In this document: positions 1 through 33,969 of the stretch, in pieces
How the letters are laid out: every line of letters begins with the position of its first letter
Numbering within the stretch: the first letter of the stretch is position 1
IMG/VR virus record: IMGVR_UViG_3300049448_000784
Span: 1 to 33,969 of that record
Strand: one strand, 5' to 3'
Length of the DNA: 33,969 bases
Origin: a virus
Translations under genes and position numbers: made by a program
Notes under the pieces: model-generated
Told to the model about the DNA's origin: nothing
The model's database searches: none
What the model saw: the letters and a program-made list of their open reading frames with translations, nothing else

Positions 1-204
1 ATGAGCGCTTCCCGCTTCGGTCCCGGTCTCACCGCTCGCACCAGCCGCCGGCTCTTCCCCTGGGAGCGGGTGCAGGCCGCGTCGGCCCTCATCGCCGCGC
101 GCGAGCGGCGCCAGCGCCGCCTGGGTCTCGTCCTCTGGCTCGCGGTCGTCGCGTTCTGCGCGCTCTTCTTCGCCCTCGTCCACCCACGCTGTTTCGGCCA
201 GTGA
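1..204 (+). CDS. Small single-pass membrane protein, unknown function
   Basis: A 67-residue ORF begins on the first base of the window, so the true start could lie upstream. The N-terminal half is Arg-rich and basic. One hydrophobic segment at about residues 41-60 (LGLVLWLAVVAFCALFFALV) looks like a transmembrane helix, followed by a short tail. I do not recognise a family. It precedes a run of short early phage genes on the same strand. A small inner-membrane protein of a phage accessory region is the most that can be said. Confidence 0.45.
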   Translation: MSASRFGPGLTARTSRRLFPWERVQAASALIAARERRQRRLGLVLWLAVVAFCALFFALVHPRCFGQ

Positions 205-238
205 ACCAGGAGCATCACCACCACGGAGGGAACGCCTC

Positions 239-424
239 ATGAACAGGAACCGGTTGCTGAAGGCGATGGCTGAAGCGTTCGACGCCCACGAGAAGCACCG
301 CGAGGCGATGGCTGAGGCCCGGAAGGCCCACCGGGCCGCGAAGGATGCCGACGACCACGTGCGACACGTGCGCCGGCTCGAGCGCGAGGCCGCGCAGTCC
401 CGCGGCCGCGGGCGGGCGGCGTGA
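239..424 (+). CDS. Small charged alpha-helical protein, unknown function
   Basis: A 61-residue protein rich in Ala, Arg, Glu, Lys and His, probably one long helix or coiled coil (EAFDAHEKHREAMAEARKAH). The start is supported by a GGAGGG ribosome-binding site at about 225-230, 8-9 bases upstream of the ATG. It lies 34 bases after the preceding ORF and 48 before the next, all on the + strand. No family recognised; it is a typical small early phage gene. Confidence 0.5.
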   Translation: MNRNRLLKAMAEAFDAHEKHREAMAEARKAHRAAKDADDHVRHVRRLEREAAQSRGRGRAA

Positions 425-472
425 GGCTGACTCACCGCACTGAGCGGGCGCACCGAACGGAGGGTGCCTAGG

Positions 473-802
473 ATGGCGCGGCTGCGCTCGCTCGAATATG
501 GGGTCCCTTGGGTCCACAAATGGCTCGAGGAGCCGCTACCCGGGGACCCTGCGCGCAATGGCGAGTACCGGGGATCCCTGCCGGTCCGCCAGATCGCAGC
601 GGGCCTCGGCGGGGCCGACCTCACCGACCGACGCCCGACCCCGGCGCCCGGGCAGCTCTGGCGTCGCGGGCCGCTAGTCGTTCGCGTCCTCGAGGTGTCC
701 GCGCGCTCCGTTCGGTTCCTCGAGCTCGATCCCCGCAACAACACGCGCACGATCCGACTGTGCGAGTTCATGCGCACGGCGCGACTGAATGCCGAGCGGT
801 GA
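473..802 (+). CDS. Hypothetical phage protein
   Basis: A 109-residue protein. I chose ATG 473 rather than GTG 464 because the ribosome-binding site GGAGGG at 459-464 would overlap the GTG but sits 8 bases before the ATG. The C-terminal half (PAPGQLWRRGPLVVRVLEVSAR, about residues 58-78) looks like a short beta-rich domain of the kind seen in small phage proteins. Its stop codon overlaps the next start as GTGA, so the two are probably translationally coupled. No known function. Confidence 0.6.
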   Translation: MARLRSLEYGVPWVHKWLEEPLPGDPARNGEYRGSLPVRQIAAGLGGADLTDRRPTPAPGQLWRRGPLVVRVLEVSARSVRFLELDPRNNTRTIRLCEFMRTARLNAER

Positions 803-1215
803 GCCAGGTGCGCGTCTCGGCGGCAGAGCTGCGGAGTCGGGCTATCGGCTCGCTCGCGGCCCACGAGCAGCTGCAGGCGGCTGTCCTGACGTTCCTGCGC
901 CTGAGCGACGTCCCCGCGATGCCCGTCTTCACCGGCCCGCGGGTGCGGCCCCGCGCGGGCGGCGGCTTCGAGCTCAAGCACAACGCCGAGCAGCGCGGAC
1001 TCTTCGACGTCGTCGCATGCCTCCCGCCTCTCGGGCGGCTCCTGCTCGTCGACCTCAAGACGGGCAAGGCGACCCTTTCGAGCGAACAGCGATTGGTGCA
1101 CAAGCGATTCACAGCCGCCGGGGCGCTCTGCCTCGTCGTGCGCGAGCTGCGCGACCTGATGCCGCATATGCCGATCGGTCGCGCCCGGATCCAAGCCCAT
1201 GGAGGGACACGATGA
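799..1215 (+). CDS. VRR-NUC-like nuclease domain protein
   Basis: A 138-residue protein beginning at GTG 799, overlapping the previous stop by GTGA. Residues about 60-115 match the core of the VRR-NUC branch of the PD-(D/E)XK nuclease superfamily: Asp70 in RGLFDVVA, then the strand LLLVDLKTGKATLS with Asp85-x-Lys87, followed by SSEQ and a helix-Gly-strand element. VRR-NUC proteins in phages are single-domain nucleases thought to act on branched or flap DNA during recombination or replication. The family call rests on motif spacing read by eye. Its position among early genes fits DNA metabolism. The last codons overlap the next start as ATGA. Confidence 0.65.
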   Translation: MSQVRVSAAELRSRAIGSLAAHEQLQAAVLTFLRLSDVPAMPVFTGPRVRPRAGGGFELKHNAEQRGLFDVVACLPPLGRLLLVDLKTGKATLSSEQRLVHKRFTAAGALCLVVRELRDLMPHMPIGRARIQAHGGTR

Positions 1216-1523
1216 AGTTCGAGATTCAGGGCCGCGTGGTTGGTCACAGCCTCTACCACCCGAATCCCAAGGACGAGCCGGACCTCGAGCTCGTGAAGAT
1301 CACGATGACGCTGTCGCCGGCGACGTCGAAGGAGGCCAAGCACACCAAGGCGGTGCTCATCGTGGAGCAGGAGAGCTCGTTCAAGGACCTGGTGCTCGGC
1401 CGGATCGTGAGCCTCACGGTCAAGGACTCGCAGCAGGATCTCTTCCTGCCCAAGCCGAGCCCCGACGCACCGAAGGGCGCCAAGCCGCCGAAGCCGGCGA
1501 AGGACGAGCTGAAGCTTCACTGA
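1212..1523 (+). CDS. Hypothetical phage protein with Lys/Pro-rich tail
   Basis: A 103-residue protein starting at ATG 1212, overlapping the upstream stop as ATGA, with GGAGGG at 1201-1206 as ribosome-binding site. Residues about 1-80 look beta-rich (MKFEIQGRVVGHSLY, then LVKITMTLSPATS, then RIVSLTVKDSQQ), possibly a small beta-barrel. Residues about 80-103 are a basic, Pro-rich disordered tail ending in KDELKLH. Coupling to the VRR-NUC gene suggests a nucleic-acid partner role, but that is inference. Confidence 0.6.
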   Translation: MKFEIQGRVVGHSLYHPNPKDEPDLELVKITMTLSPATSKEAKHTKAVLIVEQESSFKDLVLGRIVSLTVKDSQQDLFLPKPSPDAPKGAKPPKPAKDELKLH

Positions 1524-1627
1524 TACCCGGCGCGGGTGGAACGAGCGCCCGCAAGCGCAGCCCGGCCGCACACGACGGCCCCTGCGGCCCGCGCCGCCAG
1601 ATCTGCACCACGCAACGAGGAGGAACG

Positions 1628-1900
1628 ATGGAAGAAGACATTGCCCCTCAGACAAACGCAGCTCCAGGGCCAGCGGCTGCCGATCCGATCGAGATCCTCT
1701 TCACCTATCACGCGCCCTCAGGAGGCCAGCCGGAGCGCTACGTCCGCATCCGCGAGGCCGGCAAGGCTCTCGCCCGGACGATCCAGGCGGAATGCGAGCC
1801 GGGACCCGATCGGACGGCGGCCATCCGCAAGGTGCGTGAAGCGGTGATGACCGCGAACGCGAGCATCGCGACACACAATGCCGCGGCCAGCTATCGATAG
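1628..1900 (+). CDS. acb2: Acb2/Tad1 hairpin-domain protein (anti-CBASS nucleotide sponge)
   Basis: A 90-residue protein whose residues 25-82 follow the Acb2/Tad1 hairpin-domain pattern: FTYHAP at 25-30, QPERY at 34-38, IREAGKALA at 41-49, a Cys at 56 where family members carry a C-P-S segment, then AIRKVREAVMTANASIA at 65-81. Known members bind cyclic di- and trinucleotides and sequester them, so the host CBASS (and in some cases Thoeris) effectors are not activated. Here CEPGPD replaces the usual CPPS-type loop, so ligand preference may differ. The first 20 residues are Ala/Pro-rich and probably disordered. ATG 1628 has GAGGAGGAA just upstream. It sits alone between two gaps of 104 and 187 bases, so it may have its own promoter, though I see no clear one. 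The family call is firm; the activity is inferred. Confidence 0.85.
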   Translation: MEEDIAPQTNAAPGPAAADPIEILFTYHAPSGGQPERYVRIREAGKALARTIQAECEPGPDRTAAIRKVREAVMTANASIATHNAAASYR

Positions 1901-2087
1901 TTGACGGCGCAGATCAGCAGTAAGTCGCCGCAGTTCCGTGGCAGGCCGGTAGGCGGGGGCAACTCAGTCCGGCGGCGGGGCGACCCAAGCCAAAGAGCTG
2001 ATCGAACGAGAGGGCCCGGCGCGGCCCGCCACGCGCCGGGATTGAGCCGCTGCAGCACGGACGCAGTTGCACCACGAGGGATCGATC

Positions 2088-2798
2088 GTGAGCGAGAAGG
2101 TCGAGCAGGAAGAAGGCGACGCCAAGGTCAGGCGCCGGAAGGGCGATCAGCTGGACTGGGTGAGGTTCTGGTGGAAGGAATGGCTGTCGAGTCCGGACGT
2201 GAGGCGACTCTCGCGCGATCAGCGCGGGGGCCTGATGGACGTGTTCGCGTCGACCTACGGCTCGAAGACGCCGGGCGTCATGGACGAGGACGACGTGCGC
2301 GCCTGGGCGGGCTACGCCCCGGAGGAATGGAAGAAGGTGCGCGACGTGTTCGCGCGCTGCTTCAGCCTCACGCGGCGCCGCGGGAAGTGGATTTTGGAGC
2401 GCGTGCGGGAGGATCACGCGGCCTCGGTGGAGATCTACATGCGGCTCCAGCAGAGGGCAATGAAGGGAGTCGCTGGACGTCGCCGTGGCAAGGACTTAGC
2501 AACCACTGGTGCAACCTCAGGTTCACCACAGGTCGAACTTCCGGTAGGACCACCGGTGCAACCGGGGGTGGAACCTCGGGTCAACAAGACTCTAGAAGTA
2601 GATGTAAGACTTGGAGATTCGAGACTTACAGCAGACAAGCCAGAAGCAGATTCAGATTCAAGAGCGACGAGAGCGCAGACTTCGCGCTCTCGCGCTGGCT
2701 CGGCTGGCCCGGCTGGCTCGTCCCGCTCGAGCCGCTTGGAGCCGATCGTCGCGCGTGCGCTGGAAGGCAGACCCGCAGCGAAGCGGGGAAGCGCATGA
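2088..2798 (+). CDS. DUF1376-family phage replication-type protein
   Basis: A 236-residue protein. GTG 2088 is preferred over the upstream TTG because GAGGG at 2076-2080 is 7 bases before it. Residues about 22-110 match DUF1376: DWVRFWWKEWLSSPDVRRLSRDQRG, a short acidic turn, then APEEWKKVRDVFARCF and a final Arg-rich helix. DUF1376 is a winged-helix-like domain found at the N-terminus of phage replication-initiation proteins. The C-terminal half (about 130-236) is Ser/Arg/Pro-rich and low complexity with no visible helicase-loader or primase domain. Its stop overlaps the next gene's start (ATGA). It is the only replication-type gene I can see in the window. Confidence 0.7.
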   Translation: MSEKVEQEEGDAKVRRRKGDQLDWVRFWWKEWLSSPDVRRLSRDQRGGLMDVFASTYGSKTPGVMDEDDVRAWAGYAPEEWKKVRDVFARCFSLTRRRGKWILERVREDHAASVEIYMRLQQRAMKGVAGRRRGKDLATTGATSGSPQVELPVGPPVQPGVEPRVNKTLEVDVRLGDSRLTADKPEADSDSRATRAQTSRSRAGSAGPAGSSRSSRLEPIVARALEGRPAAKRGSA

Positions 2799-3304
2799 GC
2801 CGTGCCACCCTCATCGCGGACTCGCTCGTCCGTCGCCTCGAAGCGCAGCTGGCACACCTCGGCGTCGACGTCCGTCTCCATCTGGCGAACGTCCTCGAGA
2901 TGTGCGAACGACTGCCCGGACAGGTCGAGAACCCGCCCGGCCTGCTCGTCACCTGGTGTTCTCGAGAAGCTGACGCTCGCCGCGCGCGTGCGGCCGCCCG
3001 GGCGCAGGACCGCGACCGGTATGCCGAGCTGCAGGTCGAGGTCTACCGCGCTATCGCCTTCAGGCGCTTCACGCCGCGCGAGCTCGCGCGCGTCCTGCTC
3101 CAGGCGACGCGAGAGGGCTACCCCGCCCTCAATCCCCGCACGATCGAAATGCTGCGCTCCATGGGCGATCGCTGGGAAGCGGAGCCGGTGGCGCGCCGGG
3201 ACGCGAGCGAGGGACCCGACAACGCCGGCGCGAGGGATGCGACCGGCCGCGTGAATCATGAATCAGGCACAGGGAGGTCGGCGGATGTTGGTGCTCAGCC
3301 GTAA
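2795..3304 (+). CDS. Hypothetical helical protein next to replication gene
   Basis: A 169-residue protein translated from ATG 2795, overlapping the DUF1376 stop as ATGA, with strong GC bias at third codon positions that supports this frame over competing ones. It is mostly alpha-helical with many Arg and Leu residues ([20 protein letters not shown] at about 9-28). The last 40 residues are low complexity. Its end overlaps the csrA start by 20 bases in another frame. It may be a partner of the DUF1376 protein, by position only. Confidence 0.55.
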
Positions 3305-3503
3305 GAACGGGGAAACCATCATGATCGGCGACGACATCGAGGTGAAGGTCCTCGATCGCGACTACTACGGCAGGGTCAAGCTCGGGATCTCCGCGCCCGA
3401 GGGGCGGACCGTGCATCGGCTCGAGGTCTGGCTCCGCATCCAGGCGGAGAAGGCGGCCGCGGCGCGCCGACTCGTCCCTTGCGCGAAGGATGCGCGGCCG
3501 TGA
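3285..3503 (+). CDS. csrA: Phage-encoded CsrA/RsmA translational regulator
   Basis: A 72-residue CsrA, close to the usual 60-70. The canonical start [20 protein letters not shown] is intact, including RNA-contacting Leu4 and Arg6, followed by [10 protein letters not shown] and the conserved TVHRLEV with the key Arg at position 45. The beta2-beta3 connection (DRDYYGR) is one residue longer than in E. coli CsrA. The start is set by GGGAGG at 3272-3277. CsrA dimers bind GGA motifs in mRNA leaders and block or alter translation. A phage copy could retune host metabolism or act on phage mRNAs. The C-terminal tail (about 60-72) is extra. The stop overlaps the next start as GTGA. Confidence 0.93.
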
Positions 3504-3712
3504 GTCGGATCACGGGCAAGCGCCGGTTCAGGGAATGCACGGTGCGGATCTGCCGGCGCGGCTTCTACGGGGTCGCCGGCCCCTGCCCGGATTGCCGATG
3601 CGGCGCCAGGATCTCCCAGCTCTACTTCCGGCTCCAGGTCGCGCGCGCGGGCGAGGCGGGGACGCGCCGGCGACGCGACCTGATGGTCGAGACGCTCATG
3701 GGGTCCGCATGA
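3500..3712 (+). CDS. Small Cys-rich putative zinc-binding protein
   Basis: A 70-residue basic protein from GTG 3500, coupled to csrA by GTGA; an in-frame ATG at 3479 would add seven residues. It contains CTVRIC and CPDCRCG, an arrangement of four to five cysteines typical of a small zinc ribbon. Rich in Arg throughout, so nucleic-acid binding is plausible. It is the first of three consecutive Cys-rich ORFs. No specific family recognised. Confidence 0.55.
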
Positions 3713-4137
3713 TCCTCGGCCGCGGCGACCCTACGCTCTGGACGCCCGTCCGGACGATCTCGTACGCGCAGGTCTGCCATTTCTGCCGCGCGCCTATCGC
3801 GCGCGATCGCCCCGGCGCGAAGACCGGCACGCGCGGGACCAAGGCGTTCTTCAATCGCGCGCTCAATCTCTGGGAATGCATGCCATGCCGCGAGGAGGCG
3901 ACGCGCGCCGAGCTCGCACGCGCATTGCCGCGCGGGCCAGCGCTCGAGGCGTGCGAGGCGTGTCGCTATGAGCGGCTCGATATCCATCGCCCGGCCGCCG
4001 CGCCGCTCTTCGGCCTCGATCTCTGCGACGGCTGCGAGCTCGGAATCGGCCGCGGCCTGCATCGAATCTGCCCGCGATGCCATCACGTGGAGCATCGCGC
4101 GCATCCCTTTACTTCTCAACTCAAGGGGGCGGCATGA
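3709..4137 (+). CDS. Multi-CxxC putative zinc-binding protein
   Basis: A 142-residue protein from ATG 3709, overlapping the preceding stop as ATGA. It carries five CxxC pairs: CHFC and CMPC in the first half, then CEAC, CDGC and CPRCHH in the second. This suggests two or three treble-clef or ribbon-type zinc sites. Between the first two pairs lies a basic segment (RPGAKTGTRGTKAFFNRA). Nothing like an HNH catalytic His-Asn pair is clear, so I do not call it an endonuclease. Zinc-dependent nucleic-acid or protein binding is the likely role. Confidence 0.6.
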   Translation: MILGRGDPTLWTPVRTISYAQVCHFCRAPIARDRPGAKTGTRGTKAFFNRALNLWECMPCREEATRAELARALPRGPALEACEACRYERLDIHRPAAAPLFGLDLCDGCELGIGRGLHRICPRCHHVEHRAHPFTSQLKGAA

Positions 4138-4328
4138 GTGGCGAGAGCTGGGACTATTGCTGCTGTTGCGGCGGGAAGGTTCGCGCGTTCTACGGCTACA
4201 TCTCGCTTTGGTGCAACGACTGTCGAGGGCACGTACTCCCGGCCGCGGCAGGGCTCCCAACGAGCGAGCGGACATTCTTCGCGCAGCATGGCAAGGATTG
4301 TCCTCACCAGGTCGGCGGCACGAAATGA
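4134..4328 (+). CDS. Small Cys-rich putative zinc ribbon protein
   Basis: A 64-residue protein starting at ATG 4134 (ATGA overlap with the previous gene, AAGGGGG just upstream). CCCCGGK at residues 9-15 and CNDC at 27-30 make one zinc-ribbon pair. A C-terminal HGKDCPH could add ligands. Third in the Cys-rich trio, and coupled to the exported glycoside hydrolase downstream by another ATGA overlap. Confidence 0.6.
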   Translation: MSGESWDYCCCCGGKVRAFYGYISLWCNDCRGHVLPAAAGLPTSERTFFAQHGKDCPHQVGGTK

Positions 4329-5701
4329 GATGCCGCGTCTACATCCGCGATCGAGGGCACAGAATCCTTCGCAGCATGGGATGCGCTCTTGCCGCCCTTT
4401 CGCTACTGATCGCCGTGGCAGCCCGCGCGACCGAGCCCTTCCCGCATGTGTTCCCCTACGGAGGCATCTCCGGCGGCGGCCGCCCGGTGCTCAAGGCCGA
4501 CTTCTCCCTCGACACGCATGTTGCGGGCGAACTTGCCCGCTTCCCGATGTGGACCCCGAACATCACCCCTTGCCTGGATCTGCGCCCCGGCATCGTCGAT
4601 ACCATCCAGCTCTTCCACGCGGCGCTGTCGCCCCGCCGCATGGTCATGATCCCCTACGACAGTTTCGGCGTTGGGTTCACCTACCTGACGGCCGGGACCT
4701 ATTACAAGGCCTTCTATGATGGCTGGAATCGCACGATCGGCGGCATTGACGGGCATCTATGGGCACAGAACGGCCAGCAGTTCGTCACTAGCACGCAACC
4801 GGCGCTCAACTTCGGCATCGCCTGGCTCGACAGCACCGAGGATTCCCTCTGCGAAGTGGCCTTGAGCGCCGGGCGCATCGATGGCTGGTTCATGGACCAA
4901 TATGGTTCGTTCGCCAGCTTCCTGAATGGCGGCGATTGCCACTGCTCGCATCCCGACTTCGCACGAGCTGGCTTCGGCTCGGGGAGCGCGATGGATCTCG
5001 CCCGCCAGGCGCAATTGGTGAATCTCGCGGCGCGCGTCCATAACCACTCCGCCTTCGGTCATGTCGCCCGGCTGATCGTCAACGGCTCCAGCCCGGACAC
5101 CACTTACCATCGCACGCTCGACGGCGGGATGTTTGAGAACTGGCCCTTCCTCCGCGGGTTCACCGCTGGGATGGATGTCTACCTGAAGTCCGGGCCATGG
5201 AGCACGATCACCAAGACCTGCAGCGCCTGCCAGACCATTCCTAATGGCACGCAGTACAACTCCACGAGCTTGAGGGAAGCGCGCTTCGTCTTGGGCTCCG
5301 CCTCGATGGGCGATGGCTGGGGCGGATTGTTGCAGCCCCCCGATCTGACGAATCCGGCGACCGGCAGCACCTGGCTCGACTGGTACTACGACGAGTACAG
5401 CGTCGATCTCGGGAATAACGCGACCGCCGACACCACCGGAGCCCACCAGGGCTGGCTCGGCCAGGCGCTCGGGCCCGCCACCCAGCTGATCGCTGATGTG
5501 TGGATCCGCTATTTCGAGCACGGCGCGGTGGTGCTGAACGGCACAGTGGCATCAGTCATCGTGCCCCTGGACCTAGGCCGCAGCTATCGCAAGATCCTCG
5601 GCGTCCGCGACCCCACGATCAACAACGGTGCCTACGTCAGCTCGGTCACGGTGGCCGCCAGCGACGCGATATTTCTATGTACTACGCCGGATTGCCGATG
5701 A
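4325..5701 (+). CDS. Exported putative glycoside hydrolase (GHL15-like)
   Basis: A 458-residue protein. ATG 4325 overlaps the previous stop (ATGA); an internal ATG at 4376 would leave a shorter signal peptide. The first about 37 residues look like a Sec signal (ALAALSLLIAVAARATE), so the protein should be exported. The body resembles the hypothetical glycoside hydrolase group GHL15: a TIM-barrel-like region with WFMDQYGS at about 188-195, whose Asp is a candidate catalytic or ligand residue, ARFVLGSASMGDGW, and GWLGQALGPA. It ends in a small beta domain with VWIRYFEHGAVVLN and NNGAYVSSVTVAASDAIFL. Substrate is unknown. It heads three consecutive exported proteins. The codons look less GC-biased than in the head and tail genes, which hints at a separate origin. 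Confidence 0.7.
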   Translation: MRCRVYIRDRGHRILRSMGCALAALSLLIAVAARATEPFPHVFPYGGISGGGRPVLKADFSLDTHVAGELARFPMWTPNITPCLDLRPGIVDTIQLFHAALSPRRMVMIPYDSFGVGFTYLTAGTYYKAFYDGWNRTIGGIDGHLWAQNGQQFVTSTQPALNFGIAWLDSTEDSLCEVALSAGRIDGWFMDQYGSFASFLNGGDCHCSHPDFARAGFGSGSAMDLARQAQLVNLAARVHNHSAFGHVARLIVNGSSPDTTYHRTLDGGMFENWPFLRGFTAGMDVYLKSGPWSTITKTCSACQTIPNGTQYNSTSLREARFVLGSASMGDGWGGLLQPPDLTNPATGSTWLDWYYDEYSVDLGNNATADTTGAHQGWLGQALGPATQLIADVWIRYFEHGAVVLNGTVASVIVPLDLGRSYRKILGVRDPTINNGAYVSSVTVAASDAIFLCTTPDCR

Positions 5702-5712
5702 ACGGAGGAACC

Positions 5713-7869
5713 ATGAAGCGGCTACCGCTGTTGCTGCTGCTCATCGCTGCGCCGGCATTCGCCGGGAATGGCATGTCCGGCGTGCCCACGGTCTTGGTCG
5801 AGCGGCAGATGACCTCTGTCGCGGTGAAGGCGATCGTCGGCGGGGATAATGACTCGAGCGCTGTGCTTCGCATCTTCCAGCGCTGGTACGGAGCCACGAC
5901 ATTCGACACTGGCATGGTGATGATCCGCAGGCCGCACGGCGGCGGCAGCGATGCGGCGCATTCGGGCGAGATCTTCGAAGGCCGCATCCTGTTCCCCCCG
6001 CTCCCCTGCGGGATTCCCCAGACAGGACGCATTGCGGAGTGGTACATCGAAGCCACTGACGCCGGCGGGAAGTTCGACTACAAGTCCGCCGCGAGCCCCG
6101 ACACGGTGAGTCTCCAGCCGATTCGCCAGATCGTCGCATCGGGCCCGGTCTACTACGTGAGCCAGGCGAACGGGAACGACAACAATGCGGGCACGAAGTC
6201 CCGACCCAAGAAGACGGTCAATGCGGCACTGGTGGCACTCGCCGGTTCGGCCGGCGCAGGCGCGAATGGCGGCATCTTCATCGGCCCGGGGGAATATCAC
6301 GAGCGGCTCGACCTCGACTCCGCGAAGTTCCCGACCGACGGGCCTCAGCGCTTTCTCGAAGGCGACAGCCCGAATCGCGATTCTACGATCATCTGCGGAG
6401 CGAACGAACTGGTCGAGCGCGGCCTATACGCGCCGGGCAAGCCCATCTCCTGGAAGTTCACCGGTCAGGACTCGACCTATTTCTGTCGCTTCCCAGCAAG
6501 CGGCGGGCCGGCCGACTCCACCATGCTCATCGTCCTCGGATGGGGCGAGAGGCTCCTGCGCAAGACGAGCCTCCTGGCGGTCCTCAACGACTCGACCTAC
6601 ACCGGTGATTCCTACTCCTATAATGGCGGCGAGCTCTCCGGCTGGTTCTGGCAGAACGACACGCTCTACGTGAAGAGGGTGAATGGGCGGAGTCCATCCG
6701 GGCAGAAGCTGCATTTCGGCTATCGCGATCAGCTGATCGCCGTGCAGCGGCGCAATTGGCGCATCGCCAACCTCACCATCCGCTTTGCCGGGGGGACCAA
6801 CGGGGATCCCACGCATCTCGCGAACTGCCGTCCGCCGGTCGATGGCTCCGGCATCGTCCTCGGAAGCGGCCTCAGCGGTGGGCGCTCGGCCAGTGGGCTC
6901 GTGGTGGACTCGTGCACGTTCTACGGCTTCGACAAGCAATCGATCTACTCGCCTCACTATTCGGGCTCGATCTGGTCCGACACCGTCGTCGTCGTAAACA
7001 GCGCATTCAGCGGCCCGGGCCTGGGATACATGGACTTTAGCGCCGGCAAGGGCCGAACCGAAGAGCTCTCTGGCCGGATCACGCTCCTCGCCCGCGCAGT
7101 GAGCTTCTTCAACAATACGGTCTTCGATCTCCACAACGGTCTCGAGACCGGGGCCGGGGAGGCGGACTCGACCTGGGGATCTCAGGGCGAGATCGTCGGG
7201 AACACGTTCCACCACATCGTCGACGATTGCCTTGAGCCCGATAGCAGCCATGCTATCAACACGCTGGTCGCGAACAACCTCATGCGCGACTCGGGCTCCT
7301 CGGGCATCTCGATCATGCCCATCTACACTGGCCCTCTCTTCATGCTGTACAACACGATCCAGGACACGCGACTGCGCGGGATCAGGTGCGGCGGTGGGAC
7401 CAAGGGGAAGGCTCTGGTCGTGCACAATACGATCGTGTCCAAGGTCTCCGGGTGCGTTCCGTTCGAGGGCCTCGGCGGCGGGGACGTCGATGGCTTCACC
7501 TGCTTCAACAACATCTTCTCCACGCGTGACGCGACCTATGTGATCGCCGGTCCGGGGACATCGAGCTTCATCACGAACGGATTCAACTATGACTTCCTTG
7601 GTGGCACGAACAACACATATCTCTTGGCATGGCAGGGCGGGGCTGTCTCGACCCTTTTCCTCGTGCAGCTGCTTTCCAACTGGGAGAAGAACGGGCTTTC
7701 GAGCACCGATCCCGCGGTGGTCGACTCGACGCTCGGCAATCTCTCGCTGGCGCCCGCCTCGGCGTGCGTGAGGGCCGGGCGGAGGGCCACCGGGATCAAT
7801 ACCTGGCTCGATGGACTGCGGTATCAGGTAGCTCCCGATCTCGGAAGCGAGCAGAGGGTCACGCCATGA
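5713..7869 (+). CDS. Exported right-handed parallel beta-helix protein
   Basis: A 718-residue protein. ATG 5713 is chosen over ATG 5698 because GGAGGA lies just upstream and a clean signal peptide follows (MKRLPLLLLLIAAPAFAG). Residues about 20-140 form an Ig/FN3-like region. From Tyr147 the sequence YYVSQANGNDNNAG begins the DUF1565/pectate-lyase-type parallel beta-helix, with repeated Asn- and Gly-rich rungs (IVGNTFHHIV, VANNLMRDSGSSGISI, MLYNTIQDTRLRGI). Such folds occur in pectate lyases, alginate epimerases and phage tailspikes. The signal peptide argues for secretion from the host rather than virion assembly, but a tailspike role cannot be excluded. No catalytic residues are assigned. 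Confidence 0.75.
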   Translation: MKRLPLLLLLIAAPAFAGNGMSGVPTVLVERQMTSVAVKAIVGGDNDSSAVLRIFQRWYGATTFDTGMVMIRRPHGGGSDAAHSGEIFEGRILFPPLPCGIPQTGRIAEWYIEATDAGGKFDYKSAASPDTVSLQPIRQIVASGPVYYVSQANGNDNNAGTKSRPKKTVNAALVALAGSAGAGANGGIFIGPGEYHERLDLDSAKFPTDGPQRFLEGDSPNRDSTIICGANELVERGLYAPGKPISWKFTGQDSTYFCRFPASGGPADSTMLIVLGWGERLLRKTSLLAVLNDSTYTGDSYSYNGGELSGWFWQNDTLYVKRVNGRSPSGQKLHFGYRDQLIAVQRRNWRIANLTIRFAGGTNGDPTHLANCRPPVDGSGIVLGSGLSGGRSASGLVVDSCTFYGFDKQSIYSPHYSGSIWSDTVVVVNSAFSGPGLGYMDFSAGKGRTEELSGRITLLARAVSFFNNTVFDLHNGLETGAGEADSTWGSQGEIVGNTFHHIVDDCLEPDSSHAINTLVANNLMRDSGSSGISIMPIYTGPLFMLYNTIQDTRLRGIRCGGGTKGKALVVHNTIVSKVSGCVPFEGLGGGDVDGFTCFNNIFSTRDATYVIAGPGTSSFITNGFNYDFLGGTNNTYLLAWQGGAVSTLFLVQLLSNWEKNGLSSTDPAVVDSTLGNLSLAPASACVRAGRRATGINTWLDGLRYQVAPDLGSEQRVTP

Positions 7870-7912
7870 AGTTCGCCCGCGCTCTCGCGGGATTCGAAGG
7901 GAGACTATCTCC

Positions 7913-8494
7913 ATGATCGCTTTGGCCGCATTGCTCTTGGCGGGCCTCGTGACGCATCCGGGCGTCATTCGCTGGCCGATCAAGACGAGCATCAGTGAGA
8001 AGATCGCCACAGCTGTGCCGCTTCCTATCCTCGATGCGCTGCCGCAGGTGCCGGGCGTCACGAAGGATGATGCGAGGTACCAGAGCGCCCTGATCCCGGG
8101 GAAGTTCGCGAGCCTGCGCGAGGGCGAGACGATCTCGACTGAAGGCTGGCTCAGGCTCGTCGCCAGCGAGACGGACGGCGACTATCACGTCCAGCTCTCG
8201 ACGACGCCGACGGCGACGCAATGCGTGATCGTCGAGGTGCCACGCCCGAGCTACGTCAAGGCGGCGAAGCTCAAAGCCGAATGCCTCGCCGCGAGAGCGA
8301 AGCTCAAGGCGTTGATTGGCGGCGCCGAGCCCTCGGTGAAGGGCACGCTCGTGATCGGCAAGCGCGTGCGGATCACGGGGCAGCTATTCTATGACGACGC
8401 GCACGTTGGCACGCCGCCGCGCGGCAAGCGCGGAATGAAGGCTGTGTCACTGTGGGAGTTGCATCCCGTCACGCTCGCCGAATCCATCCCATGA
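7913..8494 (+). CDS. Exported hypothetical protein, OB-like secreted domain
   Basis: A 193-residue protein from ATG 7913, with GGGAGA 6 bases upstream. The N-terminus (MIALAALLLAGLVTHPG) is a probable signal peptide. The body resembles a family of short exported proteins with the pattern LVASETDGDYHVQL, then CVIVEVPRP, then VRITGQLFYDDAH and a terminal LWELHPV. In that family the DGDYH and ELHPV motifs frame a small beta-barrel; function is not established to my knowledge. It ends the exported three-gene block. A 16-codon ORF at 7866 coupled to the upstream stop seems too short to matter. Confidence 0.65.
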   Translation: MIALAALLLAGLVTHPGVIRWPIKTSISEKIATAVPLPILDALPQVPGVTKDDARYQSALIPGKFASLREGETISTEGWLRLVASETDGDYHVQLSTTPTATQCVIVEVPRPSYVKAAKLKAECLAARAKLKALIGGAEPSVKGTLVIGKRVRITGQLFYDDAHVGTPPRGKRGMKAVSLWELHPVTLAESIP

Positions 8495-8586
8495 GGCGCG
8501 ACCGCGATCGGATGGTGCGAGCCGCGACTCGCGGGTCCTTCCTCGGCGGCGCCACGCGGGTGACGGCGGCTGCGGGGGAGCACTAG
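8491..8586 (+). CDS. Possible 31-residue Arg-rich mini-ORF
   Basis: ATG 8491 overlaps the preceding stop (ATGA) and opens a 31-codon frame that is basic (MRRDRDRMVRAATRG at the start) and ends at TAG 8586, just before the first heptamer repeat cluster. No homology recognised and no independent ribosome-binding site. It may be translated by coupling or be chance. Confidence 0.2.
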   Translation: MRRDRDRMVRAATRGSFLGGATRVTAAAGEH

Positions 8587-8588
8587 GC

Positions 8589-8617
8589 GTCAACCTGAAA
8601 CTTGGTTGACGGTTGAC
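8589..8617. repeat. Heptamer cluster 1 (GTCAACC / GGTTGAC x2), putative packaging site
   Basis: Three copies of a heptamer lie upstream of the small terminase gene: GTCAACC at 8589-8595 and its complement GGTTGAC at 8604-8610 and 8611-8617. With cluster 2 there are six copies in 190 bases. Small terminases bind repeated or inverted motifs at cos or pac sites near their own gene, so this is a candidate recognition site or an autoregulatory operator. Presence is directly seen; the role is inferred. Confidence 0.5.
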
Positions 8618-8658
8618 GAATTGGAGTCGGCGCGGTTGGCCTCGGAGGCCGGTGGCTC

Positions 8659-9303
8659 ATGAGCAGGATGCGCGTTTCGCGCGCTCGTGGCGCGGCTCGA
8701 ACGAAGCCCAAGCCTGCGCGATCGCGCTCGAAATCCGGTGCCCCGCGTCAACCAGAGCGTCAACCTGGCTGGTTGACGCAGGCGGCCTATGCCCGGCTCC
8801 GCGGCGTCTCGAAGGAGGCGGTGAGCAAGGCGGTCCGCCAGGGCCGGATCCCGGTCGGACCCGGCGGCCGCGTGGACCCCGTCGCGGCCGACACCGCCTG
8901 GGACCGGAACACGTCTCCGCGGCCGCCGGCCGGGCGCGGCGCCGCTCGAGGTGGCCCGAACGGGCTCCCGATCGCGGCCGCAGGGCCCCCCGTAGACCTC
9001 ACGGAGGCCCGGACCATGCACGAATATGCGAAGGCGCAGCTTGCGGAGCTCGAGCTGGGCGAGCGGCAGGGCCAGCTGGTGGCCGTCGCGGACATGCGGG
9101 ACGCCGCCTTCCGGGCTACGCGCTCCGCCCGCGACCTCATCCTGAGTGTCGCGGACCGGCTCGGCGAGGTCCTGGCAGGCGTCAGCGACGCCGGCGAGGT
9201 GCGCTGGCTGCTCCGCGAGGAGCTCGGAAGGGGCCTCGACGAGCTCTCGACCCTCGAACTAGAGCCCGAGGCCGAGGCTCCGGCCGCCGCGGCCGGCGAA
9301 TGA
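8659..9303 (+). CDS. Terminase small subunit (Nu1-like)
   Basis: A 214-residue protein from ATG 8659. Residues 1-38 are a basic, disordered arm. Residues about 39-80 are a winged-HTH of Nu1 type: WLTQAAYARLRGVSKEAVSKAV, then a wing GRIPVGPGGRVDP and DTAWDRNT. A long helical region follows (KAQLAELELGERQGQLVAVADM), matching the usual Nu1-like dimerisation and assembly helices. The protein would recognise phage DNA and recruit the large subunit for packaging. Heptamer repeats lie both upstream and within codons 30-40. The C-terminus is Glu/Ala-rich. It overlaps the next gene as ATGA. Confidence 0.85.
   Translation: MSRMRVSRARGAARTKPKPARSRSKSGAPRQPERQPGWLTQAAYARLRGVSKEAVSKAVRQGRIPVGPGGRVDPVAADTAWDRNTSPRPPAGRGAARGGPNGLPIAAAGPPVDLTEARTMHEYAKAQLAELELGERQGQLVAVADMRDAAFRATRSARDLILSVADRLGEVLAGVSDAGEVRWLLREELGRGLDELSTLELEPEAEAPAAAAGE
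8747..8777. repeat. Heptamer cluster 2 (GTCAACC x2 / GGTTGAC) inside the small terminase gene
   Basis: GTCAACC occurs at 8747-8753 and 8759-8765 and its complement GGTTGAC at 8771-8777, so successive copies start exactly 12 bases apart. They lie in codons for the RQPERQPGWLT segment, just before the DNA-binding domain. Part of the repetition is also visible in the protein, so coding constraint is an alternative cause. Together with cluster 1 it suggests a two-part terminase-binding site. Confidence 0.5.
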
Positions 9304-9572
9304 TCCTCGTCGATCGATGCCGCCCTTGCGGCGCGCCTTGGCCGGGCGGCGTCGCATGCCACCTGATCTCGGATGAGAGCGAGAGCGAGCTGCTCGAGTT
9401 CGCGGCGGGTATCGGAGTCTCGCTCCGGTGGTACCAGGCGCGCGCGACCGTCCCGCACTTCGATCTGGGCCCGCGGCACCGGGCGAAGGCCGTCGCCGGC
9501 GGCGCGCGCGAGGTCGACCGAACCGGAATGGTCGAGGGGATGCACAGATGGCGCTCGAAGAACGCGGGGTGA
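9300..9572 (+). CDS. DUF4031-family small protein
   Basis: A 90-residue protein from ATG 9300 (ATGA overlap with small terminase). It matches the DUF4031 pattern: ACHLISDESESELLEFAAGIG, then VSLRWYQ, HFDLGPRHRAKAVAGGA. Members are small proteins of unknown function, common in phages and actinobacteria. The N-terminal CRPCGAPWPGGVAC adds three cysteines that might bind a metal. The end of this ORF overlaps the large terminase start by 25 bases. Confidence 0.65.
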   Translation: MILVDRCRPCGAPWPGGVACHLISDESESELLEFAAGIGVSLRWYQARATVPHFDLGPRHRAKAVAGGAREVDRTGMVEGMHRWRSKNAG

Positions 9573-11479
9573 GCCGCGCCGAGGCGGAGCTGATGGACGC
9601 CTGGCGCGCCGGCTGGCGCCGGGATCCCGAGCTGACGATCGACGAATGGGCCGATCGGCACCGCGTTCTCTCCGGGGACACCTCGGCGGAGCCCGGCCAG
9701 AGGCGGACCTCTCGCACGCCCTACCTCCGTGAGGTGCTCCGTGAGCTCTCGCCCAGCAGTCCAACCCGCCGGGTCGTGCTCATGTGGGGCGCACAGACGG
9801 GGAAGAGCGAGGGCGGCTTCAACTGGATCGGCTACGTGATCCACCACACGCCCGGCCCGATGATGATGATCCAGCCCACGGTCGAGGTGGCGCACTTCGT
9901 CTCGAAGGAGCGCATCGTCCCGCTCGTCCAGAACACGCCGGCGCTCGCCGAGCGCGTGCTCGAGAACCGGTCGCGCGACGGCAACAATACGATCCTCAAT
10001 AAGCGCTTCCATGGCGGGTTCTTGAAGATCTCCGGCGCCAATTCCGCCGCGAGCCTCCGCTCGACGCCGATCAAGTTCCTCTTCTGCGACGAGATCGACG
10101 CCTATCCGGCTGACGTAGACGGCGAGGGCGACCCCCTGGACCTCGCGGAGGCTCGCTCGACGACTTTCTCGCGCGGGAAGACGCTCATCACCTCGACGCC
10201 AACCATCAAGGACTTCTCCCGGATCGAGAAGGAGTTCGCCCGCGGCGATCAACGGCGCTACTTCGTGCCCTGTCCGCATTGCGGACATTCGGACTGGATC
10301 CGCTGGGCGAACATCGACTATCGGAACGACGACCCGGCGACGGCCTGCCTTCTCTGCAGCAGCTGCGGCGTGCTCATCGAGGAGCGCTACAAGACCCAGA
10401 TGCTCGAGCGCGGGGAGTGGCGGCCGACCGCCGCCGGCGACGGCGAGACCATCAGCTTCCATCTCTCGGGCCTCTACTCGCCGCTCGGCTGGCTCTCATG
10501 GGAGAAGGTCGTCCGCGAATGGCTCGAGGCGAAGAAGGACCCCTCGAAGCTCAAGGTGTTCCTGAACACGCGTCTCGCCGAGACGTGGGAGGAGCGCGCG
10601 GAGTCCATCGAGCCCGACGCGATCTTCGCTCGACGCGAGAGCTACGCCGCCGAGGTCCCGGACGGCGTCGGGATCCTCGTTGCTGCCGTCGACGTCCAGG
10701 CGGACCGGCTCGAATACCAGGTGAAGGGCTACGGCGCTGGCGAGGAGTCGTGGCTCATCAGCTGGGGACAGGTCATCATGGAGCCCGCAGCGCCGGCGAA
10801 GGCATGGCTCGAGCTCGACCAGCTGCTGCAGCAGGACTGGGAGCATGCCGGCGGGCGCAAGGTGCGCATCGAATGCGTCGCGGTGGACTCGGGCTTCAAG
10901 GCCGATGACGTCTACCGGTTCTGCAAGGCGAGGGCCTCGCGCCGGGTGTTTGCAGTCAAGGGCTCGCCGGAGACTGGGAAGCCGCTCGTGGGGCGGCCCA
11001 CGTCGAACAACGCGTTCCGCGCGCGGCTCTACCTGCTCTGCACGGATACCGGAAAGGAGACCGTGCATGCGCGGCTGCGCATCGCCTCGCCCGGCGCCGG
11101 CTACATGCACCTCCCGGCGGAGATTGATCGCGAATATGTCGACCAGCTGACCGCGGAGAAGGTCATCCGGAAGTTCGTGAAGGGCCGCGCGCCGCAGCGC
11201 CAATGGGTGAAGACCCGCGAACGGAACGAGGCACTCGACCTCGAGGTCTACTCCCTGGCGGCGCTCCGAATCGTCCTTGGGCCGCAGCCTGGGCGCGCGC
11301 TCCTGCAGCGCGCTGCCAAGCTATCGGTCAGGACGGGCCGCCAACTCCCCGCCGGCGAGGCGGTCGCGCCTCCTGCGTCGCCGGCGCCAGCTCCCAAGCC
11401 TCCCGTCCCGCCAGCTGTCGGCCGCCGGACGCTGCCGTCGCGGCCGCGACGGGGCTGGGTGCAGGGCTGGAGGCGTTGA
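9548..11479 (+). CDS. Terminase large subunit (GpA family)
   Basis: A 643-residue motor/nuclease of the lambda GpA type, close to the 641 of lambda gpA. ATG 9548 follows GAGGGG at 9535-9540. The ATPase domain shows a Walker A variant WGAQTGKSEG at 80-89, Walker B FLFCDEID at 177-184 and a coupling motif TST near 216. Two Cys pairs, CPHC at 242-245 and CSSC at 270-273, form a zinc-finger insert seen in GpA proteins. The nuclease domain shows AAVDVQADRLEY (Asp382) and VAVDSGF (Asp447). It pumps DNA into the prohead through the portal and cuts it. The last about 60 residues are Pro/Ala-rich linker. The portal gene does not follow, which is unusual. Confidence 0.95.
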   Translation: MALEERGVSRAEAELMDAWRAGWRRDPELTIDEWADRHRVLSGDTSAEPGQRRTSRTPYLREVLRELSPSSPTRRVVLMWGAQTGKSEGGFNWIGYVIHHTPGPMMMIQPTVEVAHFVSKERIVPLVQNTPALAERVLENRSRDGNNTILNKRFHGGFLKISGANSAASLRSTPIKFLFCDEIDAYPADVDGEGDPLDLAEARSTTFSRGKTLITSTPTIKDFSRIEKEFARGDQRRYFVPCPHCGHSDWIRWANIDYRNDDPATACLLCSSCGVLIEERYKTQMLERGEWRPTAAGDGETISFHLSGLYSPLGWLSWEKVVREWLEAKKDPSKLKVFLNTRLAETWEERAESIEPDAIFARRESYAAEVPDGVGILVAAVDVQADRLEYQVKGYGAGEESWLISWGQVIMEPAAPAKAWLELDQLLQQDWEHAGGRKVRIECVAVDSGFKADDVYRFCKARASRRVFAVKGSPETGKPLVGRPTSNNAFRARLYLLCTDTGKETVHARLRIASPGAGYMHLPAEIDREYVDQLTAEKVIRKFVKGRAPQRQWVKTRERNEALDLEVYSLAALRIVLGPQPGRALLQRAAKLSVRTGRQLPAGEAVAPPASPAPAPKPPVPPAVGRRTLPSRPRRGWVQGWRR

Positions 11480-11504
11480 CGCCCCGCCCGCATGGGCCTA
11501 GTTT
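11476..11504 (+). promoter_or_regulatory. Putative sigma70-type promoter (TTGACG-N17-TAGTTT)
   Basis: TTGACG at 11476-11481, a 17-base GC-rich spacer and TAGTTT at 11499-11504 lie over the terminase stop codon, about 28 bases before the next start codon. The only other site in the window with the same TTGACG-N17-CC-TAGNNT layout that I found precedes the integrase. The -10 element matches consensus at only three of six positions, so confidence is moderate. Confidence 0.4.
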
Positions 11505-11531
11505 CTATGCCCCCTGCTCATTGGAGGCCGC

Positions 11532-11870
11532 GTGTCACCCGAGCTTGTCAAGGCCCTGACCGATCTTGTGCTTGCCCTGACTGGACTGGCCAAGGTCACA
11601 GGCAACGGCTGGTTCGCGTTCATCGTACTGGGCTTAGCGGCGCTACTGGTTGGCGTGCCATGGTATCGTGAGCACAAGCGCAACCAGCGAGTCGATATCG
11701 TCATCAAACACAAGGAAGAGGAAGTGCTTCGGCTTGCCGAAGACAACCGCAGGTACCGGGAGGTCTACCTCGCCAAGCTCGGATTCCCGGCCGAGGCGTT
11801 GGCGCAGGACGCTGTAGATTCAAAGTCGGCCAAGGATGAGCCGGCACGGAAGGGGGGCAGGAAGCAATGA
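11532..11870 (+). CDS. Small membrane protein with cytoplasmic coiled coil
   Basis: A 112-residue protein from GTG 11532 with GGAGG 5 bases upstream. Hydrophobic segment at about 27-45 (WFAFIVLGLAALLVGVPWY) is a transmembrane helix. It is followed by charged helix (IKHKEEEVLRLAEDNRRYRE) and a basic tail. Topology recalls holin-associated or spanin-like proteins, but the location after the terminase is not the usual lysis position. Likely co-transcribed with the next gene through an ATGA overlap. Confidence 0.6.
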   Translation: MSPELVKALTDLVLALTGLAKVTGNGWFAFIVLGLAALLVGVPWYREHKRNQRVDIVIKHKEEEVLRLAEDNRRYREVYLAKLGFPAEALAQDAVDSKSAKDEPARKGGRKQ

Positions 11871-12445
11871 TGCCCATCATCACGTGGGGACTGGTAGCCG
11901 CGCTGATCGTCGCGCGCGAGGTCTACCGCTGGCGCCGCGATCGCCAGCTTCGGCACACGCTTGAACTTCTCGAGTGGCGGGAGCGCTTTGCCAAGACGCG
12001 CAGGGACATCGTGCACTTGCTTCATTGTGACCACAGCGCGCCGAGGCCCGGAATCGTCGTGAATATGTATCTCCTTGCTTCCGCGGTGGTGCGGCGGGCG
12101 ACGGACTACGAGACTTTCGCCAGCACTATCGTGCTCGAGGCCATCAAAGAGGTGCGACCGGATGAAGAGCTCGCCGGCCGCGTGAAGCGCGAGATCAAGG
12201 AGCTGACCCCTGAGGGCCGAGAGCTCCTCGCCAAGTTCTCTAGCGATCTGCATCAGCTTCTCAAGCGCTACTCGGTGCTCTATCGCTTCATCGACCTCTT
12301 CGCGCGATCCCTCGCTCGCTTGGGCGTGCGGCCACCCGCCGAGTATTCGCCGCCGCGCCGCAGACCCCTGTGGCCGGAGCTCCAGCAAAAGCGGGCCATG
12401 TATTCGCGGACAGCGCAATGGCGGAGGCTAGCGACGGCGGCCTGA
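11867..12445 (+). CDS. Membrane-anchored helical protein, unknown function
   Basis: A 192-residue protein starting at ATG 11867 inside the previous stop (ATGA). A hydrophobic N-terminal stretch (MMPIITWGLVAALIVAREVY) anchors it. The rest is soluble and helical (IVLEAIKEVRPDEELAGRVK; LLAKFSSDLHQLLKRYSVLY). No family recognised. It is the last + strand gene before a large palindrome and the - strand block, and could be a phage accessory gene. Confidence 0.6.
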   Translation: MMPIITWGLVAALIVAREVYRWRRDRQLRHTLELLEWRERFAKTRRDIVHLLHCDHSAPRPGIVVNMYLLASAVVRRATDYETFASTIVLEAIKEVRPDEELAGRVKREIKELTPEGRELLAKFSSDLHQLLKRYSVLYRFIDLFARSLARLGVRPPAEYSPPRRRPLWPELQQKRAMYSRTAQWRRLATAA

Positions 12446-12465
12446 GCCTCTGCGCCGGCGGTACC

Positions 12466-12503
12466 AACATGAACGGCGGGCCCGCGGGCCCGCCGTTCAT
12501 GTT
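12466..12503. terminator. 38-bp perfect palindrome, probable bidirectional terminator
   Basis: The 38 bases are identical to their reverse complement: arms of 19 bases begin AACATGAACGG and meet at a GC-only centre (GGGCCCG|CGGGCCC). It lies between a + gene ending at 12445 and a - gene ending at 12507, exactly where a shared terminator is expected. There is no U-tract on either side, so efficiency is uncertain. A recombination or protein-binding site is an alternative. Confidence 0.6.
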
Positions 12504-12506
12504 CAG

Positions 12507-12638
12507 CTACTTCTTGCGCGGCTTCACGCGCTCGGTGACGGTCTCGCGCGGATCACGCTTGGCCTCCACCTTGGGCTTGAATTCACCGTCGACCGCGCTG
12601 CGAACGCGCGTTGGCGGTTTTTTCCGATTGGTCGCCAT
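12507..12638 (-). CDS. 43-residue basic protein of a widespread small-protein family
   Basis: A 43-residue protein whose start at 12638 is set by a perfect GGGAGG site 6 bases upstream on the - strand. The core TRVRSAVDGEFKPKVEAKRDPRETVTE matches the common pattern of tiny bacterial and phage proteins with SAV-G-F-x-x-x-A-x-x-x-P-x-x-TV-E, often mislabelled as transporters. Function is unknown. A much longer frame (to 12830) is open but the internal ribosome-binding site and family length support the short form. Confidence 0.7.
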   Translation of the reverse strand: MATNRKKPPTRVRSAVDGEFKPKVEAKRDPRETVTERVKPRKK

Positions 12639-13294
12639 GAGCGACCTCCCTGGAGTAACCTGGCTGCTGATTCGGCAGAATCGCCTTGACGCGCGTCCGC
12701 GACCGAAGCCACTCTGCGCGTAGCGCAACCGGTCGGGCTCGAAGTACTCGAGCCCTGCCAGTGAAGCGTCCTCGGCCCGTTCACCGGTTCCCCTCGCAAA
12801 GAGACTCGGTGGCGGGCCGAACCATTGCACCGCCAGGATTGCTCACCACCATCCTGGAGGCGATCGCGCGATTGAAGCCGCGATTGACGCGTTATCGCAC
12901 CTTCGCGCGTGCGGCCACAAGAGAAAAATTCCCCGCGAGCTGAACTCGGGTGTAGGCTTGGGGGGCAGGGGGGGCGAGCTGAGCTAGGACGGGGCGCCCG
13001 AGGCGGATGCCTCGGGCGCCCCGTCCTAGCTGTCGCGAGCGCCCCGGGCTCGAGCCGGTGCGAACATTCTTGACCTGCGTTAAATACTGGCGAAAGAGGG
13101 ATTCGGAGACGGCCAACGGCCTGGTCGACACGCGGCATCTCGCCTCAGAGCTCGAGCGTCTCGACGTCGAGATCAGGGTCGAGCTCACGCAACAGTTGAT
13201 CCTCGGACCGCTGGAGATCGCGATCGCCGCTCGCCGTCCGTCTGCGAGCGCTCGGCATGCGGCCGTCTATCGCGCAGAAGGGACGGGGCGGGTC
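12639..13294. other. 656-bp region without a convincing gene
   Basis: No ORF here has both a good start and a recognisable product. It holds a short inverted repeat at 12735-12755 (GGGCTCGA, 5-base loop, TCGAGCCC) about 100 bases upstream of the 43-residue gene, and a long hairpin at 12982-13031. A + frame from about 13007 shows coding-like third positions between 13085 and 13260 but runs deep into the antisense of the next gene, so I do not call it. It could be a decayed gene. Confidence 0.4.
12982..13031. repeat. Long perfect hairpin: 23-bp stem, GGAT loop
   Basis: Arms 12982-13004 and 13009-13031 are perfectly complementary around the four-base loop GGAT. The stem is almost entirely GC (inner part GGGGCGCCCGAGGC). 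It lies in a gene-free stretch, about 264 bases beyond the 3' end of the - strand membrane-protein gene. No U-tract follows on either strand; a C-rich run follows on the - strand. It may be a terminator, a stable small RNA element or a protein-binding site. Confidence 0.55.
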
Positions 13295-13867
13295 CTAGAA
13301 CTTGAACTTTCCGCGGGAGCGACGGTGAGCCTCAATGAGAGCGTGGATGGCCAGCGCAATCTCCGCGCCTTTTGCCACATGCAGGATGTGCTCGATCACG
13401 ACGATGGGAATCGTAAATGGAAGCGCGGTTGCGATCACTCCGGCTCCAACGATCTCAATTGCCGTCATTCCAACGATAATCACGACGTCGAGCCCCGCGA
13501 AGGTTTCTTCCGGGATCGTCTTGCCGAAGGACTTGAGTCGAGCTTCTAGCCTCTCAAGCCGCCGTTTGAGCGCAGGTGCGTCCTCTGGAGCTCTGCCCTT
13601 CCCGAAGATCGTCGTGAACCACGAACCGGTGAATGGCCCCCACTCGAAGGCTTCGTCGTATTCGGCGTCTTCAAGGGCTCGTTTAACCTCCTCGCTGAGC
13701 CTCCTTCCCAGTTCGTCGCTCTTCTCAGAATCGCCATCAATGAAGATGCTGATCGGGATGACCCTGCGGAGCGAGAAGTTCGCCGTCGCAGCGTCGAGAC
13801 TGAGTTCGCTGGCTCGAAACAACTGAGCAGCCAACTCGTCGGCAGTAGGAAGGCCATTGTCTGCCAA
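13295..13867 (-). CDS. Membrane protein with N-terminal soluble domain, possible moron/exclusion factor
   Basis: A 190-residue protein. The TTG start at 13867 is decided by AAGGAGG at 13875-13881, 7 bases upstream on the - strand. Residues about 30-90 form a soluble domain: RRVIPISIFIDGDSEKSDEL, then FEWGPFTGSWF. This resembles the domain ending in GSWF/R seen in bacterial conflict-type membrane proteins, but I cannot name it firmly. Residues about 120-165 are hydrophobic (LDVVIIVGMTAIEIVGAGVI and ATALPFTIPIVVIEHILHVA), probably two membrane helices. Its isolated position, non-ATG start and less GC-biased codons suggest an independently transcribed cargo gene. Superinfection exclusion or abortive infection is speculation. 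Confidence 0.65.
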   Translation of the reverse strand: MADNGLPTADELAAQLFRASELSLDAATANFSLRRVIPISIFIDGDSEKSDELGRRLSEEVKRALEDAEYDEAFEWGPFTGSWFTTIFGKGRAPEDAPALKRRLERLEARLKSFGKTIPEETFAGLDVVIIVGMTAIEIVGAGVIATALPFTIPIVVIEHILHVAKGAEIALAIHALIEAHRRSRGKFKF

Positions 13868-14295
13868 GTGAGAGCCTCCTTGAACTGATCACAATCGACC
13901 AGGCCCGCGGCATCGATGCGACGTGGACTCCCGCTTGTGAGCGGAGAGGGGCGCGCGTCAGGCGGACGCCCCCTGCTCCGCCACTATGACGCCGATTCGG
14001 CTTGCTTGCACCAGTCAGCCGCCGATAAGATGCTCGCCGTCCGCGGGCCGCACGGATCTGGGGAGACACGCGCGCCCGAATGTTGGGGCGGCACCATCCC
14101 CCTCGCCCCTGGAAGGCAATCGTCGTCGGCTGCCAGGTCGATCGGCAATCCACGGACAGTGCACCGAGGCCGTCCTTGCACCGCTAGATGGCTTCGGTGT
14201 TTCAACAGTGAAGAGCCCCCGGCAGCTCGCGCCGCCGGGGGCTTCCTGTTTCTCGGCTCTAGCTCAGGCTCCCGGAACAGGAGCCCGGAGGAGGT
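13868..14295. other. 428-bp intergenic region
   Basis: No gene is supported. The left edge holds the leader of the - strand membrane-protein gene. The right part holds a GC-rich hairpin (14214-14243) just past the end of the portal operon. I see no tRNA and no convincing promoter for the membrane-protein gene, although its promoter should lie here. Confidence 0.4.
14214..14243. terminator. Terminator-like hairpin after the portal operon
   Basis: AGCCCCCGGC at 14214-14223 pairs with GCCGGGGGCT at 14234-14243 around a 10-base loop. It lies about 50 bases beyond the last stop of the - strand portal operon, as expected for its terminator. The adjacent T-rich run (TTCCTGTTTCT) is on the + strand side, so it may also work in the other direction. 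Confidence 0.55.
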
Positions 14296-14778
14296 TCAGA
14301 TCGTCGCCAGCGGGATGTACGCGCCTTGTCCGACGCTCTGCATGACGTCCGCGGCATCGGTGGGGTAGAAGACCTCGACGTCCACGACGACTCCCGTGTG
14401 TGGGGTCGTCGCATTGGAGAGGATGCTGCATTGGAAGAAGTCGTGGTAGAACGAGCCATTCGGGTCCAGAGGCGAGAGCGAGAAGGACGCGCCTCCCTTG
14501 TCGATCCGGAAGCCTGCCGCAGAGGGGCGGATCCCGAAGCCCTGCCCCGTGAACGACAGCATGAACGAGCCGTCCGCGGTGTTCCCGACGTTGATGGCGG
14601 GGGGCTGGATCGCGTTATTGACGTCGGTCCCCGAGATCTTCATCACGACCATCCTGGCTCCGCGACAGGGAATGCCGGCCGAGACCCACGTCGTGGCCGC
14701 GGGGAAGTTCTGCGGCCCCTGGAGGCCCGGCACCGAGACGCCGACCTTGATGTTCAAATATTTCTTCGAGACTGGCAT
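14296..14778 (-). CDS. Virion-associated-like protein downstream of portal
   Basis: A 160-residue protein on the - strand. The start at 14778 follows GGGGAGG 5 bases upstream. The sequence is beta-rich with Gly, Ser, Phe and Asn turns (GSFMLSFTGQGFGIRP; SPLDPNGSFYHDFF). It is 32 bases downstream of the portal gene and in the same operon. Its size and beta-rich nature suit a head decoration or accessory capsid protein. No named family recognised. Confidence 0.6.
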   Translation of the reverse strand: MPVSKKYLNIKVGVSVPGLQGPQNFPAATTWVSAGIPCRGARMVVMKISGTDVNNAIQPPAINVGNTADGSFMLSFTGQGFGIRPSAAGFRIDKGGASFSLSPLDPNGSFYHDFFQCSILSNATTPHTGVVVDVEVFYPTDAADVMQSVGQGAYIPLATI

Positions 14779-14810
14779 CGAATCCTCCCCCAAGCGCTCC
14801 CGCGAATCCG

Positions 14811-16511
14811 CTAGATGCGACCCGGCGAGCGCCCTCGTGAACTTCCGGCGGGTGGCCCGCCATTGGCGGAGCCATTCAACCTGCTCTTGATGACGCGTCC
14901 GGCGAGCGCTCGGCTCGCCGTGTCGCCGGCGCCGGCATCAAGTGGCGTGCCTTCGCCCTCGTCAGTCTCATCGCCGCTGCCGGGCTTTGCGGTCGAGAGG
15001 TCGGGAATGTTCGGCGCGCCGCGCAGCGAGAAGTCGAGCGTCAGGCCCAGCTGCTTCGCCATCAACTCATCCGCTGCACGCTCCTCGAACACCTCTTCGA
15101 TATCCTCTCCGCGTTGCGCGAGGACTCGCCGGAGCGACGTCAGACCGAGGAAAAGCTCGAGGTGCGAGGCCTCGACATCCTTCAGGGGATCGACCCAGTC
15201 CCAGCCCCGGCTCACCCATCTGACGGCCTTATAACGCGTCCAATCGGCACTCGCGAGCTGGAGCTCGCCAGAGAGGATGGCGGCGTTGAGCCACCGCTCG
15301 TATACCGGCTGCCGGAAGCTCGAGACCCACCAGTCCTGCAGCATCTCCCAGAGATCGCGCTCAGAAAGAAGCGCCTGGCGCATGCTCGAATAGTTCGCCT
15401 GCGAGTAATCGCCGGAGAGCTGCGCATAGCCGACGCCGAGCCCCGTCGCGATGCGACGCGTGACATCCCGCATGAACTGCTCGTAGGCCGCGTTCGGGGA
15501 ATTCGGCGTCCAGGATTCCACCTTCTCGCCCGGCGCCAGGCGCAGCATCCCGCCTGGGTTCACCTCGAGCTCCGCTGGCGCCAGCGGGTCGTTTGGATCA
15601 GTGGATTGCGCCGGGCCCGCCATGCTCTCGTCGTCCTGCGTGATGAACGCCATCTGGGCCGCGCCCACGCGCGCGTGCACCAGCGCCGCCTCGGCATAGC
15701 CCCCAGCATGCTGAGTGTGGATCAGCACCGGGGCGAACCAGGTGATGCCGCGCATTTGGTTCACGCGCTCGGTGATATAGAGATGGAGCATCTCGCTCGC
15801 ATCGATCCGGATCCGCCGGCGGCCGAGGTAATCCGTCCGGTAGAGGCCGTCCCAGACGTGGTAGGCGACCGGAGCCAGATCCTGATCGACCTCGACGCCG
15901 AGGCGCACCTCGTTCTCGGTGCGGCCATAGGGCAGGTTGTAGGTCTCGTCCAGCAGGTCGGGATCGAACCCCTGGAGCGCGAGCCCGAAGCGATAGTTCG
16001 CACCGATGGGCATGCGGGTCAGCATTTCGCCGTCGCGCGCGGCGGTCTTCAGCTGTAGATGCTCGAATTGGGCGAGCGTCATCCTGCGATCTGCCGTGAC
16101 CGGCCCGCTCGACCAGCGCTCCCAGGCTTCCTCGATCACCTCGTTCGTCTTCTCATCGAGATTGCCACGGGCATCCCTCACCTGCGCCTGGAGCCGCGGC
16201 CCGCGGGCCCCGAGCACGTTCGCCGTCGCGAGGTTCAGGAAGTGCTTGCACATCGGATCGTTCCGCGAGAGGTCGCGGGCGCGCGCGCGCATCACCTTCA
16301 TGTCATAGCGGAGCTCGTCGTCGGGCGACATGCAGCGCGCGAACCAATCCTCGAGCAGCCGGCTGGCCTCGGCGCCCCGGAAGCTCGTATGCAAGCCCGT
16401 CCGGACCTGGCGATCGCCGGCGCCGGCCTTCCGAGCGCGGGGCGCGCGGTACTTGCCGCGGAGGGCGCCCCAGGCGGTCGCGAGGCGCTGTTTCAGAGGG
16501 ACCACGGCCAT
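14811..16511 (-). CDS. Portal protein (lambda family)
   Basis: A 566-residue portal subunit, near the 533 of lambda gpB. The start at 16511 follows GGAAGGGGG on the - strand; longer in-frame starts would enter the upstream gene in another frame. Diagnostic stretches are RARARDLSRNDPMCKHFLNL, DGEMLTRMPIG, EMLHLYITERVNQMRGITWF, GYAQLSGDYSQANYSSMRQA and FRQPVYERWL, all typical of lambda-type portals. Twelve subunits form the ring through which DNA enters the head. The C-terminal 70 residues are Gly/Asp/Ala-rich linker. It is transcribed opposite to terminase and capsid, which is highly unusual. It overlaps the upstream connector gene by 19 bases. Confidence 0.93.
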   Translation of the reverse strand: MAVVPLKQRLATAWGALRGKYRAPRARKAGAGDRQVRTGLHTSFRGAEASRLLEDWFARCMSPDDELRYDMKVMRARARDLSRNDPMCKHFLNLATANVLGARGPRLQAQVRDARGNLDEKTNEVIEEAWERWSSGPVTADRRMTLAQFEHLQLKTAARDGEMLTRMPIGANYRFGLALQGFDPDLLDETYNLPYGRTENEVRLGVEVDQDLAPVAYHVWDGLYRTDYLGRRRIRIDASEMLHLYITERVNQMRGITWFAPVLIHTQHAGGYAEAALVHARVGAAQMAFITQDDESMAGPAQSTDPNDPLAPAELEVNPGGMLRLAPGEKVESWTPNSPNAAYEQFMRDVTRRIATGLGVGYAQLSGDYSQANYSSMRQALLSERDLWEMLQDWWVSSFRQPVYERWLNAAILSGELQLASADWTRYKAVRWVSRGWDWVDPLKDVEASHLELFLGLTSLRRVLAQRGEDIEEVFEERAADELMAKQLGLTLDFSLRGAPNIPDLSTAKPGSGDETDEGEGTPLDAGAGDTASRALAGRVIKSRLNGSANGGPPAGSSRGRSPGRI

Positions 16512-17068
16512 GGCCACGTCCCCCTTCCGCGCGCCGTGCCCGTGAACCGCGTCAGCAGCTGCTGGCCGATCCGGCCCGTCCGCTGCCTCTGGATCCGGGT
16601 GACGAGCGCGTCGCGGAACTTGATCGCATCCTTCCGGGTCTCCGTCGTCATGCCGCGGCCATGGAGCTGGTAGCTCACCATCGCGGAGCCCGCGCTCGCG
16701 AGGATCGCCGCCTCGACGACGACGAGCGCCTTCTCCTCGAACGTCTGCATGTCGCCCGGGCCCACGACTGCGAGATTCGGGGTTATCGAGGTGACGCCGG
16801 CGCCGACGTCGTAGATCTCGGGGCTCTTCGCGACGCGCTCGAGCCAGCGATACATCCCGGGCGGCAGCGTCGCCGTCTGCGTCGCGAAGATCGTGACCGT
16901 GAAGCCGGCCCCGTTGGCCGCCGCGGGAATCGAGATGTAGCCCACGCCGGCGAGCAGCAGCGTCAGCGTCCAGCCAGCGGTCTGCGGGTAGTCCGAGAAC
17001 GACCGCGTATAGACGACGGTCGAGCCGCTCGAGAAGGCGTCCGGGATCTGTGTGAGGACGGTGGCCAC
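16493..17068 (-). CDS. Head-to-tail connector-like protein upstream of portal
   Basis: A 191-residue protein from GTG 17068 on the - strand, with a weak ribosome-binding site. The N-terminal two thirds are beta-rich with the pattern STVVYTRSFSDYPQTAGWTL, which I recognise from proteins encoded immediately upstream of lambda-type portal genes. The C-terminal third is basic and helical (IKFRDALVTRIQRQRTGRIG), similar in position to gpW-like adaptors. It probably belongs to the head-tail junction. It is the first gene of the inverted portal operon, downstream of a double palindrome. Confidence 0.6.
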   Translation of the reverse strand: MATVLTQIPDAFSSGSTVVYTRSFSDYPQTAGWTLTLLLAGVGYISIPAAANGAGFTVTIFATQTATLPPGMYRWLERVAKSPEIYDVGAGVTSITPNLAVVGPGDMQTFEEKALVVVEAAILASAGSAMVSYQLHGRGMTTETRKDAIKFRDALVTRIQRQRTGRIGQQLLTRFTGTARGRGTWPWPWSL

Positions 17069-17088
17069 GCGCCCGAGGATGCACAGCC

Positions 17089-17120
17089 GTTCCCCTCGGG
17101 AACACTGAACTAATAGTTCA
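17089..17120. promoter_or_regulatory. Double palindrome in the divergent portal/capsid control region
   Basis: Two 15-base palindromes sit 2 bases apart between the divergent starts at 17068 (-) and 17169 (+): GTTCCC-CTC-GGGAAC at 17089-17103 and TGAACTA-A-TAGTTCA at 17106-17120. The second is an AT-rich island in GC-rich DNA. The layout is typical of operators for a dimeric repressor or activator controlling both operons. No convincing -35/-10 pair is visible, so the promoters may need an activator. Confidence 0.5.
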
Positions 17121-17168
17121 ATAGCTTCGCACTTGACTCGCTGCGCATGGTCGTGTCGTGAGGCCGGG

Positions 17169-19277
17169 ATGCTGGACCCCGGCGGGAATCAGGCGACCAT
17201 CGACGACAGGGAGTCCGACGAGCCCATGGGCCTTCCGAAGGCGCTGCCCAAGCAATACGTCTCCTTCGAGCTGATCGAATGCACGCGCCGCATGCGCGCG
17301 GCCGGCGATGGCGCCCCTGGCGACGCCGGCGCCACGGCCGATGCGGCGGATCAGGGCCTCACGTTCGACCTCGTGATCAGCACCGAGCGCCCGACCGAGA
17401 AGTGGTACGGCATCGAGACGCTCTCGCATGAGAAGAACGCGATCGACATGTCATATGCGAAGAATGGGCTATCGCTTCTCCTCGAGCACGGGGCCTGCGA
17501 CGCCGACATGCTTGCCTCCAACCTGGTCGATCCCGAGCTCCACGTCGGTATCGTCGACGAGGTGACCATCGGAGGAGACCGGAAGCTCCATGGGGTCGCC
17601 CGCTTCTCGCGCGTCGGCAGCGCCGTCGTCGCCGCGAGCCAGGTCGAGGACCGGACGCGGCGGTTCGTCTCCGTCGGCTATGTGCCGCGGAAGTTCAAGG
17701 TCACGAAGCAGGCGCAGGCCCCTGGAGAGAAGGACGAGATCCTCGTCACGAAGTGGACGCCGGTCGAGGTCTCGCTGGTCAGCGTGCCGGCAGATCCCAA
17801 CGCGCAAGTCCGCTCGATCGGGGGCCAGGAGTTCCCGATCGAGGTCGAAACCGATCAACCCGCAGGGGAGGAACCACCGATGCTGCAGAACATCAAGTTG
17901 AGTCCCGACGGTGGCAGCGGCGGTGGCGCCGCGGCCGCGCCGGCCCCCGCGGGCAAAGGCGCCGAGATCACGCTCACCGAGGCGGAGGTCCAGCACCGCT
18001 CGCTCTCGGCCGTCCAGGCGCGCAACAAGGAGGTCGCGGAGATCGCGACCCTCTGCCGCCGAAACAGGATCGAGGAGAAGGTCGAAACCGACTACATCCA
18101 GAGTGGCAAGTCGCTCCAGGAGGTCGGGCTCGACATCCTCCAGCGGAGGAAGAGCGAGCCGCTCCCGACCCCGGCGGCGGAGTTCGTCGACGGGCTGCCG
18201 GCGAAGGACCGCAAGCGCTATTCGGTCGGCCGCGCGCTCGACATGCTGGTCCGGCGAACGCTCGGCCAGGCGGCCTTCGACGGCATCGAGGGTGAGGTCC
18301 ACGCGCACCTCGAGCGCCGCGCCAAGGAAGCCGGCATCCAGAGCCACGGCTCGGGCGTGTTCCTGCCGATGTCGCTCGGCGCGGACCTCGAACGGCGCAC
18401 GATGGCGACGAACATCGCCACCAAGGGCTCCGAGTTCGTGTTCGACCAGCCGGGCGAGCTGATCGAGTTCCTGCGCAACCAGGCGGTCGTCTTCCGCATG
18501 GGCGCGCGGATGCTGACCGACCTGACCGGCCCGGTGACGTTCCCGAAGCAGCAGGGCGACGTCACCGTCAGCTGGGTGGGGGAGAACCCGGCCTCGGCGG
18601 TCGCCGCGTCGGATGTCGCGACCGGCGCCGTCATGCTGACCCAGAAGACCATGCAGGGCACCTGCAAGATCTCCCGCCAGCTCCTCGCCCAGTCGAACAT
18701 CGACCACGAGGGGATGATCCGCGAGTCATTCGCGCAGGCCCACGGTCTCGCATTCGATCGCGCGGCGCTCCATGGCCTGGGCTCCAGCTCGCAGCCCACC
18801 GGCATCTACTCGGCCCCCGACGTCCTCACGACGACGATGGCGAACGTGCTCCCGACGTGGCAGAAGATCACGGACATGATCGGGCAGGTCGGGAGCGCCA
18901 ACGCGCTCGCCGGCACGCTCGGGTTCGTGACCACGATGGGCTTCGGAGCCCGCTTCCTGTCGGTGCTGCAGCAGAGCGCGGCCGGCCTGCCGTTCATCTG
19001 GACCGGTCCGCTGCAGGACGGGAAGATCGGTGGCTACCGCGCCATCGCCAGCACCCAGGCCCTGGCCAACCTCGGAGCCGGTGCGAACGAGCACTGCTTC
19101 ATCTTCGGCAACTGGGCCGACATGATCGCCGGTCTCTTCGGCGGCATCGAGGTCATCGCGGACCCGTTCACGTCGGCCACTTCCGGGCTGGTGAACTTCA
19201 CCAGCTTCCAGATGGGCGACATCGTCCTCCGCCGCGGCCAGTCCTTCTCCAAGGCCACCCTGGCGCAGCTCGCCTAA
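17169..19277 (+). CDS. Prohead protease-major capsid fusion (S78 protease + HK97 fold)
   Basis: A 702-residue fusion. ATG 17169 follows GAGG 6 bases upstream. Residues about 30-215 are an HK97-type S78 prohead protease, with the nucleophile-pair motifs LLLEHG (His107) and RRFVSVGY (Ser168) and the family ending [17 protein letters not shown]. Residues about 238-400 form an Ala/Gly and coiled delta/scaffold-like segment. From about residue 405 the HK97 capsid fold follows ([48 protein letters not shown]). Many phages keep protease and capsid as separate genes; here both are in one frame. An in-frame ATG at 17880 with a strong ribosome-binding site may also produce free capsid precursor. Confidence 0.93.
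17866..17882 (+). promoter_or_regulatory. Internal ribosome-binding site and in-frame ATG within the protease-capsid gene
   Basis: GGGAGGA at about 17866-17872 is followed about 7 bases later by ATG 17880-17882, codon 238 of the fusion, exactly at the boundary between the protease and the linker. Initiation here would give a 465-residue scaffold-capsid protein lacking protease, which would allow far more capsid than protease, as lambda achieves with C and Nu3. Confidence 0.5.
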
Positions 19278-19319
19278 CCCTGAGCCGGCACCCGGTCGGG
19301 TCGGCGCGAGGGATGCGCC

Positions 19320-19338
19320 GGCCCGGCAGGACCGGGCC
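19320..19338 (+). terminator. Weak hairpin after the capsid gene
   Basis: GGCCCGG at 19320-19326 and CCGGGCC at 19332-19338 enclose a 5-base loop in the 74-base gap after the capsid gene. There is no T-run. It may act as a partial terminator or mRNA-stabilising element that keeps capsid mRNA above downstream genes; it could equally be chance in GC-rich DNA. Confidence 0.25.
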
Positions 19339-19351
19339 AACGAGGGACGTC

Positions 19352-19618
19352 ATGGCAAAGGCCAGAGTTCTCATCTCGCACAGCCTCGGCGGCGGCCGCG
19401 ACATCTATGCGGGCGACATTGTCGAGCTCGACGACAACGAGGTCCGGCGGAAGACCGCCATGGGCTTCGTCGAGCCCGTGCTCGAGCCAGCGCCGGTCGA
19501 GCCGGCCGTCGTTCCACCGACCGAGGTCATCCCCTCGCCGTCAGACGCACAGCCGGCCCCGGCCGCGGCGCCTCCGGCCGACGACGAACCAGCTGCAGGC
19601 AAACGCAAGAACCGCTGA
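19352..19618 (+). CDS. Small head-associated protein
   Basis: An 88-residue protein from ATG 19352 with GAGGGA upstream. Residues about 1-45 look like a small folded domain ([20 protein letters not shown], then [11 protein letters not shown]), and the rest is Pro/Ala/Glu-rich linker ending in a basic KRKNR. Proteins with this layout commonly follow capsid genes in lambda-like phages as short head-completion factors. No named family. Confidence 0.6.
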
Positions 19619-19688
19619 GCGCGGCGCACCGACCACCGACACCCGATCACGTTCCAACGGCCGCCCGCGGCGGCAGGAGAAACACACG

Positions 19689-20078
19689 ATGACCGCCACC
19701 TTCAACGCCTTCGCGCGCGCCATCTTCAGCACGCTCTTCCCGGCGCTCTCCCGCTCGGCCACGGCCAACGGTACGGCCATCGACATGGTCGACTACGAGG
19801 GCGTCGCGGTCGTGTACCTCGATTCGGCCGCCGCCGGCGCCGGCACGCTCGACCTGGCGCTCCAGGATTCGCCGGACAATTCCACATTCACGGCCATCCC
19901 TCTCGGCAACATCGTCGGCGGGGCCTTCACCCAGGTCACGACCGGCGGCGCGAGCCTCCAGACGCGCTTCATCGACATGAACAACACGCAGCGCTACGTG
20001 CGCGCGGTCTGCACGATCGCCACGGGCCCGGTCGTCTTCTCGGTCGAGATCGTGGGGCAGAAGAAGTACCAGAGCTGA
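19689..20078 (+). CDS. Head/neck structural protein
   Basis: A 129-residue protein from ATG 19689 with AGGAGA at 19675-19680. It is beta-rich: FTAIPLGNIVGGAFTQV, then TQRYVRAVCTIATGPVVFSV. This resembles small structural proteins encoded between capsid and tail tube in siphoviruses, where a compact beta-sandwich ends in YVR-x-V. Probably a head decoration or neck component. Confidence 0.6.
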   Translation: MTATFNAFARAIFSTLFPALSRSATANGTAIDMVDYEGVAVVYLDSAAAGAGTLDLALQDSPDNSTFTAIPLGNIVGGAFTQVTTGGASLQTRFIDMNNTQRYVRAVCTIATGPVVFSVEIVGQKKYQS

Positions 20079-20082
20079 TCGG

Positions 20083-20394
20083 GTGAGCTTCTTCCGGCAG
20101 TCGGATCTGCAGGCGATGCTCGCGGGCTCGGGCGGTCACAATTTCAAGCTCGCCTCGCTCGGATCCGGCACCACGAAGGGGTTCGTCGACATCATCGACG
20201 AGGCGCTCATCCAGGATAGCTCGCTGAGTCTGGGGGGCAGTACGACGGCCGTGACGATCGAGACCGGGAGCCTCATCGGTCTCGACGTCGGGTCGGAGCT
20301 GATCGATCTCACGGACAACGTGCATTACCGAGTCCAGCAGTTCAATCAGATCGGGGATGGGGCCGTGACCGTGATCTACGCAGCAGGGCTGTAG
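20083..20394 (+). CDS. Head-tail joining protein (gpFII-like position)
   Basis: A 103-residue protein from GTG 20083, four bases after the previous stop, with no strong ribosome-binding site, so translational coupling is likely. It is beta-rich (AVTIETGSLIGLDVGSELID; NVHYRVQQFNQIGDGAVTVI). Size and location between capsid and tail terminator match gpFII-type joining proteins. The assignment is by position and length. Confidence 0.55.
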   Translation: MSFFRQSDLQAMLAGSGGHNFKLASLGSGTTKGFVDIIDEALIQDSSLSLGGSTTAVTIETGSLIGLDVGSELIDLTDNVHYRVQQFNQIGDGAVTVIYAAGL

Positions 20395-20417
20395 GCCAGG
20401 GGAGGGCGGTGGGAGTC

Positions 20418-21623
20418 ATGCCGGCCGAGGCGCTCGAAAACCAGGCTCTCGACGCTCTCGAGACGGAGCTCGCCAAGATCGGCACCGCGCCGACCTCCAA
20501 CTGGCTCACCACCCCGACGCCGGCGATCACCGTCGGCGTCCCGGGCGCCAACGTCCCGGGCCCGAATGCGATGTCGCTGTATCTGCAGCATGCGCGAAGC
20601 GAGAAGGGGGACGACAGTGTCGGCACGGCGAGCCACCGGCTCAGGGTCACATTCGCGGTCTGGTGCTGCAGCACGCACGCAGCGGATGGGCATCGCCGAA
20701 TGCTCAATCTCCTCACCGACGTCCGCCGGGTGCTCCTCGCCGCGGAGCAGACGTTCTACGAGACGTTCAGCTACGGGCTCACGCTCGGCGCATCGCAGTA
20801 CATCGGCTATGAGGCGTATCTCAAGCAGGGAATCTCGGGGTGCGCGCTCGAGGTCGTCATCGACATGGATCTCGCCCACGACGGAACGGACCTCGTGAGC
20901 CTCGACTCCCAGCTTGAGCGGACCCTCCTCCGCGTCTACCCGTTCGCGGCCCTTCCGCAGGTCGAGCGCCAGAGCTCCGGGATCGCGGCGCGCGTCGAGC
21001 CGCCCGCGGTCATCATCGAGACGTCGGTCGGCGGCGCGAACAAGCTCTGCGAGCTCCGCGTCGAGGGCTCGCCGACCGACTTCTGGTTCCGGAGCTCCAT
21101 CGGCGCGGACTGGTGGCAGTTCAAGGCCGAGATCGCGGCCATGATCGGCCCCTACGTCGGCGCGAACGCCACCAATACGATGTTCGCCGGCATCGAGCTC
21201 GGGACCTACAACCAGGGGGCGCCCTTCCCGGCGGCCGCCGGGAACGCCGTGGCCCAGCTCCGCTGGAACTACGGCCTCGCGGCCTGGCAGCTCGTCTCGG
21301 GGGTCGGAGACGGCGTGACGCCGGACACGATCGTCCAGCTGACGGGCGTCGCCTCGCCCGTCGCCGGCGGCGGCGCGCGCGCGCGGCTCATCTACGACCC
21401 CTTCACGCAGACGCTCGCGGCGCTCATCAATGGGAACATCGGCGCCCAGATCACCGCCCCCGCGGCGCTGCCACAGTTCGGGGCCTACGGCGCATCGCCT
21501 CTCCAGAGCGGCCTCTTCCTCGCGACCGGTTCGAACGGCGGCGCCGTCGCCCAGGCGCTCTTCGCCGCCTGCCACTGCAAGCTCTACGACACAGCGTCGC
21601 CGCCGGCGGCGCTCTGGTACTGA
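20418..21623 (+). CDS. Tail terminator-like domain fused to a C-terminal beta domain
   Basis: A 401-residue protein. ATG 20418 is chosen over GTG 20409, which sits only 2 bases after GGAGGG. Residues about 1-160 look like a tail terminator/completion protein: an N-terminal helix (ALENQALDALETELAKIG), ADGHRRMLNLLTDVRRVLLA, and a final strand (ISGCALEVVIDMDLAHD). Usual tail terminators are 130-200 residues, so the extra about 240 residues are notable. Residues about 190-401 are beta-rich with Gly and Trp (DFWFRSSIGADWW; LRWNYGLAAWQLVSGVGD) and resemble a concanavalin-like or fibre-type sandwich, perhaps decorating the head-tail neck. Confidence 0.6.
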   Translation: MPAEALENQALDALETELAKIGTAPTSNWLTTPTPAITVGVPGANVPGPNAMSLYLQHARSEKGDDSVGTASHRLRVTFAVWCCSTHAADGHRRMLNLLTDVRRVLLAAEQTFYETFSYGLTLGASQYIGYEAYLKQGISGCALEVVIDMDLAHDGTDLVSLDSQLERTLLRVYPFAALPQVERQSSGIAARVEPPAVIIETSVGGANKLCELRVEGSPTDFWFRSSIGADWWQFKAEIAAMIGPYVGANATNTMFAGIELGTYNQGAPFPAAAGNAVAQLRWNYGLAAWQLVSGVGDGVTPDTIVQLTGVASPVAGGGARARLIYDPFTQTLAALINGNIGAQITAPAALPQFGAYGASPLQSGLFLATGSNGGAVAQALFAACHCKLYDTASPPAALWY

Positions 21624-21634
21624 GGGGGTAATCG

Positions 21635-22852
21635 ATGGCGGCGCCAGGCTACGGCCACAAGGGCTTCATCCAGCTCGGGAAGGAGACCACCTATGGCACA
21701 GCGGTCGCCACCACCGTCAAGCTCGAGCTGATCGACGAGAAGCTGAAGCTGAACCGCGTGAAGATCGACGATGCGAGCCTGACCGGGAACCTCTCGCGGC
21801 GGCAGCCCTATGAGGGACCGCGCTGGGTCACGGGCAGCTTCATCGTGCGCGCCAACTTCGAAGGCATGCTCGAGATCTTCCGCGGCGTCTTCGGCTCGTT
21901 CTCGGCGCCGGCCGCCTTCGACACGCCCGCGCGCGATCAGACGTTCAAGGAGTTCCTGACGCTCCCGAGCTATACGATCGAGGTCAACAAGGGCGACATC
22001 CCTGCCGGCAAGTGCTTCCGGTACCTGGGCTGCAAGCTCATCTCGTTGAACGTCAAGGGCAAGGCCGGTACCGGTACCGACGCCGTCGTGACGCTCGAGG
22101 TCGGCGTGATCGGCCAGGACGTCCTGAGCAATCAGACACCGGCCTCGCTCACCTTCCCGGCGACGTTCCCGGTCAAGTTCGACCATGACGTCTTCGTCGA
22201 CGACGGCACGACCGATGTCGTGCCGAACCTCCGCATCCGCGACTTCGAGGTCATGTTCGACAACCCGCACACGGCGGAGGATCGCCTCTATCTCGGCTCG
22301 CTCCTGATCGACGAGCCACTCCGGAAGGACTACCTCGCCTGCACCTGGAAGTTCACCGAGGAGTTCTTCACGCGGACGGCGTTCGACTCCTATAAGGCGG
22401 GAACGCTCCTCTCGCCGCGGATCATCTTCCGGCATCCGACCTTCCTCGTGACCCACACCTCATCTCTCGCGACGGTCAATGCGGGCAACACGATCACCAC
22501 TGCCGGCAACTTCGTCACCGACGGCTGGAAAGTCGGCGACACGTTCGATCCGACGTCTCCGTCCGCCGCTTTCATCCCGCCCGGGACCTACATCACGGCG
22601 GTCGCGACGGGAACGATCACGGTCGACCAGACCTGCACCTCCTCGGGCGGCACGACCACGATCAGCGGCGGCGCATGCCGGGAGATCGAGCTCCGCTCGA
22701 ACTTCGCGACGCTCACCGCGGACCCGCTCCCCGGCGTCAACGGCTTCGGCTCGTTGATCGCCAATCTCGAGATGGTCGCGAATCGCGACGACGCCACCGA
22801 CCTCGCGGCCTTGGTCGGCCGCATCAGGAGCTCGGAGGCCGCGCTCACGTAG
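21635..22852 (+). CDS. Major tail tube protein with Ig-like insertion
   Basis: A 405-residue protein from ATG 21635, preceded by GAGGGGG. The N-terminus GYGHKGFIQLGKETTYGTAV and the stretch RRQPYEGPRWVTGSFIVRAN match phage tail-tube proteins that polymerise as hexameric rings. EVMFDNPHTAEDR and EEFFTRTAFDSYKAG continue the tube fold. A segment at about 275-350 (VNAGNTITTAGNFVTDGWKV; TAVATGTITVDQTCTSSGG) looks like an inserted Ig-like or surface domain. It belongs to the long non-contractile tail. Confidence 0.8.
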   Translation: MAAPGYGHKGFIQLGKETTYGTAVATTVKLELIDEKLKLNRVKIDDASLTGNLSRRQPYEGPRWVTGSFIVRANFEGMLEIFRGVFGSFSAPAAFDTPARDQTFKEFLTLPSYTIEVNKGDIPAGKCFRYLGCKLISLNVKGKAGTGTDAVVTLEVGVIGQDVLSNQTPASLTFPATFPVKFDHDVFVDDGTTDVVPNLRIRDFEVMFDNPHTAEDRLYLGSLLIDEPLRKDYLACTWKFTEEFFTRTAFDSYKAGTLLSPRIIFRHPTFLVTHTSSLATVNAGNTITTAGNFVTDGWKVGDTFDPTSPSAAFIPPGTYITAVATGTITVDQTCTSSGGTTTISGGACREIELRSNFATLTADPLPGVNGFGSLIANLEMVANRDDATDLAALVGRIRSSEAALT

Positions 22853-22907
22853 GCCGTACGGCGTTCGCCATCTCATAAGAGCAGCTCACCCTCGCAGGAG
22901 GCATCAC

Positions 22908-23660
22908 GTGACGAACCTCTGGTTGAACGCGCTTCGCAGCTCCGAGTTCTGGGGAGGACTCGCCGCCGCCATCTGCGGCTTCCTCGTCCAGCAGGGCCTC
23001 ATGTCGGCCTCGATCGTCCCATGGATCCAGGGCGCGGTCGTGTATTGCGCCCTCCGCATCGTCTCCAAGATCGCGAAGCATGCCGTGCCCGATCCGGCCT
23101 CGCCTGCGGCCGCGGCGCCGGCGGGCAGCCCGCCAGCGGCGAAGAAGGCCGGCGCCGCCGTCGGCGCGATCGCCCTCGCGCTCTCTGCGCTGGCGCTCTT
23201 CCTCTCGGCGAGCCCCGCTCGAGCGGCGAACCTGCTCGATCCCGACCGGCTCTCCGCCTACGTCGGTGCCTCGTTCGAAGCGAGGACGTCGACCGGCGAG
23301 GCGGTCGAGAAAGATGCCGCGGCCAACCTGTTCCTCAACGCTGATCTCACGAAGAGCTTCGCCGGCGTCATCCGCAACTCGTTCGAGGTGCAGTCCCACG
23401 AGCTCCGGATCTCGCCGGGCATCAAGTACCGGTTGAAGGTCGGCAACGAAAGCTTCGCCTCGGAGCTGTCCTACGACTTCTACGGCGGCGCGTCGGTTCC
23501 TCGGTATCCCAACGAATGGGCAGTGTCGCTCATGTATAGCCGCCAGGTCACCAAGTACCTGATCCTGTCCGCGGTGGAGACACTCGGGCTCGACAATCAC
23601 CAGGCGCGGACGAGCCTACAGGGCTCCGTCCCGTTCCTCAGCGCAAAGGCGAAACCCTGA
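22908..23660 (+). CDS. Holin-like N-terminus fused to an exported beta-barrel-like domain
   Basis: A 250-residue protein from GTG 22908 with AGGAGG upstream. Residues about 11-50 (SSEFWGGLAAAICGFLVQQG and VYCALRIVSKIAK) resemble small phage holins. A Pro/Ala linker then leads to a hydrophobic segment with a signal-peptidase-like site (ALALSALALFLSASPARA, cleavage after Ala106). Residues 107-250 are beta-rich with alternating aromatics (LSAYVGASFEART; SELSYDFYGGAS; AVSLMYSRQVTKYL), as in a small outer-membrane barrel. A holin joined to an exported barrel is not an arrangement I know. Its place between tail tube and chaperones suggests late expression. Confidence 0.55.
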   Translation: MTNLWLNALRSSEFWGGLAAAICGFLVQQGLMSASIVPWIQGAVVYCALRIVSKIAKHAVPDPASPAAAAPAGSPPAAKKAGAAVGAIALALSALALFLSASPARAANLLDPDRLSAYVGASFEARTSTGEAVEKDAAANLFLNADLTKSFAGVIRNSFEVQSHELRISPGIKYRLKVGNESFASELSYDFYGGASVPRYPNEWAVSLMYSRQVTKYLILSAVETLGLDNHQARTSLQGSVPFLSAKAKP

Positions 23661-23661
23661 C

Positions 23662-23940
23662 ATGGCACCCATCATCCCGCAGGTACCCGTGCTGAGCGCG
23701 GCCTTCTCCGGGCTCTTCGGCGAGGTCGCCACGATTCTGGCAGGGCTCCGCGCCGAGGCCGAGAAGGCCTTCCCCGGCAGCGGCAAGCTGATCGACAGCG
23801 CCGATGCCAAGCTCGTCGCCCTCCAATCCGCGACGGACATCCCGAGCATCGCCCAGCAGTTCGCCACCGAGATCGGGAGCGCCTGGACGACGGGCCAGTC
23901 GCCGATCGTCCCGGATGCGACCGACGCCGCCGGAGGCTAA
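23662..23940 (+). CDS. Small helical protein in the tail operon
   Basis: A 92-residue protein from ATG 23662, one base after the previous stop. It is mainly helical (FGEVATILAGLRAEAEKAFP; DIPSIAQQFATEIGSAW) with an acidic tail. No family recognised. It may work with the holin-like protein to which it is coupled. Confidence 0.55.
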   Translation: MAPIIPQVPVLSAAFSGLFGEVATILAGLRAEAEKAFPGSGKLIDSADAKLVALQSATDIPSIAQQFATEIGSAWTTGQSPIVPDATDAAGG

Positions 23941-24065
23941 GCACCGGCTCGAGGCAATCACCGAGAGGAAGCGTCCCCGGCCCGATCGATCCGCGGCCGC
24001 GGCGCAGCGGGGGCGTCCAGGGCCCCCGGCAGTCGCGTCGCGGCCGCCCTTCCCTGGAGGATCCA

Positions 24066-24605
24066 ATGTCCGAAGCGAAGGTGACGGTGGTGACCGAGAT
24101 CTCGAAGCGATCGCAGCTCGTCGCGCTCTTCGATTGGCAGACGACCTCGGGCGAGCCGGTGCGCGTGCGCTGCTGCGAGGTCGATGCGGAGACCTGCGCC
24201 CGCATCCTCAACCTCCTGCCGGGCGAGAGGCCCAATCTCGGCATCCCCGAGGAGGCAGACCAGGCCACGATGGAGGCGCAGACGCGGCGCATCCTGTCCG
24301 TCTCCGTGGACATGATCGAGCATGGCACGGGGCTCTCCGCCCCAGATGGGTCCGAGGTCCGGCCGGCATTCACCTTCGGCCCGGATTCGACCTCGCACCC
24401 CCTCTCGCTCGACGGCAACAAGCTCAGCGATGCCGATCTCATGCAGCTTGCAGTCGCGGTCCTTCGTTGCAGCGGCTACCTGGGAGGGGCCGCTGCGGCC
24501 ACGTTTCTTCGTGGACAGCGAGCAGGGGCTCATGCTGGCCTCGGAGCTCTGGAGGTATTGCCGGTCGATCGGCCAGACGCCGCGGCAGGCCCTGAGGGAT
24601 CCTGA
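24066..24605 (+). CDS. Tail assembly chaperone, short form (gpG-like)
   Basis: A 179-residue frame from ATG 24066 with GGAGGA upstream. It occupies the slot between tail tube and tape measure always filled by the gpG/gpGT-type chaperone. Residues about 1-140 look folded (SQLVALFDWQTTSGEPVRV; LSDADLMQLAVAVLRC). After about residue 141 the frame becomes low complexity (AAAATFLRGQRAGAHAG), while the +1 frame becomes protein-like, so a programmed shift near 24487 is likely. The chaperone coats the tape measure protein during tail assembly. Confidence 0.7.
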   Translation: MSEAKVTVVTEISKRSQLVALFDWQTTSGEPVRVRCCEVDAETCARILNLLPGERPNLGIPEEADQATMEAQTRRILSVSVDMIEHGTGLSAPDGSEVRPAFTFGPDSTSHPLSLDGNKLSDADLMQLAVAVLRCSGYLGGAAAATFLRGQRAGAHAGLGALEVLPVDRPDAAAGPEGS

Positions 24606-24750
24606 CCTGGCATTCAATCTGACCGTGATGCGGGGCGCGCTCGCCGCGCGCCGGATGGCGAAGGACCTGACGCTGCAGAAGATCTCCACCGACCCATTCG
24701 GAACGATCCGAATCGCCGCGATGCTCCAGCTCGAGTATGAGGACCCTTGA
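24487..24750 (+). CDS. Tail assembly chaperone C-terminal extension (gpGT-like, frameshifted)
   Basis: The +1 frame from about 24487 to TGA 24750 encodes a well-folded-looking 87-residue segment: PRFFVDSEQGLMLASELWRY, RQALRDPDLAFNLTVMRGAL and TDPFGTIRIAAMLQLEYEDP. No good start codon with a ribosome-binding site precedes FFVDSEQG; an ATG at 24533 is an alternative start. The shift could occur at A-GGGG-CC (24485-24491), where a glycine tRNA on GGG can re-pair with GGG one base on. A Shine-Dalgarno-like GGGAGGGG at 24482-24489 could stimulate it. The extension recruits the tape measure in lambda. Direction (+1 or -2) and site are inferred. Confidence 0.55.
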   Translation, partial: GPLRPRFFVDSEQGLMLASELWRYCRSIGQTPRQALRDPDLAFNLTVMRGALAARRMAKDLTLQKISTDPFGTIRIAAMLQLEYEDP

Positions 24751-24751
24751 G

Positions 24752-26335
24752 ATGGCCACAACGCCCGTTGACATCCTGCTCCGCGTCCGCGACGAAGCTT
24801 CCTTGAAGTTGAGGGAGGTGGCGGCCGAAACCGGCGGCCTGGTCGGGACCGTCCAGCGGCTCACGGCCGGCCTCGGGACTTGGGGCGCGATCGCGGCAGG
24901 GATCGGAACGATTGGGCTCGCAGCTTTCGCGGCAACATCCAAAGTCGCTGACATGGCGGAGGAGCTGAAGCGGACCTCGGCCATTTCCAGCATTGGCATC
25001 GAGCCGCTGCAGGCCATGTTCAAGATCATCCGGGACGCTGGTGGGAGCACGGAAATGTTCGGCAAGGCGCTCAACCATTTCAAACAGCAGATCGCGGACA
25101 ACAATCCTTTGCTCGCAAAGCTCGGAATCGTGAGCGGCACGGTCGAGGAAAGGTTCCTCAAGCTCGCGGCGATCGTCGGCAGCTCGAACAACGAGTTCAA
25201 TGTCAGCAAGATTCTTCTCGAACTTCTCGGCAAGACAGGCGCCGAACTGATCCCCCACATGGCGGCGCTCGCGGCCGGCACAGGGTCTGTCCAGGCCGCT
25301 ATGCGAAAGACCGGCGAGGCGCTCGACGATCTCTCGGTGAATAAGTTCGAGGACCTGAAGAAGGCGACTCACTCTTTGCAGAGCGAATGGGCGGGAGCAT
25401 GGACGAAAATGGCCACGGCTTTGGCTCCGACCACCACGGCGGTAGTGAACTTCATGGCGGAGCTCCTGAAGGCGGACGATCATATCAACAAGATCACTTC
25501 CAAGCGGCCGCTACCGGTCTGGGGAAGCCAGTGGCTCCTGTCGGCCCATCAATTCCCGGCGGAAGTTCCTCCGGCGAAGAATCCGGCGGACGATCCGAAT
25601 CTCACGGCCAAGGAGCACAAGCGCCGCGTCACTGAGGAGGCTGCGCTCGCCCGCGAGGCCTTCCGGCAACAGCGCGACAAAGAACTCGCGGACGAGCGCA
25701 AGACCTTCATCGAGGATACGTTCAAGCGCAATTTCATCATCCCCGCTGCGTTCGGCGGCGGCGTCTTGCCTCTGCCGGGAGGCCCGGGCCGGGCGGTCGG
25801 GCAGAAGCCGAAGGACGATCCTTTCAAGGACGTGATTGATGCATGGAATAAGGCCGCAAAGGGCATCACCGACTCGGTTGCCGTCCTCAATAACACGCTC
25901 GACTCGGTATGGACCGGTCTGCGCGAGGGCTTCCAGCAGGTATTCCAGGGGATTCTGACCGGCGGCCAGACATTCGCTCAGGCCATGCATACGATCTTCA
26001 CGAGCCTCGCGCAATCGATCCTCAGCACGCTCGGCGAGCTCGTCGCGGCTGACGTCTTCAAGCTGTTCCTGAAGCTCGTCGGCATGGCCCTCGGCGTCCC
26101 GACCGGCATTCCCGTCCCGGTCGCTGGCACCGGGCTCTCTGGCGCCGCCGTCATCAGTCCATCGGGACCGCTCTCGCCGGCCGCCGGCATGTTCTCCAGG
26201 CCGCCGGCTGGCGGCGGGAACACCTATATCATCCAGTCGTTCTCGCCGGCCTCCGTCCTGCAGTCCCTGGTCTCACCGACCGGGCCGCTCCGGACCGCCT
26301 ACGATCGATTGGGTGAGGTCGCCGCGGCGAGCTGA
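24752..26335 (+). CDS. Tail tape measure protein (short)
   Basis: A 527-residue protein. ATG 24752 is preferred over ATG 24737 because GAGG lies 9 bases before it. It starts with VDILLRVRDEASLKLREVAA, then a hydrophobic segment at about 44-62 (WGAIAAGIGTIGLAAFAAT), a long helical body (EEHKRRVTEEAALAREAFRQ-like charged helices) and a second hydrophobic region (TSLAQSILSTLGELVAADVF). This layout and its place after the chaperones identify it. At about 0.15 nm per residue the tail would be roughly 80 nm, short for a siphovirus. The last 60 residues are Gly/Pro-rich. Confidence 0.8.
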   Translation: MATTPVDILLRVRDEASLKLREVAAETGGLVGTVQRLTAGLGTWGAIAAGIGTIGLAAFAATSKVADMAEELKRTSAISSIGIEPLQAMFKIIRDAGGSTEMFGKALNHFKQQIADNNPLLAKLGIVSGTVEERFLKLAAIVGSSNNEFNVSKILLELLGKTGAELIPHMAALAAGTGSVQAAMRKTGEALDDLSVNKFEDLKKATHSLQSEWAGAWTKMATALAPTTTAVVNFMAELLKADDHINKITSKRPLPVWGSQWLLSAHQFPAEVPPAKNPADDPNLTAKEHKRRVTEEAALAREAFRQQRDKELADERKTFIEDTFKRNFIIPAAFGGGVLPLPGGPGRAVGQKPKDDPFKDVIDAWNKAAKGITDSVAVLNNTLDSVWTGLREGFQQVFQGILTGGQTFAQAMHTIFTSLAQSILSTLGELVAADVFKLFLKLVGMALGVPTGIPVPVAGTGLSGAAVISPSGPLSPAAGMFSRPPAGGGNTYIIQSFSPASVLQSLVSPTGPLRTAYDRLGEVAAAS

Positions 26336-27117
26336 TGGCGAACAACCTCAAGCTCGGGCTTACAAACCTGCTGCTGCAGCCCGGGGTGACGCTGAAGAAT
26401 GGCACCGGCGGAGGCGCCCCCGGGCTCATCGAGACGGCGCCCTATGTCACCGCTAACCTTCTCCTGGACGACCGCTACACGCTCTGGAAGACCTCAGTCC
26501 TCTCGGCGGCTTCGTACCCGATCGACTTCGATCTCGGGAGCGCGAAGACCGTGTCGGCCGTCGCGGCGATGGGATACCGAATCGCCCTGGGTGGCGGGCC
26601 CACCGTCGACATCCAATACACGAACACGGCCTATCCCGCGGGGCCCTGGACCTCGACCACTCCGGGCACGCTCTCGAATCTGGTATCGAACCTGCGCGAT
26701 GACGGACTCGAGGTCGGCTCCGTGAGCGCGCGTTGGTGGCGCTTCATTTTCAACGTCGGGGCCAGCACCCAATTCTCCATCGCGAAGCTCTTCCTCGGGG
26801 TGCTCGCCGACCTCGGAGGGCAACATTCGCCCGGCGCGACCTATGCGCCCATGGGGAATCGCCTCGAGACGTCGCTTCCCGGCGGGGCCATTGTCCTGAG
26901 CGAACAGGGCGATGATGGCGCCGAGTTCCGCATCCCGTGGCAGGTGGCGGCGCCCGCGGTGGAAGCGGCCTTCCTGTCCTTCCAGACGCTGCCCGGCTCG
27001 CGGCTCCTCCTCTGGCCAGACGGGCACTTCTACGACGCGTATTTGAAGGGCCGTCAACTCACGCAGACACGCAACTTCCAGAACGACTACGAGCTCATCC
27101 TCGGACGGATGCCGTGA
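26335..27117 (+). CDS. Distal tail-type protein
   Basis: A 260-residue protein; its ATG shares one base with the tape measure stop (TGATG). N-terminal region has a jelly-roll character (VTANLLLDDRYTLWKTS; YPIDFDLGSAKTVSAVAAMG; GVSARWWRFIFNVGA-type strands). The end (LLLWPDGHFYDAYLKGRQLT) resembles distal tail or tail-tip hub initiators. In this type of phage the gene after the tape measure encodes the adaptor joining tube and tip. Confidence 0.65.
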   Translation: MANNLKLGLTNLLLQPGVTLKNGTGGGAPGLIETAPYVTANLLLDDRYTLWKTSVLSAASYPIDFDLGSAKTVSAVAAMGYRIALGGGPTVDIQYTNTAYPAGPWTSTTPGTLSNLVSNLRDDGLEVGSVSARWWRFIFNVGASTQFSIAKLFLGVLADLGGQHSPGATYAPMGNRLETSLPGGAIVLSEQGDDGAEFRIPWQVAAPAVEAAFLSFQTLPGSRLLLWPDGHFYDAYLKGRQLTQTRNFQNDYELILGRMP

Positions 27118-30107
27118 GCGGACCGGCGACCGCCGCGTTTCTGCAGGCCTGGCGGCAACTCGCGCCCGGCGCCGGATCCAAGCGAATCACTCTCGCACAG
27201 ATCGACTTCACTGTGCCGTCCGCCCTCGCCCTCCGGTACGCCACGACGGAGATCCATACTCCCGACGGCAACACGTGGCAGGCGGGCCTCACCCGCGGGT
27301 CGATCACCGCGCAGATCGATTGGCTGGGGCCCGGTATGGCGCCCGTCGATACGTGGATCCGCCTCGCCAAGCGGCGCGATGCCTCGCAGGCCGCGGGCAC
27401 CTCCGGCGTCACCAACCAGGACCTGCTCTCTCGGTACCTATGGCAGAGCGCCACGGTCACGCTCTACCGATGGACGCCGGCCCTCGCGTCTTTCAGCGAC
27501 GCCCTGCAGATCTTCAGGGGCAAGATCTCGAGGCCGGCCGAGGTCACGGCGGACGGAATGACCCTCTACTTGCTCCAAGATCAGACTTGGAACTTTCAGC
27601 TTCCGCCGGTCGTGGACAAGGTCAACTACCCCAGTTCTCCCGACGTCTCACAGGGCCTGCCCATCCCGATCGTGATCGGCGATCATTCCTCGAGGCCGAT
27701 GAAGGCGCCCTGGAGCTCGAGCTACGGCTCGAGGAAGAACCAGGAGGATTCAGGCGCCGGCGATGGCGTGGTGCCGCTCGTCCTGGTTGACTCTGGAGTC
27801 GGGATCGCGTCCGTCAAGCTCGTGGCCGCCGGCCACGCCTGCAAAGAGATCCTCGACCGGACCGTCGGCAATTCAGCGTTCATGGCCGGCGGCGACACGC
27901 TGGATCCGCTCGACACCTCCGGCGTCACGAAGACGATCGGCGCCTCGGAGAGCTACCTCTCGATCGCCGATGAGAGCGCTATCGCCTACGCCGCCGTCAT
28001 CCCCGTCGACGTTCGCGCCTCCGCGAACACCGCGGCGAATCCCCGGCGCGCCATGGACGTGTTCGACGAAACGTCCTTCGCGACGCTCGACCAGGGCGCC
28101 GGGAACGGGCTGCTGCAGCTCATCATTCCGAACCCCGCGCAACGCGGCTATATCGAGTCCGTCGACATCCTTGTCGCCTACTCGGGCGACCCGGCGAACG
28201 CGAACAACATGCGGGTCGATGCCTGGAATCCCGGCGTCGCCGCCGGCGGCTCGGGCCCCGCGACGTGGGTAGCGACGAGCGCCACGCCGGCCGTGATGCG
28301 AGCGACCTGGTCTACCAACTATTGGAACCAGAACTGGCAGTTCGGCTCCGGCGGTGCGCATCCTTGGGACATTCGCGTCGATTTCACCGGCGGGACGACC
28401 AACAAGGGCCGGATCTTCTGGGTCGCGCTCGCCATCAGATACCGGCCGCAGCGGAGCCTCATCACGCCCGGATTCACGTCGTGGCAGCGGTCCTCGCTGT
28501 TCAAGACCAACCCACGGATCACCGTCCTCAATCCCATCTTGGTCGAGCAGACATTCCGACTTGACGGCCAGTTCTACGGGAACGTGAAGGGCTGGGTGGA
28601 CACGGTCGGCGGCACCTATACCGGCAGCGCGTCCGCGCTCATCGAGCGCGCGCCCGATGCGGTCCAGTTCTTCCTCGCCAACTATGGCCTCGTCTCGGCG
28701 GGCAACATTCAGACCTCCGCGAGCACCCCGGGCAGCTTCGTGGACGCGCGCGATCTGCTGAGGAACGCCCAGCCGACCGACTTCAAGCTCGCATGCTGGA
28801 TCGGCGAACGGTCCACCGTGCAGCGCATCGTCCAGAAGATGTGCGAGCAATCGGGCATGGCGGTCTACCTCGACCGGTTCACGAACAAATGGCTCTGCTT
28901 CGTCTGGCGCCCCGGGGGCTTCGAGGACTACGGCTACAAGCTCTCATGGTATGAGCTCGCGACGCTCTCGGCGGAGGAGCAGACGGTGATCGAGAAGCGC
29001 CGTTCGATCCGAATCCTCTATGGCTACGACCATTTCAAGGGCCGCACGCTCTACGAGGCCTTCGTCAACCCCGCGGGCAGCGGTCAGGGATTCAACCTGC
29101 CGACGACCCGCGACCAGCTCCTCATCGTGACCACCGGTGTCAACGACAAAATCGACTGGAGCCTGGCGGGCACGCATACCGTCACCCTCTCGGCCGGCAC
29201 ATACGCGCCGATCGACCTCGCCAATGAGGTCAGGACAAAGATGCGCGTGGTACACGGCAACGGCTCAGAGGCCGGATGGGGCTTCACCATCAAGGCGGGG
29301 TACAACGACAAGATGGACTTCCTGGTCTCCGGCACGCCCTACCAGGGAACGCTCCGCGCCGCCGATTATACGCCCGAAGGCCTGGCGATCGAAGCGGCAC
29401 GCGCCATGAACGCCGCAGCGCCCGCGGGGATCGCGTTCTCCGTCGCCTATGTGCACGCGACCAATCTGTTCACGATCTCGGCGACCGCGAACTTCCAGCT
29501 CGATACCTCCGGCGGCGGCGCCGGCAGTGCGACGTCCGCCGGACGCGCGATGGGCTTCGGCATCGCGCTCTGGGGATCGGCGAGCTCCCTTACGGCCACT
29601 CAGACGAGATTCGCCGGTCGCTTCTGGATCGGCGGCATCTTCTATACGACGCTCCTCTGGGGGACAGGCACAAACGCCGCCACCAATGCCGCCAATCTCC
29701 TGGGCTGGCCGAAGGCCGACGTCTCGCTGGGGGGGGCATCGGATTTCAGCGCGACCTATTCGCGCGGCGACCGCGAACGCCTGGCGGCCACGTACGACGG
29801 CTACTATGACCCCAAGGAGGAGAACATCGTCACGGCGGACTGGATCCGCGACGAGGCCTCCGCCGTCATGCTCCGCGATCGCGTCTTCGATCTCAATGCG
29901 CGCCCGCGGGTGATCGCCAAGCTGGCCTCCTACCACATCCCCGACATCCGGCCCATGCAGATCATCGAGCTACAGGGGGACGTCGACGCCCATGTCAGCT
30001 ACGTCAAATATGGCACCGACGGAAGCTGGGTGGGGAAGCCGCTCCGCGTGCTGCAGGTGAACGACCGGCCCGACGACTTGATCGAGGTCATGGCGGTGGA
30101 GGCCTGA
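27114..30107 (+). CDS. Tail tip / central fibre hub protein
   Basis: A 997-residue protein from GTG 27114, overlapping the previous stop (GTGA). The N-terminal 200 residues (LRYATTEIHTPDGNTWQAGL; DTWIRLAKRRDA; PVVDKVNYPSSPDVSQG) fit siphovirus tail-hub proteins. A middle beta-sandwich (about 290-450) has Trp- and Asn-rich strands. Later, two modules starting at 29142 and 29304, 54 residues apart, share NDK-(I/M)-D and a following Y-x-P-x-x-LA-x-E pattern, an internal duplication probably forming decorating domains. The C-terminus (RIRDEASAVMLRDR-like; RPMQIIELQGDVDA) matches hub ends. It is the best receptor-binding candidate among the tail genes. Confidence 0.75.
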   Translation: MSGPATAAFLQAWRQLAPGAGSKRITLAQIDFTVPSALALRYATTEIHTPDGNTWQAGLTRGSITAQIDWLGPGMAPVDTWIRLAKRRDASQAAGTSGVTNQDLLSRYLWQSATVTLYRWTPALASFSDALQIFRGKISRPAEVTADGMTLYLLQDQTWNFQLPPVVDKVNYPSSPDVSQGLPIPIVIGDHSSRPMKAPWSSSYGSRKNQEDSGAGDGVVPLVLVDSGVGIASVKLVAAGHACKEILDRTVGNSAFMAGGDTLDPLDTSGVTKTIGASESYLSIADESAIAYAAVIPVDVRASANTAANPRRAMDVFDETSFATLDQGAGNGLLQLIIPNPAQRGYIESVDILVAYSGDPANANNMRVDAWNPGVAAGGSGPATWVATSATPAVMRATWSTNYWNQNWQFGSGGAHPWDIRVDFTGGTTNKGRIFWVALAIRYRPQRSLITPGFTSWQRSSLFKTNPRITVLNPILVEQTFRLDGQFYGNVKGWVDTVGGTYTGSASALIERAPDAVQFFLANYGLVSAGNIQTSASTPGSFVDARDLLRNAQPTDFKLACWIGERSTVQRIVQKMCEQSGMAVYLDRFTNKWLCFVWRPGGFEDYGYKLSWYELATLSAEEQTVIEKRRSIRILYGYDHFKGRTLYEAFVNPAGSGQGFNLPTTRDQLLIVTTGVNDKIDWSLAGTHTVTLSAGTYAPIDLANEVRTKMRVVHGNGSEAGWGFTIKAGYNDKMDFLVSGTPYQGTLRAADYTPEGLAIEAARAMNAAAPAGIAFSVAYVHATNLFTISATANFQLDTSGGGAGSATSAGRAMGFGIALWGSASSLTATQTRFAGRFWIGGIFYTTLLWGTGTNAATNAANLLGWPKADVSLGGASDFSATYSRGDRERLAATYDGYYDPKEENIVTADWIRDEASAVMLRDRVFDLNARPRVIAKLASYHIPDIRPMQIIELQGDVDAHVSYVKYGTDGSWVGKPLRVLQVNDRPDDLIEVMAVEA

Positions 30108-30871
30108 TGGAGCTGGTCGTCAGCGTCGATGCCGCGCGCACCCTCGCGCTTCTGGACCACGGCGGGAAGCGCATGGCGTTCGCGGTCGTCAATGCCCTGA
30201 ACCAGACCGCGAAGGACATCCAGGCCGGAGAGCGCGAGCACGTCGCGCGATCCTTCCAGCTGCGGAAGACGGACTTCGTCCTCCGCCAGGCCGCGGTCAT
30301 CAAGGCGGCCGCCGGCGGGAGCGGCTTCGCCAGCGTCGGCGCCGGCCGGTTCGAGGCGCGGATCTCGGTCGGGGAGAAGCCCCGGCTCTTGCTCGCGGGC
30401 TTCGAAGCCGGCGACGAGCGGACGCCGTTCAAGGGGAAGAACGTTGCAGTGCCCGTCACCGGAGGCCCGGCGCGGCCGAGCTTCGGGAGCAGCGTCGAGG
30501 AAGCCTTCACCTTCCGGAATCTCAACCTTCGCCAGGTCGGGGCCAGAGGACAGGCCAGGCGCAAGCGGCGAATGGACGTCCGCATCGCGGCCCACCTGAC
30601 CGCGACGGGCAGTGTCCAATGGAAGGGTGCCCTGCGGACGTTCCTCCTGACCCAGACCGCACAGGCCCCCAAGGGCGGCGTCTTCCAGCGCGTGGGGCCG
30701 GGCCGCGGCGACATCCGCATGGTCTATAGCTTCAAGCCGCCCTTCCGGCTCGATCGCCGCCTGCAATTCGTCGAAAGCGGCATGCGCATCGCCGACAGGG
30801 TCTTCCAGCTCAATCTCCTGAAGGAGGTCGAGGCAACTCTCGCCTACAACCTTGGCGGGGTGAGGCTATGA
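30107..30871 (+). CDS. Minor tail protein Z-like
   Basis: A 254-residue basic protein whose ATG overlaps the hub stop by one base (TGATG). AFAVVNALNQTAKDIQAGER and VARSFQLRKTDFVLRQA, early in the sequence, match the lambda gpZ-type (prophage minor tail Z) pattern of an N-terminal helix pair. A barrel-like middle (GRFEARISVGEKPRLLLAGF) follows. gpZ-type proteins act at the tail terminus. Here it sits after the tail tip rather than before the tape measure. Confidence 0.65.
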   Translation: MELVVSVDAARTLALLDHGGKRMAFAVVNALNQTAKDIQAGEREHVARSFQLRKTDFVLRQAAVIKAAAGGSGFASVGAGRFEARISVGEKPRLLLAGFEAGDERTPFKGKNVAVPVTGGPARPSFGSSVEEAFTFRNLNLRQVGARGQARRKRRMDVRIAAHLTATGSVQWKGALRTFLLTQTAQAPKGGVFQRVGPGRGDIRMVYSFKPPFRLDRRLQFVESGMRIADRVFQLNLLKEVEATLAYNLGGVRL

Positions 30872-31452
30872 GCGACGACGACATCATCGACGGGCTGATC
30901 GAGCGCGAGGTCGGCGCGGAGGCCTTCGCCGAGCTGCATGCCGGCCGGCGCGCGAGTGCAATCCATTCGGATCCTGCCGATCGGGGCGGTATCACCAACA
31001 TGGGGATCACTCGCGCGGGCCTGTCCGAGAAGCTCGGGCGTCCGGCCACTGACGCAGACGTCGCCGCGCTGACGCTCGGAAGCGCCCGCGACTTCTATCG
31101 CTGGATCCTGGGCAACTGCGGCATCGACTCTGCATCCGGGCTCGCTCCCGAGGTGGCCTCGCTGGTGCTCGACATCGTCGTCAATCATGGGCGCCCCAAC
31201 GGCGTGCGCATCCTCCAGCGCGCCCTGGGCGCGACCGTCGATGGGATCTTCGGGAGCGCAACGCGCGCAGCGCTCTATCGGGCCGAGCCCGGCCGGCTCT
31301 TCCGCGAGCTCGGCGCGGCACGCCTCGAGTTCACCGGTCGCGTCATCAGCGGCAACCTGCACGACGATGACCATGATGGGATTCCTGACAACACCGAGTT
31401 CGCCTCGGGGTGGCTCAATCGCCAGGCCAGCTTCTGGCGGGTGACGCCATGA
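30868..31452 (+). CDS. GH108 endolysin with EF-hand-type loop
   Basis: A 194-residue muramidase-type endolysin, starting at ATG 30868 inside the previous stop (ATGA). SDPADRGGITNMGIT at 34-48 and the following helix (RPATDADVAALTLGSARDFY) are the GH108 signature. VVNHGRPNGVRILQRALG at 104-121 and VDGIFGSATRAAL begin the PG_binding_3 domain, ending in FASGWLNRQ. Two oddities: the usual REGG with catalytic Glu reads EREVG (Glu14), with about 15 extra residues before DPADRGG; and D166-x-D-x-D-G-x-x-D-x-x-E177 is a perfect EF-hand calcium loop placed where the family usually has a short turn. It would degrade host peptidoglycan at lysis, perhaps in a calcium-dependent way. Confidence 0.85.
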   Translation: MSDDDIIDGLIEREVGAEAFAELHAGRRASAIHSDPADRGGITNMGITRAGLSEKLGRPATDADVAALTLGSARDFYRWILGNCGIDSASGLAPEVASLVLDIVVNHGRPNGVRILQRALGATVDGIFGSATRAALYRAEPGRLFRELGAARLEFTGRVISGNLHDDDHDGIPDNTEFASGWLNRQASFWRVTP

Positions 31453-31471
31453 TCTCGCGAAATGGGGCCGC

Positions 31472-31849
31472 ATGAAGGAGCTCGTCGATGGACTCTTCAA
31501 GGAGATGAAGCTCATCCCCTACACCGTCGTCGTCGTCATGGGGATCACCGCGGTTATCGCTTTCTACATCGTTCCCACGCTCCATCGCGCCGAGGCGGCC
31601 GTGGTCGAGGTTCACGTGCTCAAGCTCGCGGTCGGCTCCATGCGCGAGGAGCTGCTCCGAAACCGCATCGCGACGCTCGATTCGCGCCTGACCGACCTCG
31701 AGATCGAGAAGGCAAGGCTCGGCCGCCTTGGACAGGTACCCCCGGACGTGATAGTTGATTTCCTTCGTACCGCCGCCACGGAGCGGGCGCTCGCGGAGGA
31801 AGAACTCGCGGCGCTCATGAAGAAGGAAGGGGACGCGGACCAGCCCTGA
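31472..31849 (+). CDS. Spanin-like membrane protein with coiled coil
   Basis: A 125-residue protein from ATG 31472, just after the endolysin. Residues about 16-35 (PYTVVVVMGITAVIAFYIVP) form a single membrane helix. The remainder is a charged coiled coil (VGSMREELLRNRIATLDSRL; AATERALAEEELAALMKKEG). This N-in, C-out layout next to an endolysin is that of an inner-membrane spanin (Rz-like). No embedded outer-membrane lipoprotein partner is evident in other frames, so the call is tentative. Confidence 0.6.
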   Translation: MKELVDGLFKEMKLIPYTVVVVMGITAVIAFYIVPTLHRAEAAVVEVHVLKLAVGSMREELLRNRIATLDSRLTDLEIEKARLGRLGQVPPDVIVDFLRTAATERALAEEELAALMKKEGDADQP

Positions 31850-31886
31850 GGTCCGCCATGCGCCGGACGCGCGGAGACGCCATGCA

Positions 31887-32189
31887 TTGGCACGTCGAGA
31901 GCCACGACGCTGGCGCACGCCTTTCGGCCGCTGGGTCCAGTCCTATGGCGTGAATCGCCTCTGCTTCGCGCTGATCCGCGCGGGGCAGCCGGTGACACCT
32001 CATGCGATATATGGCTGGGTCGGCGGGCGGACCTCGCCGCGGCCCGGTCGTGCCGCGGCGGTCGTGCGACTCAGTCATGGCGCCGTGCGCCTCGAACATC
32101 TGTACCGTCGCGCCGTCGATGGTTCAATGAGCGCTGAGTCGAAGACCGCCCGCACGGCTCCATTCCCCGATCTTCTTTCGCGAAGCTAG
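31887..32189 (+). CDS. HTH transcriptional regulator (YdaS/Cro-like)
   Basis: A 100-residue protein starting at TTG 31887 with GGAGA at about 31872-31876; GTG 31950 is a shorter option. Residues about 12-68 form a helix-turn-helix of YdaS/Cro type: SYGVNRLCFALIRAGQPVTP, HAIYGWVGGRTSPRPGRA, VVRLSHGAVRLEHLYRR. Such proteins act as phage antirepressor or Cro-like regulators or recruit to tRNA-like targets. The last about 66 bases overlap, on the opposite strand, the end of the next gene, which could cause antisense interference. Confidence 0.65.
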   Translation: MARREPRRWRTPFGRWVQSYGVNRLCFALIRAGQPVTPHAIYGWVGGRTSPRPGRAAAVVRLSHGAVRLEHLYRRAVDGSMSAESKTARTAPFPDLLSRS

Positions 32190-32636
32190 ATCGTAGATCT
32201 CGAAATCGTTGCCGCCGCGGCTTTCGCCCGCAATCGAGCCAACGGTGCTCATCGCGGTCGCCTGATCCTCATAATCGAGCTTCGCGAAGCCAGATCCAAC
32301 CACGACGGTGATCTGGTCGCCTCCCACGTCGACTCCAGCCACTACCCGGAGCAGATTGAGGGAAATATAACGAGGCGAGTTCTCCAGATCTGATTTGAGT
32401 TGAGCGGCATCGATCGGCGGCCGCGCCGCGCTCCCTGGGCCCGCGGGCATTTTGGCACAGACCGATCCGAACACGATCAGAGCAAATAGGCCTACTAGGG
32501 CCCACAGGCAGCCTATCGCGATGCGTGAACCAACGGACATGGATTGTTTTCGTTCCTGCTCCAACTCGGCGCGGGCCTCATGTCGTGCCTTCTCCTCGAG
32601 ATAGATGCGTTCTCGCTCTTCTGGAGAGAGTGTCAT
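32124..32636 (-). CDS. Single-pass membrane protein, unknown function
   Basis: A 170-residue protein on the - strand. It begins TLSPEERERIYLEEKARHEA, a charged helix typical of a large family of small bacterial proteins that carry one membrane helix after it. The helix is at about 38-60 (IAIGCLWALVGLFALIVFGS). A soluble C-terminal domain (about 75-165; LLRVVAGVDVGGDQITVVVG) follows, likely exported. It is alone on its strand between two + regulators, so it may be lysogen-expressed cargo. Codon use seems less GC-biased than that of the tail genes. Confidence 0.6.
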   Translation of the reverse strand: MTLSPEERERIYLEEKARHEARAELEQERKQSMSVGSRIAIGCLWALVGLFALIVFGSVCAKMPAGPGSAARPPIDAAQLKSDLENSPRYISLNLLRVVAGVDVGGDQITVVVGSGFAKLDYEDQATAMSTVGSIAGESRGGNDFEIYDLASRKKIGEWSRAGGLRLSAH

Positions 32637-32740
32637 TGGAGGCCTGCCGGAAATGATCGCTCGGCGGTGCCGCAGCTCGCGATTCTCATGGCATTGCTTC
32701 TCCTCTTGCTCGGCATGCTCGCCGGTGCTACAAGGACAGC

Positions 32741-33019
32741 ATGCTCAATACGCCGCTCACGAAGCTTCGGAAGAACGCCCCGGGGTCTCTGACCGCGGCC
32801 AAGCTCGCAGCGTATCTCAAGCGGCGCCGGTTTCCACGCGATGTTCGGACCATCGGTGCATTCGAGCGCGGCCAGTTCAAGAAGCCTTCGGAACGATTCC
32901 TCGAGCTCTATGCCGAGGCGATCGAGCAGCCGATCGAATCCGTGCGCGAGGCCCTGATGAGGACTCTCCGCATGAGGGAGCGGGCGGCAGGCCCTTTCGA
33001 CGCTGAGAGAGTCGCATAG
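32741..33019 (+). CDS. XRE-type HTH regulator (candidate repressor)
   Basis: A 92-residue protein from ATG 32741 with AAGGA upstream. Residues about 15-70 form an XRE-like helix-turn-helix: GSLTAAKLAAYLKRRRF, RTIGAFERGQFKKPSERFLE, LYAEAIEQPIESVREAL. It lacks any C-terminal dimerisation or peptidase domain, so it is Cro-like in size. It lies directly upstream of the integrase promoter. It and the YdaS-like protein are the only obvious lysogeny regulators in the window. Confidence 0.7.
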   Translation: MLNTPLTKLRKNAPGSLTAAKLAAYLKRRRFPRDVRTIGAFERGQFKKPSERFLELYAEAIEQPIESVREALMRTLRMRERAAGPFDAERVA

Positions 33020-33049
33020 TTCGGCGCCTCGGTAGTAGTAAAAAAGCTA

Positions 33050-33078
33050 TTGACGCCCGCGCCACGCCCGCCTAGCCT
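33050..33078 (+). promoter_or_regulatory. Putative integrase promoter (TTGACG-N17-TAGCCT)
   Basis: TTGACG at 33050-33055, a 17-base spacer and TAGCCT at 33073-33078 lie 57 bases before the integrase ATG, just after an AT-rich patch (TAGTAGTAAAAAAGCTA). The spacing and the CC-TAG junction match the element at 11476-11504. The upstream A-run could serve as an UP-like element. Inferred from pattern only. Confidence 0.45.
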
Positions 33079-33135
33079 TGTCCGACGTCGAGGCCGCCCC
33101 CACCGGTTCGGCAAGCCCCCTGGAAAGCGAAGACC

Positions 33136-33969
33136 ATGCCCGACTCGTTCGGCGCAGGCGCTTCGGTCGCCCAGGTGGCCGCACGATGGATCGCGGTATA
33201 CGTCGCGACGGCGAGGAACTCCAAGAACATGGGCATGGCGGCTCAGCGCGTACGGGACTATCTCGCGCCCTTCATGGGTGAGCTCAAGCTGATCGATGTC
33301 CGCCCGGACACCGTTCGGAGCTATCGGCTCGCCCTCGAGGGTCACGGCCTTGCCGCCCGCAGCGTGCGCCACCTTCTGACCGACCTGCGCTGCCTTCTCG
33401 GCTGGTCGGTGGACTCCGGTCTCATCCCCCGGAGCCCGTTCCCCCGGCGCGTGATGCCACGCGTCCAGGAGAGCGCGCCCGACCGGCTGTCCGACGTGGA
33501 AGTCCAAGCCCTCGAGGGCATCCCCGGCCCGCAGGGCTTCGTCATCCGGCTCGGGCTCGGCACCGGCATGCGCTGGTCCGAGATGTGCCGCGCTCGGCGG
33601 GAGCACCTGGAGAATGGAATGCTCATCGTGGCGAACACCAAGTCTGCGCGGCTCCGCCGCGTGCCGCTCTCGCCCCGCCTCTCGCGCGAGATTGGCTGGC
33701 ATGTCGGGCCGCTCATCCCATACACAGAGCAGTCCGCGGGCTCGTTCTCGAAGTTCGCGCGTCGCCATTCCGGGCTGGCTCGCTTCCACGTGCACCAGCT
33801 CCGCCATACTTTCGCTTGCAGATGGATTGAGAGCGGGGGTAGTCTGCCCGCGTTGCAGCAGATCCTCGGTCACGCTTCGGTGGTGACCACCCAGATGTAC
33901 GCGCGTTTGAGCGACGAAGCAGTTCGTCGCGAGGCCGCGCGGATCAACGGAGCCGCGACGAACGCGTAG
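33136..33969 (+). CDS. int: Tyrosine recombinase / phage integrase
   Basis: A 277-residue integrase from ATG 33136. Residues 1-105 are the SAM-like core-binding domain (ASVAQVAARWIAVYVATARN and a second helix pair). The catalytic domain has the full residue set: Arg146 in GTGMRWSEM, Lys169 in NTKSARLRRVPL, His220-x-x-Arg223 in HQLRHTF, His246 in LGHASVV and Tyr255 in TTQMYARL. It cuts and joins attP and attB for prophage entry and exit. The AP2-like arm-binding domain of lambda Int seems absent or very short. The gene ends on the last base of the window, so att sites may lie just outside. Confidence 0.95.
   Translation: MPDSFGAGASVAQVAARWIAVYVATARNSKNMGMAAQRVRDYLAPFMGELKLIDVRPDTVRSYRLALEGHGLAARSVRHLLTDLRCLLGWSVDSGLIPRSPFPRRVMPRVQESAPDRLSDVEVQALEGIPGPQGFVIRLGLGTGMRWSEMCRARREHLENGMLIVANTKSARLRRVPLSPRLSREIGWHVGPLIPYTEQSAGSFSKFARRHSGLARFHVHQLRHTFACRWIESGGSLPALQQILGHASVVTTQMYARLSDEAVRREAARINGAATNA

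Follow-up and report, generated by a model that had tools for sequence, protein, structure and literature searches.

An inverted connector-portal block and a symmetric junction element in a lineage of lambda-portal phages

We analyzed a virus record of 33,969 bp (IMGVR_UViG_3300049448_000784, a single metagenomic contig of linear type; the whole stretch is called the window here), in which the connector and portal genes lie on the strand opposite to the terminase and capsid genes. Our main reading, to which we assign a probability of roughly 0.7 from sequence comparison, is that an old, heritable inversion left two divergent head operons that would be controlled together by a dimeric regulator bound to a short dyad between them. 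In one lineage of lambda-portal phages, the inversion would thus have divided the head operon: the leftward operon carries connector and portal plus lineage-specific genes, the rightward one carries the protease-capsid and tail genes, and TerS-TerL stays on the capsid strand. A preliminary description of this DNA had treated the flip as a local oddity and missed the dyad; our results point instead to an architecture that is old and has a putative regulatory element of its own.

On the + strand, the terminase small subunit TerS (8659..9303; phrog_57, 4e-34) and the gpA-type large subunit TerL (9548..11479, ORF open from 9428; PF05876, 9e-90; PF20454, 2e-88) are followed by two small genes that are not flipped (11532-11870 and 11867-12445). 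The - strand then carries variable cargo (12507..13867), which differs among relatives, the distal gene of the portal operon, which encodes a 165-aa (165/160-aa) protein (14296..14793), a lambda-family portal protein (14811..16511, likely ATG at 16511; PF05136, 2e-88) and a head-tail connector (16493..17068, GTG start at 17068; phrog_5774, 6e-24). A protease-capsid fusion (17169..19277, +; phrog_617, 8e-79; PF05065, 1e-25) is the first gene of the rightward head-tail operon, and the tail and lysis genes share its strand. These family matches bear out the coordinates and strands that the preliminary description had given for TerS-TerL, the 165-aa/portal/connector block and the protease-capsid gene. 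Its further proposal, that turning the block over restores the usual order, also held: the result is TerS-TerL-connector-portal-capsid, as in co-directional relatives such as L007. The head module combines a gpA-type TerL (PF05876, PF20454) with a lambda-family portal (PF05136) and departs from the co-directional lambda-type order in having connector and portal on the opposite strand. Homologues of the 165-aa protein were found in L005, L006, L123 and L124; its predicted model was mostly beta and of low confidence (pLDDT 60), and a structure search with it gave no match at E ≤ 0.001.

Scans with portal, connector and TerL yielded about 200 related loci, whose orientation was scored by profile; a capsid-protein scan of viral contigs with short capsid patterns found no relatives. 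We called a locus inverted when connector-portal was flipped against TerL and/or capsid. By this definition, 139 of the 163 scored relatives were co-directional and 24 distinct loci, the window included, were inverted. A DNA-pattern scan with the dyad of the large inverted subclade added seven contigs, for about 31 inverted contigs altogether. The flipped block is hence present in about 30 contigs besides the window; these derive from numerous metagenomes and MAGs, and portal identity falls to about 37%. The inverted set includes L005 and L006 as well as L002 (TerL 53% identical) and L123-L125, which come from three metagenomes. Inverted MAG contigs were labelled Krumholzibacteriia, Verrucomicrobia, Planctomycetota, Fibrobacter, Eisenbacteria and Microbacteriaceae, labels that may mislead for phage contigs. 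In L115 and L116, TerL lies about 27 kb away from the portal on one contig, which would fit the same circular order opened elsewhere. One MAG (G006) holds two distinct inverted portal loci, L118 and L119. In the L124 record (G013:C1:3017-4945), a TAG stop interrupts the TerL frame, which is open in the near-identical L123.

The window is a single metagenomic contig, and the preliminary description had raised the possibility of an assembly error or a phase-variable invertible segment. Both now appear highly improbable. The same flipped junctions recur in independent contigs, and the orientation is fixed across all inverted relatives (about 30 contigs). A search for inverted repeats at the two block junctions returned longest matches at the level expected by chance from shuffled sequences. 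Moreover, the dyad was present as a single copy in each locus searched; it was thus rejected as a repeated operator or recombination pair, and therefore cannot be a pair of crossover sites. On present evidence, the flip is neither an assembly error nor a phase-variable segment.

An inversion from a co-directional ancestor is well supported: co-directional loci make up 139 of the 163 relatives, and the inverted set nests within them, with co-directional relatives on its flanks. Quick trees were built for portal, capsid and TerL. The portal tree placed 20 inverted and six co-directional rows in one group (98%), requiring two changes, and an AU test did not reject a single inverted clade (p-AU 0.354). 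A single branch of the capsid tree (95%) separated the inverted rows from the others; for TerL, one change sufficed, with a weak support of 43. The simplest reading of these trees would be a single old inversion, perhaps plus one reversal. Furthermore, L005 and L006 have portals only 43-45% identical to that of the window despite TerL identities of 91-92%. Because of this discrepancy (93% for TerL against 42-45% for portal in L006), the flipped block seems also to have been exchanged between relatives, or to have evolved much faster than TerL.

At the other end of the block, TerL and the portal operon converge. TerL and portal were 2-8 kb apart in the inverted loci measured (n = 9, near-copies included; median 3987 bp), against a median of 52.5 bp in co-directional ones (n = 126). 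This convergent end is a cargo site. The preliminary description had suggested that the cargo was perhaps turned over together with the block. This was not borne out, as the TerL-portal cargo differs among inverted relatives, even where TerL is about 91-93% identical (L005 and L006); for the same reason, the cargo was probably inserted separately from the block inversion. Window cargo ORFs at 12507-12830 (-, likely start 12635) and 13295-13867 (-, a putative membrane protein) match no known family. The two small genes 3' of TerL are kept in L006 (65% and 78%) and replaced in L005. The convergent junction itself bears a perfect 38-bp palindrome (12466..12503, no strand), a terminator-like stem without a T run (RNA fold z -6.8 on one strand and -5.3 on the other), with a counterpart at L005:4222. 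Between the two cargo ORFs lies a perfect 23-bp inverted repeat with a 4-nt loop (12982-13031; RNA fold z -8.5).

In other inverted loci, the cargo resembled known families. The TerL-portal gap of L005 encodes an NYN-domain protein (2960-3697, -) that PADLOC assigned to the candidate defence family HEC-09 (2.9e-39). RadC-like JAB proteins, whose genes lie at the convergent junction on the same strand as TerL (L002:13745-14305, L123:6417-6920, L113 and L152), occur in three inverted lineages (L123/L124, L002/L113 and L152). A sigma-factor-like gene (L002:11596-12342, +) lies directly 3' of the portal in the flipped operon of L002. Elsewhere in the window, 3258-3503 encodes a CsrA-like regulator, which is also present in L006.

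The dyad lies in the connector|capsid intergenic region of nearly every inverted lineage and is mostly AT-rich. In the window it reads TGAACTAATAGTTCA (17106..17120, centre 17113, no strand, single copy), its centre lying exactly 45 bp from the start of the connector gene, with the capsid ATG 56 bp away. Different forms were found in L005/L006 (AGCTATTGAACTTAAAGTTCAATAGCT), L113 (CATTCTAGTAATACTAGAATG), the large subclade (ACCAATCTAAATGACATTTAGATTGGT) and further lineages. Wherever the dyad is clear (17 loci, a few of which have extra in-frame starts nearby), a connector start codon follows its centre at a distance of exactly 45 bp, and only one inverted lineage lacks this arrangement. The distance to the capsid start is fixed in one part of the inverted clade only, in a mirror 45/46 arrangement. 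Scanning with the large-subclade pattern retrieved 10 IMG/VR contigs, all 10 with the dyad at the connector|capsid junction, the connector ATG at +45 and the capsid ATG at +46.

At least 9 of 11 complementary pairs were found in 22 of 24 inverted loci versus 2 of 139 co-directional ones. When compared with 200 shuffles each, most inverted loci outscored all or nearly all of them, and in several loci of 16-21 kb the dyad was the sole palindrome of such strength. The window dyad (7-1-7, 8 of 11 pairs, matched by 11 of 200 shuffles) is one of the weakest; taken alone it is weak, and its assignment depends on its homologous position. The possibility that the dyad is a general feature of the portal superclade was rejected, given its absence near connector, portal and capsid in co-directional sisters. 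It was also absent at the connector-start position in the 41-kb L157 record and in the searched parts of L017 and L114. The inverted locus L130 has only a degenerate dyad, which counts against a shared-dyad model. Overall, these comparisons strongly suggest a regulatory role for the element.

The way the arms vary suits a dimeric DNA-binding protein. They differ between lineages, with an outer ATT...AAT core that recurs across them, and are invariant within the large subclade, where the spacers vary. The contigs retrieved by pattern cannot count for this invariance; those found by protein show it independently. As the arms are lineage-specific, the regulator would have to change alongside them. 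An RNA hairpin in the connector (and capsid) leader, acting on translation or stability, would naturally explain an exact spacing to the start codon and a symmetry retained while the sequence shifts between lineages. We nevertheless regard it as improbable: the invariant arms of the large subclade lack pair-wise compensatory changes, the outer core is common to lineages, and the predicted RNA fold at the window dyad is ordinary (z -1.3 and -0.1). A bidirectional promoter, with a symmetric core read by RNA polymerase both ways, seems quite improbable. The dyad centre is AT-rich in most lineages, and two reports describe pseudo-symmetric bidirectional promoters in bacteria (PMC12825309, PMC10268837). 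However, the dyad of L131 is G+C-rich, the centre varies freely elsewhere, and the arms reach 13-16 bp, far longer than a -10 element requires.

We favour a regulator that binds DNA and propose that a single dimeric one would govern both head operons from the dyad, so that portal and capsid would still be made in step after the flip. A Shine-Dalgarno-like motif was absent upstream of the connector in most inverted loci, including the window. Together with the fixed spacing, this suggests that the connector message may be leaderless or nearly so, with its start codon at or near the transcription start.

Whether such a protein would activate or repress is a further issue. The dyad could be the operator of a repressor silencing both head operons in lysogeny, a reading that we find rather unlikely. 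The window encodes an integrase, a symmetric site between divergent promoters would be equally suitable for a repressor, and the candidate helix-turn-helix (HTH) protein described below is weakly YdaS/Cro-like. Conversely, there is a single site per genome, whereas repressors usually act on early promoters too. In addition, a sigma-70 promoter scan beside the dyad gave nothing above shuffles, a slightly better fit to an activator-dependent promoter. By analogy with the divergent pP/pO promoters of phage P2, we consider an activator more likely than a repressor. In its most specific form, our proposal is that a fast-evolving phage activator fires both head halves from one dyad, whose distance is exactly 45 bp to the start of a leaderless connector message and, in some lineages, 46 bp to that of the capsid gene. 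This previously undescribed element would have arisen with the inversion, convergently with P2. We offer this version tentatively, with less than even confidence.

As a possible binder, we considered a small YdaS/Cro-like protein (31887..32189, +; weak PF15943 match, E 0.09, below the cut-off). Every inverted genome with enough sequence (seven) encoded it; of the partial inverted records, three had none and one gave a weak hit. The protein also occurs in three co-directional relatives, in whose searched sequence no such dyad was found. Its occurrence was therefore rejected as proof of dyad binding, and it stands as an unproven candidate.

The closest architectural parallel is P2 (Peduovirus), where a portal operon (P-Q) and a scaffold-capsid operon (O-N-M-L) diverge from one short region, as in the window. 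The P2 record has a single annotated activator site (3057-3087), almost midway between the transcription starts at 3016 and 3127. The spacing is about 55 bp from this site to each transcription start in P2, compared with 45 bp from dyad to start codon in the window lineage. The gene arrangement also differs: in P2, the large terminase P lies beside the portal Q and TerS (M) among the capsid genes, whereas in the window the flip affects connector-portal alone, leaving both TerS and TerL on the strand of the capsid gene. The window's portal and TerL belong to lambda families (PF05136, PF05876/PF20454), and P2 genes were compared by annotation only. Lambda-type head modules (L007 and, by single-gene hits, VP882, phiHAP-1 and Synechococcus S-CBS phages) have homologous TerL, connector, portal and capsid families. 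They are, however, co-directional where scored: TerL almost abuts connector or portal (median 52.5 bp), and the connector is not preceded by a dyad. Phage Mu offers a dimeric activator, C, of the kind proposed here; it binds late promoters at a position that overlaps the -35 element or lies upstream of it (PMC4461284). Unlike the window lineage, with one site between two divergent operons, Mu has several separate C-activated promoters per genome. Our literature search, which covered open-licence papers and did not extend to preprints, found no report of a flipped connector-portal block.

Tailed phages are widely considered to have an almost fixed order of head genes. In the inverted lineage, whose contigs are assigned to several bacterial phyla, this order appears to have been disrupted on one or a few occasions, and the new order has persisted since, in convergence with P2. 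Phage cargo, including candidate defence genes, may be sought where TerL and portal converge. Since the break is accompanied by a conserved, symmetric element placed a precise number of bases from a start codon, it becomes possible to ask how portal and capsid dosage may be matched after the head operon is split.
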